In this document: piece by piece, positions 1 to 64,000 of the stretch
How positions within the stretch are numbered: position 1 is the first letter of the stretch
How the letters are laid out: the number at the start of each line of letters is the position of its first letter
Source: Elusimicrobiota bacterium
GTDB taxonomy: Bacteria > Elusimicrobiota > Endomicrobiia > Endomicrobiales > Endomicrobiaceae
NCBI GenBank assembly: GCA_031274365.1
Contig: JAISQF010000019.1
Span: forward strand, 1 to 64,000
Length of the DNA: 64,000 nucleotides
Direction of reading: 5' to 3'
Made by a program: the position numbers and the translations under genes
The notes under the pieces: generated by a model
Told to the model about the DNA's origin: nothing
What the model saw: only the letters and a program-made list of their open reading frames with translations
The model's database searches: none

Positions 1-118
1 GTTGTGTTGTGTTGTGTTGTGTTGTGTTGTGTTGTGTTGTGTTGTGTTGTGTTGTGTTGTGTTGTGTTGTGTTGTGTTGTGTTGTGTTGTGTTGTGTTGT
101 GTTGTGTTGTGTTGTGTT
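1..118. repeat. Pentanucleotide microsatellite (GTTGT)n
   Basis: About 23.5 uninterrupted copies of the 5-mer GTTGT run from the window edge to base 118, so the true copy number is unknown. Read on the minus strand the unit is ACAAC. It contains no stop codon in any frame, and because the unit is not a multiple of three, gain or loss of copies would shift the reading frame of any gene that contains it. See the overlapping minus-strand reading frame. Confidence 0.97.
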
Positions 119-127
119 CGTTTTCAT
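1..127 (-). CDS. Possible start of a phase-variable gene (5' end only, runs off the window)
   Basis: On the minus strand an AGAGGG Shine-Dalgarno-like sequence (136-141) lies 8 nt before an ATG at 127-125, and an in-between ATG sits at 131-129. From either start the frame enters the ACAAC repeat after a few codons (M-K-T-N, then a repeating T-T-Q-H-N pattern) and stays open to base 1. A simple repeat directly after a start codon is the classic design of contingency loci. The protein itself is outside the window, so no function can be named. It may be a chance open frame, because the repeat has no stops in any frame. The ribosome site and position are the only positive evidence. Confidence 0.38.
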   Translation of the reverse strand, partial: MKTNTTQHNTTQHNTTQHNTTQHNTTQHNTTQHNTTQHNTTQ

Positions 128-391
128 ACATATTACCCTCTTTTTTTATAAAAATCTATGTTTATTTTTTATAAGTAAAAAATGAGGCGGGCAATATCTA
201 TAATCGAAATCAAAGCAAATATAAAAAATATTATTTAATCTTTTTGCGCGGCATTTATAAATTACAACTTTTACTGTTAAACCCCATCAATAGCGCAACG
301 CCATGATAGTATCATATTTACTTCCAAACAGTCAAACATACTTAACTGTAATCAAAAGAAAAGCGCATAAAAGCCCCCGCCTCTCTTATGT

Positions 392-510
392 TTATTTCCG
401 CTTAAAGCCCTCGCCGTAAACTTTCTTTATAGTAAAACCTCTTGTTTTTTCCAGTTCAGCGTTTATCTTTTCTAATTATTGCGTCTAATTTTTGGGCTCG
501 CACATCTGCA
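392..510 (-). pseudogene. Relic: C-terminal winged-helix tail, OmpR-type response-regulator-like
   Basis: A minus-strand frame ending in TAA at 394-392 reads ...ELEKTRGFTIKKVYGEGFKRK. This resembles the last strand-wing-strand of an OmpR/PhoB-type DNA-binding domain, whose family ending is of the form I-x-T-V-x-G-x-G-Y. Upstream the homology-like reading (ADVRAQKLDAIIRK) continues in a neighbouring frame, as if one base had been inserted near 460. Nothing of the rest of such a gene is present, and the fragment stops at the rbs terminator. The assignment rests on about 38 residues by eye, so it is tentative. Confidence 0.4.
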
Positions 511-551
511 AAAAAACCGCTCAAACATTTTTTGTCCGAGCGGTTTTTTAT
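510..551 (-). terminator. Rho-independent terminator of the rbs operon (bidirectional)
   Basis: A perfect 12-bp stem, AAAAAACCGCTC pairing with GAGCGGTTTTTT, encloses a 15-nt loop and has T-runs on both strands. It lies 24 nt beyond the rbsB stop codon on the minus strand, so it most likely ends the ribose operon, and could also stop plus-strand transcripts. Confidence 0.9.
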
Positions 552-574
552 TTTAAAATACGGCTTTTATCAAC

Positions 575-1462
575 TTATTTTTTTACGACAAGTTCAAGGG
601 CAACGGGCGTGTATTTGTTAACTTTTTGACCTTTGACGATTTTGTCGGCTGTGTCAATTCCCATGCTTCCAATAAGCGCTGGTTTTTGAGCAATTGTCGC
701 CGCCAAAGTTCCTTTTTTGACAGCTGCGACAGCATCATCTGTGGCGTCAAAACCCACCACTAAAACATTTTTGCGGCCGGCAGCTTGCAGCGCCTTAATC
801 GCGCCTAAAGCCATTTCGTCATTTTGCGCAAAAACTGCGTCTATTTCTTTTTGCGACTGCAAAATATTTTCCATAACATGCAAACCTTTTGTCCTGTCAA
901 AGTCTGCGGGCTGTTTTGTCAAAAGCGTTAGTTTGCCTTTTATCCCGTTATCAAATCCGCTGCCGCGCTCTCTTGCTGCGCTTGCTCCCGGTATTCCTTC
1001 CAACTCAACGACTTTCGCGCCGTTTGGAAATTTAGATATCAAAAAGTCCGCCGCCATTTTTCCGCCTGCCGTATTGTCGCTTGCAACGTGGCTTGCCACA
1101 ACTCCGCTTGCCGCTGATCTATCAAGCGTAACGACGGGAATTTTTGCACGGTTTGCAATTTTTATCGCCTGGCCGACAGCGTCTGAGTCAACCGGATTTA
1201 TCAAAAGAACCGCAACTTTTTGAGTCAGCAAATCCTCTACATTTGACAACTCTTTAGCGGGATCATTTTGAGAATCAAGAACCACTAATTCATACCCCAG
1301 CTTTTTTGCCTCGTCTTGAGCACCTTTTTGCAATGTGACAAAAAACGGATTATTTAAGGTTGAGACCACAAGACCTAACTTTTTCGTTTGGGTTTGAGCG
1401 TTTGCCAAAACCACTCCCAAAACCAAAACAGCCGCGCAAGTAAAACCAATGAATTTTTTCAT
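575..1462 (-). CDS. rbsB: D-ribose ABC transporter, periplasmic ribose-binding protein
   Basis: This 295-residue protein captures ribose in the periplasm and delivers it to the RbsC/RbsA transporter. A signal peptide is clear (MKK, hydrophobic stretch, A-N-A before Q23) and there is no lipobox, so it is a soluble periplasmic protein. The mature part has two repeated alpha/beta lobes of the periplasmic-binding-protein type 1 family, with NNPFF at the first ligand-contact strand, NPVDSDAV, and LDR near 115. Length matches E. coli RbsB (296). It is the last gene of the operon, overlapping rbsC by 4 nt, and is followed by a strong terminator. A related sugar (for example another pentose) cannot be excluded, but rbsD and rbsK in the operon favour ribose. 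Confidence 0.93.
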
Positions 1463-2424
1463 AACTTCCTCCCTTTGATTTTTTGTAACAGCGTCATTAC
1501 AATTTTTCTTCCAAAAGGCTGGTCAATTAAAACCGCGATTAAAATGACAAGCCCCTTTACAATCGTTTGATAATAAGACGAAACTTTTAAGAGGTTTAAG
1601 GCATTGCTTAAAACTCCGATAATCAGAGCGCCGGCAAATGTGCCTTGTATATTTCCAATACCGCCGGCAAGACTCGTTCCCCCGACGACCGCCGCCGCAA
1701 TTGCGTCCAATTCATAGCCCGTGCCTGCCGTCGGCTGAGCGCCCGCAAGACGAGAGGTTAAAATTATTCCCGCTATAGCCGACAAAATTCCGCAAGCGAT
1801 ATAAACCGCCGTTTTATTTATCTCAACATTTATTCCGGCAAGACGGGAAGCGTCTTCGTTTCCGCCAATGGCATAAATATATCTTCCAAAACGCGTCCAA
1901 TTTAATAAGTAGTAAGCGAGAGCAAAAAGAAAAATCATCAAAATTATTGGAAAAGGAATGCCGAAAATATAGCCGTTTCCGACAAATTCAAAAGTCAGAT
2001 TTTCGCCGGCGTTTATGGGTCTGCCGTCTGTAAAAACTAAAGTGAGACCCCTAAAAATTGTCATGCTGACCAATGTCATAATAAAAGGCTGCAATTTCCC
2101 ATAACTTATAAAAATACCGTTAATTAGACCGCATGCCGCGCCGATAAGCAAAGCCGCGCAAATCGCAAGTCCCGCATGATAGCCGCTTGCAAGCAGCCAA
2201 GCCGAGACAGCGCTTGAAAAAGCCAAAATTGAGCCCACAGACAAATCTATTCCGCCCGTTAAAATCACAAGAGTCATCCCCAAAGCGATAATAAAATTGA
2301 TGGAAGTTTGCCTCAAAATAATTAAAAAATTTCCCGTCGTCCTAAAATCGGGACTGACAAAAGCGATAGCAACACACAAAAGCAAAAGCCCTATAAAAGG
2401 TTTGTTTCTTTTTAAGATGTCCAT
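1459..2424 (-). CDS. rbsC: Ribose ABC transporter permease
   Basis: This 321-residue polytopic inner-membrane protein forms the ribose channel together with the RbsA ATPase. About eight to ten hydrophobic helices are visible. The glycine-rich stretch [19 protein letters not shown], about 70 residues from the end, is the cytoplasmic loop that docks on the ATPase in the RbsC/XylH/AraH family. Length equals that of E. coli RbsC (321). The stop overlaps the rbsB start (ATGA-type, 4 nt), indicating translational coupling. A 61-nt gap separates it from the upstream rbsA. Confidence 0.93.
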
Positions 2425-2485
2425 TTTTTATTCTCCAAGCCGCATAATTTTTTCAAAACGGGAATCAACAACGCCGGGTTGCAAA

Positions 2486-3991
2486 TTAAGCCCGTAATGA
2501 CGACACACCCCCGATTGCATAACTCATTATCCGCTCGCTTGATGCTTCCTCTCTTTCTAAATTTGCCGTAATTTCTCCCTCGCGAAAAACCATTACCCTG
2601 TCGCTTAAGCCCAAAATTTCATTCATATCAGACGAAATCATCAATATCGCCATCCCCGCGCTTTTTAATTCATTTATCAAATCGTAAATTTCTTTTTTTG
2701 CTCCGACGTCAATTCCGCGCGTGGGCTCGTCTAATATTAAAAGTTTGGGTTTGACCATTAAAGCGCGCGCAAGAGCGACTTTCTGCTGATTGCCGCCCGA
2801 GAGATTTTTAACAATTTGAGCGCCTGAAGGCGTTTTAATATAGAGTTTTTCAATGAGGCTTTTAACGATAGATTTTTCTTTTTTCTTATTGATTTTTAGT
2901 AATTTTGACTCGAGACTTTTTAACGAAGACAATGTGGTGTTTCCTAAAACGCTAATTGACAAAACAAGTCCGTCGCCTTTCCTATCCTCGCTTAAATAAA
3001 CTATTCCGCATTTTAAGGCTTGCTTTGGCGTCTTAATTTTGACGCTTTTTGCGTCGACAAAAAACTCGCCACCGCTTAAATTGTAAGCGCCAAAAATCGC
3101 GCGGGCAAGCTCTGTCCTGCCGCTTCCGACAAGTCCGGAAAAGCCGACAGTTTGACCCTCATAAAAAGCGCCTGAAGAGTTTTTTATGTTTTTGCCGACG
3201 AGATTTTTAAACTCAAAAATCTTTTTGCCGCGAACTCCTTTTACAAAAGGATACCTTTTACCGACTTTTCGCCCGACGATGTCTTCAATGAGCTGCTCCT
3301 CGTTTGTCTGGACTATCGGCCGCATAGAGACAAATTCTCCGTCGCGCATTACCGTGACATCGTCTGCGATTTTAAAAATTTCGTCCAATCTATGCGAAAT
3401 ATAAATTATGCTTTTGCCGTCTTTTTTTAACTCGGCAATTAAATCAAAAAGCCTCTCGACATCTCTATCCACAAGGCTTGCTGTCGGCTCGTCCATAATT
3501 ATGAGATTAGCGTCTATGGTAAAAGATTTTGCTATTTCTATCATTTGCCGGGCGCCCACGGACAAATCTTTGACAATTGTGTCGGGCGGGATGTCAAGGC
3601 GGACTTTCTTTAAGAGTTCTTGGCTTTTTTGATAGATTTTTTTCTTGTCTAATTTTCCAAAACGGTTTGTAAATTCCCTGCCGAGAAAGAGATTTTCTGC
3701 GGCGCTTAAGCGAGGAATAAGATTTAGTTCTTGATGAATCATCGCTATGCCGCAACCGGCGGATTGATGAGTGTTTTTAAATGAAACTTTTTTGCCCTGA
3801 TAAAAAATCTCGCCGCCGTCGGCCTCAAAAACGCCCGAAAGAATGTTCATCAACGTTGACTTGCCGGCGCCGTTTTCGCCAAGAAGCGCCATGACGCGTC
3901 CTTTATAAACGGTCAGATTCCCGGACTTTAAGGCTTTCACGCCCGGAAAACTTTTAGATATTCCTTTCATTTCAAGCAATACATTTTCCAT
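2486..3991 (-). CDS. rbsA: Ribose ABC transporter ATP-binding protein (duplicated ABC domains)
   Basis: This 501-residue cytoplasmic ATPase energises ribose import. Two ABC domains follow each other. The N-terminal one has Walker A GENGAGKST (about 38-46), a signature LSVGA and Walker B IIMDEPT. The C-terminal one has the degenerate first loop GLVGSGRTE typical of RbsA/XylG/AraG proteins, LSGGNQQK and LILDEPTRGID. Length matches E. coli RbsA (501). The start codon shares one base with the rbsD stop. There is no separate second ATPase, as expected for this monosaccharide class of transporter. Confidence 0.95.
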   Translation of the reverse strand: MENVLLEMKGISKSFPGVKALKSGNLTVYKGRVMALLGENGAGKSTLMNILSGVFEADGGEIFYQGKKVSFKNTHQSAGCGIAMIHQELNLIPRLSAAENLFLGREFTNRFGKLDKKKIYQKSQELLKKVRLDIPPDTIVKDLSVGARQMIEIAKSFTIDANLIIMDEPTASLVDRDVERLFDLIAELKKDGKSIIYISHRLDEIFKIADDVTVMRDGEFVSMRPIVQTNEEQLIEDIVGRKVGKRYPFVKGVRGKKIFEFKNLVGKNIKNSSGAFYEGQTVGFSGLVGSGRTELARAIFGAYNLSGGEFFVDAKSVKIKTPKQALKCGIVYLSEDRKGDGLVLSISVLGNTTLSSLKSLESKLLKINKKKEKSIVKSLIEKLYIKTPSGAQIVKNLSGGNQQKVALARALMVKPKLLILDEPTRGIDVGAKKEIYDLINELKSAGMAILMISSDMNEILGLSDRVMVFREGEITANLEREEASSERIMSYAIGGVSSLRA

Positions 3992-4395
3992 TAAAAAGTC
4001 ACCCCTGAAAAAAGTAAAACATTTGCATAAGGCGTTTGCTCGCCGGTTCTAATTATTGCCGCAGAGTTTTGAGTCTCCCTCTTAAAATCGGCATGAGGAA
4101 TAAAATCAATAATTATTTTTTCATTTGAATATTTGAGCAAGTCAATTATTTTTTGAGTAAAATTTTTATTGTCTTTTAGCTCTGTTGCCATCAAAGCTTT
4201 TTCAACTTGCATTTCGCTTAAAACCGCCTCTAATGTATCCAAAAATGAGGGAATGCCTTTTGAAAGAGCAATGTCAATCCGCTCGACATTTTGTGGAATT
4301 GGCAAACCGCAATCGGCTATACATATTGATTGAGTGTGCCCCAGAGAGCTTATCGCAAAAGAAATTTGACTGTTAAGCAAAAAAGTTTTTTTCAT
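3991..4395 (-). CDS. rbsD: D-ribose pyranase
   Basis: RbsD interconverts the pyranose and furanose forms of ribose so that ribokinase gets its furanose substrate. The 134-residue protein keeps the active-site residues of the family: His20 and Asp28 (LGHTQ, then D28), His101 in IPHADFK, and Tyr123 and Asn125 in PYAN. Length is close to E. coli RbsD (139). It is the second gene of the operon, between rbsK and rbsA. A 94-nt gap to rbsK holds GC-rich imperfect inverted repeats that could be an intra-operon stabilising hairpin. Confidence 0.93.
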   Translation of the reverse strand: MKKTFLLNSQISFAISSLGHTQSICIADCGLPIPQNVERIDIALSKGIPSFLDTLEAVLSEMQVEKALMATELKDNKNFTQKIIDLLKYSNEKIIIDFIPHADFKRETQNSAAIIRTGEQTPYANVLLFSGVTF

Positions 4396-4489
4396 TTTTT
4401 TATCCTTTTTTTGTCATTGCGGACGTCCCGCTTTTAGCAAAACGCCGCGCCGCAAACACTAACGGAGCGTTTGCCGTTAATTTCTCTTT

Positions 4490-5374
4490 CTAACTTAAAA
4501 AATCCTTAACTTCTTTCCAGCTTGGAATGCTCTCGGCAGCGCCGTTTTTACTTATCGCCAAAGCGCTTGCGGCGCTTGCAAACTTCAAACATTCTTTTGG
4601 CAAAAAACCTTTTGTCATAGCGGAAATAAAAAAACCGCAGAAAGTGTCTCCCGCGGCCGTAGTGTCAACAACTTCTGTCTTATAAATGCCCCAACTAATA
4701 CTTTCTTTTTGATTTTTAAACATCGCTCCGTCTTGGCCTAAAGTTAAAACTATGTCTGCTTTTGGAAAAAGACGGCTCATCTCATCGAGGATAGCGGCCG
4801 GAATATCTTTTTGAGTCAACGCTTTTGCCTCAATCTCGTTTAAGATAAAAATGTCAACAATATCCAAAGGATAATCGACGATTGATTTTGTGATAGGCGA
4901 GGGGTTAAAAACAACTTTTAACCCTTTGCTTTTAGCTTTTTTAATTGCATAAGCGACATTTGAAATTTCATTTTGCAAAAGCAAAATATCGCCGTTGTTA
5001 AAGCTTCCTAAAACATTATCAATATAGCCGCGCGATATTTTTTGATTTGCGCCACCGTAAACCAAAATACAATTTTTTCCAGACGCCAAAACTTGAATAA
5101 CCGCATGCCCCGACGGGCAATCAAGAGTTTGCAAAAGTTGAGTTTGGACGCCATATTTTTCCAATGCATCTTTTAAAGTTTGGCCGCTTTTTCCTATTGC
5201 GCCCGCATGGTAAACTTTGGCTCCGGCGCGGCTTAAAGCGACACTTTGATTGAGCCCTTTTCCGCCGATATGCTCGTCGTAACCGCCGCTTAAGAGAGTT
5301 TCTCCCTCGCAAACAAAATGATCAACTTTATAGACCAGATCAATGTTTAGAGAGCCCAAATTTAAAATATTCAT
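4490..5374 (-). CDS. rbsK: Ribokinase
   Basis: Ribokinase phosphorylates ribose to ribose-5-phosphate with ATP, feeding the pentose-phosphate pathway. It is a 294-residue PfkB-family protein with the substrate-binding GGKGLNQ near residue 38 and the second PfkB signature DTTAAGDTF carrying the catalytic base Asp243. It is the first gene of the minus-strand operon rbsK-D-A-C-B, an unusual order since rbsK is usually last in enterobacteria. No rbsR repressor gene is present in the window, although operator-like palindromes lie just upstream. Confidence 0.93.
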   Translation of the reverse strand: MNILNLGSLNIDLVYKVDHFVCEGETLLSGGYDEHIGGKGLNQSVALSRAGAKVYHAGAIGKSGQTLKDALEKYGVQTQLLQTLDCPSGHAVIQVLASGKNCILVYGGANQKISRGYIDNVLGSFNNGDILLLQNEISNVAYAIKKAKSKGLKVVFNPSPITKSIVDYPLDIVDIFILNEIEAKALTQKDIPAAILDEMSRLFPKADIVLTLGQDGAMFKNQKESISWGIYKTEVVDTTAAGDTFCGFFISAMTKGFLPKECLKFASAASALAISKNGAAESIPSWKEVKDFLS

Positions 5375-5426
5375 ACAGCCTCTTTTTTAACTTCTATATC
5401 GTCAAATGCGGCAAAATAATAATTTT

Positions 5427-5457
5427 TTCAACCGATTGAATTCGCCGATGAATTCAA
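5427..5457. promoter_or_regulatory. Overlapping palindromes, candidate operator of the rbs operon
   Basis: Two inverted repeats share an arm: TTCAA-CCGA-TTGAA (5427-5440) and TTGAATTC-GCCGAT-GAATTCAA (5436-5457, eight perfect base pairs). They lie between the predicted rbs promoter and the rbsK start codon, where a LacI-family ribose repressor would block transcription. The cognate regulator is not in the window. The symmetry is seen directly, the function is inferred. Confidence 0.55.
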
Positions 5458-5495
5458 GCTGCCGCTACAACGGTAGAATCAAAAATCTTGACTTA

Positions 5496-5525
5496 ACAAT
5501 ACCTTAAAGTAAGCCCTTTTGTCAA
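5496..5525 (-). promoter_or_regulatory. Predicted sigma70 promoter of the rbs operon
   Basis: On the minus strand TTGACA (5525-5520) is followed after 18 nt by TATTGT (5501-5496). The -35 is a perfect consensus and the -10 matches four of six bases. Transcription would start about 115 nt upstream of rbsK and read through the palindromes at 5427-5457. Confidence 0.55.
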
Positions 5526-5787
5526 GACAAATTTTTAGCAATTGATAAGGCGTCAATTTCGCCGCCGATTTCTATATAATCTTTATCGTCAATATTATTT
5601 CTTTTTGCGATATTATCGTTAATATAAAATCCAATAAAATAAAGTAAAAAATGGCTAAATAATATCAAAAATTATACAATTAATAAGGATAAGACAATGA
5701 TAAATATAAATATAGGTGTAGGCGTGAAATAAATTGCATTGCGGTTATATGCCGCAAATTTAATATACAAAAAGGGAGGAACACAAA
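5526..5787. other. Divergent intergenic region with mini-ORF and hairpin before the plus-strand gene
   Basis: Between the rbs promoter and the gene at 5788 lies an AT-rich stretch. It contains an 11-codon reading frame (5698-5733, MINININIGVGVK-like, preceded by AAGGATAAG) followed by a hairpin TTGCGG-N7-CCGCAA (5739-5757), 31 nt before the start codon. This could be a leader/attenuator arrangement or an operator. The mini-ORF may also be chance. Confidence 0.3.
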
Positions 5788-6864
5788 ATGAACAGAAAAT
5801 TAAGAATTGCACAGTATGGATGCGGAAAAATGTCTAAATACACAATGCGTTATGTGTATGAAAAAGGCGCGGAAATTGTCTATGCATTTGATGTTAATCC
5901 CGCAGTTATCGGAAAAGACATCGGCGAAATTATCGGATGCGGGAAAAAAGGAGTAATAGTTCAAAATGTAAAAGAAGCTGAAAGCGCTTTCAAAAAAGAT
6001 AAGCCCGACGCATGCATAATCACAACAATGAGTTTAATGCAGGATGTGAAAGACGCATTTCTCACTTGCGCAAAAACCGGAGTAAACGCGGTGTCCACTT
6101 GTGAAGAAGCTTTTTTTCCGGCTAATTCTTCCCCCGTTTTAACAAAAGAAATCGACGCAATTGCAAAAGAAAACGGATGCACAATTTGCGGGTCGGGTTT
6201 TCAAGATGTGTTTTGGGGAAATTTAATCACAGTTCTTAGCGGAGCTACTCAAACAATAAAAAAAATTAAAGGCAAGTCCAGCTATAATGTAGAGGATTAC
6301 GGCATAGCTCTTGCCAAAGCGCACGGCGCGGGATTGAGTTTGGAAAATTTTGACAAAGAAGTCGCTTCGGTTGATAAAGTAACGGACGCGCAAAGACAAA
6401 AATCCATAGAAGCCGGAACATATCTCCCGTCTTATATGTGGAATGTCAACGGCTGGCTTTGCGAAAAACTCGGACTAACGGTAAAGAGACAAACGCAAAA
6501 AACTGTTCCTCAAACTTATTCTAAAGATTTGAAAAGCTCGACGCTAAATATGGTTATTCCCGCCGGGCATGCGACCGGAATGTCCGCCGTTGTCACTACG
6601 GAAACGCAGGAAGGAATAACGATAGAATCAGAATGTATAGGAAAAGTTTATGCGCCGGAAGAATTTGATCAAAACGATTGGACGATTTTTGGCGAGCCGG
6701 ACACTCAGGTGATTATCAATCGTCCCGCCACTGTGGAGCTTACTTGCGCGACGATAGTCGGCAGAATTCCAGACATCATTAACGCCGCAAACGGATATAC
6801 GACAACAGACAAAATGCCGACGCCTCTTTTTAGGACAAAACCTTTAGACGCATATGTGAAATAA
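5788..6864 (+). CDS. NAD(P)-dependent amine/amino-acid dehydrogenase-like (2,4-diaminopentanoate dehydrogenase family)
   Basis: The 358-residue protein starts with a Rossmann nucleotide-binding fold (RIAQYGCGKMSKYTMRYV, an acidic D at about 36 after the second strand). It then has the middle region of dihydrodipicolinate-reductase-like proteins (STCEEAFFPA, GSGFQDVFWG). This layout resembles the 2,4-diaminopentanoate dehydrogenases of amino-acid-fermenting anaerobes, which act in ornithine degradation. No partner genes of that pathway (ornithine aminomutase) are in the window, so the substrate is not established. A clear Shine-Dalgarno AGGGAGG precedes the ATG, and a terminator follows directly, so it is monocistronic. 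Confidence 0.6.
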   Translation: MNRKLRIAQYGCGKMSKYTMRYVYEKGAEIVYAFDVNPAVIGKDIGEIIGCGKKGVIVQNVKEAESAFKKDKPDACIITTMSLMQDVKDAFLTCAKTGVNAVSTCEEAFFPANSSPVLTKEIDAIAKENGCTICGSGFQDVFWGNLITVLSGATQTIKKIKGKSSYNVEDYGIALAKAHGAGLSLENFDKEVASVDKVTDAQRQKSIEAGTYLPSYMWNVNGWLCEKLGLTVKRQTQKTVPQTYSKDLKSSTLNMVIPAGHATGMSAVVTTETQEGITIESECIGKVYAPEEFDQNDWTIFGEPDTQVIINRPATVELTCATIVGRIPDIINAANGYTTTDKMPTPLFRTKPLDAYVK

Positions 6865-6882
6865 AATCAATTTAAGTTAAAT

Positions 6883-6924
6883 AAAAAATCCCTTTGTCAT
6901 TTGATTGATAAAGGGATTTTTTTT
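6883..6924 (+). terminator. Rho-independent terminator after the amine-dehydrogenase-like gene
   Basis: AAAAAATCCCTTT and AAAGGGATTTTTTTT form a stem around a loop of about 14 nt, followed by a T-run on the plus strand. The opposite strand also ends in T's, so it may serve the convergent rmuC transcript as well. Confidence 0.88.
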
Positions 6925-6973
6925 GTCTTATGCCGCGTCGTCATTACGGTTTGTTCCGGCTTACCGTCCGCGG

Positions 6974-8287
6974 TTATAATTTTAATGTTGGCGCAAGATC
7001 AGGATGAGACGGACTTTCAATTTCTTTGTTTTCGCTTATTTCGTGTTCGCTTATTTCAAGATTTTCTTTTACCGATTTCTGATGTTTTATTCCAAGCTCT
7101 TCAAGTTTTGAAACCGATTTAACGATAGAATCTCTTCCTTTATATAAACGATTGACGGCCTCGTCGTATTTTTTCTGAACCGACGACAAAGCGTTTCCCA
7201 AATCTTCCATATTCTTAATAAAAGCCGAAACTCTTTTATGCATATCCTCGCCGACTTTTATTATTTCCAAATTATTTTTATTGGCTTTTTCCATACGCCA
7301 TAAATTTTCTATCAAACCTAAAACGGGAAAAATCGAAGACGCCGTGGCTATTGCGACTTTATTTTTATTAGCGTATTCATTCAACGAATTGTCTTTTTCC
7401 AAAGCTATGAAATAAGCGTATTCGATAGGTATAAACATAATTACAAATTCCAACCCTTTTTCTTTCAATAATTTTTGATATTGCTTGTCGGAAAGTTCGT
7501 CTATATGTTTTCTGATATTTTGAATATGTTGGAGTAAAAAAGATTCTTTTTCCTCCGCATCCGTTTCAACCGCCCAGTTTTTATAATTTTCTATAGACAT
7601 TTTAGAATCAATAATAATTTTACGTCCCTGCGGAAGCATTATTATAAAATCCGGATATTGTTTTTCATTATTTTCAGAACGAAAAAAAGGCTGCTTAATA
7701 TATTCGCGCCCCTCTTTTAATCCGCTCGCCTGAAGAATATTTTCTAAAATCATCTCTCCCCAATTTCCCTGAACTTTTTTATTTTTAAGAGCAGTTGAAA
7801 GATCGGACGCTTCTTTTGCAAGATTGCGGTTCATTTCTTTAGTTTGCTCAATAACCGTTTCGAGTTTTATATGTCTTTGCATTTGCTCGCTTTTCAAATT
7901 TTCTATTTGTTGCGTGAAATTTTTTATATCGTTTTTTAGCGGATCTAATATTTCCCTGCTCCTTAAATCCAAATTCCCTCTCTCCTCTTTTAACGCCGTG
8001 GCGGCAAGAATCTTAAAACTGTTTTTTGATTCTTCGCTTATCGTCTTAAAAGTTTCCTCCTGATGTTTTTTTATTTCCTCTAAAGATTTTTTTTCGGACA
8101 TAACGGCGGCTTTTTCTATCTCGAGATTTTTTATCAGCAAAACTTTTTCGTCTATTTGTTTTCTTAAAAAATTGTTTTCGTTTAAGGATTTTTCGTATAA
8201 ATCTTTATAAATTTTCATCCTGCCCCAAATGGATAAAGCTCCGGCGGCAGCTCCGATTATAAATGCAATAATTGCCGATAAAAACAT
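6974..8287 (-). CDS. rmuC: DNA recombination protein RmuC
   Basis: RmuC-family proteins limit DNA inversions at short inverted repeats and carry a restriction-endonuclease-like domain. The 437 residues comprise an N-terminal membrane anchor (about 1-20), a long coiled coil (about 25-145) and the conserved domain starting at KVQGNWGEMILENIL with PDFIIMLPQGRKIIIDSKM, which holds the expected nuclease core. The start codon lies 1 nt after the stop of the upstream tagaturonate reductase-like gene, with the Shine-Dalgarno inside that gene. The two are therefore co-transcribed although functionally unrelated. Confidence 0.88.
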   Translation of the reverse strand: MFLSAIIAFIIGAAAGALSIWGRMKIYKDLYEKSLNENNFLRKQIDEKVLLIKNLEIEKAAVMSEKKSLEEIKKHQEETFKTISEESKNSFKILAATALKEERGNLDLRSREILDPLKNDIKNFTQQIENLKSEQMQRHIKLETVIEQTKEMNRNLAKEASDLSTALKNKKVQGNWGEMILENILQASGLKEGREYIKQPFFRSENNEKQYPDFIIMLPQGRKIIIDSKMSIENYKNWAVETDAEEKESFLLQHIQNIRKHIDELSDKQYQKLLKEKGLEFVIMFIPIEYAYFIALEKDNSLNEYANKNKVAIATASSIFPVLGLIENLWRMEKANKNNLEIIKVGEDMHKRVSAFIKNMEDLGNALSSVQKKYDEAVNRLYKGRDSIVKSVSKLEELGIKHQKSVKENLEISEHEISENKEIESPSHPDLAPTLKL

Positions 8288-8288
8288 T

Positions 8289-9794
8289 CTATTCTCCTTT
8301 CTCTATAGGATAATTTATCACAGCGCGTTTGAGAGTCTCTTTTATTGACGTCTTATTAATTTGCCTCAAATAATTCTCCACGCTTCCCGCCAAATTTTCA
8401 ATAAGCGTCAAATCCATATTGCTCCAAAAAGATTTATTTGACAAAACGGCGCTTACAATTTCTTTCTCATCAAGATTTTTACTTTGTAAATTATTAAAAA
8501 AATCTATAACTTCAGCGCTGTCTCTAATATCATAAGCTAATCCGTCCTCTCTATTGCCTTTATAAATTCCATCTTTCATTTTGCCTTGATAAAATTTAAT
8601 AAAAGCCGCAAATGCAAACGATAAAAATTCCGGCGGTTTTTGCATTCTTTTACAATATTGCAAAATAGAAGGAATACAGCGAGTGTTAAACTTTGCGCAA
8701 GAATTTAGAGCAATATCTAAAAGAGAATGTTTTAGATAAGGATTTTCAAATCTTTCCAAGACGTTTTTGGCAAAAGAAATTAAATCTTTTTTTGGCAAAT
8801 CCAAAGTCGGCATAATTTCGTCAAAAAGGACGCAATGCAAATAATCGTTAAAAATTTTATCCTGCATTGAATCTAAAACAAATTGATGTCCGGCCAAAAA
8901 TGCGGCGCAAATAAGAGACGTGTGAGCGCCGTTTAATAAGCGCACTTTCATAGAATTATATTCTAAAATATTTTTAACCCATAAAATATTTGCCGAAATC
9001 TTTTCAAAAGGCAGACGGTTTTCCAAATCTTTTCCGCCCTCAATTATCCATAAATTGTAAAGCTCGCTTGCGACAAGCATATCGTCTTTATAACCCAATT
9101 CTTTTTCAATAGTTTCAATTTCTTTTTTATCTTTAGGATAACCGGTAACAATTCTATCGACAAGAGTGTTTGCAAAAACATTGGCGTTGTTAAGCCAAGT
9201 AAAAAAAGATTCTTCATAATTAAAATCTTTTGAAAATTTGATTATATATTCTTTTAATAAATCGGCATTGCATTCGTTTAATTCGCAGGGCAAAAATATC
9301 AACCCTTTATCATTTAGGCCTTTGAAAGTTTTATATCTTTTATACAAAAACACGGCCATTTTTGCGGGAAAAGATTTCGGACATTCGTTTGTCAAATGCG
9401 TTTCAGGAGTATAAACAATCCCCGCTTCCGTCGTGTTTGAAATAACAATTTCTAAATCGGGATTTTCGGCTATTTCTAAAAAAGTTTCAAAATCGTCTTT
9501 AATTTTAACGGCGCGCGATATTGAAGTAATTTGTCTTGAAATTGATACGGGCTTTTCGTTTTTGAGTCCTCTCATTATAAGAGTATAAACGCAGTCCTGA
9601 TCGTTTAGCGCTTTTACTTTTGCGCCCGTAAACGGAGCGCAGACAACTATGCTTCCTTTATATAATCCTTTTTCATTGGCTTCGTCTATCATCCAATCCG
9701 CAAACGCTCTGAGAAAATTTCCGTCGCCGATTTGTAAAACTTTCTCGGAATATTTTCCATAGACTTTTTTAATAACTTCATTTATCTTTTTCAT
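8289..9794 (-). CDS. uxaB: Tagaturonate reductase-like (mannitol dehydrogenase family)
   Basis: UxaB reduces D-tagaturonate to D-altronate with NADH in galacturonate catabolism. The 501-residue protein has the family's N-terminal signature LQIGDGNFLRAFADWMID (about 22-39), the strand VISNTTEAGI, and in the C-terminal helical domain the segment KVRLLNGAHTSLICAAFLAGH, which carries the catalytic region of long-chain polyol dehydrogenases. E. coli UxaB has 483 residues. Other hexuronate genes (uxaA, uxaC, kdgK) are absent here, so a related uronate or polyol substrate is possible. It is the first gene of a two-gene transcript with rmuC. Confidence 0.75.
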   Translation of the reverse strand: MKKINEVIKKVYGKYSEKVLQIGDGNFLRAFADWMIDEANEKGLYKGSIVVCAPFTGAKVKALNDQDCVYTLIMRGLKNEKPVSISRQITSISRAVKIKDDFETFLEIAENPDLEIVISNTTEAGIVYTPETHLTNECPKSFPAKMAVFLYKRYKTFKGLNDKGLIFLPCELNECNADLLKEYIIKFSKDFNYEESFFTWLNNANVFANTLVDRIVTGYPKDKKEIETIEKELGYKDDMLVASELYNLWIIEGGKDLENRLPFEKISANILWVKNILEYNSMKVRLLNGAHTSLICAAFLAGHQFVLDSMQDKIFNDYLHCVLFDEIMPTLDLPKKDLISFAKNVLERFENPYLKHSLLDIALNSCAKFNTRCIPSILQYCKRMQKPPEFLSFAFAAFIKFYQGKMKDGIYKGNREDGLAYDIRDSAEVIDFFNNLQSKNLDEKEIVSAVLSNKSFWSNMDLTLIENLAGSVENYLRQINKTSIKETLKRAVINYPIEKGE

Positions 9795-10081
9795 TTGTTT
9801 TTTCTCCCGTATGAAATGATAATTCTAAAATCCGCGCATCAATTAAAAAGTTAAACATTTCATCACCTTTATTTTATTTTATTTTTTGCCCGGCAACTTC
9901 ATATAATTATCAGCATAGACATTGACTTAAATTAAGAGACAAATAAGATGAACTAATTTAATAAATTGTATCATAAGGTTTTATATAAATAAAATTCATC
10001 AATATTTTTTAATTTTGTATAGTCTTTATAATTGAGACTGCGGATTTATTATGTGATTATAACACACAAAAGGAGAATTTT

Positions 10082-11053
10082 TTGATTAAAGAAATACAAA
10101 TAGGAAATGTCGTTATTAAAAACAATTTAGCTTTAGCGCCTATGGCCGGGATTACGGATATGCCTTTAAGACTACTTGCAAAAGAAGGGGGCGCCGGTCT
10201 TGTATATTCGGAAATGGTCTCGGCAAAAGCTCTTTTTTATACCGACGAGAAAAGCAAAAGATTATTGAGAATATCCGATAAAGAAAGACCTGTTGCCGCG
10301 CAAATTTTTGGCGCCGACGCAAAAGATATGGAAATAGCGGCAAAAATTGTTGAGGATTTGGGAGCCGACATAGTGGATATAAATTTAGGCTGTCCCGTTA
10401 GAAAAATAATAAAGTCTGGCGCGGGAGCAAAACTTTTAACAAATGAAAAACTGATTGCGGAAATTTTAGAAAGAGTCGTAAAAAGCGTAAAAATTCCGGT
10501 GACAATTAAAACAAGAATCGGACTTATACAAGGTCAAGATGCGGCGGGGGAAATTATACAAATAGCTCAAAAGTGCGGAATAGCGATGGCTGCCGTGCAT
10601 GCAAGATACGCTTGTTTTGGCCATTTGGGCGAACCTGATATAGAGGCTTTTAGAAGAGCTTGTGAAAATGCAAAAATTCCCGTTTTTGCAAACGGCGGAA
10701 TTGTTGACGAGATAAACGCTAAAAAATTTTTAGAGATTCCAAATTGCGCGGGCTTGATGATTGGAAGAGGAGCCATAGCTAATTATAATATTTTTAATAA
10801 TTTGGCGGCATACTTTAATGAAAACAAAAAACCTAAAAAAGAAAATTTGAAAACAAGAATGCTTTGGTTAAAAACGCATGCGGAAAGTTCTATGAAATAT
10901 TATCCAAATCAAAAAGGATTGACGGTTATGAGAAAAATATTTCCATATTATGTCAAAGGTCTGCCAAACGCCTCAAGCATAAAAGACAGATTTAATAAAA
11001 TTTCCACGATAAAAGAATTCAATGAGATATTAAAAGATATTGAAAGCGCATAA
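10082..11053 (+). CDS. dus: tRNA-dihydrouridine synthase (DusB-like)
   Basis: This FMN enzyme reduces uridine to dihydrouridine in tRNA D-loops. The 323-residue TIM barrel shows the N-terminal APMAGITDMPLR motif, the catalytic Cys104 in NLGCPVRK, and the FMN-phosphate loop FANGGI and MIGRGAI in the second half, followed by the helical tRNA-binding domain. The start is a TTG at 10082, chosen because AAAGGAGA lies 5-6 nt upstream and no ATG fits better. It is transcribed divergently from the uxaB-like gene. Confidence 0.92.
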   Translation: MIKEIQIGNVVIKNNLALAPMAGITDMPLRLLAKEGGAGLVYSEMVSAKALFYTDEKSKRLLRISDKERPVAAQIFGADAKDMEIAAKIVEDLGADIVDINLGCPVRKIIKSGAGAKLLTNEKLIAEILERVVKSVKIPVTIKTRIGLIQGQDAAGEIIQIAQKCGIAMAAVHARYACFGHLGEPDIEAFRRACENAKIPVFANGGIVDEINAKKFLEIPNCAGLMIGRGAIANYNIFNNLAAYFNENKKPKKENLKTRMLWLKTHAESSMKYYPNQKGLTVMRKIFPYYVKGLPNASSIKDRFNKISTIKEFNEILKDIESA

Positions 11054-11485
11054 ATATCAAAAACAAATTTATAATTCCGGCAGTAATGACGGCACTTGCT
11101 TTTATTTTTTATGTTTTCTTTTTTAGTTTTTTGACTTCAGCCGCTAAGGACAATCGCTTATATTTTTTTGGCATTTGCCAAACTCGCCGCCCCTGCGCAT
11201 AACGACATAAGGAAGGGCGGCTCACACAGTGTCAAATGATAATCCAAAAAAATATTTCGCTCATAGACATGTCCTTTTAAGGCGGCTTGCGCAAAAAACT
11301 TTATATAAATAAAGACACGACAAAATAATTAAATTATGCTGTAAGTTCATTTAACCTATCATTATAAAAAGTCTATTATGTTAAGAGATTTAACATTCCG
11401 ACAACGGCATACGATTTTTATGATATAATCGTCAGATATAAAAAGCCGGCAAATCTCATTCTAAGAGAGGAAAATTAAAACGAAA
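11054..11485. other. Intergenic region dus-valS with hairpins and extended -10 promoter
   Basis: No supportable gene lies in these 432 nt. I see a GTAATGACGG element (11093-11102) of the kind scattered in other gaps, a small hairpin TTTGGC-ATTT-GCCAAA (11167-11182), and a GC-rich inverted repeat GCCGCCC...GGGCGGC (11186-11221). An extended -10 TGATATAAT (11421-11429), 57 nt before valS, is the likely valS promoter with no clear -35. I looked for a T-box leader before valS and did not recognise one. Confidence 0.55.
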
Positions 11486-14152
11486 ATGGAAAAAGTTTAT
11501 AGCGCAAAAGAAGTTGAGGCAAAGTGGAGCAAATATTGGATTGACAATAAAACTTTCTCGGCAAAACCGGATAAAAACAAAAAACCTTTTACAATAGTAA
11601 TTCCTCCTCCAAATATAACGGGCGTTTTGCATATGGGACATGCCTTAAACAATACTCTGCAAGACATAATAATAAGGTTTAAGAAAATGAGCGGATTTAA
11701 CGCTTTGTGGGTGCCGGGAACCGATCACGGCGGCATAGCCACGCAAAGCGTAGTTGAGAAAATTCTAAAAAAAGAAGGTAAAACTAAATTTGATTTGGGC
11801 AGAGAAAAGTTTTTAGAAAAGATGCGGGCTTGGCGTAAAGAAACAGGCGATTCTATTTTAGAACAATTAAAAAAACTCGGCTGCGGACTTGATTGGGATA
11901 GGACGGCTTTTACTATGGACGAGAGCCGCTCAAAAGCGGTTCAAAAAGCTTTCATAAAATTATTTGACAAAGGATTGATTTACCGCGGGAAAAGGCTTGT
12001 CAATTGGTGTCCTCATTGCGGCACGGCCTTATCCGATATTGAAGTTGAATACGAAAATGAAAAAAGCAATTTATGGTATATAAAATATCCTTTTTCCGAC
12101 GGAAGCGGTTATATAACGGTCGCCACGACAAGACCGGAAACAATGCTTGGAGATACTGCCGTCGCCGTTAATCCCGACGATACAAGATACTTAAAAGTCA
12201 GTCAAAAAACTATAAAACTTCCTCTTATCGACAGAGAAATCAAAATCGTTAAAGATTTCACAATTGAAAAAGAGTTTGGAACGGGGGCTGTAAAAGTAAC
12301 GCCGGCTCACGATGCAAATGACGACGCCATAGCAAAACGGCATAATCTTGAATACATTGAAATTATAGACGCGCAAGGCAAGATGATAAATGTTCCCGAT
12401 AAATATAAAGGATTATCGGTTTCTGACGCGAGAAAAGCTATCGTGGCGGATTTGCAAGAGCAGGGATTTATAGAAAAGATTGAGGATTATTCTCATTCCG
12501 TCGGCAGATGTTATCGTTGTATGACTACTATAGAACCTCTGATGTCTTGGCAATGGTTTTTAAATGTTGACGATATGTCAAAGAGAGCCGTCAAAGCCGC
12601 AAAAAACAAAGAGACAAAATTTTATCCTCAAAGCTGGGAAAAGCCTTATACCTTGTGGCTTGAAAATTTGAGAGATTGGTGTATTAGCCGCCAGATTTGG
12701 TGGGGACATAGAATTCCCGTATATTATTGCGTAAATGAAAAAGGCGAAAAAAATTCCTGCAAACCCATAGCGGCTTATGAAAAACCAAAAAAATGTCCCG
12801 AATGCTCGGGCGAATTTTTCTTACAAGATAACGATGTTTTGGACACTTGGTTTTCTTCCGCTTTATGGCCGTTTAGCGTTTTTAATTGGGGTCAAAACGA
12901 TACGAATACAAATGAGGACTTAAATTATTTTTATCCCACTTCAACTTTGGTAACAGGCCATGAAATTCTTTATCTCTGGGTGGCAAGAATGGTTCAATTC
13001 GGTTTGGAGTTTATTGACGATATTCCTTTTAGCGACATTTTCTTAAACGGAATAGTCAGAGACAAACACGGAAAAAAAATGTCTAAAACTTTAGGAAATG
13101 TCGTCGATCCAATTTTAATAATGGATAAATTCGGAACGGACGCTTTAAGATTTGCTTTATCGCAAGCGGCTGTGCCGGGAAGAGATATGCAAATTTCAGA
13201 CGAGAATTTTTTATCCGCAAGAAATTTTGCAAATAAAATTTGGAATGCGTCAAGATTTATCATAATGAATTCCTCGGAAGCCGGAGAGCTTGATAAAAAT
13301 ATAAAACCAAAAGAGCTTGCGGATAGATGGATTTTGGACGAATTTGAGGATTTATCCGCAAAAGTTCAGCTTAACTTTACAAATTACGATATAGACAAAG
13401 CGGCAAGAGAATTATACGATTTTTTATGGACAAAATTTTGCGATTGGTATATAGAGCTTTCTAAAATTAGAATCGCTTCGACTAATATCGACGAGAAAAA
13501 ACAAGTTCTTTCAATTTTAATTTATGTCTTAAAAGGAACATTGCAGCTTTTATCGCCTATTATGCCATTTATCACTTCAGAAATTTGGGAGATACTCAAC
13601 GAGAATTCTAAAGAAACAAAAATAATAAGCGAGACGATTTTTCCTTTGGTGAAAAACAAAAAAGAAGTAATTTCTATATCTCAGCAAGAGATGAAAATTG
13701 TTCAGGATATTATCGTAAAAATAAGAACTTTGCGCAGCCAGACAAATATTGCTCCCGGACTTGAAATCAAAGCCATATTTAATATTTTAGACGACGCTAA
13801 ATCGCTTGGCGCTAAAAACAATCAAGGATATATAAAAACTCTCGCAAAGCTTAATGCGATAGAATTTACAAAAGATATAAAGAGACCGAAAAATTCCGCG
13901 ATGACTGTCGTAAGCGGTTTTGAAATTTTTCTTCCGCTTGAGGGATTAATTGATATAAGCAAAGAGAAAAATCGTCTCCAAAAAGAGATATCAAACGCCA
14001 AGGGAGAAATAGAAAGAACGACAAAAAAATTAGAAAACACGAGTTTTTTAGAACGCGCTCCAAAAGAGGAAATAAAAAAAATACGGGATAGATCGGAAGA
14101 AGCGCGCCTTAAAATTGAAAAAATAAAAGAAAATTTAGATTTCTTACAATGA
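11486..14152 (+). CDS. valS: Valyl-tRNA synthetase
   Basis: ValS charges tRNA-Val. The 888-residue class I synthetase has HMGH at 49-52 within PPPNITGVLHMGH, the valine-specific PGTDHGGIATQ, an editing (CP1) domain with TTRPETMLGDTAV, and KMSKT at 531-535 (Thr in place of the usual last Ser, a common variant). A C-terminal coiled coil (about 805-885) begins at LIDISKEKNRLQKEI, as in bacterial ValRS. Two Cys pairs (CPHCG and CPECSG) are visible. It is first in the plus-strand run valS-rdgB-rpmB-recG-ABC-F. Confidence 0.97.
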   Translation: MEKVYSAKEVEAKWSKYWIDNKTFSAKPDKNKKPFTIVIPPPNITGVLHMGHALNNTLQDIIIRFKKMSGFNALWVPGTDHGGIATQSVVEKILKKEGKTKFDLGREKFLEKMRAWRKETGDSILEQLKKLGCGLDWDRTAFTMDESRSKAVQKAFIKLFDKGLIYRGKRLVNWCPHCGTALSDIEVEYENEKSNLWYIKYPFSDGSGYITVATTRPETMLGDTAVAVNPDDTRYLKVSQKTIKLPLIDREIKIVKDFTIEKEFGTGAVKVTPAHDANDDAIAKRHNLEYIEIIDAQGKMINVPDKYKGLSVSDARKAIVADLQEQGFIEKIEDYSHSVGRCYRCMTTIEPLMSWQWFLNVDDMSKRAVKAAKNKETKFYPQSWEKPYTLWLENLRDWCISRQIWWGHRIPVYYCVNEKGEKNSCKPIAAYEKPKKCPECSGEFFLQDNDVLDTWFSSALWPFSVFNWGQNDTNTNEDLNYFYPTSTLVTGHEILYLWVARMVQFGLEFIDDIPFSDIFLNGIVRDKHGKKMSKTLGNVVDPILIMDKFGTDALRFALSQAAVPGRDMQISDENFLSARNFANKIWNASRFIIMNSSEAGELDKNIKPKELADRWILDEFEDLSAKVQLNFTNYDIDKAARELYDFLWTKFCDWYIELSKIRIASTNIDEKKQVLSILIYVLKGTLQLLSPIMPFITSEIWEILNENSKETKIISETIFPLVKNKKEVISISQQEMKIVQDIIVKIRTLRSQTNIAPGLEIKAIFNILDDAKSLGAKNNQGYIKTLAKLNAIEFTKDIKRPKNSAMTVVSGFEIFLPLEGLIDISKEKNRLQKEISNAKGEIERTTKKLENTSFLERAPKEEIKKIRDRSEEARLKIEKIKENLDFLQ

Positions 14153-14158
14153 GGATTT

Positions 14159-14752
14159 ATGAAAGAATTTATTTTGGCTACGGGAAACAAAGATAAAATT
14201 AAAGAAATAAAATCCGCATTAAAAGATTTAAACATAAAAATTATTCCTTTATCAGATTTTAAGAACTTTCCAAAAACTATAGAGGACGGATTAACTTTAG
14301 AGTATAACGCCGTAAAAAAAGCAAAAGAGGCGGCAATTTTTTTTAACAAATGGGCTATAGCCGACGATACTGGGCTTGAAGTTGATCACTTAAACGGAGC
14401 GCCGGGCGTTTATTCGGCAAGATATGCCGGCAAAAACTGTTCTTACGACGACAATAACAATAAACTCTTAAAAGAGTTGGAAAGCGTCAAGAAAGATGAA
14501 AGAAAAGCAAAATTTAGATGCGTGATAGCGATTGCAAATCCCGCAGGCGATATTAAAATAGCGCAGGGAGAAATAGAAGGATTTATTGCCGCGCAAAAAT
14601 CGGGAAACGGAGGTTTTGGTTATGATCCGATTTTTTTTATTCCTCAATATAATAAAACTTTTGCCGAACTTTCTTGTGAGGAAAAAAATAAAATAAGCCA
14701 TCGCGGAAAGGCTTTGAACGAAGCTAAAAAAATATTAAAGGAAATAGAATAA
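14159..14752 (+). CDS. rdgB: XTP/dITP diphosphatase (Ham1/RdgB family)
   Basis: This enzyme hydrolyses non-canonical purine triphosphates (ITP, XTP) to keep them out of DNA and RNA. The 197-residue protein opens with the family signature LATGNKDKIKEI and continues with ADDTGLEVDHLNGAPGVYSA, including the catalytic Asp in DDTG. The C-terminal half has GFGYDPIF and SHRGKAL. Length matches the family (about 197 in E. coli). It begins 6 nt after valS and is probably co-transcribed. Confidence 0.95.
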   Translation: MKEFILATGNKDKIKEIKSALKDLNIKIIPLSDFKNFPKTIEDGLTLEYNAVKKAKEAAIFFNKWAIADDTGLEVDHLNGAPGVYSARYAGKNCSYDDNNNKLLKELESVKKDERKAKFRCVIAIANPAGDIKIAQGEIEGFIAAQKSGNGGFGYDPIFFIPQYNKTFAELSCEEKNKISHRGKALNEAKKILKEIE

Positions 14753-14831
14753 TAAAATAGCGGTATAAAATTTGCCGTTTATCGTCTATTTTTTATATAC
14801 TCAAAATAGAATTAAATTTATGGAGGATAAA

Positions 14832-15023
14832 ATGTCTTATAAATGTATAGTATGTCAAAAAGGATCTAGTTCGGGAAATACGATAAGTCATTCTCACAAG
14901 GCGTCAAAAAGATTGTTTAGACCAAACTTGCAAAATTTGAGAATTATACTTAACGGAAAGAAAACCCGCGGTTATGTCTGCACTTCCTGTATAAGATCCA
15001 ACAAAATTCAGAAAGCATTATAA
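14832..15023 (+). CDS. rpmB: 50S ribosomal protein L28
   Basis: A 63-residue basic ribosomal protein of the large subunit. It keeps a four-cysteine zinc-ribbon pattern, CIVC near the start and CTSC near the end, so this is the zinc-binding form of L28. The signature [16 protein letters not shown] is typical. I chose the ATG at 14832 because TGGAGG sits 9 nt upstream and the protein then starts MSYKC as L28 should. The in-frame ATG at 14772 would add 20 residues of unrelated hydrophobic sequence. A terminator follows. Confidence 0.93.
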
Positions 15024-15052
15024 AAAATCCTATTTGTCTAATTTTTAAAAAG

Positions 15053-15088
15053 ACAGCCTTTTATACAAATAAGAGGCTGCCTTTTTTT
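15053..15088 (+). terminator. Rho-independent terminator after rpmB
   Basis: CAGCCT and AGGCTG form a stem with a 14-nt AT-rich loop and a run of seven T's on the plus strand, 30 nt after the L28 stop codon. recG therefore probably has its own promoter or depends on read-through. Confidence 0.8.
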
Positions 15089-15175
15089 ATACTAAACGGC
15101 GCAAGATGAAAAACTAATCAATACAAGGGCGCAATATGCGGCAAGAGGCATTTACTTTATTGAGAGGATTTGAAA

Positions 15176-17275
15176 ATGGATTTAGAAAGCGGCGTTCAAT
15201 ATCTTAAGGGAATAGGTCCAAAAAAAGCATTGGGCTTTGAAAAACTCGGCATAAAAACAATTGCCGACCTATTGCTTTTTTTCCCAATTCAATATCAAGA
15301 CAGAGCTAAAATACAGCCTATTTCAGACATTGTTTTTGATTTGCCGGTATGTATTTTTGGAAGAGTGGGAGGCTTTTTTGAGAGGAAACTTTCAATGAAT
15401 CTTTTCATTGCGGATATTGAAATTTTTGACAATACTGGAAAAACTTATGCGAGATTTTTTAGAAAGAAGAATCCTTATTCTCAATTTGACGCTTTTGCCG
15501 GTATAAAGAGAGCTTTTGAATTTGGAAAATTTGCTTACATTTTCGGGGACGCAAAATCGGAATTGGGAGCAAGATACATCTCCGTTAACGATTATGAAAT
15601 AGTTGAAAATCCAAATATTTCCCCTCAAGCGTTTAACAAACTCATACCCGTCTATCCCGGCACTGAAAGTCTTTCTCAAAAAAACATAAGAGAAACTGTA
15701 AAATTTGCTTTGGACGAATTTGGCAAACATTATCCCGACATATCAAATATAATTCCTCAATTTAACGCCGTGCAAAACATTAAATCTTATCAAGCCGTCC
15801 AACAAATCCATTATCCGCCGAGTTTAGAGCAAGCCGAAAACGCAAGACGAGCTTTTGCAATGCAGGAATTTATAATCCTTGAAACTGCGCTTGCGCTTTC
15901 AAGAAGCGCAAATAAAATTTTACAAAAGAAACAAAAATATAAAATAGAAAAAACTCTCCTAACTCCGTTTAGAGAAAAGTTAAAATTTGATTTCACAAAA
16001 TCTCAAAAGAAATGTATAAATGAAATTTTTGCCGATATGCAAAACCCTTCTCCGATGAACAGAATGCTTATGGGCGACGTGGGTTCGGGAAAAACGATCG
16101 TGGCTTTGAGCGCCATTTTGCTTGCCGTCGAAAATTCCTATCAAACTATGATTATTGCTCCGACTGAAATTCTTGCCGAACAACATTTTACAGTCCTCTC
16201 GTCTATTCTTGAGGGATTAAATATTAAAATTGCGCTTTTGACTTCATCTACTCTATCTAAAAAGAAAAACCGCGAAACAATTCTTTCAGAAATAGAAAAC
16301 GGTTTAATAGACATAGCAATCGGAACACATTCGCTGATAGAGGACAGAATAAAATTCAAAGACATAGCTTTAATTGTAATTGACGAGCAGCACAGATTTG
16401 GCGTTATGCAAAAAATGTCGGCTTTGGATAAAGCCGAAAATCCCGACATTCTGATGATGACCGCCACGCCCATACCGCGCACTCTTGCAATGACGGCTTA
16501 TGGAGAAATGGATATGTCGGTAATTTCAGAACTTCCGCCCGGGCGCATTCCGATAAAAACGCAATATACGACGGAAGAAGCGGCTTATAATTTTACAATT
16601 GAAGAATTAAAAAAAGGCGGACAGGCTTATATAGTTTATCCCATTATAGACGAGTCGGATAAATCTCAGCTTAAATCCGCAACTAACGCCGCGGAAATTC
16701 TTTCAAAAACTTATTTCAAAAATTTCAAAACGGGACTTTTGCACGGACGAATGAAACAAGATGAAAAAAATGAAATAATGCGCAAATTCAAAAACAAAGA
16801 TTTTGATATTTTAATCTCAACAACCGTCATTGAAGTCGGCATAGACGTTCCAAACGCCTCGATAATGATAATAGAAAACGCCGCAAGTTTCGGACTATCA
16901 AACTTACATCAATTGCGCGGACGAGTCGGCAGAGGAAACAGACAGTCTTTTTGTTTTCTGCTTGGACAAATAACTAATGAGAATGCCCAGCGTAGAATTA
17001 ACATAATGACTAAAACTAATAACGGTTTTGAAATTGCCGAAGAAGATCTAAAAATCAGAGGTCCCGGGGAATTATTAGGAACTCTTCAGCACGGTTTTTT
17101 AGATTTTAAGGCGGGAAATCTTATAAAAGACGCAGACATTATAGATTTTGCAAAAGATTTTGCAAGAAAACTCATTGACGAAGATCCCTCGTTAAACAAT
17201 TCTGAAAACTTAGAGTTAAAAAAACTCATACTTAAAAATTTTTCAAAGAAATTAAAATTAGTAAATATAGGATAG
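15176..17275 (+). CDS. recG: ATP-dependent DNA helicase RecG
   Basis: RecG remodels stalled replication forks and branched DNA. The protein (699 residues from the chosen start) has an N-terminal helix-hairpin-helix-like start (LKGIGPKKALGFEKLGI), the OB-fold wedge domain (about 60-150), then superfamily 2 helicase motifs: Walker A GDVGSGKT (300-307), DEQHRFG, TATPIPRTLA, and RGRVGRG in the second RecA domain. The start is the ATG at 15176, 7-8 nt after GAGAGGA, rather than the TTG two codons earlier. Length agrees with E. coli RecG (693). Confidence 0.96.
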   Translation: MDLESGVQYLKGIGPKKALGFEKLGIKTIADLLLFFPIQYQDRAKIQPISDIVFDLPVCIFGRVGGFFERKLSMNLFIADIEIFDNTGKTYARFFRKKNPYSQFDAFAGIKRAFEFGKFAYIFGDAKSELGARYISVNDYEIVENPNISPQAFNKLIPVYPGTESLSQKNIRETVKFALDEFGKHYPDISNIIPQFNAVQNIKSYQAVQQIHYPPSLEQAENARRAFAMQEFIILETALALSRSANKILQKKQKYKIEKTLLTPFREKLKFDFTKSQKKCINEIFADMQNPSPMNRMLMGDVGSGKTIVALSAILLAVENSYQTMIIAPTEILAEQHFTVLSSILEGLNIKIALLTSSTLSKKKNRETILSEIENGLIDIAIGTHSLIEDRIKFKDIALIVIDEQHRFGVMQKMSALDKAENPDILMMTATPIPRTLAMTAYGEMDMSVISELPPGRIPIKTQYTTEEAAYNFTIEELKKGGQAYIVYPIIDESDKSQLKSATNAAEILSKTYFKNFKTGLLHGRMKQDEKNEIMRKFKNKDFDILISTTVIEVGIDVPNASIMIIENAASFGLSNLHQLRGRVGRGNRQSFCFLLGQITNENAQRRINIMTKTNNGFEIAEEDLKIRGPGELLGTLQHGFLDFKAGNLIKDADIIDFAKDFARKLIDEDPSLNNSENLELKKLILKNFSKKLKLVNIG

Positions 17276-17289
17276 GAATAGGAGGATAT

Positions 17290-18696
17290 ATGAATAAACC
17301 TATTTTTATAGACAATATCAGTTTGTCTTTTTCAAACAAAATTTATCTTAGCAATTTTTCAGCCGCAATTTATCCAAATGACCGCATAGCGCTAATAGGA
17401 CAAAACGGTTCTGGAAAATCTTCGCTGTTAAAAATAATAAAAGGCGAGATTTCTCCTTTGCAAGGCGAAGTTAAAGGAGGAGAATCTATAACATTTGGAT
17501 ATGTTCCGCAGCTTATTAAAGAATACGCCGATTTAAGCGGAGGAGAAAAATTCAACAAAAGTTTAAGCGCCGCCTTAAGCCTGCATCCCGACATTTTGCT
17601 TTTAGACGAACCGACAAATCATTTAGACCAAAGAAATAAAAAATCCCTAATGAATATGATTAAAAATTTTAAGGGCGCGGAAATTATAGTTTCTCACGAC
17701 GAGGAATTGTTGAGAAATTGCATAAATATTATTTGGCATATTGATAACGGCGGGATAAAAATATTTAGAGGAGAATATAACGATTATATAAACGACATTG
17801 AAAACAGAAGACATTCCGTCGAAGAGGAATTGAGAATTCTTAAAAAAGATAAAAAAGAAGTTCATAAATCTTTAATGAAAGAACAGAAAAGAGCCAAACA
17901 CTCTAAAGAACGCGGCGAAAAACTTGTTTCTCAAAAACGCTGGCTGCCGGCATTAGGCGATTTGAAAAAAAGTTACGCTTCAAAAAGTGCGGGCAAAAAA
18001 AACACCGGCATTGCCGAGAGAAGAAATGAAATAAACGACAGACTTTCCAATATCGGTTTTAGAGAAATTATAAAACCTAAATTCTCTCTTAAAGCCGGGG
18101 ATTGCGGGAATAAAACCATAGTCTCAATAAGTTCGGGATTTGCCGGATATACGGATGAAATGATCTTAGAAAATATTAATCTCTCTCTACAAAGCGGAGA
18201 ACGGCTGTCTATCATAGGCGATAACGGCAAAGGAAAAACTACTTTGTTTAAAGCTATTTTGAATTATCCTCAAATAAAAAAAAGCGGACTTTGGGACATC
18301 CCTAAAGCGCAGGACATTGGATATTTGGATCAAAATTATTCGGATTTAGACGATTCCAAAACGCCGTTTGAAACTATAAGCGAAATTATAGACACTACAA
18401 ATTACGACGAGATAAGAAATTTTTTGAATGATTTTCTGTTTAGAAAAAACGAGGAAGTAAATAAACCGATAGGATTTTTATCCGGCGGAGAAAGGGCGAG
18501 AATTAGTCTTGCAAAAATTGCCGCAAAAACGCCAAAACTTTTATTGATAGACGAAATTACAAATAATATAGATCTACAGACAAAAAAACATTGTCAAGAC
18601 GTTTTAAGCAAATATCCGGGCGCAATGATGATAATTTCTCATGATTTTACTTTTTTAGAAAATATAGGCATTAACAATAAATTTGAATTGTTTTGA
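17290..18696 (+). CDS. ABC-F family ATPase
   Basis: A soluble protein with two fused ABC domains and no membrane part, the hallmark of ABC-F proteins that act on ribosomes (translation factors of the EttA/Uup type or antibiotic-resistance proteins). Domain 1 has GQNGSGKSS, LSGGEKF and LLLDEPTNHLD. The linker (about 170-240) is charged and helical. Domain 2 has GDNGKGKTT, LSGGERARISLAK and LLIDEITNNID. At 468 residues it is shorter than typical EttA/Uup (about 550-635), and the second Walker B box reads DEITNN instead of the usual DEPTNH. The exact subfamily is not clear. It starts 14 nt after recG. Confidence 0.85.
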   Translation: MNKPIFIDNISLSFSNKIYLSNFSAAIYPNDRIALIGQNGSGKSSLLKIIKGEISPLQGEVKGGESITFGYVPQLIKEYADLSGGEKFNKSLSAALSLHPDILLLDEPTNHLDQRNKKSLMNMIKNFKGAEIIVSHDEELLRNCINIIWHIDNGGIKIFRGEYNDYINDIENRRHSVEEELRILKKDKKEVHKSLMKEQKRAKHSKERGEKLVSQKRWLPALGDLKKSYASKSAGKKNTGIAERRNEINDRLSNIGFREIIKPKFSLKAGDCGNKTIVSISSGFAGYTDEMILENINLSLQSGERLSIIGDNGKGKTTLFKAILNYPQIKKSGLWDIPKAQDIGYLDQNYSDLDDSKTPFETISEIIDTTNYDEIRNFLNDFLFRKNEEVNKPIGFLSGGERARISLAKIAAKTPKLLLIDEITNNIDLQTKKHCQDVLSKYPGAMMIISHDFTFLENIGINNKFELF

Positions 18697-18753
18697 AACG
18701 AAATTTTTGTATAGAAAAACAAGTTTCCGCTTATCCGTGCGCCCGCTTTTAAT

Positions 18754-19974
18754 TTATTTTTTTGACTTAATTTCTTTTATGATATTTGGAATTATCTCAA
18801 AAATATCGCCCTCTAAAGCATATGTCGCTATTTGCATCATCGGACATGAAGCGTCTCTGTTTATCGCTATGATAGTATCGGCCGAATTCATTCCAATCAA
18901 ATGCTGAATCTGTCCTGAAATCCCGCAAGCTATATAAACTTTAGGATCCACAGTCGTGCCCGTCTGTCCAATTTGATGAGAATAAGGTATCCAATCCGAA
19001 TCCACAGCCGCTCTCGAAGCGCCGACGGCTCCTCCTAAAAGATCTGCAAGTTCTTTCAACAGCTTAAATCCTTCCGCTCCACCCACGCCTCTTCCGCCGG
19101 AAACTATTATGTCGGCGTCTGAGACATTTATTTTAGCGCTTGTATCTTTTATAAATTGAACAAATTTTGTTCTGTTAAGCAATGTTGAATAATCTGTTTC
19201 AACTTCGATTATTTCGCCTTTGTGACCTTCTATAATTTTAGCTTGCTTAAAAACTTTATGACGAACGGTAGCCATTTGAGGACGATGTTGAGGAGTTAAA
19301 ATTGTCGCCATAATATTTCCGCCAAAAGCCGGACGCGTCTGATGCAAGTTTCTTGTCTGAGCGTCAATTGCAAGAGCCGTGCAGTCTGCGGTAAGTCCCG
19401 TTCCTATTCTTGCGGCAACTCTCGAAGCAAAAGATCTCCCGATATTTGTAGCGCCCATCAAAACTATTTCGGGTTTTTCTTTTTGTATAAGCCGAGTCAA
19501 AACGTCGGTATAAGGATCGTCTTGAAATTCGGCCAAAATAGGATTGTCAAAAATATAAACTTTATCGACGCCGCGATCAATTAAATCTTTAGCTTTTGAT
19601 TTTATATTCGAGCCTATCAAAACGGCGCTCAAAGGAACTGAAAGTTCCGACGCAAGTTTTTTCCCCTCGTTTAAAAGTTCAAAAACCACAGACGATATTT
19701 CTCCGTGTCTTTGCTCGGCATAAACCCAAATCCCTCTATATTTATCTTTATCGCTTCCCTGAGCCGGAGCGTCTTTTTGTAAATTAATAGCGTTAAATTT
19801 ACAAGCGCTTACGCAAGTTCCGCAATAAACGCATTTGTCCAAATCTATTTTTGCAAGTCCAAATTTTTTAGGATGACCGGGTCTTTCTTCCATAGAAATA
19901 GCGCCAAAAGGACATAGGCTTAAACATTGCCCGCAACCGACGCATTTATCGTTTAATATATTTATGCTCGACAT
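18754..19974 (-). CDS. etfA: Electron transfer flavoprotein alpha subunit with N-terminal 2[4Fe-4S] ferredoxin domain
   Basis: Residues 1-60 hold two [4Fe-4S] cluster motifs (CVGCGQCLSLCP and CVYCGTCVSACK). The rest is a full EtfA with the C-terminal FAD site (GGRGVGGAEGF, QIGQTGTTV, GISGQIQHLIG). At 406 residues it is much longer than plain EtfA (about 315). The ferredoxin-fused form is known from CarE of the Acetobacterium caffeyl-CoA reductase and related bifurcating complexes, where NADH oxidation is split between an acyl-CoA substrate and ferredoxin. The gene is third after an acyl-CoA dehydrogenase and etfB, the same order as carC-carD-carE. Confidence 0.93.
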   Translation of the reverse strand: MSSINILNDKCVGCGQCLSLCPFGAISMEERPGHPKKFGLAKIDLDKCVYCGTCVSACKFNAINLQKDAPAQGSDKDKYRGIWVYAEQRHGEISSVVFELLNEGKKLASELSVPLSAVLIGSNIKSKAKDLIDRGVDKVYIFDNPILAEFQDDPYTDVLTRLIQKEKPEIVLMGATNIGRSFASRVAARIGTGLTADCTALAIDAQTRNLHQTRPAFGGNIMATILTPQHRPQMATVRHKVFKQAKIIEGHKGEIIEVETDYSTLLNRTKFVQFIKDTSAKINVSDADIIVSGGRGVGGAEGFKLLKELADLLGGAVGASRAAVDSDWIPYSHQIGQTGTTVDPKVYIACGISGQIQHLIGMNSADTIIAINRDASCPMMQIATYALEGDIFEIIPNIIKEIKSKK

Positions 19975-19996
19975 TTTTATAAACTCCTTTTAGAAA

Positions 19997-20785
19997 TTAT
20001 ACTATTCCCAACTCTTTGAATTTTCCGACTATTGACAGAGCAATATCTTGAGGTTCGCCGCTAAATTTTTCTCCTCCCGTTCTTTGCGGAGGCGTGAAAA
20101 TTTTCATCACTTGAGTGGGCGAGCCGTCGAGTCCGACTCTTTTCAAATCGGCGTTCACATCAGCCGCAGTAAGCGTTTTTATCACGGCTTTTTTGGCGTT
20201 CATTTTACCTTTTAGAGACGGTATTCTCGGAACATTTATTTCTTTAACCACAGTCATAAGAATAGGAAAACCGCATTCTATCACATCATATCCGTCTTCC
20301 ATAAGCCTCTCGACTCTAATCGTTTTTCCGTCTATATTTTCAATTTTTTTCACATAAGCGATATGCGTAATGCCAAGCATCTCGGCAAGACCGGGACCAA
20401 CTTGAGCCGTGTCTCCGTCGGTAGCCTGTTTTCCGCAAAATATAATATCAAAATTTCCAAGATGCTTAATCGCCGACGACAAAGCATAAGCCGTTGCCAA
20501 AGTATCCGCTCCGCCAAAAGGTCTGTCGCACACCAAAACTCCCTCGTCCGCTCCTCTTGAAATAGCTTCTCTCAAAGCGCTTTCAGCTTGAGGAGGACCC
20601 ATAGTAATTACGGTAACTTTGCTTCCGGGATTTTTTTCTTTAAGTCTAACCGCTTCCTCAATAGCGTATTCGTCGAAAGGATTGATAATAGATTCAACTC
20701 CTTCTCTTTTTAATCTGCCGGTCTGAGAATCTATTTTTACATCGGTAGTATTGGGAACTTGTTTTATACAAGCTATTATATTCAT
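19997..20785 (-). CDS. etfB: Electron transfer flavoprotein beta subunit
   Basis: The 262-residue partner of EtfA. It opens with the typical NIIACIKQVPNT, and contains NPFDEYAIEEAVRLKE, VTVITMGPPQAE and GKQATDGDTAQVGPGLAEML, which bind FAD/AMP in the family. In bifurcating EtfAB this subunit holds the flavin that receives hydride from NADH. It sits 22 nt upstream of etfA and 20 nt downstream of the acyl-CoA dehydrogenase gene, so the three form one transcript. Confidence 0.94.
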   Translation of the reverse strand: MNIIACIKQVPNTTDVKIDSQTGRLKREGVESIINPFDEYAIEEAVRLKEKNPGSKVTVITMGPPQAESALREAISRGADEGVLVCDRPFGGADTLATAYALSSAIKHLGNFDIIFCGKQATDGDTAQVGPGLAEMLGITHIAYVKKIENIDGKTIRVERLMEDGYDVIECGFPILMTVVKEINVPRIPSLKGKMNAKKAVIKTLTAADVNADLKRVGLDGSPTQVMKIFTPPQRTGGEKFSGEPQDIALSIVGKFKELGIV

Positions 20786-20805
20786 TTTTACTCCTATGCC
20801 GATTT

Positions 20806-21987
20806 TTATTTATTTTTTGCCGCGGATTCTTTAATTAAATTTAGAGCGATTTCATTTTTTTGAATCTGGCTCGTCCCTTCATAGAGAGTCGTGATTTTTG
20901 CATCTCTCATCATTTTCTCGACGGGATAATCTCTGCAATAACCGTATCCGCCCAAAATCTGAACCGCATTTGTGGTAACTTTCATAGCCGTTTCGGAACA
21001 AAGCAATTTCGCCATAGCCGATTCTTTGCTCGTCCTTTTTTGCTCTTTTTCAGGCTTTCCAACATTAGCGTCAATCATTCTCGCCGTCGCATAAAGCAAA
21101 GCTCTCGCCGCTTCAACTTCTGTGGCCATATCCGCAAGCATATGTTGTATCCCTTGAAAAGAAGCTATCGGCTGGCCAAACTGAACTCTTTTGCGCGCAT
21201 AAATAACCGCTTCGTCGAGAGCGCCGGCTGCAATGCCTAATGCCTGAGCGGCAACACCCGGTCTCGAATTATCTAATGTGGCCTGCGCTATCATCAAGCC
21301 GTGTCCTTCTTTACCTAAAAGCTGATCTTTATGCACTTTGCAATTATTAAATATTAACTCTCTTGTTGACGAAGCTCTGATTCCCATTTTCTTTTCTTTT
21401 TTTCCAAATTCAAAACCCGCCATGCCTTTTTCTAAAATAAAACAAGAGATGCCTCTCGCGCCTCTTGCGGGATTTGTCTTTGCAAAAATAGTATAAGTTT
21501 CGGCTTCCCCTCCGTTTGTTATAAAACATTTTGTTCCGTTTAGAATATAATAATCGCCGTCTTTTACCGCCATAGTAGCCATACCCGTCGCATCCGATCC
21601 GGCGCCGGCTTCCGTTAAACCAAAAGCCGCAAGTTTTTTACCCGAAGCTATATCCGGCAAATATTTTGTTTTCTGTTCTTCACTGCCGGCTATAAGTATG
21701 GGAAGAGTTCCCAACGCGGTGGCGGCAAGCGATAAAGAAATAGCTCCGTCAACTTTGCATAATTCCTCAACCACTAAAACCAATCCCATTATTCCCTGGC
21801 CAAAACCGCCGTATTTTTCCGGAATATAAACGCCGCATAAATCAGCCTGAGCAAATTCTTTTACTATTTCCCAAGGAAATTCCTCTTTCTCATCATAATG
21901 CTCTCTGACGGGTTTCATTTTTTCAATTGCGATATTTCTCGCCGTTTCAACCATCATTTTTTCTTCTTCTGTTAAAAAATATTCCAT
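20806..21987 (-). CDS. Acyl-CoA dehydrogenase (butyryl/caffeyl-CoA reductase-like)
   Basis: This FAD enzyme of 393 residues catalyses alpha-beta oxidation or, with EtfAB, reduction of an enoyl-CoA. Visible motifs are FGLTEAGAGSDATGM and CFITNGGEAETY (FAD/substrate binding), GYGYCRDYPVEKMMRDAKI, and LYEGTSQIQK with the catalytic Glu at the position used by short-chain acyl-CoA dehydrogenases. No beta-hydroxybutyryl-CoA dehydrogenase, crotonase or thiolase is nearby, so butyrate formation is not supported by context. The substrate remains open (crotonyl-CoA, caffeyl-CoA-like aromatic, or acrylyl-CoA). Confidence 0.9.
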   Translation of the reverse strand: MEYFLTEEEKMMVETARNIAIEKMKPVREHYDEKEEFPWEIVKEFAQADLCGVYIPEKYGGFGQGIMGLVLVVEELCKVDGAISLSLAATALGTLPILIAGSEEQKTKYLPDIASGKKLAAFGLTEAGAGSDATGMATMAVKDGDYYILNGTKCFITNGGEAETYTIFAKTNPARGARGISCFILEKGMAGFEFGKKEKKMGIRASSTRELIFNNCKVHKDQLLGKEGHGLMIAQATLDNSRPGVAAQALGIAAGALDEAVIYARKRVQFGQPIASFQGIQHMLADMATEVEAARALLYATARMIDANVGKPEKEQKRTSKESAMAKLLCSETAMKVTTNAVQILGGYGYCRDYPVEKMMRDAKITTLYEGTSQIQKNEIALNLIKESAAKNK

Positions 21988-22023
21988 TTCATACTCCTTT
22001 TTTTTGCCTTTTTTAAGAATAGA

Positions 22024-22716
22024 TTATTTGCCTTTCAACTCCAACTCTTTTATATTGTCTATGGCTTTTTGCGCGGCGAATTGTTCGGCTTCTTTTTTAG
22101 AATGTCCTTTGCCGACGCCTAATAATCTTTTTCTCAGATAAACAGCCATCTCAAAATATTTATTGTGATCGGGACCGGTTTCTTTTAACACTTTATATTC
22201 CGGCAAAACGGCATATTGCGATTGGATAATTTCTTGTAATTTACTTTTAAAATCAGTTGTTTCAAAACTCGGCGGCTTGTGTAAAAATTTCAAAATAAAA
22301 TTTTTAGCTTCCTCAACTCCGCCGTCTAAATAAATGGCGCCTATAAGCGCTTCAAAAGAATCGCATAAAAGATTCTCGCGGCCTCTTGCTTTTTTTGTGT
22401 CCTGCCCTTTTCCCAGATAAACAAAATCTCCAAGCGATATTTCTTTTGCCCAAGCGCTGAGACTATGAGCTGAAACGATTTTTGATTTTAATTGGGAAAG
22501 TTCGCCTTCTTTATATTCGGGAAATTTTTTATACAAATTTTCCACGACAATGAAACCTAAAATACTGTCGCCCAAAAACTCCATTCTTTCATTATTGCTC
22601 TTTAGAGCAAATTCCGACGCATAAGAACTATGCGTCAGAGCCGTTCTTAGAATTTCTATATCGTTAAATTTATAAGAAATGACTTTTTGAAACTCGTCAA
22701 TATTTTTAGTCAACAT
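22024..22716 (-). CDS. rnc: Ribonuclease III
   Basis: RNase III cleaves double-stranded RNA in rRNA and mRNA processing. In type II CRISPR systems it can also cut crRNA:tracrRNA duplexes. The 230-residue protein has the signature NERMEFLGDSILG with the catalytic acidic residues, a second acidic helix (LLCDSFEALIGAIYLDGG) and a C-terminal double-stranded RNA-binding domain ending GKGHSKKEAEQFAAQKA. The start lies inside the end of fabF (11-nt overlap). The fabF-rnc junction is conserved in many bacteria. Confidence 0.96.
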   Translation of the reverse strand: MLTKNIDEFQKVISYKFNDIEILRTALTHSSYASEFALKSNNERMEFLGDSILGFIVVENLYKKFPEYKEGELSQLKSKIVSAHSLSAWAKEISLGDFVYLGKGQDTKKARGRENLLCDSFEALIGAIYLDGGVEEAKNFILKFLHKPPSFETTDFKSKLQEIIQSQYAVLPEYKVLKETGPDHNKYFEMAVYLRKRLLGVGKGHSKKEAEQFAAQKAIDNIKELELKGK

Positions 22717-23956
22717 ATCTTTTTACTACTACGGTAGTATTATGTCCGCCAAAACCAAGCGAATTTGAAAGAGCGGTATTTATCTGCTCCGCGCGGGCTT
22801 TGTTTGGGACATAATCCAAATCACAATCGGGATCCGGAGTTTCATAATTTATAGTGGGATGAATAAAACCGCCGGCAATTGAAACAAGTATGGCTATAAG
22901 CTCCACTCCCGCGGCCCCGCCTAAAATATGTCCGGTCATCGACTTTGTCGAGGATATTGGAATTTTATAAGCTCTGTCCCCAAAAACTTTTTTTATTGCG
23001 GAAGTCTCCGTTTTATCGTTTAATCCGGTGGAAGTTCCGTGAGCGTTTATATAATCGATTTCATCTTTTGAAATTCCGGCGCTCTTAATGGCGGCTTCCA
23101 TAGCTAATACCGCGGCTTTACCCTCGGGATCCGGCGCCGTAATATGATAAGCGTCGTCGGAAGCGCCAAAACCTATAAGCTCGCCATAAATTTTTGCGCC
23201 TCTATTTTTAGCATGCTCAAGAGTTTCAAGAACAACTATCCCCGCGCCTTCGCCCATTACAAAACCGTCCCTGTCTTTATCAAATGGTCTTGAGGCTCTT
23301 TGCGGATCGTCATTTCTTTGAGACAAAGCTTTCATTGAGCAAAACCCAGCCAAACCCAAAGGACTAATTACGCTCTCCGAGCCGCCGCTAATCATAATAT
23401 CCGCTTCGCCGGCCTGCAGAATTTTCATTGCGTCGCCCAAAGCGTGATTTGAAGACGAGCATGCGCTTGTAGTGGTGTAATTAGGTCCCGTGAAACCAAA
23501 TTTTATAGCTATTTCTCCCGGAAGAATATTAGATATTATCATCGGAATAAGAAAAGGACTTACGCGTTTTGGCCCTTTGGTTAAAAGAGTTTCAACTTCT
23601 TCTTCCATAACTCTCAAACCTCCCATACCAGTTCCCGTAACGACGCCGATTCTTGATAAATCCTCCTTTGAAAGATCTAATTTCGAATCTTCGACGGCTT
23701 GACAGGCGGCCACAAATCCTATTTGGGCAAACCTCGCCATCCTCCTGGCTTTTTTCTTATCAATATATTTCTCATATTTATCGAGATCAAAATTCTTTAC
23801 CGATCCCGCAATTTTAGTGGGATAATCAGTCGTGTCAAAATGCTCAATCAAAGACACGCCCGATTTCCCATTTTTTAGAGAATCTGTAAATTCATCTTTT
23901 CCGATACCGATAGGAGATATAACTCCCATTCCGGTGATAACAATTCTTTTTTTCAT
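22706..23956 (-). CDS. fabF: 3-oxoacyl-[acyl-carrier-protein] synthase II
   Basis: FabF elongates acyl-ACP by Claisen condensation with malonyl-ACP. The 416-residue thiolase-fold protein has the active-site Cys in TTSACSSSNHALGDA, the first catalytic His in NAHGTSTGLNDKTE and the second in SMTGHILGGAAG. Length matches E. coli FabF (413). It follows acpP by 24 nt in the fab operon. Confidence 0.96.
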   Translation of the reverse strand: MKKRIVITGMGVISPIGIGKDEFTDSLKNGKSGVSLIEHFDTTDYPTKIAGSVKNFDLDKYEKYIDKKKARRMARFAQIGFVAACQAVEDSKLDLSKEDLSRIGVVTGTGMGGLRVMEEEVETLLTKGPKRVSPFLIPMIISNILPGEIAIKFGFTGPNYTTTSACSSSNHALGDAMKILQAGEADIMISGGSESVISPLGLAGFCSMKALSQRNDDPQRASRPFDKDRDGFVMGEGAGIVVLETLEHAKNRGAKIYGELIGFGASDDAYHITAPDPEGKAAVLAMEAAIKSAGISKDEIDYINAHGTSTGLNDKTETSAIKKVFGDRAYKIPISSTKSMTGHILGGAAGVELIAILVSIAGGFIHPTINYETPDPDCDLDYVPNKARAEQINTALSNSLGFGGHNTTVVVKRYVD

Positions 23957-23980
23957 AGATGGAAAATTTTCCTCACAGTT

Positions 23981-24229
23981 TTATTTTTCGGCTTTTGCCG
24001 CATGCACGTTTATATACTCTATAGCATTTCCAACTGTTTGAATTTTCTCAGCCTCTTCATCAGGAATTTCAAGTCCAAATTCCTCTTCAAAAGCCATAAC
24101 CAATTCAACCGTATCCAATGAATCCGCGCCCAAATCATTAACAAAAGACGCTCCTGGAACCACCTCAGCCGGATCAACTCCTAATTGTTCTACGATAATT
24201 TCTTTTACTCTCGCCTCTGTATCTGCCAT
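23981..24229 (-). CDS. acpP: Acyl carrier protein
   Basis: An 82-residue acidic four-helix protein that carries growing fatty acyl chains on a phosphopantetheine arm. The attachment Ser is in the perfectly typical motif [13 protein letters not shown] slightly extended C-terminus (NVHAAKAEK) is present. It is placed between fabG and fabF as in most bacterial fab clusters, preceded by a strong AGGAGGAAG Shine-Dalgarno. Confidence 0.97.
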
Positions 24230-24304
24230 TTTCTTCCTCCTGTTTTTGTTTTTATTTAACTTCTTTTCTTATATTCCATTTATAACAACAAACGGAATTT
24301 TATT

Positions 24305-25048
24305 TTACATATACATTCCGCCGTTGACTGAAATCACATGTCCTGTTATATATGAAGAATCGTCGCTTGCCAAAAATAAAGCCGCTTTTGCGACGTCGGA
24401 GGCTTCTCCGAGCCGAGAAAGCGGTATCATTGACTGCATTGCCTGTCTTGCTTCTTGACTCAATGCATCCGTCATAGCGGTGCGGATAAATCCGGGCGCT
24501 ATGGCATTTACTAAAATATTTCTTGAGGCAAATTCTCTCGCACAGGTTTTTGTCATCGCTATCACCCCGCCTTTTGTAGCCGAATAATTGATCTGCCCCG
24601 CATTTCCCATTTGACCAACTACCGAAGCTATATTGATAATTCTCCCTTCTCTTTGTTTAAGCATCGGCTTGCTAATAGCTTTTATACAATTAAAAACTCC
24701 CTTCAAATTTACCGCTATCACGGCGTCCCAATCAGCCTCGGACATTCTCAAAACAAGATTATCTTTAGTAATTCCGGCATTGTTGACAAGTATATCTATT
24801 TTGCCGAATTTGTCAAGCGCACTTTTTACGAGATTTTCGCAATCGCTAAGTTTAACCACATTTGCTTCGACAGCCAATGTCTCCACACCGTATTTTGACT
24901 TAATTTCGTCGGCAGTTTTTTGAGCTAAATCTTGATTTATATCCGAAATAACCACCTTTGCACCCTCTTGCGCAAAAGTTTCGGCAATAGATTTTCCTAT
25001 GCCTTGCGCAGAACCGGTAATCAATGCCGCTTTTTCTTTTAATCTCAT
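24305..25048 (-). CDS. fabG: 3-oxoacyl-[acyl-carrier-protein] reductase
   Basis: FabG performs the first reduction in fatty-acid elongation using NADPH. The 247-residue short-chain dehydrogenase has the cofactor motif TGSAQGIGKSIAE, the NNAGIT structural motif and the Ser-Tyr-Lys triad in NIASVVGQMGNAGQINYSATKGG. It sits between fabD and acpP. A 91-nt gap to fabD and a 75-nt gap to acpP are larger than elsewhere in the operon but contain no obvious terminator. Confidence 0.95.
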   Translation of the reverse strand: MRLKEKAALITGSAQGIGKSIAETFAQEGAKVVISDINQDLAQKTADEIKSKYGVETLAVEANVVKLSDCENLVKSALDKFGKIDILVNNAGITKDNLVLRMSEADWDAVIAVNLKGVFNCIKAISKPMLKQREGRIINIASVVGQMGNAGQINYSATKGGVIAMTKTCAREFASRNILVNAIAPGFIRTAMTDALSQEARQAMQSMIPLSRLGEASDVAKAALFLASDDSSYITGHVISVNGGMYM

Positions 25049-25139
25049 TTTTATCTCCTATTTCACATCAGCAATACGATGTTTATTAAAAAAACAGCTT
25101 CTTATTATCTGAAATTGTAACGCAATCTCGCCGCTTTCG

Positions 25140-26072
25140 TTATTTATTAAGCTCGGATAAAGTTTTGTCTAAACTTGCGCTGTCTTCAATATTGAACGCT
25201 TTTTTACTTCTGTCTATTTTTCTTAAAAGTCCGGATAAAATTTTACCGGGGCCGATCTCAATAAAAATATCAAAATTAGAATTTATTATATTATTTATAC
25301 TTTCATTCCATTTAACCGCATTGTTTATTTGCTTAACAAGTTTATTTTTAATATCCGAAATATCGGAAGTTAAAGCGGCGTCGCAATTTGTATAAACGGG
25401 AAATTTTGGTTTAGAAAAAGAATATTTCTCCAATTCCCTAGCCATAGCCTCCGAAGCCGGCTTCATCAAAGACGAATGAAAAGGACCCGATACGTTTAAT
25501 ATTACGCACTTTAACGCTCCGGCATTTTTTGCAAGCTCTATGGCTTTATTTACGCCGTCAACCGTCCCCGCTATCACAATTTGACCCGGACAATTAAAAT
25601 TTACCGGCTCGCAAATCCCGTCGCAAGACGCTTGCTTGCAAACTTCCTCGACTTTATCGCTTGCCAATCCCAAAACGGCGGCCATTATTCCTTTATTTTG
25701 TTCCGACGCTTTTTGAAGAAAAGACCCTCTGGCTTTTACCATTTTTATACCGTCGGCAAAATCAAAAAAACCTGCCGCGCACAAAGCCGAATATTCTCCA
25801 AGCGAATGACCGGCGGAAACAAATTCAAAATTAGAAATATCAATATTATCCTCAAACGCTTTAAAAGCCGCTAAACTTACAGTAAAAATCGCAGGCTGCG
25901 TCCATTGCGTAAGTTTTAATATTTCCTCAGGTCCTTGAAAAATAATTTTTTTAAGTTCATCGCCGGCTAAATCAAATATTTCTCTGCTATTAGGATATTT
26001 ATCGTATAAATCCTTACCCATTCCAACGCTTTGAGAACCCTGCCCGGGAAACATCAAACAAACTTTTTTCAT
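25140..26072 (-). CDS. fabD: Malonyl CoA-acyl carrier protein transacylase
   Basis: FabD loads malonate onto ACP. The 310-residue protein starts with FPGQGSQSVGMGKDLY and has the nucleophile elbow GHSLGEYSALCAAG with the catalytic Ser. The paired His lies in VSGPFHSSLM, and IEIGPGKILSGLLRKI sits near the end. Length matches E. coli FabD (309). It is in operon order fabH-fabD-fabG. Confidence 0.95.
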   Translation of the reverse strand: MKKVCLMFPGQGSQSVGMGKDLYDKYPNSREIFDLAGDELKKIIFQGPEEILKLTQWTQPAIFTVSLAAFKAFEDNIDISNFEFVSAGHSLGEYSALCAAGFFDFADGIKMVKARGSFLQKASEQNKGIMAAVLGLASDKVEEVCKQASCDGICEPVNFNCPGQIVIAGTVDGVNKAIELAKNAGALKCVILNVSGPFHSSLMKPASEAMARELEKYSFSKPKFPVYTNCDAALTSDISDIKNKLVKQINNAVKWNESINNIINSNFDIFIEIGPGKILSGLLRKIDRSKKAFNIEDSASLDKTLSELNK

Positions 26073-26091
26073 TTATTATATACCGCCTTAT

Positions 26092-26176
26092 TTTATATTC
26101 TAACGACATCCCTCTAATCTCAACGCGGCAACAGAGCCGCAGATAAATATAGGTCTCGCTTTATATTCTAACGACA
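26092..26176. repeat. 17-bp direct repeat: fabH tail copied into the fabH-fabD gap
   Basis: The 17-mer TTTATATTCTAACGACA occurs at 26092-26108 and again at 26160-26176, where it encodes the last residues and stop of fabH. The two copies are 68 nt apart. It looks like a small tandem duplication whose outer copy has no coding role. It could provide a slip-mispairing deletion site but has no evident function. Confidence 0.7.
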
Positions 26177-27150
26177 GCTCCACCCCAAGTAAATCCTCCG
26201 CCAAAAGCCACCAAAACTACTAAATCGCCTTTTTGAAGTTTTCCAGTTTTTATTGCCTCATCTAAAGCGGTAATAGTAGTGGCTGAAGAAATATTTCCAG
26301 TCTTATGAATATTAACAAAAACGCTGTCCATTGAAATATTAAGTCTTTTTGCCACCGCTTGAATAATTCTCATATTAGCCTGATGAGGAATAAATAATTT
26401 TACATCTTGTAACTTTACTCCGGCTTTTATTATCGCATCCTCGGCCGCTTTGACCATTTTCGGCACGGCGCTCTTAAAAACATCCGCCCCTTTCATAGTA
26501 ATAGTGTGATATTTTGCGGCAATGCTTTCAGCCGTCGCGGGACAAACAGAACCGCCTCCGCGCATATATAAAAGATCTCCAAAAGAACCGTCCGCGCCTA
26601 AAGAAACCGATAAAACATTATCGTCTTCTTCAGAAGCTGATAAAATCATAGCGCCCGCTCCGTCTCCAAAGAGAATGCATGTGCTTCTATCCGTCCAATC
26701 CGTAATTCTTGAAAGCATATCCGAGCCCACAAGCAAAATAGTTTTATATAAACCGGATTCAATAAAAGCTTTTGCCGTGGCAATTCCATAAATAAATCCG
26801 CTGCAAGCCGCAAGCAAATCAAAAGCGGGGATATTTACCAGGCCCAATTTTTTTTCAAGACAACAAGCTGTGGACGGGAAAAACATATCCGGAGTAATTG
26901 TGGCGACTATAATTAAATCTATTTTTTCACCCGGAATATTTGCGGCTTTAAGAGCTTTTTTTGACGCCTCTAAAGCCAAATCCGAAGTGGCTTCATTATC
27001 AGCGGCAATATGTCTTTCATGTATTCCCGTTCTTGTGACTATCCATTCGTCGCTAGTATCAACTATTTTTTCAAGGTCGGCGTTTGTGAGAATCCTTTCG
27101 GGAAAATATGAACCCGTTCCAAGTATTTTTACTCCAATTTTTTTATCCAT
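26161..27150 (-). CDS. fabH: 3-oxoacyl-[acyl-carrier-protein] synthase III
   Basis: FabH starts fatty-acid synthesis by condensing acetyl-CoA (or a branched primer) with malonyl-ACP. The 329-residue protein has the catalytic Cys in DLLAACSGFIYG, the His in FIPHQANMRII and the Asn in NIHKTGNISSATT. The N-terminal GTGSYFPERILTN and DTSDEWIVTRTGI are typical. It begins 10 nt after plsX. Confidence 0.96.
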   Translation of the reverse strand: MDKKIGVKILGTGSYFPERILTNADLEKIVDTSDEWIVTRTGIHERHIAADNEATSDLALEASKKALKAANIPGEKIDLIIVATITPDMFFPSTACCLEKKLGLVNIPAFDLLAACSGFIYGIATAKAFIESGLYKTILLVGSDMLSRITDWTDRSTCILFGDGAGAMILSASEEDDNVLSVSLGADGSFGDLLYMRGGGSVCPATAESIAAKYHTITMKGADVFKSAVPKMVKAAEDAIIKAGVKLQDVKLFIPHQANMRIIQAVAKRLNISMDSVFVNIHKTGNISSATTITALDEAIKTGKLQKGDLVVLVAFGGGFTWGGAVVRI

Positions 27151-27160
27151 TATAATTACG

Positions 27161-28162
27161 CTATCCTTTAGATAAAGCCTCTGATATGGCGCTTGTTAAA
27201 TTATATTGAGCGCTTTTTGCAGCTGCATTTATCGCATTTTTTACGGCTTTTCCATTAGATCTGCCATGACCTATCATACAAACTCCGTTGACGCCTAAAA
27301 GAGGAACGGCTCCAAATTCGCTATAATCAAGTTTCTTCCTCAAATCTTTGAGCGTAGTCCATAAAAACGGAACAGCCGCCCAAGCTATAGGATGCTTTTT
27401 CATTCCCCTTGCTATAAGCTTAAACATAAATTCGGCAAGCCCCTCTCCAAATTTCAACAAAGCGTTTCCCACAAAACCGTCGCATATAACTATATCGGCT
27501 TGTCCGAGAGGAATATTGCGCCCTTCTATATTTCCTATAAAATTCAAATCAGTTTTTTCTAAAAGTTTATATGCCGAAAGAGACAATTCATTTCCTTTAG
27601 TGGATTCTTCACCAATCGACACCAAACCGATTTTAGGATTTTCTATGCCCATAACATTTTTACAAAAAATATCCGACATAACGGCAAATTGAACAAGATG
27701 TTCTGGTTTGCAATCGACATTTGCTCCCATATCGGCTATCAAAACGGCGCCGTTTATCGACGGAAACGGAGTGACAAGAGTGGGCCTTAAAACTCCCTCT
27801 ATTCTTTTTAGATAAAAAAGAGCGGCCGCCATCACCGCACCGGAATTTCCCATTGAAACAAAAGCGTCGGCCTTGCCGTCCGCGACAAGTTTTGCGCAAA
27901 CGGTTAAAGAAGAATCTTTTTTACTGCGAACGGATTTAGCGGGATGATCGTCCATAGTCACAACTTCGCCGGCGTTGACTATTTCAATATTTAATCTCGT
28001 CAAATCATATCTTTTATGATATTTGAACAATTCCTCTATCAATAACTCTTCTTTTCCAACAAGCAAAATTTTACCGTTAAATTCTTTAGCGGCTAAAACC
28101 GCGCCTTCAACAGTTATTTGCGGAGCGTTATCTCCGCCCATTGCGTCAAGGGCAATTATCAT
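27161..28162 (-). CDS. plsX: Phosphate acyltransferase PlsX
   Basis: PlsX makes acyl-phosphate from acyl-ACP for phospholipid synthesis. The 333-residue protein shows the family start IALDAMGGDNAP, the segment AFVSMGNSGAVMAAALF, GALLIADMGAN-like sequence near 150, and GFVGNALLKFGEG. Its start shares one base with the rpmF stop. The rpmF-plsX-fabH order is a standard bacterial arrangement. Confidence 0.95.
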   Translation of the reverse strand: MIIALDAMGGDNAPQITVEGAVLAAKEFNGKILLVGKEELLIEELFKYHKRYDLTRLNIEIVNAGEVVTMDDHPAKSVRSKKDSSLTVCAKLVADGKADAFVSMGNSGAVMAAALFYLKRIEGVLRPTLVTPFPSINGAVLIADMGANVDCKPEHLVQFAVMSDIFCKNVMGIENPKIGLVSIGEESTKGNELSLSAYKLLEKTDLNFIGNIEGRNIPLGQADIVICDGFVGNALLKFGEGLAEFMFKLIARGMKKHPIAWAAVPFLWTTLKDLRKKLDYSEFGAVPLLGVNGVCMIGHGRSNGKAVKNAINAAAKSAQYNLTSAISEALSKG

Positions 28163-28377
28163 TACTTACTTTCCTCTTTTTGTTCGTCTTTCTTTTTAAC
28201 TTTTTTAGGAATTATAAGCTGGCCGTCATAAAAGCCGCATTCGGGACAAATTCTATGGGGCATTTTCATTAAACCGCAATTTGAACATTTGCCCGGATTT
28301 GGAGCCGTTAATTTTGAGTTAGCCGATCTCCGAGTATCCCTGCGACACGGCGTGTGTTTTCTTTTTGGATTTGGCAT
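28162..28377 (-). CDS. rpmF: 50S ribosomal protein L32
   Basis: A 71-residue ribosomal protein beginning with PNPKRKHTPCRRDTRR as in other L32 proteins, with a four-Cys zinc ribbon (CSNCG and CPECGFYDG). The C-terminal tail is lysine- and glutamate-rich. It lies 1 nt after the yceD-like gene, a conserved pairing. Confidence 0.96.
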   Translation of the reverse strand: MPNPKRKHTPCRRDTRRSANSKLTAPNPGKCSNCGLMKMPHRICPECGFYDGQLIIPKKVKKKDEQKEESK

Positions 28378-28378
28378 T

Positions 28379-28852
28379 TTATTTCCTCCGATTATTTCTA
28401 AATAAATTTTCCCAGCTTTCTTTTACGTAATCATCGTATTCGGTCCGCGCTTTGCCGGCGCATAAACAATGATCGTTTTTATTATTTCTTTTTGCGCAAA
28501 CGGGACATATGCCTATACAATCTTTATCGCACAAAGGTTTCATCGGCATATCAAGAATCAATAATTGCCGAACTTCTTCCCGCATATCAACTGCGCCGTC
28601 TAAAAAAGGCATGTCGCAGCTTATGTCAATTTTTACGGGATGCTTGTAAATAAAAAGACAGCGGGAACATTCTAAACTTAAAAAACCCTTGATTATCCCG
28701 CTGACATATATTTTGTCCTCAGACACTTTCAATGCTTTTATATTTACATTTATATTATAGCCGCAGCCTATGTCAAAATGAAATTTATTCTCCTGCCTGC
28801 AGACTTCTTTGCTCTCCGAAAAATCAGAAATTTTTAATATTAAATTATTCAT
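28379..28852 (-). CDS. DUF177/YceD family protein
   Basis: A 157-residue YceD-type protein always found before rpmF. YceD homologues are linked to 23S rRNA or 50S maturation in bacteria and chloroplasts, but the molecular activity is not settled. A CSRC pair and a C-terminal cysteine cluster (CDKDCIGICPVCAKR and HCLC) suggest zinc binding, as in many family members. It is the first gene of the fab operon, whose promoter should lie in 28853-28954. Confidence 0.88.
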   Translation of the reverse strand: MNNLILKISDFSESKEVCRQENKFHFDIGCGYNINVNIKALKVSEDKIYVSGIIKGFLSLECSRCLFIYKHPVKIDISCDMPFLDGAVDMREEVRQLLILDMPMKPLCDKDCIGICPVCAKRNNKNDHCLCAGKARTEYDDYVKESWENLFRNNRRK

Positions 28853-28954
28853 AGAATTTTATTATCATTTGATTATAAACATTGATAGTTTCTTTGTCAA
28901 ATTTCTTTTGCCCGTCAAATAAACTTTAAGAGAAAACGGCGCTTTATTTTTTAG

Positions 28955-30697
28955 TTAATTTATAATTCCCCTATCTTTTATCCAGCTCTTTTTTGCATAA
29001 AAAATTAAATCTTGCGTCTGATAAATTTCTTCATAATTTTTATTTTGAAGAATATATTTTTTTATAACGTTTTCCTGGCCGCCCGCAGCATCGGCTCTTA
29101 TTTTTTGAATAACAAAAATATCGTATTTTCCCAGATCTTCTTTATATATATCAGGAAGATCTTTTGGCAAAGAATAGACCGCTACTACATCAGCCCAATC
29201 CCAAATCATTGCATTTTTAGGATATTTTCCATTTACAATAAAAGGAGCAATGTTTTTTGTTACACTACCAATTTCCGCAAAAATCGTATCATCAGCAGTC
29301 AGCCCAAACTTTTTATAAAAATTTATTATATCGTCAAAAATTTTAGGGAGATATAATTCCGTTAAGTCGGGGATATTATACTTTTGTTTAATTTTCATCA
29401 TTTTATTCTCAGCTTTTTGCGGCTCAAGAAAAAACCTTAATTTATGATCAGAGTTTATATTATTATAAACAATTTCCTTATAATCAGACATATCGGGTTT
29501 AACAAATAATTTTGCATATAAAATATCAATATAAAAAATATAGAGCAGACAAACTGCAAATAAAACTATTTTTTTATACTTAAATTTCCAAAAAACAAAA
29601 AACGATATGACCAAAGGAATAATGAGAACCCGCCCTCCTTCCGTGCCATTACCGCCATTGACAGACACCGCGGTATAAATAGACAAAACAAAAATAAAAG
29701 CAAATAGACAGCATCTAACCGCGTTTTTGAAATTAAAATTAGACAAAAATTGGACAAAAACATTGTTTTTTTTATTTGCAGAGTGAAGAAGTGAGGATAC
29801 CCCACCCTCGGTGCAATGTATAAACGAAATGAATTTATTAAAAACAATTATTCCCATTATAAGAGTAAAATCTATCAAAGCCAAAATCATATATTTAAGC
29901 GGTGTTTGATTGCTCTTTAATCTTGTCTGCGCACTATAATACAGCCCTTCAAAATAAACAAAATAATCATAGCCTGATATAAGAGCAGTTAAGACATTAG
30001 CCAAAACAAAGAAAATAAAAATTGAAATAAAATATTTTATTGATTTCTTTACAGAAAAAACTAAAGCGGGAATTACCGCAATAAAACTTGCGGCGGCAAA
30101 ATAGCTTATTTTATAATTGAAAGGAATGTATAAAAACAATGCGTAAATTGCGGATAATATATAAATATCTTTGTCTTTTTGTTCAAGCAAAAGATCTTTT
30201 CGACTAAAAATTAGCGCGGACAAAATCATTTCAAGAAAAATAAGCATATATAGGTTTACATTATACTGGCCGTTCCAACGTATCCAAAACTCTAAAACAA
30301 TTCCAACTGAAGTAGGATTGCAAGTCAACAAAACAATCAACAATAAAACAATGAAAGGAATTTTATACTGAGTAAAACGTCTTATCAAAATCCAAATTGC
30401 CGTGATGCCGACAGAGAAAAAAAGGGAAGCGGTAAAAACTATTTTATTTATCCCCAAATGGAATTTATCAAGAAAAATAAAAGCAAGTCCATTTATCAAA
30501 CTATAAATAAATCCCATTGGCGAGCTTATAATATCTCCGCCCTGATAGAAAGCATAACCATATTGTATCGGCGCGCCAAAATCGCCAAGCGTATCAAAAT
30601 CAAATCTAATATATTCCGCAGAGAGAATAAAGCAAACTAAAATCAAAAATACCGCTAAAGCGATAATATTAAGACAAAGAAAAATCTTTTTTTTCAT
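28955..30697 (-). CDS. Polytopic membrane protein, GT-C-like (paralogue 2)
   Basis: I do not recognise the exact family. From the chosen ATG (580 residues; Shine-Dalgarno AAAGGG just upstream, and the start aligns with its paralogue) there are roughly ten to eleven hydrophobic helices up to about residue 400. A soluble C-terminal domain of about 170 residues follows, with a loop of acidic and aromatic residues after the first helix (FDFDTLGDFGAPIQYGYAFY). That topology is what GT-C glycosyltransferases using polyprenyl-phosphate sugars look like. It is a tandem paralogue of the gene at 30794-32521, with long identical stretches such as HLGINKIVFTASLFFSVGI versus HLGLNKIVFTASLFFSVGI. An in-frame ATG 14 codons upstream is less likely. 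It is last in a four-gene cluster. Confidence 0.7.
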   Translation of the reverse strand: MKKKIFLCLNIIALAVFLILVCFILSAEYIRFDFDTLGDFGAPIQYGYAFYQGGDIISSPMGFIYSLINGLAFIFLDKFHLGINKIVFTASLFFSVGITAIWILIRRFTQYKIPFIVLLLIVLLTCNPTSVGIVLEFWIRWNGQYNVNLYMLIFLEMILSALIFSRKDLLLEQKDKDIYILSAIYALFLYIPFNYKISYFAAASFIAVIPALVFSVKKSIKYFISIFIFFVLANVLTALISGYDYFVYFEGLYYSAQTRLKSNQTPLKYMILALIDFTLIMGIIVFNKFISFIHCTEGGVSSLLHSANKKNNVFVQFLSNFNFKNAVRCCLFAFIFVLSIYTAVSVNGGNGTEGGRVLIIPLVISFFVFWKFKYKKIVLFAVCLLYIFYIDILYAKLFVKPDMSDYKEIVYNNINSDHKLRFFLEPQKAENKMMKIKQKYNIPDLTELYLPKIFDDIINFYKKFGLTADDTIFAEIGSVTKNIAPFIVNGKYPKNAMIWDWADVVAVYSLPKDLPDIYKEDLGKYDIFVIQKIRADAAGGQENVIKKYILQNKNYEEIYQTQDLIFYAKKSWIKDRGIIN

Positions 30698-30793
30698 AAC
30701 AATCCCTTTTCCTCTGATGTAATTCTTATAATGAAACAATCAAAAATCTTTGTAATGACGAGCAATTACCCGCGGCATCCGTGAGCAATATTT

Positions 30794-32521
30794 TCATTTT
30801 GCAATTCCTCTATCTTTTATCCAGCTCTTTTTTGCATAAAAAAGTAAATTCTGCGTTTGATAGATTTTCTCATAATCTTTATTTTGCATAATATATTTTT
30901 TCACAACGGTTTCCTGGCCGCCCCCGGTATCAGCTTTTATTTTTTGAATAATAAAAATATCATATTTTTCCAATTCTTTTTTATACACATCCGGAAGATC
31001 TTTTGACAAAGGTGAAATTGAATCATACCAGTTTTGAATTTTTGCATTTTGCGGATACTTAGAGTTGACAATAAAGGGAGCGTTATTATATCCCTCACCG
31101 GCTTCGATAAAAAGTTTATCGTCACCATTTAATCCAAACTTTTTATAAAAATCTATCACCTCGTCAAAAAGAATTGAACCGTCCGGTACGTCCATATTTA
31201 ACCAATTATATCTGCGTCTAGTATTTTCATTTATAATTTCAAATCTCTTGGGTTCATGAAAAAATTTTAATTTATGATTCGGATTTATATTATTATAAAC
31301 CACCTCTTGATAATCAGATTTGTCATATTTAACAAACACCCTCGCATATAAAACGCCGTTATAAAAAATATATATAAAGCAAGTCATAAATAAAATTGCT
31401 TTTTTACAGCTCGCATCACAAAAAACAAAAAAAGATATCGCCAAAGGGATAAGATAATACCGCGCTCCCTCTCCGCCGTTTTGTGTCGATATGATATGGA
31501 CGGACAAAACAAGAATAAGAGTAAACAGACAATATTTAACCGCGATTTTAAAATTAAAATTAGACAAAAATTTTATAAAAACACTGCTCTTTTTATTTAC
31601 AGAGCGAGTAAGTGAATCCAGCCCTCCCCCGCGCATAAATGAAATGAATTTGTTGAAAACAATTATTCCCATTATAAGAGCAAATTCTATTACTCCAAAA
31701 ATCTTTGATTTAACCGTCCTTCGTATTCTGTCATCATGCACTATTCTAGCTTGAAAAGAATTATACAAATCTTCAAGATAAGTAAAATAATCAAATCCCG
31801 ACACAATACCGGTTATGATATTGGCCAAAACAAAGAAAATAAAAATTGCAAGGAAAAATTTTATTGATTTTTTTACAGGAAAAACCAAAGCGGGAATTAA
31901 TGCAACAAGAGTTGCGCCGACAAAATAATTCATTTTATAGTTGAAAGTGATATATAAAAATAACGCATAAATCGCGGATAATATATAAACATCTTTGTCT
32001 TTTTGTTTAAGCAAAATATCTTTTCGACTAAAAATCAACGCCGATAAAACCATTTCAAGAAAAACAAGACCCCATTGATTGAAATTATATTGAGCATTCC
32101 ATGTTGTTAAAAGATCGTATAAAAGAGCATTGGCATTGGGTCTGCAAGCCAGAAAAATTGTCACCATTAACACAATAAAGGGAATTTTATACTGTGTAAA
32201 ACGTCTTATCAATGCCCAAATTGCAACGATACCGACAGAGAAAAAAAGAGAAGCTGTAAAAACTATTTTGTTTAGTCCCAAATGGAATTTATCAAGAAAA
32301 ATAAAAGCAACTCCATTTATTAAACTATAGATAAATCCCATCGGCGAAGTTATGACATCATCTCCTTGATAAAAAGCATAACCATAATATACAGGCAAAC
32401 TAAAATCACCAAGCGCAGGGCTGTCATGTCTAATATACTCCGCGGCAAGAATAGAACAAACTAAAATCAAAAATACCGCCAGAGCGATGATATTAAGACA
32501 AAGAAAAATCTTTTTTTGCAT
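30794..32521 (-). CDS. Polytopic membrane protein, GT-C-like (paralogue 1)
   Basis: A 575-residue membrane protein closely similar, by eye more than half identical, to the following gene along its full length: about ten to eleven helices, then a C-terminal soluble domain ending YAKKSWIKDRGIAK. The loop after helix 1 has RHDSPALGDFSLPVYYGYAFYQ-like sequence with several Asp residues, and DVITSPMGFIYSLIN follows. In GT-C enzymes, acidic residues in the first external loop bind the lipid-linked sugar donor, so a glycosyl or phosphoglycosyl transfer role is plausible but not demonstrated. It could equally be an uncharacterised surface-assembly protein. It lies 68 nt after the radical SAM gene. 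Confidence 0.7.
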   Translation of the reverse strand: MQKKIFLCLNIIALAVFLILVCSILAAEYIRHDSPALGDFSLPVYYGYAFYQGDDVITSPMGFIYSLINGVAFIFLDKFHLGLNKIVFTASLFFSVGIVAIWALIRRFTQYKIPFIVLMVTIFLACRPNANALLYDLLTTWNAQYNFNQWGLVFLEMVLSALIFSRKDILLKQKDKDVYILSAIYALFLYITFNYKMNYFVGATLVALIPALVFPVKKSIKFFLAIFIFFVLANIITGIVSGFDYFTYLEDLYNSFQARIVHDDRIRRTVKSKIFGVIEFALIMGIIVFNKFISFMRGGGLDSLTRSVNKKSSVFIKFLSNFNFKIAVKYCLFTLILVLSVHIISTQNGGEGARYYLIPLAISFFVFCDASCKKAILFMTCFIYIFYNGVLYARVFVKYDKSDYQEVVYNNINPNHKLKFFHEPKRFEIINENTRRRYNWLNMDVPDGSILFDEVIDFYKKFGLNGDDKLFIEAGEGYNNAPFIVNSKYPQNAKIQNWYDSISPLSKDLPDVYKKELEKYDIFIIQKIKADTGGGQETVVKKYIMQNKDYEKIYQTQNLLFYAKKSWIKDRGIAK

Positions 32522-32589
32522 AAGAATAATCCCCTTTTTTCAATGTAATTCTAAATAAAACTTTTCTGTAACTATATTCTAAAGTATTT

Positions 32590-33567
32590 CTATTTATTGT
32601 TTTTTTCCATATACAACTTGTTTTCCACATTCATCCCGTCTTCAATTTGCTCAGCTGGGCTAATCCTCTTTTTTCTATCTTCCAAATAACTGCAATATTG
32701 ACAAGCGTCAAAATTATTGTTGAAATAAAATTTAATAAAATCTTTTTTTGAGACAGGTTTAGATAAACTTATATAATCAATACTTTCTTTTTGATTTCCA
32801 ATATCGCATAACTTAAAAATTCCGGCTTTAATACAAGGAAAAACTCCAGCGCATATTTCGCCGGCTTCCTTATTCCATTCGTGAATTCCCACACAAACGC
32901 TTGCGCAGGAAAGGTAATACTTTTCATTATTTTTTATAGAACGATTATGATATTTGACTTTAGAAATATCTATCCATTCCAAAGTGTCCAAGTAAATGAC
33001 ATTTATATTGTTTTCATTACATTTTTTAATTATCGCTTTCTCTTTAAGTCTCGGACGCAATTTTTCATTAGAACTGTAATTTGAAATATCAACCATCGCT
33101 TTTTTGGGATATTTGCTTAAAACATTTATTATCTCGTCGGAAAGTTCTATTGTCCCGTTTGTAACCAAAGACACTTTTTTTATCTTTTTTTGCTCTAAAG
33201 CATATTGCAAAAATTTATCTAAATCTTTACTAAGCAAAGCTTCTCCGCCAAGAAATCTTAAATATTTTAAGCTGTCTATATTTGAAAGTAAATTATCAAT
33301 ATATATTTTATAATTTTCAAAACTCATAAATCTCTGATGAACTTTATCAAGATAAGGCACATATTCATAACATTCTTTACATTTAAGACTGCAATTAGTG
33401 GTGACAACAACCTCTGTATAAAACAAATGAATTTTATTAAAAAGCAAATACCAAAATTTCATTCTCGTCCTATTCCACCAAAAAGACGATGTAAAAATAA
33501 TTCTATGCATAATATACGAACGCCTCATCAAATCCGCAATCCACTTCTCTATTCTATTAAAAATCAT
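32590..33567 (-). CDS. Radical SAM protein with C-terminal cysteines (SPASM-like)
   Basis: A 325-residue radical SAM enzyme. The cluster motif CSLKCKEC supplies Cys59, Cys63 and Cys66 for the [4Fe-4S] cluster, followed by FLGGEALLSKDLDKFL, the GGE box that binds S-adenosylmethionine. Further cysteines occur late (CASVCVG, PCIKAG, CDIG, CQYCSYLEDRKK), consistent with an auxiliary cluster. The first 50 residues are basic and aromatic and might associate with the membrane. It overlaps the upstream GT2 by 4 nt, so it probably acts in the same glycan pathway. Its substrate is unknown. Confidence 0.82.
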   Translation of the reverse strand: MIFNRIEKWIADLMRRSYIMHRIIFTSSFWWNRTRMKFWYLLFNKIHLFYTEVVVTTNCSLKCKECYEYVPYLDKVHQRFMSFENYKIYIDNLLSNIDSLKYLRFLGGEALLSKDLDKFLQYALEQKKIKKVSLVTNGTIELSDEIINVLSKYPKKAMVDISNYSSNEKLRPRLKEKAIIKKCNENNINVIYLDTLEWIDISKVKYHNRSIKNNEKYYLSCASVCVGIHEWNKEAGEICAGVFPCIKAGIFKLCDIGNQKESIDYISLSKPVSKKDFIKFYFNNNFDACQYCSYLEDRKKRISPAEQIEDGMNVENKLYMEKNNK

Positions 33568-34526
33568 AACCCATCCTCTTTTTTCATCTCGTCAAAATTT
33601 ATCCGCTTTTCCACAACGGTCAAAGGTTTTTTTACTATACGGGAATTTAAGCTTAAAATATATTCACCTACAATTCCTATAAAAAATAATTGAACCGCTC
33701 CAATAAAAAAGAGGCCTACCATAACGGCGGCAAGACCTATTTCATATCTATCCCAATGAATAATTTTCAAAATAAGAGTATAAAATCCAATTAAAATTGA
33801 AGCAAAAATTAAAATCATACCGATAAAGCTGGCTATGCGCATTGTAATCTTTGTATATGAAGTAACAGCCTGCATAACAAAATCATAATTTTTATACAAA
33901 TTCATATTAGACCGCCCTCTATAACTTTTGTTCTGAGTGTAGGGGATTAACTTTTGTTTTAGAGGGTATTCAGCTAAAATTCCTTTCAAATAAGGACTTG
34001 GGTCTTCCACTTGACGCAAAACATTTAAGAAATCTTTATCATAAAGACCATAACCTGTGCAATGTTTTAATTGTTTTATATCGGAGAGCTTGTCCATAAT
34101 TTTATAAAATACGGATCTTAAAAAATAATTGACAAGATTTTCACGGCTTGAAACTTTTTGGCCTAAAATAACTTTATATCCTTGGCGCCAATATTTGACA
34201 AATTCAGTTAAAAGTTCGGGAGGATCCTGCAAATCTCCGAGAACTAAAAAAACGGCGTCTGTATCTTGTGAGCAAGACAGCAAAGATGAAAACAAATTTC
34301 TTGAAACGCCAAAATTACTTGCATTAAAGACAGCTTTAACTCTATGATCTTTTGCACAAAGTCCTTGGATAATATCTCTCGTATCGTCAACGCTGTAATC
34401 GTCGCAAAAAACAATTTCCCATGAATAATTTTTAAGTTCAATTTCAAATAAATTTTTTATAGTTTGATATAAAATTTCCACGCTTTTTTCTTCGTTAAAA
34501 CATGGAACGGCAACTGATATTTTCAT
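33564..34526 (-). CDS. Family 2 glycosyltransferase, polyprenyl-phosphate sugar transferase-like
   Basis: This 320-residue protein has a GT-A catalytic domain (VAVPCFNEEKSVEILY, FCDDYSVDDT and the donor-binding DLQDPPE) and two C-terminal membrane helices (about 230-290). This is the layout of GtrB/ArnC/dolichol-phosphate mannosyltransferase-like enzymes, which load a sugar onto undecaprenyl phosphate at the inner membrane. It is first in the cluster GT2, radical SAM, two GT-C-like proteins, where the lipid-linked sugar would be consumed by the membrane proteins. The sugar cannot be told from sequence. Confidence 0.88.
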   Translation of the reverse strand: MKISVAVPCFNEEKSVEILYQTIKNLFEIELKNYSWEIVFCDDYSVDDTRDIIQGLCAKDHRVKAVFNASNFGVSRNLFSSLLSCSQDTDAVFLVLGDLQDPPELLTEFVKYWRQGYKVILGQKVSSRENLVNYFLRSVFYKIMDKLSDIKQLKHCTGYGLYDKDFLNVLRQVEDPSPYLKGILAEYPLKQKLIPYTQNKSYRGRSNMNLYKNYDFVMQAVTSYTKITMRIASFIGMILIFASILIGFYTLILKIIHWDRYEIGLAAVMVGLFFIGAVQLFFIGIVGEYILSLNSRIVKKPLTVVEKRINFDEMKKEDGL

Positions 34527-34575
34527 AAAAATTATCCTTTATATTGCGCCGAAATATCTCTTGATATTTCTTTAT

Positions 34576-35775
34576 TTACACAACCTCTTTTACGGCTTCT
34601 CTTGCTATCATCAATTCTTCATTTGTCGGAATTACCATAACTTTTACTTTTGACTGCGGTTTTGAAATAAATCTTTCTTTATCGGAAAATTTCTTATTTT
34701 CTTCCAAATCAATTTCAATACCCAGCGACTCCAATCCCCCGCTTACTTCCTCTCTGACGGGAACTGAATTTTCTCCTATACCGGCGGTAAAAACCAAAGC
34801 GTCCAAACCGTTTAATGCTGCAAAATACGCGCCGATATATTTTTTTATTCCATAACAAAGCATTTCAAAAGCGAGTCTCGCTTTTTTATTTCCATTAGCG
34901 GATTCTTCAATAATAGCTCTCATATCGGACTTGCCGCAAATGCCGAGCAAACCGCTTTTTTTATTTAACATAGAACTCAACTTTTCAGGATCCTTAAATT
35001 CGGGATATTTTTCCATTAAAAAAGAAATTATCGCGGGATCTATATCTCCGGATCTTGTCCCCATAATTACTCCGGGCAAAGGAGTAAAGCCCATACTCGT
35101 ATCGATAACTTTTCCTTTATTTATAGCCGTAATGCTGCTTCCATTTCCCAAATGGCAAGTGATAATTTTTAATTCCTCTATAGATTTATTTAACATAATC
35201 GCGGCTCTATGAGAAACATATTGATGAGAAGTTCCGTGAAAACCGTATCTGCGGACATAATTTTTTTCATAATATTCATAGGGAAGTCCATACATATAAG
35301 CGCGCGGCGGCATTGTCTGATGAAAAGCCGTGTCAAAAACCAAAACCGAAGGAATGCCGGGAAGCATTTTTTCGACGGCGCAAAGCCCTTCGTAATTTGC
35401 CGGATTATGCAGCGGAGCTATGTCAAAACATTCTCTAATTTTCTTTTTTACATCTTCATTGACAAGAACGGGTTTTGAAAACATATCTCTTCCGTGAACC
35501 ATTCTGTGCCCGACAACTCCAATTTCATTGACATTAGAAATGACGCCGGTTTTTTTATCCAACAGCTCTTTCATTATAATATCGACGCCTTGAGTATGAT
35601 TTTCAATCTTCAAAACATCTTTCTTTTTTTCAGACGAAATTGTCTGTCTGGTGTAAAAAGATTCCTTTAACCCTATGCACTCTATAAGACCCCACGCAAT
35701 TTTTTGTTCGCCTTGCATATCAAACAAAGAATACTTAACCGACGACGACCCGCAATTGACAACTAATGCTTTCAT
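34576..35775 (-). CDS. ackA: Acetate kinase
   Basis: AckA makes ATP from acetyl phosphate, the energy-yielding step of acetate fermentation. The 399-residue ASKHA-family protein shows [13 protein letters not shown] at the start, [33 protein letters not shown] with the ADP-binding loop, and GIGENS near the C-terminus. Length matches the family (about 400). The usual partner pta is not in the window. The gene is flanked by the surface cluster and an intergenic gap of 190 nt. Confidence 0.96.
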
Positions 35776-35966
35776 TTTCTTCTCCTAATTTTTGACTATA
35801 TGTCTAAAACCTTTTACGGTTTATTTTTTTAGCGGCAATTCAATAATCGCATTAGCTCTAAATCAATTGTTCGTAGTCGCTTTTTTAATAAATTTTAATT
35901 TTACATTCTCGGCGCAAATTTTTTTTCAAATATTTTCGCGTCATTGTAAGCAAAGAATTTATAAAA

Positions 35967-36446
35967 CTATTTTATATTCTCAACCCAATTCTTTATTTTC
36001 TCGTCAATATCATTTTTGTCAATTTTTACAAATCCCTTGGCATTTGCCAAAACGGCATTATTTGCAAACTTTTCAAAATCCTTAAAAAATGCGCCCTCAT
36101 TGCCGCCGGAAGTCGCAAAAGGCACAACTCTTTTGCCTTTGAAATCCGTCTGTTTTAGAAAAGAATACAGTTGAAAAGGAATTGTCCAAGCATAAACGGG
36201 CGAGCCGATAAAGATTGTGTCGTATTGCGAAAAATCTGGAAAGTTTGTATCAAATTGCAATAACTTTAATTTCAAATATTTTCTAAAAATTGTTTTGACC
36301 GCGAGCTCAAAAATGGAATGATTTCCTTTTATTTTAATTTCACAAATATCGGCGTTTATTAAATTTTTTAACTTCTCCGCTACAAAACGAGTATTGCCGC
36401 TATGCGAATAATAAACTATCAAAGTCTTGCCAAAATCTATCGACAT
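35967..36446 (-). CDS. Flavodoxin-family protein
   Basis: A 159-residue flavodoxin-fold protein with the FMN phosphate loop YYSHSGNTRFVAEKL near the start, and FIGSPVYAWTIPFQL and PFATSGGNEGAFFKDFE forming the isoalloxazine-binding loops. This variant resembles the flavodoxin-like proteins annotated as NAD(P)H-independent oxidoreductases in anaerobes. It is probably a low-potential electron carrier or quinone reductase. It begins 33 nt after the isocitrate dehydrogenase-like gene and may share its transcript. Confidence 0.85.
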   Translation of the reverse strand: MSIDFGKTLIVYYSHSGNTRFVAEKLKNLINADICEIKIKGNHSIFELAVKTIFRKYLKLKLLQFDTNFPDFSQYDTIFIGSPVYAWTIPFQLYSFLKQTDFKGKRVVPFATSGGNEGAFFKDFEKFANNAVLANAKGFVKIDKNDIDEKIKNWVENIK

Positions 36447-36478
36447 AAAAATTTTCTCCTTAAATCTTAAAATTTCAT

Positions 36479-37531
36479 TTATTTTAATTTATCAATTATC
36501 GCCTGCCCAATTTCTTTTGTTCCCGCATTTCCGCCCAGATCATAAGTGGTATGTTTTTGCTGGGCTATAACTTCGGCGACGGCTTTTTCCAATCTTTGCG
36601 CGGCTTCTTTTTCTCCAATATGTTCAAGCATTAATTTTGCTGAAAGAATCATAGCGACGGGATTTACTTTATTTAATCCTTTATATTTAGGAGCGGAGCC
36701 GTGGCTGGCTTCAAACACAGCGTAATTGTCTCCGATATTTGCCCCCGGAGCAACGCCCAAACCCCCGACAAGTCCCGCGCACAAATCCGAAAGAATATCG
36801 CCGTAAAGATTTGGAAGAACCAAGACGTCGTAATCTTGCGGCTTTTGGACTAATTGCATACACATATTGTCAACTAATCTTTCTTCATAACTAATTTTAT
36901 TTTCATAATCCTTTGCAACTTTTCTTGCCGTCTCATAAAAAAGCCCGTCTGTATATTTCATAATATTTGCTTTAGCCACGGCTGTAACTTTTTTTCTATT
37001 ATTTTTCAAAGCATATTCAAAAGCGTATCTAACTATTCTTTCCGTCCCAAATGCCGAAATAGGTTTTATTGAAATGGCCGAATGAGGCCTGATTTTGTTT
37101 TGCGCATGGGCGATGATAGTGTCCGCCTCATGTGAATCTTGCGCAAACTCAACGCCCGCGTACAAATCCTCGGTGTTTTCGCGGACAATTATTAAATCAA
37201 CAGCATCAAATTTTGACTTAACGCCTTTATAAATTTTACAAGGCCTCAAACAAGCGTATAAATCCAACTCTTTTCTTATTGCGACATTTACCGAGCGAAA
37301 CCCCGTGCCGATAGGAGTTGTGATAGGTCCTTTTAACGCGATTTTATTTTTTTTTATAGATTGTAAAACATTGTCGGGAAGAGGCGTTCCTTCCTTTTGC
37401 ATAATGTCAATTCCGGCATTAACAATTTCCCAATCAAATTTAACGCCCGTGTTTTCAAGAACATTTACAACCGTTTCCGTAATTTCCGGACCTGTGCCGT
37501 CGCCCGGTATCAATGTAATTTTATACGTCAT
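36479..37531 (-). CDS. Isocitrate/isopropylmalate dehydrogenase family (likely NAD-dependent isocitrate dehydrogenase)
   Basis: A 350-residue beta-decarboxylating dehydrogenase. Visible are LIPGDGTGPEIT, LKGPITTPIGTGFRSVNVAIRKELDLYACLRP (the phosphate-binding Ser/Arg segment of the isocitrate type), VRENTEDLYAGVEF, and PNLYGDILSDL with the metal Asp residues. The substrate loop favours isocitrate over isopropylmalate, and the length suits the NAD-type enzyme. No other TCA-cycle or leucine genes are near, so 2-oxoglutarate for glutamate synthesis is the likely purpose. It follows the two permease genes by 1 nt. Confidence 0.8.
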   Translation of the reverse strand: MTYKITLIPGDGTGPEITETVVNVLENTGVKFDWEIVNAGIDIMQKEGTPLPDNVLQSIKKNKIALKGPITTPIGTGFRSVNVAIRKELDLYACLRPCKIYKGVKSKFDAVDLIIVRENTEDLYAGVEFAQDSHEADTIIAHAQNKIRPHSAISIKPISAFGTERIVRYAFEYALKNNRKKVTAVAKANIMKYTDGLFYETARKVAKDYENKISYEERLVDNMCMQLVQKPQDYDVLVLPNLYGDILSDLCAGLVGGLGVAPGANIGDNYAVFEASHGSAPKYKGLNKVNPVAMILSAKLMLEHIGEKEAAQRLEKAVAEVIAQQKHTTYDLGGNAGTKEIGQAIIDKLK

Positions 37532-37532
37532 T

Positions 37533-38372
37533 TTATTCTCCTGTTTTTATCGTATCTTCTATTTTTCTAACAATGCGCGAATTAAAACGTTTATAAAAAA
37601 CAAAAATTGGAATTAAAGACAAGACTAAAACTGCTATAAAAACACCCGGTTTTGACGATTGATATAATCCTAAATCCGCAATAAAAAGAGGAAGCGTTTT
37701 ATAAGACGCCGTCCCTAAAACTGAACCGGAAATTAAAAAATCATTCCACAGCCATACTGTGTTTATCAAAGCCAAGGCCAAAGTCACAGGTCTTAAAATT
37801 GGACTGATAATTTCAAAAAAAATTCTTATGGGAGAGCATCCTTCAAGAAAAGCGGCTTTTTCTATATTTGCGGGTATTAATCCGGCAAAAAGACTATAGA
37901 CAAAAATATTAAACGGTATTGCAAATCCTATATTTATAAATATTATTCCCAGAGGATTATTTAGATCTAAATATCTAAGCATTTGAGGAAATATAAACAT
38001 CATAGTTTCAAAAGGAACGGCGAGACAAAAAAGAAAAAAGAAAAACAATATCTTGCTGAAAATATTTTTTGCCGCGCTTATCATCCAAGCGGCCATAGAC
38101 GAGACAAACATTATAAACCATACGGAAATTGCCGTAATAAAAATAGAAATTATCAGCGAAAAAAGAAAATCAGTTTCTATTAAAGCCTCGAAATAATTTC
38201 CAAAACCTACAAAAGATTCCAAATCTGGAACGGAAAAAAAAGATTTTTCAATAAAAGATTGTCCTTTGAATGAGTTTATAAAAAGAAAGACTATGGGAAT
38301 GATAAATAAAATTGCGGAAAACACCATTACAATCGACGATATTATTTTTACCAAAAAACCGTTTTCTTTCAT
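37533..38372 (-). CDS. Carbohydrate-type ABC transporter permease (MalG/UgpE family)
   Basis: A 279-residue inner-membrane protein with six hydrophobic segments and the binding-protein-dependent transport signature EKAAFLEGCSPIRIFFEIISPILRP (the EAA loop contacting the ATPase). Its topology fits MalG-type permeases. It is paired with the MalF-type gene just upstream (4-nt overlap). Neither a substrate-binding protein nor an ATPase gene accompanies the pair, so the sugar or glycerol-phosphate substrate is unknown. Confidence 0.85.
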   Translation of the reverse strand: MKENGFLVKIISSIVMVFSAILFIIPIVFLFINSFKGQSFIEKSFFSVPDLESFVGFGNYFEALIETDFLFSLIISIFITAISVWFIMFVSSMAAWMISAAKNIFSKILFFFFLFCLAVPFETMMFIFPQMLRYLDLNNPLGIIFINIGFAIPFNIFVYSLFAGLIPANIEKAAFLEGCSPIRIFFEIISPILRPVTLALALINTVWLWNDFLISGSVLGTASYKTLPLFIADLGLYQSSKPGVFIAVLVLSLIPIFVFYKRFNSRIVRKIEDTIKTGE

Positions 38373-39208
38373 AAGTTGGCGCCTTTATTAAGCTTAGGAA
38401 TAATTTTAATCAAAACAAAAATAAATACCGATAGAATTACAAAAAACACAATTGTTTCCGCCTGGGCTATACCCGAATATAAAAATGGAAAGTTAAATTT
38501 ATCGCCGGCATTAAAAGTTGCCGCGTGCGAGCCGCCAAAAAAAACAATATCGCGTTTTACAATTCTAAAAGCGCCTATAAAAGTTAGAAGCGCGCAAATT
38601 ATCACGGGGCGGATTAATGAATGTAATCTCAGCTTTAATAAAATTTGCCAAAAAGAAGCACCGTCGAGTTTTGCGGCGTTTATTATATTTTTATCTTTGC
38701 GCAAATTAGCGAAAGCAAAAACGTAAATAAGAGTTATAAAACCTATAAGCTGCCAATTTATCAATGCAAAAAATCCTAAGAAATCATTATACTGCGCTAA
38801 AAATTCGGAAATTTGCAATATAGGAATAAAAGCGTTTATAAATATTTGCAAAATACATCCCGCCGCAATAGAGCCGATTAGACCGGGAATAAAAAACGCA
38901 AGCTTACAAAAAGCCGCGTTCTTTATTATTTTTATGAAAAAGAAAGCAAATACAAAAGAAATAACGTTTACGGATATTACGCTAATCGCTGAAATTTTAA
39001 CGCCAAACAAAAACGAATCAATAAATTTTTCGTCGGAAAATATAGCTCTGTAATTATTAATTCCGGCAAAATTTATATTCTCTATGGACGTAAATTCTAA
39101 AAATGACAAACAAATCCCTAAAACAAAAGGCAAAAAAACCGCCGTCAAAACAAAAGCAAAAGCAAGAAAGACAAAAGCGGGGTAAAATTTGAATAAACTT
39201 TTTCGCAT
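38369..39208 (-). CDS. Carbohydrate-type ABC transporter permease (MalF/UgpA family)
   Basis: A 279-residue polytopic protein with about six helices. The EAA-like cytoplasmic loop reads NAAKLDGASFWQILLKLRLHSLIRPV near residue 180. It forms a heterodimer with the downstream MalG-type permease. It begins 2 nt after serA and is embedded in a long housekeeping transcript, an odd place for a transporter half. Confidence 0.83.
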   Translation of the reverse strand: MRKSLFKFYPAFVFLAFAFVLTAVFLPFVLGICLSFLEFTSIENINFAGINNYRAIFSDEKFIDSFLFGVKISAISVISVNVISFVFAFFFIKIIKNAAFCKLAFFIPGLIGSIAAGCILQIFINAFIPILQISEFLAQYNDFLGFFALINWQLIGFITLIYVFAFANLRKDKNIINAAKLDGASFWQILLKLRLHSLIRPVIICALLTFIGAFRIVKRDIVFFGGSHAATFNAGDKFNFPFLYSGIAQAETIVFFVILSVFIFVLIKIIPKLNKGANL

Positions 39209-39210
39209 AA

Positions 39211-40806
39211 TCAGTCTCTTTCTATTTCTAAATCCACATATTTTACTTTTTTTATTCCGCCGATTTTTAGGATTTTTTCAATAACTTCAGACGACACGCT
39301 GTCGTCAACTTCTATAATTGTCAACGCTTCTCCGCCGACATCTTTTCTGCCCAAATTCATTCCAGCAATATTTACTCCGCTGTCGCCCAAAACTTTACCG
39401 ACATTTCCGACGACGCCGGGCTTATCTTCATTGGTAATCAAAATCATTCCGCCGCAAGGCGTAATATCGACGCCTAAACCGTTTATATTTACAATACGCG
39501 GATTTGTATCGCTAAACATTGTCGCCAAAACTTTACACTCGCCTTTATCGGTTTCTATCGCCGCGACAATAAGTCCCGCATAATCCTCGCTGTCTATCTC
39601 TTTTGATTCTTTTATTTTAATGCCTCTTTCTTTAGCTATGGTAAGAGCGTTGACAAAATTTACTTTTATATTAAGCATTGGCAGCAATAATCCCTGCAAA
39701 AAAGCTATCGTCAGAGGTCCCGTGTTAAAAGAAGATAAATTTCCGCAATATTTTATTTCTATTCCTTTTATTCCGCCCTCGATTACTTGTCCTTGAAATA
39801 AACCGATTTTAGAAGCTAAATCTATATAAGGTTTCATTTTCTTATAAGTTTCCCAATCCACAGTGGGAACATTGACGGCATTTCTTATAAGACCTTTTGT
39901 GAAAAAATCTATTATCACATCGCTCATCTCTTTAGCTATTTTTATTTGCGCTTCTTCAGTGGAAGCGGCCAAATGCGGAGTGGCTATGACATTATCAGTT
40001 TCTATAATAGTCCAGTCCTCAGGCGGTTCTTTTACAAAAACGTCAAGCGCCGCGCCCTTAACTTTTCCCGAGCTCACGGCTTGCGCCAAATCTTTTTCAT
40101 TTATTATAGGACCTCTTGCGCAATTTACAATTCTTACTCCGTCTTTCATTTTGCTTATCGCTTGAGCGTTTATCATTCCTTTTGTCGCGTCGTTTAACGG
40201 GCAATGAATGGAAATATAATCCGCATTTATCAACACGTCGTCTAAAGGAATTAAATCTATATTGTAACTTCCGGCAAGCGTGTCGTTTGCAAAGGGGTCA
40301 TAAGCTACAACTTTCATTCCAAACGCTATCATTCTTTTTGCGACTTCTATGCCTATTCTGCCAAGTCCTATTAAGCCGAGATATTTTCCGCAAAGTTCGG
40401 TTCCCATAAAATTTTTTCTATCCCATTTTTTAGATTTTAAGGATTGATAAGCCTCGGGAATATTTCTCGCCATAGAAAGTATTAAACCTATCGTATGCTC
40501 GGCTGCTGAAATTGTATTTCCGCCGGGGACATTTGCAACCACTATTCCTTTTTGAGTCGCCGTATTTTTATCGACGTTATCCACGCCCGTTCCCGCTCTT
40601 CCGATAAATTTTAATTTATCCGCGGCTTCAATTATATCGGCTGTGACTTTGACTTCGGAACGAATTAAAAGCCCGTCGTAATTTTTTATGATTTTCTTAA
40701 ATTCTTCCGGAGAAGGTTTTGGGCGAATATCAATAACGAAATCTTTATTTTCAAATAATTTCTCAAGTCCCTCTTTGCTGTCATATGTCATCAATATTTT
40801 ATACAT
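39211..40806 (-). CDS. serA: D-3-phosphoglycerate dehydrogenase (long form with ACT domain)
   Basis: SerA commits 3-phosphoglycerate to serine biosynthesis. The 531-residue protein has the split substrate domain (IRPKPSPEEFK, LLIRSEVKV), the NAD fold GLGRIGIEVAKRM, the catalytic Arg/Glu/His regions (NCARGPIINEKDL, TPHLAASTEEAQ), then the extra intervening domain and a C-terminal ACT domain (LITNEDKPGVVGNVGKVLG) for serine feedback. This is the long type found in Bacillus and Mycobacterium. It follows the class V aminotransferase gene by 1 nt, which suggests they catalyse consecutive steps. Confidence 0.95.
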   Translation of the reverse strand: MYKILMTYDSKEGLEKLFENKDFVIDIRPKPSPEEFKKIIKNYDGLLIRSEVKVTADIIEAADKLKFIGRAGTGVDNVDKNTATQKGIVVANVPGGNTISAAEHTIGLILSMARNIPEAYQSLKSKKWDRKNFMGTELCGKYLGLIGLGRIGIEVAKRMIAFGMKVVAYDPFANDTLAGSYNIDLIPLDDVLINADYISIHCPLNDATKGMINAQAISKMKDGVRIVNCARGPIINEKDLAQAVSSGKVKGAALDVFVKEPPEDWTIIETDNVIATPHLAASTEEAQIKIAKEMSDVIIDFFTKGLIRNAVNVPTVDWETYKKMKPYIDLASKIGLFQGQVIEGGIKGIEIKYCGNLSSFNTGPLTIAFLQGLLLPMLNIKVNFVNALTIAKERGIKIKESKEIDSEDYAGLIVAAIETDKGECKVLATMFSDTNPRIVNINGLGVDITPCGGMILITNEDKPGVVGNVGKVLGDSGVNIAGMNLGRKDVGGEALTIIEVDDSVSSEVIEKILKIGGIKKVKYVDLEIERD

Positions 40807-40807
40807 T

Positions 40808-41950
40808 TTATCCTCTTTGCGCCTTTAATAAAATTTCCTGCGCCGCGGCGACGGACGCTCCAAGTTTAACTTTTAATCCCAATTCGCATAAAACCATTTC
40901 AAGACAAGAAAGACCGACTAATAGATCGGCTTTTCCTATATAACCCATATGGGCAATTCTTATTATTTTTCCTTTCAAATCGCCCTGTCCGCCGGCAATC
41001 GACACGCCGTATTTTTCTCTTAAAGTTTTCACTATTTTCCCGCCGATATTTTCCGGAACTTTGGCGCTTGTGACAACTTGGCAGGGGACTTCCGCAAAAA
41101 GCTCAAGATCCAAAGCTTTCATTGCCGCTCTTGCCGCTCCCGCTAAAAGTTTATATTCGTCCCACATATTTTCCAATCCCTTATTTTTAATATCCTTTAT
41201 CGCTTCCTGCAAAGAAACTATCAAAGTAACCGGAGGAGTAAAAGGAGTCTCGTTTGTGAGATAGGATTTTTTATATTTTTTTATGTCAAAATAAAACTTT
41301 GGAAGTTTTGAGCTTTCAGCAAGCTTCCAAGCTTTTGGACTTACGGTTATAAAACTAAGTCCGGGCGCAAGCATAAATCCTTTTTGAGAACCTGAAACGG
41401 CAACATCGACTTTCCAATCGTCAGTCCTAAACTCTTGGCCGCCTAATCCCGAAACAGCGTCCACAACCAAAATCGCTTTTGATTTTTCAACTATTTCTCC
41501 AATCTTTTTTATATCGTTTTCAACGCCGGTGGAAGTTTCCGTAAAAGTCGTATAAACGGCTTTGACATTGGGATTAGCGTTAAGCGCTTTTTCAATTTCA
41601 TTAGGTTTAACGGCTTTGCCCCATTGCGCCGAAACGGATATAACTTTTACTCCGTAACTTTCGGCTATTTTTTTCCACCTATCTCCAAAAACTCCGCAGT
41701 CGGCTACGATAATCTCGTCGCCCGCGCTTAAAAAACTTACAATGGCCGTCTCCATTGCAGCCGTCCCGGAACCGGCGATAGTATAGACTTCCTGTTTTGT
41801 TTGAAAAACATATTTCAATCCTTCGGCTACGTCTTTATAAACTTCTGCAAATTCGCTCGTTCTATGATGTAATATCGGAAGGGCCTCTTTTAGAGCCACA
41901 TTTGGCGGAATAGGCGTCGGCCCCGGTGTTAAAAGATAGTGTTTTTTCAT
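40808..41950 (-). CDS. Class V aminotransferase, alanine/serine-glyoxylate aminotransferase type (probable phosphoserine aminotransferase role)
   Basis: A 380-residue PLP enzyme beginning LLTPGPTPIPPNV, with LHHRTSEFAEVYKDV, VDAVSGLGGQEF (cofactor Asp) and the Schiff-base Lys in VSGSQKGFMLAPG. It belongs to the alanine-glyoxylate/serine-pyruvate group rather than classical SerC. Directly coupled to serA (1-nt gap), it most likely supplies the transamination of 3-phosphohydroxypyruvate, as proposed for similar pairs in other anaerobes. The assignment is by context. It overlaps lon by 4 nt. Confidence 0.85.
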   Translation of the reverse strand: MKKHYLLTPGPTPIPPNVALKEALPILHHRTSEFAEVYKDVAEGLKYVFQTKQEVYTIAGSGTAAMETAIVSFLSAGDEIIVADCGVFGDRWKKIAESYGVKVISVSAQWGKAVKPNEIEKALNANPNVKAVYTTFTETSTGVENDIKKIGEIVEKSKAILVVDAVSGLGGQEFRTDDWKVDVAVSGSQKGFMLAPGLSFITVSPKAWKLAESSKLPKFYFDIKKYKKSYLTNETPFTPPVTLIVSLQEAIKDIKNKGLENMWDEYKLLAGAARAAMKALDLELFAEVPCQVVTSAKVPENIGGKIVKTLREKYGVSIAGGQGDLKGKIIRIAHMGYIGKADLLVGLSCLEMVLCELGLKVKLGASVAAAQEILLKAQRG

Positions 41951-44337
41951 TTTTTATTACCTCCATTTTTTTTGAGTCTTTTATTTTTCTCATGATCTAT
42001 TGCTAAAGATATAACGTCATCCATATGAGATACGGGAATCATTTTTATTTTTTTCTGAATATCGTTTGGAATATCGGCCAAATCTTTTTTATTGCTTTCC
42101 GGAAATAAAACGGTGTTGATGCCTTCTCTATATGCCGCTAAAACTTTTTCTTTTAATCCGCCGATAGCTAAAACTCTGCCCCTCAAAGTAACTTCTCCCG
42201 TCATTGCCAAACCTTTTTTTATAGGCTTTTCCATACACAAAGACGCAAGCGCCGCGGCTAAAGCTATGCCCGCGCTGGGACCGTCTTTTGGAACTGCTCC
42301 CTCGGGAACATGCACGTGAAAATCTTTTTCTTTAAACACATCCTCGTCTATGCCAAGCTTTGCGGCCGACGAACGAATATAAGTCAAAGCCGCCTGCGCC
42401 GATTCTTTCATAACATTGCCGAGCTGTCCCGTCAATATAAGACCGCCTTTACCTTTCATTTTATTTACTTCAATAGTCAAAGTTTCCCCGCCGACTTCAG
42501 TCCAAGCAAGACCGGTGACTACGCCTATTCCGTTTTCGGCAATTTTTTCTCTCCCAAAATGCGGTATGCCGAGATATTTATCCAAATTATTCGACGTAAT
42601 TATCACCTGCTTTAGATTTTTATCCATTTCCAATTCTTTAGCGGTTTTTCTGCAAAGATTGGCTATTTCTCTCGTGAGATTTCTAACGCCCGCCTCATGC
42701 GTATAATTTTTAATCACATCTTTAAGCGCCTCGGGTTTGATAATCAAATCTTTCTCGGAAAGCCCGTGCTGCTGCGTTTGTTTTGGGATTATAAACATAG
42801 ACGCTATTTTTTGTTTTTCCTCATTGGTATAACCTGTAAATCTTATAATTTCAAGCCTGTCTAATAATGTGTTTGGAATATTATGCATAGTATTTGCCGT
42901 AGTTATAAACATCACCTTTGACAAATCAAAATCAACGTCAAGATAATGATCTCCGAAAGCATAATTTTGTTCGGGATCTAAAACTTCTAAAAGCGCCGCC
43001 GACGGATCGCCGCGCCAATCGGCTCCCATTTTATCTATTTCATCAAGAATAAAAACCGGATTGTTTGATCCAGCTTTTTTCATCGATTGAATAATTTTTC
43101 CGGGCAGAGATCCTATATATGTGCGCCTGTGTCCTCTTATTTCAGCCTCGTCTCTCACCCCTCCCATAGATATTCTGACAAAATTTCTGCCAAGACTTTT
43201 AGATATGGATTTGGCTATCGACGTTTTTCCGACTCCCGGAGGTCCTATAAAACATAAAATCGGGCCTTTGATTTTTTTTACTCTCGACAAAACCGCAAGA
43301 TATTCAAGAACTCTTTCTTTTACTTTTTCAAGTCCGTAATGATCTTTGTCAAGAATTTCTCTCGCTCTTTTTAGATCAAGATTATCCGTCGTGGATTTTT
43401 CCCAAGGCAAATCTATTATCCATTCAAGATAAGTTCTTATAACAGAAGCCTCCGGAGACATCGGCATCATTTTTTCTAATCTTGCAAGCTCTTTCTGGGC
43501 GGCTTCCCGCGCCTGATCCGGCATAGGAGTATTTTCTATTTTATTTCTCAGCTCGTCTATATCTTTTTGATTATCGTCTTTTTGCTGCAACTCTTTTTGA
43601 ATAGCTTTCATCTGCTCGTTTAAGTAATATTCTTTTTGAGATTTCTCCATCTGATTTCTCACGCGTTTTTGAATACGCTGCTCGATATTTAGAATTTCTA
43701 TCTCAGAACTTAAAATTCTAATTATTTTTTCAAGACGCTCTATGGGATCCACCAATTCCAAAATTTCTTGTTTATCCTCATTTTTTATGCCGATATGCGA
43801 CGCTATTGTGTCGGACAATCTCGCGGGATCATTTATATTTCCCGTAGCTATGGAAACCTCTATCGGAATTCTCGGATTAAGCTTTACATATTGCTCAAAA
43901 AGAGAAATGGCGTTTCGCATAATAGCTTCAGTCTCGGGAGTTTTTTCAACTTTATCGTTGACTACTTGCACTCCGACTTCAACATAACCTTTATCGCTTA
44001 ACTTAAAATCCGTCCACTGCGCTCTGCAAACGCCCTCGACTAAAGTTTTAAGAGTTCCGTCGGGCATTTTCAAAATTTGCAGAACTTCGCATACAGTCCC
44101 CGTGCTGAAAATATCGTCGGGAGAAGGATCCTCTACGCGAACATTTTTTTGAGCAACGACAAGAATAAGTCTGTTTGTCGTCATAGCTTCTTCCAAAGCC
44201 TTTATTGATTTTTCTCTGCCCACGGCCAATGGAATAACCATAGCGGGATATAAAATCATATCCCTTACGGGCAAAAGAGGAAGAGTGCTTGGTATTTTTG
44301 TATTATCTCTATCGTTATTTGATCCCAATATGTTCAC
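41947..44337 (-). CDS. lon: ATP-dependent protease Lon
   Basis: Lon degrades misfolded and regulatory proteins. The 796-residue protein has the N-terminal substrate domain ([19 protein letters not shown]), a coiled-coil middle, the AAA+ module with Walker [10 protein letters not shown], and the C-terminal protease with the Ser-Lys dyad (Ser in [12 protein letters not shown], Lys in [12 protein letters not shown]). The start is a GTG at 44337 that overlaps the clpX stop (GTGA), and the end overlaps the aminotransferase start (ATGA), so it is translationally coupled on both sides. Confidence 0.97.
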
Positions 44338-45614
44338 AGTGCCGTCTCCTTCGGATCTTTTCGCAATATAAGTTCCGGCGCGCTTTCTCCATTAACGCTT
44401 GCTTTTGTAATTATACATTTTTCAACTTTCTTATTTCCCGGAAGCTCATACATCACATCCATTAAAATATTTTCAATCATAGACTTTAATCCTCTTGCTC
44501 CCGAACTCCTATTTAGCGCTTTTCTGGCTATATCTTCAAGAGCGGATTTTTCAAATTCAAGCTCAATGTTTTCAAAACCAAACATTTTTTTATACTGTTT
44601 AATCAATGAATTTTTGGGCTCCACAAGAATATGAACCATATCCTCCACAGTGAGATGATTGAGCGTCGAGATGACGGGAAGTCTGCCGACAAATTCCGGA
44701 ATAAGACCGTATTTAATTAAATCGTCGGGCTCGACTTTTGACAAAATTTCATCTCTGTTTTTTATCTTATTTTCACTGCTGTCATTGTTTTTATCTCTTA
44801 TAAATCCAAGCGTCTTTTTTAGCAGTCTTTTTTCCACTATTTTATCCAAACCTCCAAACGCTCCCCCGCATATAAATAAAATATTTGTGGTGTCTATCTT
44901 TATGTATTCTTGATTTGGATGTTTTCTGCCGCCCTGAGGAGGAACATTTGCAGTCGTGCTTTCTAAAATTTTTAGCAGCGCCTGCTGAACACCTTCGCCC
45001 GAAACGTCTCTTGTCAAAGAAGGAGAATCCGTTTTCCTTGATATTTTATCTATCTCGTCTATATACACTATACCTTTTTGGGCTTTCTTTATATCAAAAT
45101 CTGCCGCCTGTATAAGTCTTAAAAGAATATTTTCAACATCCTCGCCCACATATCCGGCTTCCGTAAGAGTGGTGGCGTCCGCTATCGCAAAAGGAACGTT
45201 TAAGAAACGCGCCAAAGTCTGGGCAAGTAAAGTTTTTCCCGTTCCCGTGGGACCTATGAGAAGAATATTAGATTTTTGAAGTTCAATATCGTCTTTTGTT
45301 ACGCCAAATACTCCCACAGCGGCTTCAATTCTTTTATAATGATTATAAACTGCCACCGACAAAGTTTTTTTGGCATAATCTTGACCGATAACATAGGAAT
45401 CTAAAAATGCTTTTATTTCATAAGGTTTAGGGACCAATTTGCGTATTTCCGGTTCGGGTTTAGAAGGCAAACCCTCGTATTCGTTAAAAGCCGCAAATAA
45501 TTCCGTCGAATTTTTAGCGCAGTCTTGGCAAATATAAATGCCGTGTCCGCCGACAAGACGCGAAGAAGTTTTGCCGCAAAATATACATCTTTGTCCATTT
45601 TTATCGTTATCCAT
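44334..45614 (-). CDS. clpX: ATP-dependent Clp protease ATP-binding subunit ClpX
   Basis: ClpX unfolds substrates and feeds them to ClpP. The 426-residue protein has the N-terminal C4 zinc-binding domain ([19 protein letters not shown]), Walker [20 protein letters not shown] and Walker [11 protein letters not shown], plus the C-terminal small domain ([13 protein letters not shown]). It lies 22 nt after clpP and overlaps lon by 4 nt, in the conserved tig-clpP-clpX-lon order. Confidence 0.97.
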
Positions 45615-45636
45615 AATCTCTGTCCTTTATTTTTTA

Positions 45637-46236
45637 TTATTTTAATGAAAGTATGACTTTATCAATAATACCGTATTCTTTAGCTTCTTCAGCCGACATA
45701 TAATAGTTTCTCTCAAAATCCTGCATAACTTGTTTTAATGTTTTGCCCGTGTGTTTTGATAAAATTGCCGCCAATTGATTTTTTAGCAAAAGCATTTCTT
45801 TTGCCTCTATGTCTATATCCGTCGCCTGCCCCGACAAACCGCCGGAAATTAAAGGCTGGTGAATCATAATCCGCGAATGCGTCAGAGCATATCTTTTTCC
45901 TTTTTCCCCCGCGGCAAGCAAAACCGCACCAAAAGACATCGCCATCCCCATACAGATTGTCGTAATGGGGCTTTTAATAAATTGCATAGTATCATAAACC
46001 GCAAGCCCCGCGCTTACCAAACCGCCGGGCGAATTGATGTATAGATTTATATCTTTTCCGGGTTCTTCAGAGTCTAAATATAACAGCTGCGCTATTAAAG
46101 CGTTTGCCGAATCGGTGGTGACCGCTCCCTCATACCCTCCGACAAAAATTATTCTTTCTTTTAATAGTCTTGAATAAATATCATAAACGCTGCCATGAGT
46201 TTCTTTTTCTATTATTGCGGGAATAAACGAAGGCAT
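45637..46236 (-). CDS. clpP: ATP-dependent Clp protease proteolytic subunit ClpP
   Basis: The 199-residue serine protease subunit of ClpXP. The catalytic Ser sits in [14 protein letters not shown] (the family usually has QAASMGA here, so the flanking residues differ but the Ser is kept), the His in RIMIHQP, and the Asp about 50 residues later. The processing-type N-terminus and the handle region ([17 protein letters not shown]) are typical. Its start codon shares a base with the tig stop. Confidence 0.95.
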
Positions 46237-47573
46237 TATTTTTTCTCCTTTGCAAGCGGCATATCCTTAACAATTTCTTTTATCGACGCATTATCGACCA
46301 ATAATTTTAGAATCTTTGCTTCTTTAAGAGAAGTCATTATATTTTCTTTGTTTTTTTGAAAATATTCGTCCACTTCCTTATCTCTATTGGGGTTCATTTC
46401 TTTCATTTTTCTTTTATCTTCCTCAAAATCATTTTCATTTACGTCGAGATTTTCTCTATCGCAGATAAAATTCAAAATATAAGACAAACGTATGCTTTTT
46501 TCCGCTTCTCTACTGAGTTTGTCTTTTGATTTTTCAATTTCTTTATTGATATATTCTTTTGATTCATTATGTTTTTGAAGATAATCCCTCATTCTATTAG
46601 TCAACTGCTCCTCTTTATTTTTCAAAAATGATTTGGGAACTTCAAAAATGTTTTTCTCTAAAAGATAATCCATAATATTTTCCTCAACTTTGGCGTCTTG
46701 GCGTTTTTTCTCCTGCGCTTCTATGGTCTCTTTAACTTTATTTTTTAATTCGTCTAAATTTACCAAACCCATATCCTTTGCAAAATCATCGTCAAGTTTT
46801 GGAAATTCTCTTCCCTTAATGCCGACAACCTTTGTCTTAAAAACAACTGTTTTTCCCGCGATCAATTTATTTGGATAATCCTCGGGGTAATTTATTTTTA
46901 TATCTTTTTCATCTCCAATTTTGACGCCTTTTAATCCTTCCTTAAATTCTTTAAGAGTATTTTCCGCGCTTAAATCCAAGAGCTGATTTTTAGCGGAAAT
47001 TTCTTTTATCGGCTCGCCGCCGTCGTAAAAACCGTCGTAATCAACGGCCACAAAACTATTTTCATTTGATATGTCCCCTTCGGACAAAGGAATGAGTTTC
47101 GGATTTGATTTTCTTAAAGCCTCTAAACTTTCGGCAAGACTTGCGTCCGTAATTCTAAACACTTCTTTTTCTATGGGAATATTTTTATAGTCGTTGACCT
47201 CGTAAATAGGATGGCATTCGGCTGTGAAAAAATAATTCAAATCCTTGCCCGATTCATAATCAAATTCATCTACAATTGGAATATTCATCGGGATAAAATT
47301 TTCTTTTTCCATAGCGCTAAAAATTGTTTTCTTTACAATATTTTCAACCGCTTCGTTTTTTGCTTGATTAAAATATTTTTCCTCAATAATTCCAATCGGA
47401 GCTTTGCCCGCTCTAAATCCGTCAACTTTTGCCTCGCTTTGTATTTTGACTAAAGTTTTTTTTATTTCATCGTCAACCGCCGCGCAGGGAACTTTTACTT
47501 CCATAGAAATTGACACCGGAGTTTTATCTTTTACTGATGAACTGAATTGAATCTTGTCGTCTGTCTGAACCAT
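46236..47573 (-). CDS. tig: Trigger factor
   Basis: A ribosome-bound chaperone and peptidyl-prolyl isomerase of 445 residues. The N-terminal ribosome-binding domain has the GFRAGKAP loop that contacts the exit tunnel. The middle FKBP-like domain includes [14 protein letters not shown], and the C-terminal helical arms follow ([17 protein letters not shown]). It is the first gene of the tig-clpP-clpX-lon cluster and follows the tRNA genes at 47630-47815 with a 56-nt gap, so the tRNAs may be processed from the same transcript. Confidence 0.94.
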
Positions 47574-47629
47574 GTTGATATCCTCTTTATACTTTTATTT
47601 ATAATAAAACGATTTATTCCAAAAAATAA

Positions 47630-47710
47630 TGCGGGCGGAGGGACTTGAACCCCCACACCTTGCGATATATGGTCCTAAGCCATACGCGTCTGCCATTCCG
47701 CCACGCCCGC
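47630..47710 (-). tRNA. tRNA-Leu (anticodon TAG)
   Basis: The minus strand folds into a class II tRNA: acceptor GCGGGCG/CGCCCGC, a D arm with GGCAGAC, anticodon loop CTTAGGA giving TAG, a variable arm, and T arm GGGGGTTCAAGTCCC. The 3' CCA is not encoded. It lies 32 nt downstream of tRNA-Lys in the same orientation. Confidence 0.95.
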
Positions 47711-47742
47711 ATAAAAATAATAGGGAATTCCCTATTTGGATT

Positions 47743-47815
47743 TGCGCTGCATAGGAATTGAACCTATAACCTAACGATTAAGAGTCGTTTGCTCTACCAA
47801 TTGAGCTAGCAGCGC
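47743..47815 (-). tRNA. tRNA-Lys (anticodon CTT)
   Basis: A complete 73-nt cloverleaf: acceptor GCGCTGC/GCAGCGC with discriminator A, D arm GCTCAATTGGTAGAGC, anticodon stem AACGA/TCGTT with loop CTCTTAA (anticodon CTT), and T arm with GGTTCAATTCC. CCA is not encoded. Confidence 0.96.
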
Positions 47816-48165
47816 TTGCTCTGATAAGCATAATCTTACAGAATACACTTATTTTGCATTTTAATATATTAAACGTCAAAAATCAAAAACAGCGCTCGTT
47901 TAACGATAGTCTTTGCTGATTTCTATCGTAAAATATTTTGCTTTCTATCAGACTATCAGATTTGAATATCTGAAATTTATTTATATATTTCATATCCGTC
48001 ATTATGGAATAATTTGTTTGGGAAGTTGAAATTACGCGAATTGTAATTTAGAATTTTTGATTAAGAAAGGTTTTTTATTGCGGAGCTTGCCGGCGCTTTG
48101 CAATTGATAAAAGCAATACGGTTTCATTGTCAGAACGGATACAATACAATTGTTTTTAATCATTA
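47816..48165. other. Intergenic region between tRNA genes
   Basis: No gene is visible in these 350 AT-rich nt. Minus-strand TTGACG near 47870, followed by AT-rich sequence, is a candidate promoter for tRNA-Lys, tRNA-Leu and tig. A small palindrome TCAGAT-TTGAAT-ATCTGA lies near 47958-47975. The 13-mer CCGTCATTATGGA (47996-48008) recurs at 48304-48316, on the other side of tRNA-Leu(TAA). Confidence 0.5.
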
Positions 48166-48251
48166 TGGGCGGAGAGGGAATTGAACCCTCACGACTCTTG
48201 CGAATCTCAGGATTTTAAGTCCTGTGCGTCTGCCAGTTCCGCCATCCGCCC
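48166..48251 (-). tRNA. tRNA-Leu (anticodon TAA)
   Basis: An 86-nt class II tRNA on the minus strand: acceptor GGGCGGA/TCCGCCC with discriminator A, anticodon stem CAGGA/TCCTG with loop CTTAAAA (anticodon TAA), a long variable arm, and T arm with GGGTTCAATTCCC. CCA is not encoded. It is flanked by the two copies of a 13-nt intergenic repeat. Confidence 0.96.
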
Positions 48252-48356
48252 TAAACAAAACAATATTATGATAACATATTTAATTATCTCTTGCAAGAAA
48301 ATACCGTCATTATGGATTTGCCGTATTGTCATATTTTACTAATAAAAATTTAATTT

Positions 48357-48971
48357 TTATTTTATCTTTACCCCTGCGCTTTCAAGATCAATTTTAGCCT
48401 GATTAGCCGACACAAAGACAAAACCTTTCATTCCCAAAGCATTAGCCCCGGCGACATTTTCAGGTCTATCGTCAAGGAAAGCGCATTCCTCGGCTTTTAA
48501 TCCATACTTTTCTAATAAAATTTTATAAATCGGATGATAGGGTTTTACCTCGTGAACGTCGCCCGATAAAACATAACCGTCAAAAATCTCCAATATTTTA
48601 TATTTAGAATCAAACAATTTGAATTTGTCCGATTCCCAATTTGAAAGAATATAAATTTTGTATCCGCTTTTTTTTAATACAATCGCCAAATTGCGCGTCC
48701 CTTTATATTCAAAAACGATAGTGTCAAGCCAATTTCTATCATATTCCAAAATAGGCTCTTTATATTGCGGAAATTTTTCAGCCAAATTCCGCATCATATC
48801 AGTCACGCTTTCGCTTCCCAAATCTCCTTTTTCATTCATTCCCTCAAAGTCTATCTCTTTCATAAAATCATCTACTTCTTTGTCGCTGTTAAAATATTTT
48901 TTGAAGATAGCTTTCGGATCCCATTTAACAAAAACTCCTCCAACATCAAAAATAACATTTTTAATCGTCAT
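48357..48971 (-). CDS. HAD-family hydrolase (YihX-like)
   Basis: A 204-residue haloacid-dehalogenase-superfamily protein with motif I FDVGGVFVKWDP, motif II ILSNWES, and motif III/IV FLDDRPENVAGA. The helical cap between motifs I and II is of the short C1 type. Family members such as YihX dephosphorylate sugar phosphates (for example glucose-1-phosphate). The substrate here is not determined. It is monocistronic by spacing. Confidence 0.85.
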   Translation of the reverse strand: MTIKNVIFDVGGVFVKWDPKAIFKKYFNSDKEVDDFMKEIDFEGMNEKGDLGSESVTDMMRNLAEKFPQYKEPILEYDRNWLDTIVFEYKGTRNLAIVLKKSGYKIYILSNWESDKFKLFDSKYKILEIFDGYVLSGDVHEVKPYHPIYKILLEKYGLKAEECAFLDDRPENVAGANALGMKGFVFVSANQAKIDLESAGVKIK

Positions 48972-49286
48972 AATTTGCTCTCCTATTTTAAGATAATTTT
49001 ATCACATCAGCATTATACAAACTTTTGTCAAAGCGCGATAAATCTGACAATTTCACCCATCTGATTAAACACAGATTATTAAAAAGATATTGCATTTTAA
49101 TTCCCGCATTATCGTCAGAAAATCAACTCATAATTCCCCGCGCAGTTTACATTATTATATTTATCATTTTTAAGATATCGCAAATCAAATCTATAATAAT
49201 AATTTTTTATAGCTATAATGTGAAAAAATTTATACAATATAATATATAAATATAATTCTGCAGTTAAATCAAAGAAGGAGGGTTTT
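48972..49286. other. Divergent intergenic region hydrolase/alcohol dehydrogenase
   Basis: About 315 nt, very AT-rich towards the right. TATAAT boxes at 49214-49219 and 49238-49243 are candidate -10 elements for the alcohol dehydrogenase gene, without clear -35 boxes, and GAAGGAGGG (49272-49280) is its ribosome-binding site. No gene or RNA is recognised. Confidence 0.5.
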
Positions 49287-50363
49287 ATGAAAGGTTATGG
49301 TATGATAAAAGCAGGAGAAGCGGGATGGATGGAAAAAGATCGCCCGGTGGCGGGACCATTAGACGCTATTGTGCGTCCGACGGTAATAGCGCCTTGTTCG
49401 TCAGACACACATGTTTTTCACGGAGGATTTGGCCCTGATGTTAAAAATCTTATACTTGGCCACGAGGCTGTGGGCGAAGTTGTCGAAGTGGGAGCGCTCG
49501 TAAAGAATTTTAAACCCGGCGACATTGTCGTAGTCCCATGTTGCAATCCAAACTTTATAGACAAACACACGCAAGGCACAGGCTGGGCTAATGCTCACGA
49601 CGACGGGAAACGTTTTTTTGGCGGGTTCAAATTTTTAGAAAAGAAAGACGGCGTTTGGGGAGAATTTTTTCATGTAAATTTAGCCGATGCAAATTTAGCT
49701 TTACTTCCTGAAGGAGTAAAACCGGAAGCCGCATTGATGACAGTCGATATGATGTCAACCGGATTTCACGGCGTTGAAAATGCAGACATTCAATTTGGCG
49801 ACACTGTTGTCGTTATGGGTATAGGACCGGTCGGACTTATGTGCGTTGCCGGCGCAAAACTCAAAGGCGCGGCCCGCATTATCGTCACGGGAACAAGACC
49901 TAATTGTATTGCCGTCGCAAAAGAATACGGCGCCACCGATATTATCAATTATAAAAAAGGCGACATTGTGGAGCAAATACAAAATCTTGTCGGCGGAAAT
50001 GGAACCGTTGACAGCGTTATTATAGCCGGCGGCGGGCAAGAAACACTGCCTCAAGCTCTTCGTTTGGCAAAGCCGACCGGTAATGTTTCAAATGTGAACT
50101 TTTTTGACGGAAAAGATGTTTTCACAATTCCCGCTCCGTATTGGGGACTTGGAATGGGCAACATTACAATCCGCGGAGGTTTCTGCCCGGGCGGCGCTTT
50201 GAGAATAGAAAAACTTATGAACCTTATTAAATTTGGAAAAGTGGACACGACAAAACTTATTACTCACCGCTATGAAGGTTTTGATAAAATCCCCGAGGCA
50301 TTTGACGTTATGGCAAAAAAACCTGCCGATCTTATTAAACCCGTTGTTTTCATTAAGTGGTAA
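49287..50363 (+). CDS. NAD(P)-dependent zinc secondary-alcohol dehydrogenase
   Basis: A 358-residue medium-chain dehydrogenase very similar in motif order to the Thermoanaerobacter brockii/Clostridium beijerinckii isopropanol dehydrogenases: MKGYGMIKAGEAGWMEKD at the start, DAIVRPTVIAPCSSD, ILGHEAVGEVVEVG and MMSTGFHG. The zinc ligands fall at Cys37, His59 and Asp150 as in those enzymes, with no structural-zinc cysteine cluster. The cofactor fold is GIGPVGLMCVAGAKLKG, with ITGTRPN after strand two, consistent with NADPH preference. It likely reduces ketones or aldehydes to re-oxidise cofactor during fermentation. A strong terminator follows. Confidence 0.92.
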   Translation: MKGYGMIKAGEAGWMEKDRPVAGPLDAIVRPTVIAPCSSDTHVFHGGFGPDVKNLILGHEAVGEVVEVGALVKNFKPGDIVVVPCCNPNFIDKHTQGTGWANAHDDGKRFFGGFKFLEKKDGVWGEFFHVNLADANLALLPEGVKPEAALMTVDMMSTGFHGVENADIQFGDTVVVMGIGPVGLMCVAGAKLKGAARIIVTGTRPNCIAVAKEYGATDIINYKKGDIVEQIQNLVGGNGTVDSVIIAGGGQETLPQALRLAKPTGNVSNVNFFDGKDVFTIPAPYWGLGMGNITIRGGFCPGGALRIEKLMNLIKFGKVDTTKLITHRYEGFDKIPEAFDVMAKKPADLIKPVVFIKW

Positions 50364-50377
50364 TTAAACGCTGACAA

Positions 50378-50419
50378 TAAAAAATCCTCCATTTCTAAAT
50401 CAAATGGAGGATTTTTTTT
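50378..50419 (+). terminator. Rho-independent bidirectional terminator
   Basis: AAAAATCCTCCATTT pairs with AAATGGAGGATTTTT around a short loop, with T-runs on both strands. It serves the alcohol dehydrogenase on the plus strand and probably tRNA-Ser on the minus strand, which ends exactly at its edge. Confidence 0.9.
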
Positions 50420-50507
50420 CGGAGAAGGGGGGATTCGAACCCCCGATACGGTTTCCCGCATAGCAGTTTTCGAGACTGCCGCCTTAAACCAACTCGGCCA
50501 CCTCTCC
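50420..50507 (-). tRNA. tRNA-Ser (anticodon CGA)
   Basis: An 88-nt class II tRNA on the minus strand: acceptor GGAGAGG/CTTCTCC-type pairing with discriminator G, anticodon stem GCAGT/ACTGC with loop CTCGAAA (anticodon CGA), a long variable arm, and T arm GGGGGTTCGAATCCCC. CCA is not encoded. Confidence 0.96.
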
Positions 50508-50888
50508 AATTAGTATTGAATCCGGCAATGATAATTACAGTAATCAAGCTTGGATGACTTACTACTGCAATAACAAATAGCGTAATGATTTTGATTATAC
50601 TAAAACGCCCAACTCCTTGCAAAAACTTTGAATAAATTTTCTCATTGCGGCTTATAATCCGCAGCCGTAATATTAAAATATTATGCCAAAATAATGTCAC
50701 GCACCTCTGCTATTGCATTTTCAAAATCTTTTGTCAAGCATATCTTTTTTATAAAGCCTTGTCTTATTGACTATACATAGACTTTTTGATAGATTAACTT
50801 TCCTTTCAATTCTTGGCGATTAGAAACAATATCCTATGAATAATTCTTTCCGCTAAATTTAATAAATAAGGATAAAACCGGAACAAAA
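50508..50888. other. Intergenic region upstream of lexA, with predicted lexA promoter
   Basis: About 380 nt without a supportable gene. On the plus strand TTGACT (50767-50772), 17 nt, then TAGATT (50790-50795) is a plausible lexA promoter. CTATACATAG just after the -35 has short dyad symmetry and could be an autoregulatory LexA site, but it does not match a known SOS box. Confidence 0.45.
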
Positions 50889-51488
50889 ATGACGAAATTA
50901 ACTAAAAAACAACAAGATGTTATGAATTTTATTGAAAATTATTTTGCGCAATATTCAAATATGCCCACAATTAGAGAAATTGCGCAGCATTTCAATATTT
51001 CAATAGCTCCAGTTCAAAAATATCTTAAAATTTTGGAAAGAAAAGGCGCTTTGAATAAAAAAATCGGCGTTTCAAGAGGAATTGAGCTGACAAATATAAA
51101 AAAGTTAATCCCTGTTAACGTTGTCGGGAGCGTTCACGCGGGAACTTTTTTAGAGCCTATTGAAGATATACAAAATCAAGTTTTTGTCGATGCGGACATC
51201 ACGCGCGGCAGAGAGTGCTTTGCTCTAAAAGTTAAAGGAGATAGTATGCAGCCTTCTGGCATAGTGGAGGGCGATACAGTCATAATATCCAAAGACAGCG
51301 TCGTGTCAAACGGAGATATTGTCGTGGCTTTAGTCAATGAAGAGGCCGCTATAAAAATATATACAAAACTGCTTAATGATAAAATCTGCTTGTCTTCCAC
51401 CAATCCTGATTACCCCCCGTTATACACCGATCCCGACAAATGTAAAATTCTTGGGAAGTTAATTCATCTGATAAGAGAATATAGATAA
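50889..51488 (+). CDS. lexA: LexA repressor
   Basis: LexA represses SOS genes and self-cleaves when RecA is activated. The 199-residue protein has an N-terminal winged helix-turn-helix (TIREIAQHFNISIAPVQKYLKIL, about 27-49). The cleavage site is Ala84-Gly85 (SVHAGTF), with catalytic Ser119 (KGDSMQP) and Lys156 (AAIKIY), exactly the positions of the E. coli protein. The recognition helix (NISIAPVQKYL) is unlike the proteobacterial one, so its operator probably differs. It lies directly upstream of the CRISPR-Cas locus, 600 nt before cas9 in the same direction. Confidence 0.95.
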   Translation: MTKLTKKQQDVMNFIENYFAQYSNMPTIREIAQHFNISIAPVQKYLKILERKGALNKKIGVSRGIELTNIKKLIPVNVVGSVHAGTFLEPIEDIQNQVFVDADITRGRECFALKVKGDSMQPSGIVEGDTVIISKDSVVSNGDIVVALVNEEAAIKIYTKLLNDKICLSSTNPDYPPLYTDPDKCKILGKLIHLIREYR

Positions 51489-51883
51489 AACAACAACTCC
51501 CTGATATTTTTGCATTTATCACATCCTTAAACTTTCTAATTTCTAACAAATTAAATATCAATTATTTCTTATTTCAATGATAACTTTTTATTAGCGCGAT
51601 ACTTTCAATTAAAATAACTATGACTTCCTTATCTTCTAATCTATATATTGAAATCCATTTACTGTATAAAAGCATTATAAAATTGGCAATAGTATTCCAT
51701 AAAATATTGAACTATTATCAAAAACATAAGCAATAATAAATTAATAAATAATTTTGATGTTTTATTCAAAAATTTACAAAATCTTGGTTTGGTTTGGACA
51801 AGAAATTTATGATGACTTCTAAATTGTATAATGGATTAACAGAGATGTCTTAAAAATTTTGCGGATTTGCAACGGATGCCCTA

Positions 51884-51987
51884 TAAAAGAGGATTCCCCT
51901 GCCGCCGCTAAGGCAACAGGGGAAGTTCAACCTCGGAAAAATTATTATAGCAACCTTTCTCTCTCTTAAGTAAAATATGCTATATTT
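51884..51987 (-). ncRNA. tracrRNA of the type II-C CRISPR system
   Basis: The minus strand carries an anti-repeat (51970-51941): GAGAGAGAAAGG then TTG then CTATAAT. It pairs with the 5' part of the crRNA-sense repeat (GTTATAG-TTT-CCTTTCTCTCTC) as two helices of 12 and about 7 bp around an internal 3x3 loop, the usual upper/lower stem with bulge. After a short linker comes a 13-bp hairpin, TTCCCCTGTTGCC with GGCGGCAGGGGAA around loop TTAGC (51924-51894), nested between GAGG and CCTC, then CTCTTTTAT as a weak termination signal. Two base pairs of the hairpin are G.U on this strand and would be C-A mismatches on the other, which fixes the strand. A longer form ending near 51851 (AATTTTT) is possible. 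It would guide Cas9 with crRNA. Confidence 0.88.
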
Positions 51988-51992
51988 ATAAT

Positions 51993-52021
51993 ATTATAGT
52001 TTTATAATCAGATGTTGTCAA
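51993..52021 (-). promoter_or_regulatory. Consensus sigma70 promoter of tracrRNA
   Basis: On the minus strand TTGACA (52021-52016), 17 nt, then TATAAT (51998-51993): both boxes and the spacing are perfect consensus. The start point should be near 51986, about 16 nt before the anti-repeat. The -35 box overlaps the mirror TTGTCA on the plus strand, so tracrRNA and cas9 may share a divergent promoter core. Confidence 0.88.
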
Positions 52022-52088
52022 TAGAATTGCATTTTAATGATATTAAATCATTTATTTATTTATTTCAAATTTTACATAGGAGAAAACA

Positions 52089-55000
52089 ATGGAAAAAAGA
52101 GTTTTAGGGCTTGATATCGGAATTGCCTCAATCGGCTGGGCAATTGTTGATTTTGATGATAAATTTAATAAAGACGATGAGAATAAAGAGAATGATAAAA
52201 GCGGCAAAATCGTAAAAGCCGGGGTCAGAATTTTTACAAGAGCGGAAACGCCAAAAGACAGAGAGTCGCTTGCCAAGCCCAGAAGGGAGGCCAGAGGACA
52301 AAGAAGACGAATAGAAAGAAGAGTTGAGAGATTAAAAGCAGTCAGGGAGCTTTTTATAAAACATAAATTAGTTTCTAAAGAAGCAATAGATATATCAAAT
52401 CAAGACAATATATACACAAAACTAAACAGAACAAACGGGCAAGATAAAGACAAAGAAAATCCCGCAAAAGTTTGGCAGATTAGAATGGAGGGTTTGGATA
52501 GAAAATTGAGCAATGAGGAATTCGCAGTTGTTTTAACGCATTTGGCAAAACATAGAGGATATAAATCATTAAGAAAGTCTGAAGCGAAAGATAAAAAAAC
52601 CGGCAAGATGTTGCAAGAGATAATTAAAAATAAAACAAAGTTGACGGAAAGTAATTACAGGACGATAGGCGAGATGTTTTGCAAGGATGAAAAATATAAA
52701 GCTCATAAACGCAATAAAGGCGGCGAATATATCAATACGGCTTCTCGAGAATTGATTGAAGAAGAGGCAAAGAAAATTTTTGACAAGCAAAGACAGGAGG
52801 GTAATAATTTTGCAAGTGCAGAAATTGAGAAAGAATATTTACAAATAGCGTTTGGACAAAGACCGGCGGGAAGCGTTGATAAAATGGTGGGTTTTTGCGC
52901 TTTAGAAAAAGGTGAGAAAAGAGCGCCTCGCGACAGTTATAGCGCTGAACTTTTTAAGGTTTTAGATATGATAAATAAAACAACTTTTATTGAGGACACG
53001 GGTGAGATAAAGAATTTTACACAACCGGAAGTATTAAAGATTGTGGAAATTGCTAAAAACAGTAGAGAAGTTACTTATGCCAAAATAAAAAAAGAATTAA
53101 ATCTAAAAGATTCTGTAAAGTTCAGCGGTGTTGATTATACAAAGGACGCTAAATCAAAAGGTGAAAAGAAAGTTTTTGTTTCTATGAAAACTTATCATGC
53201 TATAAAATCCGCTATAAAAAATTTATCGCAAGAAAAATGGGATAATTTAGAAAATAACACTGATCTTTTAGATTCTATAGTAGATATAATTGCAAATCTT
53301 AAAGAGGATGAAAAAATAGAGATAGCACTTAAAAAAATTGGAATAGAGCAAGAAATTATAGAAATATTGTTGGAGTTTGCATTTAGTAAATTTAATAATT
53401 TATCTTTCAAGGCTTTAAGAAAAATAAGACCATTTCAACTTGAAGGGCAAAATTACACAACGGCTTGCCAAAGTGCGGGATATTCGTTAAAGCAAGAAGG
53501 GGAAAAAGGAAAGTTTTTGCGCAATCCCACAGATGAGGAAAAAATTTCTGTGCCGACAGTTGCGAGAGCTTTAGCTCAGACGAGAAAAGTTATAAATGCG
53601 TTGATAAGAGAATTTGGACAATTTGATCAAATCATTATAGAAACTGCAAATGAATTAAAAAATGGCAAGTTTGCCAGGGTAGAAATAGAAAAAGGACAAA
53701 AAGAATTTCAGGCACAAAAAGAAAAAATATTTAATGAATTAAAAGAAATTTTGAAATATAATCCGGATAAAAAAACACAAGAAAAATATCGTTTATGGAA
53801 AGAGCAAGACGAGAGAAGCGTTTATTCAGGCAGGAAAATAACGATTGAAGATATTAAAAATACAGGTACGCTTGAAGTTGATCACATTATTCCTCTAAGT
53901 AAGTCAATGGATGACAGCTATAATAATAAAGTCGTATGCTTTGCAAAGGAAAACCAAGATAAAGGAAATAATATTCCATTTGATTATTATAAAAATAAAA
54001 GCGACGGCACGAGTTGGGATGAATTCACAGCTATCGTCAATAGTATGGCCAATATGAAATTTGCAAAAAAGAAAAGATTACTTGCTCAAACTTTTGACTT
54101 AGAGGGTTTTATCAAAAGAAATATAAATGACACAAGATACGCCACAAGATATATAAAAAATTTTTTAGATAACAATCTTGAATTCACAAAAAATGATTCT
54201 ATAGGAGTAAAAGTTCAAGCAAGAAGCGGAGGTTTTATTTCTCTTTTGAGACATCATTGGGGAGTGGAAAAAAAGAGAGAAGATACGCATTTGCATCATG
54301 CTAAAGATGCGATCGTTATAGCTTGCTCCACACAAGGAATGGTGCAATGCATTTCAGAAGTTAGTCAAAAATATGAAAATAATAGATATAGGATGGGGAT
54401 GATTAGAGAAGAAACAAAAGAACGTATTCCTAAACCATGGGAACATTTTGTCGAGGATGTGAAAGAAGCGACTAAAGATATTTTTGTATCTTTTGCGCCA
54501 AGACATAATGTTACGGGAGCGGCTCACAAAGAAACTATTTATAGTAAAAAAGCTCTTGAGAAGTTAAATCAAAAACAAAAAGAAATAGAAGCTATGATTC
54601 AAAAAACTTCAGACAAAAAGGAAATAGATAGATTAAAAAGAGAGTTAGAGGATGAAAAAAAGAAATTGAATTTTGTTACAGTAAAAAAACCTTTAACAGA
54701 TCTTGGGAAAAATGATATAGACAATATTTCTTGCGACAAAAATTGCGGACTAATTAAAGTTTTGAGAGACAGAATGAATGAATTTAATAATGATACAAAA
54801 TTAGCTTTTGCCAAGCCCATTTATATGCCGACAAATGATCCAAAGAAAAGAGATCGGATAATAATACGCTCTGTAACAATTAAAGATTATGGAAAGACCG
54901 GCATTGAAATTCGTCAAGGATTGGCGGAAAGAGGTGAAATGGTAAGAGTTGATGTTTTTACAAAAGATAATAAATATTATCTTGTTCCGATATATGTGTC

Positions 55001-55409
55001 GGATTTTAGAAAACCTGAAAATAAAAAGGATGAATTGCCAAATAAAGCTGTAGTCGCGGGTAAGGATGAAAGCGAGTGGGTAATTATAGATGAAAACTAT
55101 AAATTTAAGTTTAGTTTGTTTAAAAATGATTTGATATATGTGAAGGATAAAGAGGGAGAAGAAAAGTTTGTGTATTTTAAAGGACTCCATAGAGGAACTG
55201 CAGCAATTACTGGAGTGGATCACCAAGAAATCCCCAAAAAACAAAATGAATGGACAAAAGGAAGTAAAACATTATTAGATTTTAGAAAATATCAAGTGGA
55301 CGTTCTTGGTAATCGCACGGAAGTAAAACATGAAAAAAGAATGCCCGCATATATAAATACTAAAAAATCCAAAAAGGACAAAAAATCTAAAAAGGACAAA
55401 AAACAGTGA
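52089..55409 (+). CDS. cas9: CRISPR-associated endonuclease Cas9 (type II-C)
   Basis: Cas9 cuts DNA matched by crRNA:tracrRNA. At 1106 residues it is in the compact II-C size range. RuvC-I has Asp9 in VLGLDIGIASIGWA, and the arginine-rich bridge helix is at about 59-90 (RREARGQRRRIERR). RuvC-II has Glu518 in IIIETANEL. The HNH domain has Asp598-His599 in EVDHIIPLSKS, with Asn613 and Asn622. RuvC-III has His737 and Asp740 in HHAKDAIVIA. All catalytic residues are intact, so the protein should be active. A predicted coiled coil spans about 815-860 (LNQKQKEIEAMIQK), and the protein ends in a tandem KKSKKDK tail rich in lysine. Its stop overlaps the cas1 GTG start. Confidence 0.97.
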   Translation: MEKRVLGLDIGIASIGWAIVDFDDKFNKDDENKENDKSGKIVKAGVRIFTRAETPKDRESLAKPRREARGQRRRIERRVERLKAVRELFIKHKLVSKEAIDISNQDNIYTKLNRTNGQDKDKENPAKVWQIRMEGLDRKLSNEEFAVVLTHLAKHRGYKSLRKSEAKDKKTGKMLQEIIKNKTKLTESNYRTIGEMFCKDEKYKAHKRNKGGEYINTASRELIEEEAKKIFDKQRQEGNNFASAEIEKEYLQIAFGQRPAGSVDKMVGFCALEKGEKRAPRDSYSAELFKVLDMINKTTFIEDTGEIKNFTQPEVLKIVEIAKNSREVTYAKIKKELNLKDSVKFSGVDYTKDAKSKGEKKVFVSMKTYHAIKSAIKNLSQEKWDNLENNTDLLDSIVDIIANLKEDEKIEIALKKIGIEQEIIEILLEFAFSKFNNLSFKALRKIRPFQLEGQNYTTACQSAGYSLKQEGEKGKFLRNPTDEEKISVPTVARALAQTRKVINALIREFGQFDQIIIETANELKNGKFARVEIEKGQKEFQAQKEKIFNELKEILKYNPDKKTQEKYRLWKEQDERSVYSGRKITIEDIKNTGTLEVDHIIPLSKSMDDSYNNKVVCFAKENQDKGNNIPFDYYKNKSDGTSWDEFTAIVNSMANMKFAKKKRLLAQTFDLEGFIKRNINDTRYATRYIKNFLDNNLEFTKNDSIGVKVQARSGGFISLLRHHWGVEKKREDTHLHHAKDAIVIACSTQGMVQCISEVSQKYENNRYRMGMIREETKERIPKPWEHFVEDVKEATKDIFVSFAPRHNVTGAAHKETIYSKKALEKLNQKQKEIEAMIQKTSDKKEIDRLKRELEDEKKKLNFVTVKKPLTDLGKNDIDNISCDKNCGLIKVLRDRMNEFNNDTKLAFAKPIYMPTNDPKKRDRIIIRSVTIKDYGKTGIEIRQGLAERGEMVRVDVFTKDNKYYLVPIYVSDFRKPENKKDELPNKAVVAGKDESEWVIIDENYKFKFSLFKNDLIYVKDKEGEEKFVYFKGLHRGTAAITGVDHQEIPKKQNEWTKGSKTLLDFRKYQVDVLGNRTEVKHEKRMPAYINTKKSKKDKKSKKDKKQ

Positions 55410-56302
55410 GCTGGCGAACAATATTTTTTCAAAACCCTTGTGCGCTAACTCTTAAAAATTCACAGTTGCATTGCAAATTTCAAGATATGACGGTTCGCGA
55501 TATTCCTTTAGAAGATATTTCGGTTATTGTTTTAGAATCAAATCAAATAAATTTAACATCCGCTTTAATATCGGAATGCGCTCAAAAAAATATAGTAATA
55601 TTTGCTTGCGACGCTTCGCATATGCCTTGCGGAATTTATATGCCTTTTAATCAGCACAGCAGGTTTAGTCAGATTGCAAATTCGCAAAGCAAATGGGACA
55701 TTGCGTTTAAGAATAGGATTTGGCAAAAAATTGTAAAGCAGAAAATACACAATCAAGCGGCTCTAATAAAAAAATATTCTTTTGATAATTATGAAATTTT
55801 AAAAGGCGCGCAAGGGAGAGTTCAGTCTGGGGACAAAACCAATTGTGAGGCTTTTGCCGCAAAAGTTTATTGGGAAAGTATATTTAATGAATTTCAAAGA
55901 AACGAAGATTCTGACATTAGAAATTCCGCTCTAAATTATGGATATGCAATTATTAGAGGGGCAGTTTCTCGGAGTTTAGCCGCAAGCGGTTTTATGATGT
56001 GCTTTGGAGTTCATCATTCAAACGACTTAAACGCTTTTAATTTATCCGATGATATTATGGAAGTTTTTAGACCTTTTGTAGATAATATTGTTATAAATAT
56101 TTTTAAGGACAATGATTTGGAAAAAGAACTTTCAAAAAACCACAAGCAGCTGCTTGTATCCGTATTGTCTTGTGATTGCATATTAAATTCTAAAAACAGT
56201 AATTTACTTACATCAATTAACAATACGGTAGAATCTTTTATGAATGCTTCTCGAGAATTAAATCCGGATAAACTTTTACTCCCGGAGTTTAGAGAACAAT
56301 AA
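55406..56302 (+). CDS. cas1: CRISPR-associated endonuclease Cas1 (type II)
   Basis: Cas1 integrates new spacers together with Cas2. The 298-residue protein has the N-terminal beta domain and the C-terminal alpha domain with metal ligands Glu148 (TNCEAFAAKVYW), His204 (FGVHHSNDLNAFNL) and Glu219 (DDIMEVFRPFVD), all present. These match Glu149, His205 and Glu220 of the Streptococcus protein. The start is GTG, overlapping the cas9 stop by 4 nt (GTGA), so the two are translationally coupled. cas2 follows after 2 nt. Confidence 0.96.
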   Translation: MSWRTIFFQNPCALTLKNSQLHCKFQDMTVRDIPLEDISVIVLESNQINLTSALISECAQKNIVIFACDASHMPCGIYMPFNQHSRFSQIANSQSKWDIAFKNRIWQKIVKQKIHNQAALIKKYSFDNYEILKGAQGRVQSGDKTNCEAFAAKVYWESIFNEFQRNEDSDIRNSALNYGYAIIRGAVSRSLAASGFMMCFGVHHSNDLNAFNLSDDIMEVFRPFVDNIVINIFKDNDLEKELSKNHKQLLVSVLSCDCILNSKNSNLLTSINNTVESFMNASRELNPDKLLLPEFREQ

Positions 56303-56304
56303 AA

Positions 56305-56625
56305 ATGGATGCGAGATTTATGAGAATTATTGTATTTTTTGATTTACCTACGGAAACCGCCGAAAACAGACGCGATGCGGCAAGATTTAGAAATGATTTG
56401 ATAAAAGACGGTTATTATATGCTGCAATATTCAGTTTATTGTCGAATATGCAGAGGACTGGACAGCTTGGATAAACATATAAGGAGACTTATGTCGCGCG
56501 TTCCGCCGGAAGGAAATGTAAGGGCTCTTGAGGTGACGGAAAAACAATATGGGAGAATGAAAATTATCTTAGGCAAAAAGCAAATTGTCGAAGAAATAGA
56601 TGATAGACAATTACTGCTATTTTAG
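56305..56625 (+). CDS. cas2: CRISPR-associated protein Cas2 (type II)
   Basis: A 106-residue ferredoxin-fold partner of Cas1 in spacer acquisition. It starts MDARFMRIIVFFDLPTET with the conserved Asp13, and contains GYYMLQYSVYCRI and the C-terminal VEEIDDRQLLLF typical of type II Cas2. Its last codons and TAG stop lie inside the first diverged repeat unit (56616-56651). No csn2 or cas4 follows, so the locus is subtype II-C. Confidence 0.95.
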   Translation: MDARFMRIIVFFDLPTETAENRRDAARFRNDLIKDGYYMLQYSVYCRICRGLDSLDKHIRRLMSRVPPEGNVRALEVTEKQYGRMKIILGKKQIVEEIDDRQLLLF

Positions 56626-56848
56626 TAAATATTTTCAAATACTATAAAAATCCTAAAACCCGATTCCAGCCCACATCGATTAGTATTTTAATAAACATTT
56701 ATTAATACTATAAAAATAAAAGGAATTAAAAGTTTGCGGATTAAGGGTTGTTTTAGTAGATATTTTCGAATACTATAAAAATTATATTGATGAGCAAAAT
56801 CCGATATGGACGGTTGTTTTAGTAAATATTTCCTCATACTATAAAAAT
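56616..56848 (+). CRISPR. Four diverged repeat units with 66-nt period: degenerate second CRISPR-like array
   Basis: Four 36-nt units lie at 56616-56651, 56682-56717, 56747-56782 and 56813-56848, separated by unrelated 30-, 29- and 30-nt sequences. End-to-end spacing is 66, 65 and 66 nt, the same as in the main array. All end with the invariant 13-mer ATACTATAAAAAT and share TTTTA(G/A)TA near the start. The middle differs between units. Units 3 and 4 begin GTTGTTTTAGTA, recalling type II repeats of the form GTT-TAG...AAAT, so their crRNA-sense strand would be plus, opposite to the main array. The repeat differs from the main one (about 15 of 36 positions agree). Unit 1 overlaps the cas2 stop codon. 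Alternatives are a tandem set of small hairpins (TAGTA...TACTA occurs in each) or a regulatory leader. Confidence 0.6.
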
Positions 56849-56851
56849 AGA

Positions 56852-56890
56852 AAACACAAAATGCATTGAATTATCAATGATTTTGTGTTT
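56852..56890. terminator. 17-bp hairpin between the diverged units and the main array
   Basis: AAACACAAAAT pairs with ATTTTGTGTTT (11 bp) and, past one bulged G, CATTGA pairs with TCAATG around an ATTA loop. On the minus strand it is followed by TCTATTTTTATAG, so it would terminate the main-array transcript before it reaches the cas genes. On the plus strand it could end transcripts from cas2 or the diverged units. It ends 4 nt before the first main repeat. Confidence 0.7.
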
Positions 56891-56894
56891 ATCT

Positions 56895-59800
56895 ATTTTA
56901 TCAGATCCGAGAGAGAAAGGAAACTATAACAGCACCAGATAGTCGAACTAATATCTCTTTATTTTATCAGATCCGAGAGAGAAAGGAAACTATAACGTAA
57001 AAATCTCTGATATTTCTTCAGTATCTATTTTATCAGATCCGAGAGAGAAAGGAAACTATAACATCTCGTCAATAAGTTCCTTTTGCGCCTCAATTTTATC
57101 AGATCCGAGAGAGAAAGGAAACTATAACGTGTCTTTGCAATACTTACAGTGATAAATTATTTTATCAGATCCGAGAGAGAAAGGAAACTATAACTCCAAA
57201 ATGTCAACGCTTTCTATTTTTACCATTTTATCAGATCCGAGAGAGAAAGGAAACTATAACTCCTGATTTTGCGACTTTGAGTTATCAGATATTTTATCAG
57301 ATCCGAGAGAGAAAGGAAACTATAACATCACTCCTTTCTGCCTTTAGTGCGTCCGCATTTTATCAGATCCGAGAGAGAAAGGAAACTATAACTGAAAAAA
57401 TGATTACAGCACTGCTCGGCGGATTTTATCAGATCCGAGAGAGAAAGGAAACTATAACTTATTCAAAAGGCATATTTTGTGATTGGATATTTTATCAGAT
57501 CCGAGAGAGAAAGGAAACTATAACAGTTTTTTAATGTTTATAGCATTGAATTTAATTTTATCAGATCCGAGAGAGAAAGGAAACTATAACTTTCTCTGCC
57601 TCTTCCGGCAGCTCATACGGATTTTATCAGATCCGAGAGAGAAAGGAAACTATAACGCGACCCCAGAGCAAATTCACAATCCTTTTATTTTATCAGATCC
57701 GAGAGAGAAAGGAAACTATAACTCAGGTTTTCTATAACTCCCGCCCTCAATAATTTTATCAGATCCGAGAGAGAAAGGAAACTATAACCGTATTCATTGA
57801 TAGACGAGGATGGCGACAAATTTTATCAGATCCGAGAGAGAAAGGAAACTATAACATCACGCTCGCACTCTTACGGCCTCTTCAGATTTTATCAGATCCG
57901 AGAGAGAAAGGAAACTATAACGAACAAGGAATAAATATGAACAAAGAATTTATTTTATCAGATCCGAGAGAGAAAGGAAACTATAACGCGTCTGGCGATG
58001 TCACTCCAAAGTGTGTTATTTTATCAGATCCGAGAGAGAAAGGAAACTATAACTATAAAGTCAATTCCCGTTATAATAAATTCATTTTATCAGATCCGAG
58101 AGAGAAAGGAAACTATAACCGAGACTTTGTTTATATCCCGTTCCCTTTTATTTTATCAGATCCGAGAGAGAAAGGAAACTATAACGCTTATCGCGGCGAC
58201 AATAAAAATTACATTATTTTATCAGATCCGAGAGAGAAAGGAAACTATAACATTAAATCGTCCGACTTATAAAGACATTGAATTTTATCAGATCCGAGAG
58301 AGAAAGGAAACTATAACAGCAGAGCCGATAAGCGCACTGTATGAAAGATTTTATCAGATCCGAGAGAGAAAGGAAACTATAACTAAAGGTCGGGCAAGCA
58401 GCGCAGGAGACAAATTTTATCAGATCCGAGAGAGAAAGGAAACTATAACTTGAATTGGTTCTATATGTATTCCACTAAAATTTTATCAGATCCGAGAGAG
58501 AAAGGAAACTATAACCATTATCTTTTTCTCCCCCGTCAATCAAATATTTTATCAGATCCGAGAGAGAAAGGAAACTATAACTCATATTTCCAAGCGGGCG
58601 CGTAATCGTCGGATTTTATCAGATCCGAGAGAGAAAGGAAACTATAACATTTTTGTTTTGCTCCTCTAATTCTTTTTTATTTTATCAGATCCGAGAGAGA
58701 AAGGAAACTATAACGCTCCTGTCGCGTAATTTAAGAAACCTCCGATTTTATCAGATCCGAGAGAGAAAGGAAACTATAACAGACAAAAACGAAATATATT
58801 TAGAGATGTTATTTTATCAGATCCGAGAGAGAAAGGAAACTATAACTGTTAAAAAACTTCATAGTCTTATGCCTCCATTTTATCAGATCCGAGAGAGAAA
58901 GGAAACTATAACTATGCCTCTTTAATATTAAGGACAGACGAAATTTTATCAGATCCGAGAGAGAAAGGAAACTATAACGGAAAAAACTGATAATACGAAA
59001 TTTGGAGATTTTATCAGATCCGAGAGAGAAAGGAAACTATAACGGTCGTCGGGGTTTGCCGCCTGCCCGCCAGATTTTATCAGATCCGAGAGAGAAAGGA
59101 AACTATAACTTATCCAATGACCTATGCTAATATAGTCCTATTTTATCAGATCCGAGAGAGAAAGGAAACTATAACCTATCCAATGACCTATGTTAATATA
59201 GTCCTATTTTATCAGATCCGAGAGAGAAAGGAAACTATAACCAAAAAACGCCCGTGCAACGAACATCATAAATTTTATCAGATCCGAGAGAGAAAGGAAA
59301 CTATAACCTTCGCAAATCATAATTGAGAAAGTCTTGAATTTTATCAGATCCGAGAGAGAAAGGAAACTATAACGATGTTTTTATGGTTTGTCGTCGGTTG
59401 GTTATTTTATCAGATCCGAGAGAGAAAGGAAACTATAACCACTGACGGCTCAACATAAGTGATTTTTAGATTTTATCAGATCCGAGAGAGAAAGGAAACT
59501 ATAACAAGTTATCAGCGATCACGTTATGATCCCCCATTTTATCAGATCCGAGAGAGAAAGGAAACTATAACCTATTTTAGCGGCAGGGATGGGCTGTTGA
59601 GATTTTATCAGATCCGAGAGAGAAAGGAAACTATAACACTCGACGAGCTAAACACATTGACATTATAATTTTATCAGATCCGAGAGAGAAAGGAAACTAT
59701 AACAAACAAAATACAGAGGCGTTTTGTAATGCCATTTTATCAGATCCGAGAGAGAAAGGAAACTATAACAATCAGTTGCAACGGTTGTTCGGGAAGTTGA

Positions 59801-60037
59801 TTTTATCAGATCCGAGAGAGAAAGGAAACTATAACTCTGTTAATATATACTCGTTTAATGTCGCCATTTTATCAGATCCGAGAGAGAAAGGAAACTATAA
59901 CAGAAACGCAAGTTATAAGTGTTTATTATAAATTTTATCAGATCCGAGAGAGAAAGGAAACTATAACTGAGTTTTGTTTGTTCGTCTGTTAATCCCAATT
60001 TTATCAGATCCGAGAGAGAAAGGAATTTATCTATAAG
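56895..60037 (-). CRISPR. Main type II-C CRISPR array, 48 repeats and 47 spacers
   Basis: Repeats of 36 nt start at 56895 and recur every 66 nt. On the plus strand they read ATTTTATCAGATCCGAGAG...GGAAACTATAAC. Spacers are 30 nt, with 31 nt at 57789-57819 and 58582-58612 and 29 nt at 58979-59007. The crRNA-sense strand is minus: it begins GTTATAG as type II repeats do and pairs with the tracrRNA anti-repeat. Each repeat then ends CTGATAAAAT, an extended -10 (TG-N-TAAAAT), so every spacer may have its own promoter as in Neisseria. All repeats are identical as far as I checked except the rightmost (59998-60037), which has a 4-nt insertion and a changed first base. The spacers at 59110-59139 and 59176-59205 differ at only two bases. 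Confidence 0.97.
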
Positions 60038-60117
60038 ATTTTTATCAAAAAAACAGACAACAAATTATCATTGCCCACAACATTCTGCACATCTTTCAAG
60101 TATTTAATAAAACCCGA
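60038..60117 (-). promoter_or_regulatory. Transcription-proximal flank of the array
   Basis: Between the nrdJ stop and the array the minus strand ends in TGATAAAAAT (60047-60038), nearly the same as the last ten bases of each repeat. It thus looks like an extra -10 element placed one repeat-length upstream of the first spacer promoter. No strong terminator for nrdJ is visible here, so read-through from nrdJ into the array is also possible. Confidence 0.4.
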
Positions 60118-62460
60118 TCAAGAACACCTTGAATATCCGCAAGCGTTGCATTTAACGCACCCTTCGGAAAAAGAAAGCATCTCTCCGCAATCGGGGCATT
60201 GAGGGCATGCGCCGCTAAAATTGTCATTTCTTTTATATTCAGTTTCGGGTTCGAGATATTTCGGTTCATGCTCATAGGTATTTCCATTTGCAATTTTAGA
60301 AATAGCAAACAATTCCGGACTTGATTTCTCGCTTTTATAATTTTCTAAAACCCTCGCCACCGCGTCGGCGCAAGAAAGAACGGCCCCGCCTTCAGACATT
60401 ATAGGATTAGGACATCTTATTCCTTTCAACTGTTCTATTATTGAATCCAAATCCACATTCGAGCGCAAAGCCAAAGAAACCAGTCGCCCGATAGCCTCCG
60501 TTTGAGAATTAGGACAGCCGCCCGATTTTCCCAAACGCATAAACATTTCGCACGCGCCTTTATCATCTTCATTTATAGTCACATACATTCTTTGACAGCC
60601 GGTATTGACTAAATAAGTATAACCTATGGTTTTATTCGGTCTTATTCTCGGCTTTTTCTTTTCATCATCTTTATCAACTTTAGTTTCGCTTTTTTTGGCT
60701 AAATTTAAAACTTGCATGTCGCGGCTGCCGTCGCGATAGACCGTTATACCTTTGCAGCCCATTTCATAAGAAAGAATATAAACTTTTTCCACATCTTCTT
60801 TTGAAGCGGAATTTGGAAAATTGACGGTTTTTGAGACAGCATTATCCGTCCATTGCTGAAAAGCCGCCTGCATTTTTACATGTTGCTCGGGCGTGATGTC
60901 ATGAGCTGTCGCAAAAACTTTTCTAAAATGCTCCGGCACTTCTTCTATATGACTTACGCTTCCGCTCCTTGAAATTTTATCCATAATCTCAGGCGAATAA
61001 AATCCGTTTTCTTTAGCGACTTTTTCAAAATACGGATTTATTATATACATTTCATCTTTATCTAAACATTGTTCTCTTTTATAAACAAGAGCAAAAATCG
61101 GCTCTATTCCTCCCGACGCTCCCGCTATCAACCCTATAGTTCCCGTCGGCGCTATAGTCGTAATCGTCGCATTTCTCATTGGCTTACCGTCGGCATATAC
61201 GCTGTCTTTGAAATTTGGAAACGCTCCTCTTTCCAAAGCCAAATTCTGCGAAGCCTCATGAGATTTAATCTCAATAAATTTCATAACTTTTTGCGCCAAA
61301 TCAAAAGATTCCTGGCTGCCGTAAGGTATTTCCATAAACAAAAGCATATCCGCCCAGCCCATAATTCCAAGACCTATTTTTCTATTTGCACGCGTAGTTT
61401 TTGCTATTTGCGACATCGGATATTTATTCATATCAATTACATTATCAAGAAAATGAACGGCTTTTACAACAACTTCGCCAAGTCTATCCCAATCAACTTT
61501 TTTATTTTTTACAAATTTACCTAAATTTATCGAGCCCAAATTACAAGATTCGTATGGCAGCAAAGGCTGCTCGCCGCAAGGATTTGTCGCCTCTATCTTT
61601 CCTATTTTAGGAGTGGGATTTTTATCATTCATTCTGTCGATAAAAACTATTCCCGGCTCGCCGTTTTTCCACGACTGATCGACTATCTTATCAAAGACCT
61701 CTTTGGCTTTAAGTTTGCCGACGCTTTGTCCCGTCCGAGGATTATACAAATCATAAAAAGCGTCCTCTTTTAACGCTTTCATAAATTCGTCCGTAACCGC
61801 CACAGAAATATTGAAATTGTTTAACGCAGCGTTTTCATTTTTACATGAGATAAAATCCAAAATGTCCGGATGATCTATGCGCAACATTCCCATATTTGCG
61901 CCGCGCCGCGTCCCGCCTTGCTTTATTGCTTCCGTAGCGGAATTAAAAACATGCATAAAAGAAACGGGTCCCGACGAGACTCCGCTTGTAGAGCACACGC
62001 TGTCTTTATTTGGACGAAGTCTTGAAAAAGAAAATCCCGTCCCCCCGCCCGATTTATGTATGAGGGCCGTATTTTTTAGAGTTTCAAAAATTGAATCCAT
62101 AGAATCCTCAACTGGCAAAACAAAACAAGCCGAAAGCTGCTGAAGATGTCTGCCGGCATTCATCAAAGTCGGCGAATTAGGTAAAAAATCTAAAGAAACT
62201 ATAAGCCTATAAAATTCTTCAGCCAATTTATCCGTATTGGCTTGCTTATCATAAATTTTATCCGCTTGAGCGATATTATGCGCAACTCTATAAAACATTT
62301 CCTGAGGAGTTTCCAAAATCTCCCCGTCAACGTTTTTTTTGAGATACCGCTTTTGCAAAACGGTTAAAGCGTTTTTGTCTAAAGCAATATCGCTGTCAGA
62401 AATAATATTTGCCTTGGCGCTTGCGCTGTTTTTTTTCTTTTTACCTTTAATTTCTCTCAT
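60118..62460 (-). CDS. nrdJ: Adenosylcobalamin-dependent ribonucleoside-diphosphate reductase (class II)
   Basis: Makes deoxyribonucleotides using a B12 radical, independent of oxygen. The 780-residue protein has the N-terminal Cys in LSACFVLPVEDSMDSIF, the substrate-site NPCGEQPLLPYESCNLGSINL region with a catalytic Cys, and PTGTIGLIAGASGGIEP. The C-terminal tail is cysteine-rich (CPQCPDCGEML, KCNACGYSRC) and holds the redox-shuttle pair and probably zinc. This tail and the length fit the NrdJ type of Thermotoga and many anaerobes. It follows nrdR by 63 nt and ends just before the CRISPR array. Confidence 0.94.
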   Translation of the reverse strand: MREIKGKKKKNSASAKANIISDSDIALDKNALTVLQKRYLKKNVDGEILETPQEMFYRVAHNIAQADKIYDKQANTDKLAEEFYRLIVSLDFLPNSPTLMNAGRHLQQLSACFVLPVEDSMDSIFETLKNTALIHKSGGGTGFSFSRLRPNKDSVCSTSGVSSGPVSFMHVFNSATEAIKQGGTRRGANMGMLRIDHPDILDFISCKNENAALNNFNISVAVTDEFMKALKEDAFYDLYNPRTGQSVGKLKAKEVFDKIVDQSWKNGEPGIVFIDRMNDKNPTPKIGKIEATNPCGEQPLLPYESCNLGSINLGKFVKNKKVDWDRLGEVVVKAVHFLDNVIDMNKYPMSQIAKTTRANRKIGLGIMGWADMLLFMEIPYGSQESFDLAQKVMKFIEIKSHEASQNLALERGAFPNFKDSVYADGKPMRNATITTIAPTGTIGLIAGASGGIEPIFALVYKREQCLDKDEMYIINPYFEKVAKENGFYSPEIMDKISRSGSVSHIEEVPEHFRKVFATAHDITPEQHVKMQAAFQQWTDNAVSKTVNFPNSASKEDVEKVYILSYEMGCKGITVYRDGSRDMQVLNLAKKSETKVDKDDEKKKPRIRPNKTIGYTYLVNTGCQRMYVTINEDDKGACEMFMRLGKSGGCPNSQTEAIGRLVSLALRSNVDLDSIIEQLKGIRCPNPIMSEGGAVLSCADAVARVLENYKSEKSSPELFAISKIANGNTYEHEPKYLEPETEYKRNDNFSGACPQCPDCGEMLSFSEGCVKCNACGYSRCS

Positions 62461-62505
62461 AAAATTCCCTCTTTTTTTATTTTTATCCTTATTTTAATTT
62501 TTATT

Positions 62506-62519
62506 TGCCGGCGCCGGCA
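62506..62519. promoter_or_regulatory. GC-rich perfect palindrome between nrdR and nrdJ
   Basis: TGCCGGCGCCGGCA is a perfect 14-bp dyad in an otherwise AT-rich gap of 63 nt, 5 nt after the nrdR stop and 46 nt before the nrdJ start. It could be a protein-binding site or, in RNA, a small hairpin. No T-run follows on the minus strand, so it is not a typical terminator. Confidence 0.5.
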
Positions 62520-62523
62520 CAAT

Positions 62524-63027
62524 TTAATACTTTTCTTTTATAAAAGCCTTTTCTTTTAATTTTTCTCTTCTCAAATGTTCTCTCTTAAGTTTTTTCAACT
62601 CTTCCATAAAAGTGTCAATATCCGCAAATTTTTTATAAACGGAAGCAAATCGTATATAAGCCACCAAATCTATGTCATAAAGTTTTTCAAGTATTTTTTC
62701 GCCAATTACATTCGAAGGGATTTCCATAATATATTCTTTGGCAAGATCGCTTTCAATTTCATCAACTATGATGTCCAGAGTTTCCACAGCTACCGGCCTT
62801 TTTTCGAGCGCCCGCGCAATTCCTTCCCTTAACTTTTTTATATCAAAAACTTCTCTTTTTTGATCGGATTTTACGACCATTATTGAAAAATCTTCTAATC
62901 TCTCGAATGTGGTATATCTCTTTTTGCATTCCAAACATTCCCTGCGTCTCCTAACGGCCGAAGTCTGCTCTATAGGGCGCGAGTCTAAAACTTGATCGTT
63001 AAAACTTCCGCAAAATGGACACTTCAT
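62524..63027 (-). CDS. nrdR: Transcriptional repressor NrdR
   Basis: NrdR senses ATP/dATP and represses ribonucleotide reductase genes. From the chosen ATG it has 167 residues: an N-terminal zinc ribbon (MKCPFCGSFNDQVLDSRP and RRRRECLECKKRYTTFE) followed by the ATP-cone domain (VVKSDQKREVFDIKKLREGIARAL). I start at 63027 because NrdR proteins begin MKCPFC and GGAGTG lies just upstream. An in-frame ATG 21 codons earlier adds sequence foreign to the family. It is followed by nrdJ, its expected target. Confidence 0.95.
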   Translation of the reverse strand: MKCPFCGSFNDQVLDSRPIEQTSAVRRRRECLECKKRYTTFERLEDFSIMVVKSDQKREVFDIKKLREGIARALEKRPVAVETLDIIVDEIESDLAKEYIMEIPSNVIGEKILEKLYDIDLVAYIRFASVYKKFADIDTFMEELKKLKREHLRREKLKEKAFIKEKY

Positions 63028-63089
63028 TTTCACTCCAAACATAAGATTAAAACTACAAACAAATACCCCTACAGGTTGTATGGACGGCA

Positions 63090-63118
63090 ATACTACAACA
63101 TATATCTTGATATGTCAA
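63090..63118 (-). promoter_or_regulatory. nrdR-nrdJ promoter with NrdR-box-like site in the spacer
   Basis: On the minus strand TTGACA (63118-63113), 17 nt, then TAGTAT (63095-63090). The spacer carries TCAAGATATATGTTGT (63110-63095), which agrees with about 11 of 16 positions of the NrdR-box consensus (acaCwAtATaTwGtgt). A repressor bound there would block RNA polymerase, giving autoregulation. The consensus is from memory and no second box of the usual pair was found. Confidence 0.45.
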
Positions 63119-63126
63119 ACACCTGT

Positions 63127-64000
63127 CTAAAGTTTTGGAAAAATGTTGTCTAATCCCAAAATTTCAGCTTCGTCGAGACTTTTTTTCAGTTTTGACATCT
63201 CATAAAAACCATTTCTACCGACCATTTTTTCAAGAAAAATATGTCTAACTTTCCCTATACCGTGCTCCGCCGACGCCGTCCCGTCCAAATCTATTACTTT
63301 TTGAACGATTTTTTCATAAATTTTTCTTGTTTTATCAAATTCTTCTTGATTTTTTGGAAAAATATTTGCATGAATATGATTTTCCCCTATATGCCCAAAA
63401 ATCAAATTCATTATTTTACTTTCGTCAAATTCCCGCCGGCAAAAATCAAGGATTTCCTTTATCTTGCCTTCCGGCACGGCAAAATCCGTCCCCGCTTTTG
63501 GAATGCCGTTTCTATGAACTATTTCATTAGCTTTTTCAGGAATTTTATGTCTAAAAACTCTAAACCTTTCCATCTCCGCCGTATTTTGGGCAAACCAAGC
63601 GCTCGCATCGTCGGCGCCCGCGTTTGCGATATTTTCAATCCAGTTATTTATCAATTTTTCCTCATCATCGCCGTCATAAACGTCCTGCTCAAACATTATT
63701 GCACCCTCGGCCCAATGCGGAATTTGAGGATAAAATTCTCTGACAAAATCAAGCGTGTTTTTGTCAAAATATTCCAAAGACATAGCATTCAAATTTTTCT
63801 TTGCACTTTCTACAAAATCAAAAAGTTTCTTATCATTATCAAAAAAAACTATCGCACCAAAAATATTCTTAAAATTTCTTAAAAGCAAAAGCTCGGCTTC
63901 AATAATTATCCCCAAAGTCCCCTCGCTGCCTATAAAAATGTCTATCAAATCGGCGTTTGGATAATTAAAATATCCCGCGGCATTTTTGATTTTAGGCAAA
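63127..64000 (-). CDS. FAD-linked oxidase, GlcD/lactate dehydrogenase type (C-terminal part, runs off the window)
   Basis: The visible 291 codons are the C-terminal part of a vanillyl-alcohol-oxidase-fold flavoprotein. NADLIDIFIGSEGTLGIIIEAEL is the end of the FAD-binding domain, then comes the cap domain, and SAEHGIGKVRHIFLEKMVG is the conserved C-terminal motif carrying a catalytic His. Such enzymes oxidise D-lactate, glycolate or related 2-hydroxyacids, often with EtfAB or iron-sulfur partners. The 5' end lies beyond the window, so the exact family is open. It ends 37 nt before the predicted nrdR promoter region begins upstream. Confidence 0.9.
   Translation of the reverse strand, partial: LPKIKNAAGYFNYPNADLIDIFIGSEGTLGIIIEAELLLLRNFKNIFGAIVFFDNDKKLFDFVESAKKNLNAMSLEYFDKNTLDFVREFYPQIPHWAEGAIMFEQDVYDGDDEEKLINNWIENIANAGADDASAWFAQNTAEMERFRVFRHKIPEKANEIVHRNGIPKAGTDFAVPEGKIKEILDFCRREFDESKIMNLIFGHIGENHIHANIFPKNQEEFDKTRKIYEKIVQKVIDLDGTASAEHGIGKVRHIFLEKMVGRNGFYEMSKLKKSLDEAEILGLDNIFPKL

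Follow-up and report, generated by a model that had tools for sequence, protein, structure and literature searches.

What stands between cas2 and the type II-C CRISPR array of this Elusimicrobiota genome, and how did it come to be there? Four units of 36 nt recur in this interval at distances of 66, 65 and 66 nt from start to start, and they are followed by a regular array of 48 repeats. To our knowledge, the natural origin of new CRISPR arrays and of their repeat sequences is poorly documented. The DNA analyzed here, referred to as the window, is a 64,000-nt stretch of one contig from a 1.04-Mb draft genome that is 59% complete.

Organization of the CRISPR-Cas locus

The locus is organized in the order lexA, tracrRNA (on the minus strand), cas9, cas1, cas2, the four units, a 46-bp leader and the main array. 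The three cas genes lie on the plus strand: cas9 (52089–55409) encodes a protein of 1106 amino acids (TIGR01865, 746.8 bits), cas1 (55406–56302) a type II Cas1 (TIGR03639, 297 bits), and cas2 (56305–56625) a Cas2 with the C-terminus QLLLF (TIGR01573, 85.3 bits). The probable tracrRNA gene spans 51850–51985 on the minus strand, with both ends estimated, and its anti-repeat (51944–51967) pairs with the main repeat in a duplex of -30.1 kcal/mol, a value that none of 200 shuffles equalled. No close relative of the Cas9 was found in the genus or family; the best match in the phylum, in genome G232, is 46% identical, and this distance suggests that the locus may have been transferred horizontally. 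The contig itself starts with a tandem array of the pentanucleotide GTTGT (positions 1–118, more than 20 copies).

The main array (56895–60033, crRNA on the minus strand) contains 48 repeats of 36 nt, 47 of which are identical, and 44 of its 47 spacers are 30 nt long. The leader (56849–56894) adjoins it at position 56895, and the last repeat (59998–60033) is damaged at its far end. The cas-distal terminal repeat is likewise degenerate in the loci of G329, G278 and Ilyobacter; for G189, G135 and G325, a script detected no such damage. Because the degenerate repeats are cas-distal, the acquiring end, and with it the leader, is most likely on the cas2 side of the main array. This polarity agrees with the available text of PMC12638026 and PMC12080349, in which type II-C arrays have promoters in their repeats and take up new spacers at the end that is 3' on the crRNA strand. 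Two neighboring spacers of the main array, numbers 34 and 35 (59110–59139 and 59176–59205), are identical except at 2 of their 30 bases, which could reflect either two acquisitions from variant invaders or the duplication of one unit followed by drift.

A second array beside cas2

The four units, R1 (56616–56651), R2 (56682–56717), R3 (56747–56782) and R4 (56813–56848), read on the plus strand and enclose the spacers S1 (56652–56681, 30 nt), S2 (56718–56746, 29 nt) and S3 (56783–56812, 30 nt), which show no similarity among them. R1 is the leader-distal unit and R4 the leader-proximal one. The unit length and the spacer lengths are those of the main array. A periodicity detector requiring at least four copies found the units and the main array, and nothing else, between positions 51001 and 61000, and nothing between 1 and 51000. 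At an offset of 66 nt, the flank between cas2 and the main array reaches an identity of 30/34, compared with a maximum of 23/34 and a 99th percentile of 22/34 in a null of 300 window pieces of 300 nt. A second array is thus present beside cas2. The 13-mer ATACTATAAAAAT ends all four units and is absent elsewhere in the window on both strands, and GTTGTTTTAGTA opens R3 and R4 only. An earlier sequence-only reading of this stretch had described the periodic units with their unrelated spacers, the invariant end, the start common to two units, and the overlap of the first unit with the cas2 stop codon, and all of these are borne out here.

In the reverse-complement orientation, R1, R3 and R4 resemble the main repeat to an extent that 2.0%, 0.5% and 2.0% of background 36-mers match, respectively; on the same strand the likeness is unremarkable (27%, 8% and 49% of the background score as high). 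For R2, the most diverged unit, the figure is 17% in both orientations. The opposite orientation that had been assigned to the units is borne out.

Pairwise, the units differ at 4–9 of their 36 bases. Ten of the 36 columns vary, all of them within the first 23, and the invariant 13-nt end has a probability under plain drift of 0.0045 if that end is specified, 0.0085 for either end and 0.049 for any run of at least 13. Plain drift does not explain this block, which is the least explained feature of the array. It forms the leader-adjoining part of each unit, and may have been kept for a need of the integrase while the unit was leader-proximal, or for transcription. The latter had been proposed from the -10-like TATAAA that ATACTATAAAAAT contains. 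The conservation is confirmed, and its attribution to transcription finds no clear counterpart in a promoter scan of 56500–57300, which returned 6 sites against an expected 3.9 ± 2.4. Promoter-like sites occur on the minus strand inside R1 (56648–56619) and R2 (56714–56685), R3 and R4 have none, and the sole plus-strand site (56604–56633) lies off the conserved block.

The units are copies of the cas2 end

The final cas2 codons (Leu, Phe and stop) open R1, which continues beyond the end of the gene at 56625 into intergenic DNA. R3 and R4 read TTG TTT TAG, again Leu-Phe-stop, at the corresponding position; one synonymous Leu codon distinguishes them from R1 in this stretch, and R2 has drifted. 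The Cas2 proteins of G232 and G189 also end in QLLLF, and similar tails are found in G135 and G329 (QLMLF), G325 (QFMLF) and G278 (QLDLF). Because the first two share the tail and the four further members of the closest loci have tails alike, the tail is, on this comparison of sequences, native to cas2. With a native tail and the same codons in R3 and R4, the direction of copying would be from cas2 to the repeat. The units are, accordingly, duplicates of a resident non-CRISPR sequence, as the repeats of a neo-CRISPR array are.

A palindromic leader with a junction on each face

The leader, which is common to both arrays, is a near-perfect inverted repeat. Its halves match over 26 bases with only two one-base gaps, and the match takes in the first five repeat bases on each side. 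The self-complementarity of 56836–56912 scores 42, compared with a mean of 14.2 and a maximum of 29 for shuffled sequences, none of 2000 being as good; a BLAST search of the own genome also returned the leader matching itself. As a consequence of the inverted repeat, a leader-repeat junction stands on each face. In the outward direction from the leader, TTTTGTGTTTATCT followed by ATTTTATCAG makes up the right face, the junction of the main array, and TTTTGTGTTTTCT followed by ATTTTTATAG, which resembles it, the left face. Outside the main array, no other sequence on either strand of the window matches the main junction as well as the left face does (score 34, the next being 28), and the mirror-face score in eight other loci ranges from 12 to 26.

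The leader folds into a hairpin of about -17 to -18 kcal/mol on either strand. It may perhaps also act as a bidirectional terminator, an idea taken from the fold, as a terminator scan of the leader gave none by the rules of the scan. In the six closest loci the leader between cas2 and the array is short (48–59 nt) and most of these fold as a hairpin, and palindromy may therefore be general in this group. In genome G023, which belongs to the same family, a stretch (L037 1501–1545; G023:C1:335896–335940) is 84% like the left face of the leader (E 1.5e-7). Some 50 nt separate it from the end of an array whose 32-nt repeat is unrelated, and the likeness could be due either to chance between AT-rich sequences or to a leader element common to the two loci. 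The same array contains two identical neighboring repeat-spacer units (560–625 and 626–691).

These features are most readily combined in a model in which the four units are a natural neo-CRISPR array that arose on the mirror face of a palindromic type II-C leader and was seeded from the end of cas2, and we regard this origin as probable. The inverted repeat would offer Cas1-Cas2 a junction on each of its faces. At the right face, judging from the polarity of the main array, new spacers would enter that array. At the left face, the local Cas1-Cas2 would recognize the likeness of the true junction, and its ruler would then measure 36 bp and reach into the last cas2 codons, as the exact unit length suggests. 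Three such integrations, each duplicating the 36 bp and adding a leader-adjoining spacer, would have extended the array leftwards in the order S1, S2 and S3, leaving R1 as the original copy over the cas2 stop codon and S3 as the newest spacer. A point against the model is the divergence of the units, set against the identity of the main repeats, which would mean that the events are old or that the copies were not conserved. In the work of Nivala, Shipman and Church (2018), off-array integration sites reportedly resemble the native junction, and natural cases are said to have been reported.

What this model demands of the integrase, the recognition of a junction and then a ruler, corresponds to the behavior of type II-A Cas1-Cas2 in the accessible portion of PMC6895254. 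There, the complex reads the 10 bp of leader beside the repeat, a ruler sets the second cut, and off-target sites look like leader-repeat junctions.

Pairing of the units with the tracrRNA

Whether the new repeat could be used depends on the tracrRNA. The pairing energies of R4, R3, R1 and R2 are -14.2, -11.1, -10.1 and -2.1 kcal/mol, all short of the value for the main repeat, and the units are neither identical nor nearly identical to that tracrRNA-matched repeat, as those of a working array would be. A working crRNA from any of the spacers would need tracrRNA pairing by the unit that follows it, and R2 does not pair. R4 pairs within the best 0.9% of background 24-mers; R3 and R1 are unremarkable (6–7% as good). 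Among 4030 pieces of the window of 60 nt, 69 (1.7%) pair with R4 at -14.2 kcal/mol or better.

A variant test, devised post hoc after the data had been seen, ranked each unit among the combinations of bases at the columns where it differs from another unit. R4 is the best-pairing of the 243 variants at the columns that distinguish it from R1, the copy at the cas2 end, and the best of 81 against R3; for R3 against R1 the count is 3 of 81. R2 goes the opposite way, with 2022 of 2187 variants pairing as well or better. When 300 control targets were used instead of the tracrRNA, R4 ranked alone at the top of the 243 variants for 2 of them, both among the 150 shuffles, and alone at the top of the 81 for 4; with none of the targets did it reach -14.2 kcal/mol. 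The pairing register of R4 is shifted by 3 nt from that of the main repeat. As a post hoc hint, these values suggest that R4 may have been under selection for pairing with the tracrRNA and that the repeat is perhaps becoming usable. An ancestor with better pairing that subsequently decayed would leave the same variant pattern in R4. The earlier proposal that the pairing part had drifted while transcription was kept is thus correct for R2, which lost its pairing, and fails for R3 and especially R4, which changed toward better pairing.

Taken further, the locus might represent an array that is being born and recruited, with a leader working in two directions, the cas2 tail as repeat, R4 selected, and S3-R4 guides that work; we hold this extended reading as tentative and rather doubtful. 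Under it, S2-R3 would perhaps already yield working Cas9 guides as well.

The units had also been suggested to serve a different tracrRNA. A scan of the window and one anti-repeat pattern searched in the own genome (59% complete) revealed no second tracrRNA. The 15-mer pattern, with at most 2 mismatches, gave 15 matches in that genome, 3 of them the units themselves, compared with 33 for the reversed control, and the tracrRNA candidate of the locus fits the main repeat.

Alternative origins of the array

The units could instead be what decay has left of an older or foreign array whose repeat family was its own, one of the options put forward in the sequence-only reading, or of an inverted duplicate of the main array. 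The ten variable columns, the loss of tracrRNA pairing in R2 and the partial reverse-complement likeness of R1, R3 and R4 to the main repeat would be in line with such decay. However, the four units share a derived sequence that is far from the main repeat, whereas the adjoining leader arms are almost identical, and the decay would thus have to be common to four copies and spare the leader. In addition, R1 is the native end of cas2, with the same codons in R3 and R4, so that the unit has its template within the locus. BLAST of the array against the own genome (59% complete) returned, besides itself and the leader self-match, nothing below an E-value of 0.07, and exact R3/R4-like repeat patterns were absent from viral_contigs and genome_contigs. 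We consider the remnant unlikely.

Regulation by crRNA-like guides is a second alternative. In this reading, guides from the units would steer Cas9 to the cas promoter, or pairing of the cas2 end with the tracrRNA would let RNase III cut the cas mRNA. Known kinds of crRNA-like regulators are scaRNA, CreR and the CRISPR repeat-like regulatory RNAs. The units share the strand of the cas operon and occupy its 3' end. R1, which covers the cas2 stop codon, pairs weakly with the tracrRNA in the register of R3 and R4, and S2 shares the 10-mer TTTGCGGATT with the tracrRNA gene region (51858–51867). This last match is at chance level, however: of 85 control regions, each 600 bp long, 12.9% contain one as good, and 3 of the 47 main spacers equal it; 4 nt remain between the match and the PAM-proximal 3' end of the spacer. 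The pairing of R1 is not unusual either (7% of background 24-mers), and S1 has no match of at least 7 nt upstream of cas9. Targeting of the cas promoter by the spacers was also considered as a candidate and rejected, the matches upstream of cas9 being at chance level, and autoregulation through the spacers is not supported. Regulation by these units is, in our judgement, quite unlikely.

An ordinary tandem duplication involving the 3' end of cas2, or a series of promoters or binding sites repeated independently of Cas1-Cas2, is very unlikely: the units do copy the cas2 end, ATACTATAAAAAT does hold its -10-like hexamer and R1 and R2 do contain minus-strand promoter-like sites, yet a duplication would have copied the intervening 30 nt too, units and spacers are as long as in the CRISPR array, and the promoter scan shows neither an excess of sites, nor a plus-strand site on the conserved block, nor any site in R3 and R4.

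No source of the spacers was found in phages, where the best E-value among the matches listed was 0.08 and the matches were not centered on the spacers, nor in the own genome (59% complete) or viral_contigs, searched with 24-nt cores. Controls were equally blank, with the whole main array giving E-values of 1 or worse in phages and three main spacers giving no match in viral_contigs. Because the main-array controls are also without a source, the search says nothing either way.

Relation to known systems

The integration of spacers at off-target sites is already known as such. The neo-CRISPR loci formed by non-canonical integration (Nivala, Shipman and Church 2018, Nat Microbiol 3:310, as cited in the available part of PMC11788318) likewise have spacers in a chromosomal site outside the array. 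In contrast, the array described here has three spacers, belongs to a type II-C system, adjoins cas2, where it occupies the mirror face of the locus's palindromic leader, and has a coding end as the seed of its repeat. With type II-C arrays of the Neisseria and Campylobacter kind it shares the unit and spacer lengths, the cas2-side leader and the cas genes, and it differs from them by a repeat unlike the tracrRNA-matched one, by non-identical units and by the opposite direction. Ectopic acquisition in type II-A systems also takes place away from the usual leader-repeat site, but the events described in the accessible sections of PMC7999890 and PMC8047081 concern arrays that were already there, each with a repeat of its own, whereas here a new repeat would have been made. 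The mutated oldest repeat of a type II-C array, as presented in the available text of PMC12080349, carries mutations in the tracrRNA-pairing end, as do R2 and the trailer repeat of the main array; it is a single terminal repeat of a main array, and not a second array. In literature on neo-CRISPR loci, ectopic or off-target integration, and bidirectional, shared or type II-C leaders, drawn mostly from outside subscription journals, we recognized no mirror-image array on a shared leader.

If the proposed origin is correct, the locus exemplifies a route to a new array in which a mirror leader provides the site, a coding end becomes the repeat and a ruler sets its length, perhaps followed by changes that fit the repeat step by step to a tracrRNA. 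The model predicts that palindromic type II-C leaders can direct spacer integration both ways. Array finders and orientation tools may misfile such units as decayed arrays.

Distribution among relatives

A type II cas1 is present in 47 of the 340 genomes of the phylum, the own genome included. Besides the window, the survey gave 49 type II cas1 matches, of which 38 were measurable, 8 had no array in the stretch examined and 3 had a cas2 that the script did not locate. One of the 38, in G104, showed an apparent duplication that proved to be a run of N and was dropped. None of the other 37 measurable loci has such a duplication, and none is a close relative; the best repeat spaced at 60–72 nt in their 300-nt flanks reaches at most 20/34, within the null. 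The gap between cas2 and the array is 269 nt in the window and 72 nt after subtraction of the three added units (197 nt), compared with 48–59 nt in the six closest loci, where it folds at -23 to -6 kcal/mol.

Identity to the nearest Cas9 relatives is 39–46%. G001, the only other listed genome of the genus, has no match to Cas9 or type II cas1, and genome_contigs contained no close Cas9 relative. These searches gave no strain in which the site is empty, and five plasmid Cas9 loci, four of them with a detectable array, showed no second array by the detector of at least four copies. Matches to the DNA of the units, 23–46 nt in length, occur in 8 other genomes among the 340 of the phylum. Seven of these loci were fetched; six have no periodicity above 22/34, and the seventh is the G023 locus (L037) with the leader-like stretch. 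A further type II cas1 locus, the second of its genome, is present in G084 (L124 2400–3117; G084:C7) and is accompanied by an array of long repeats of about 46 nt.
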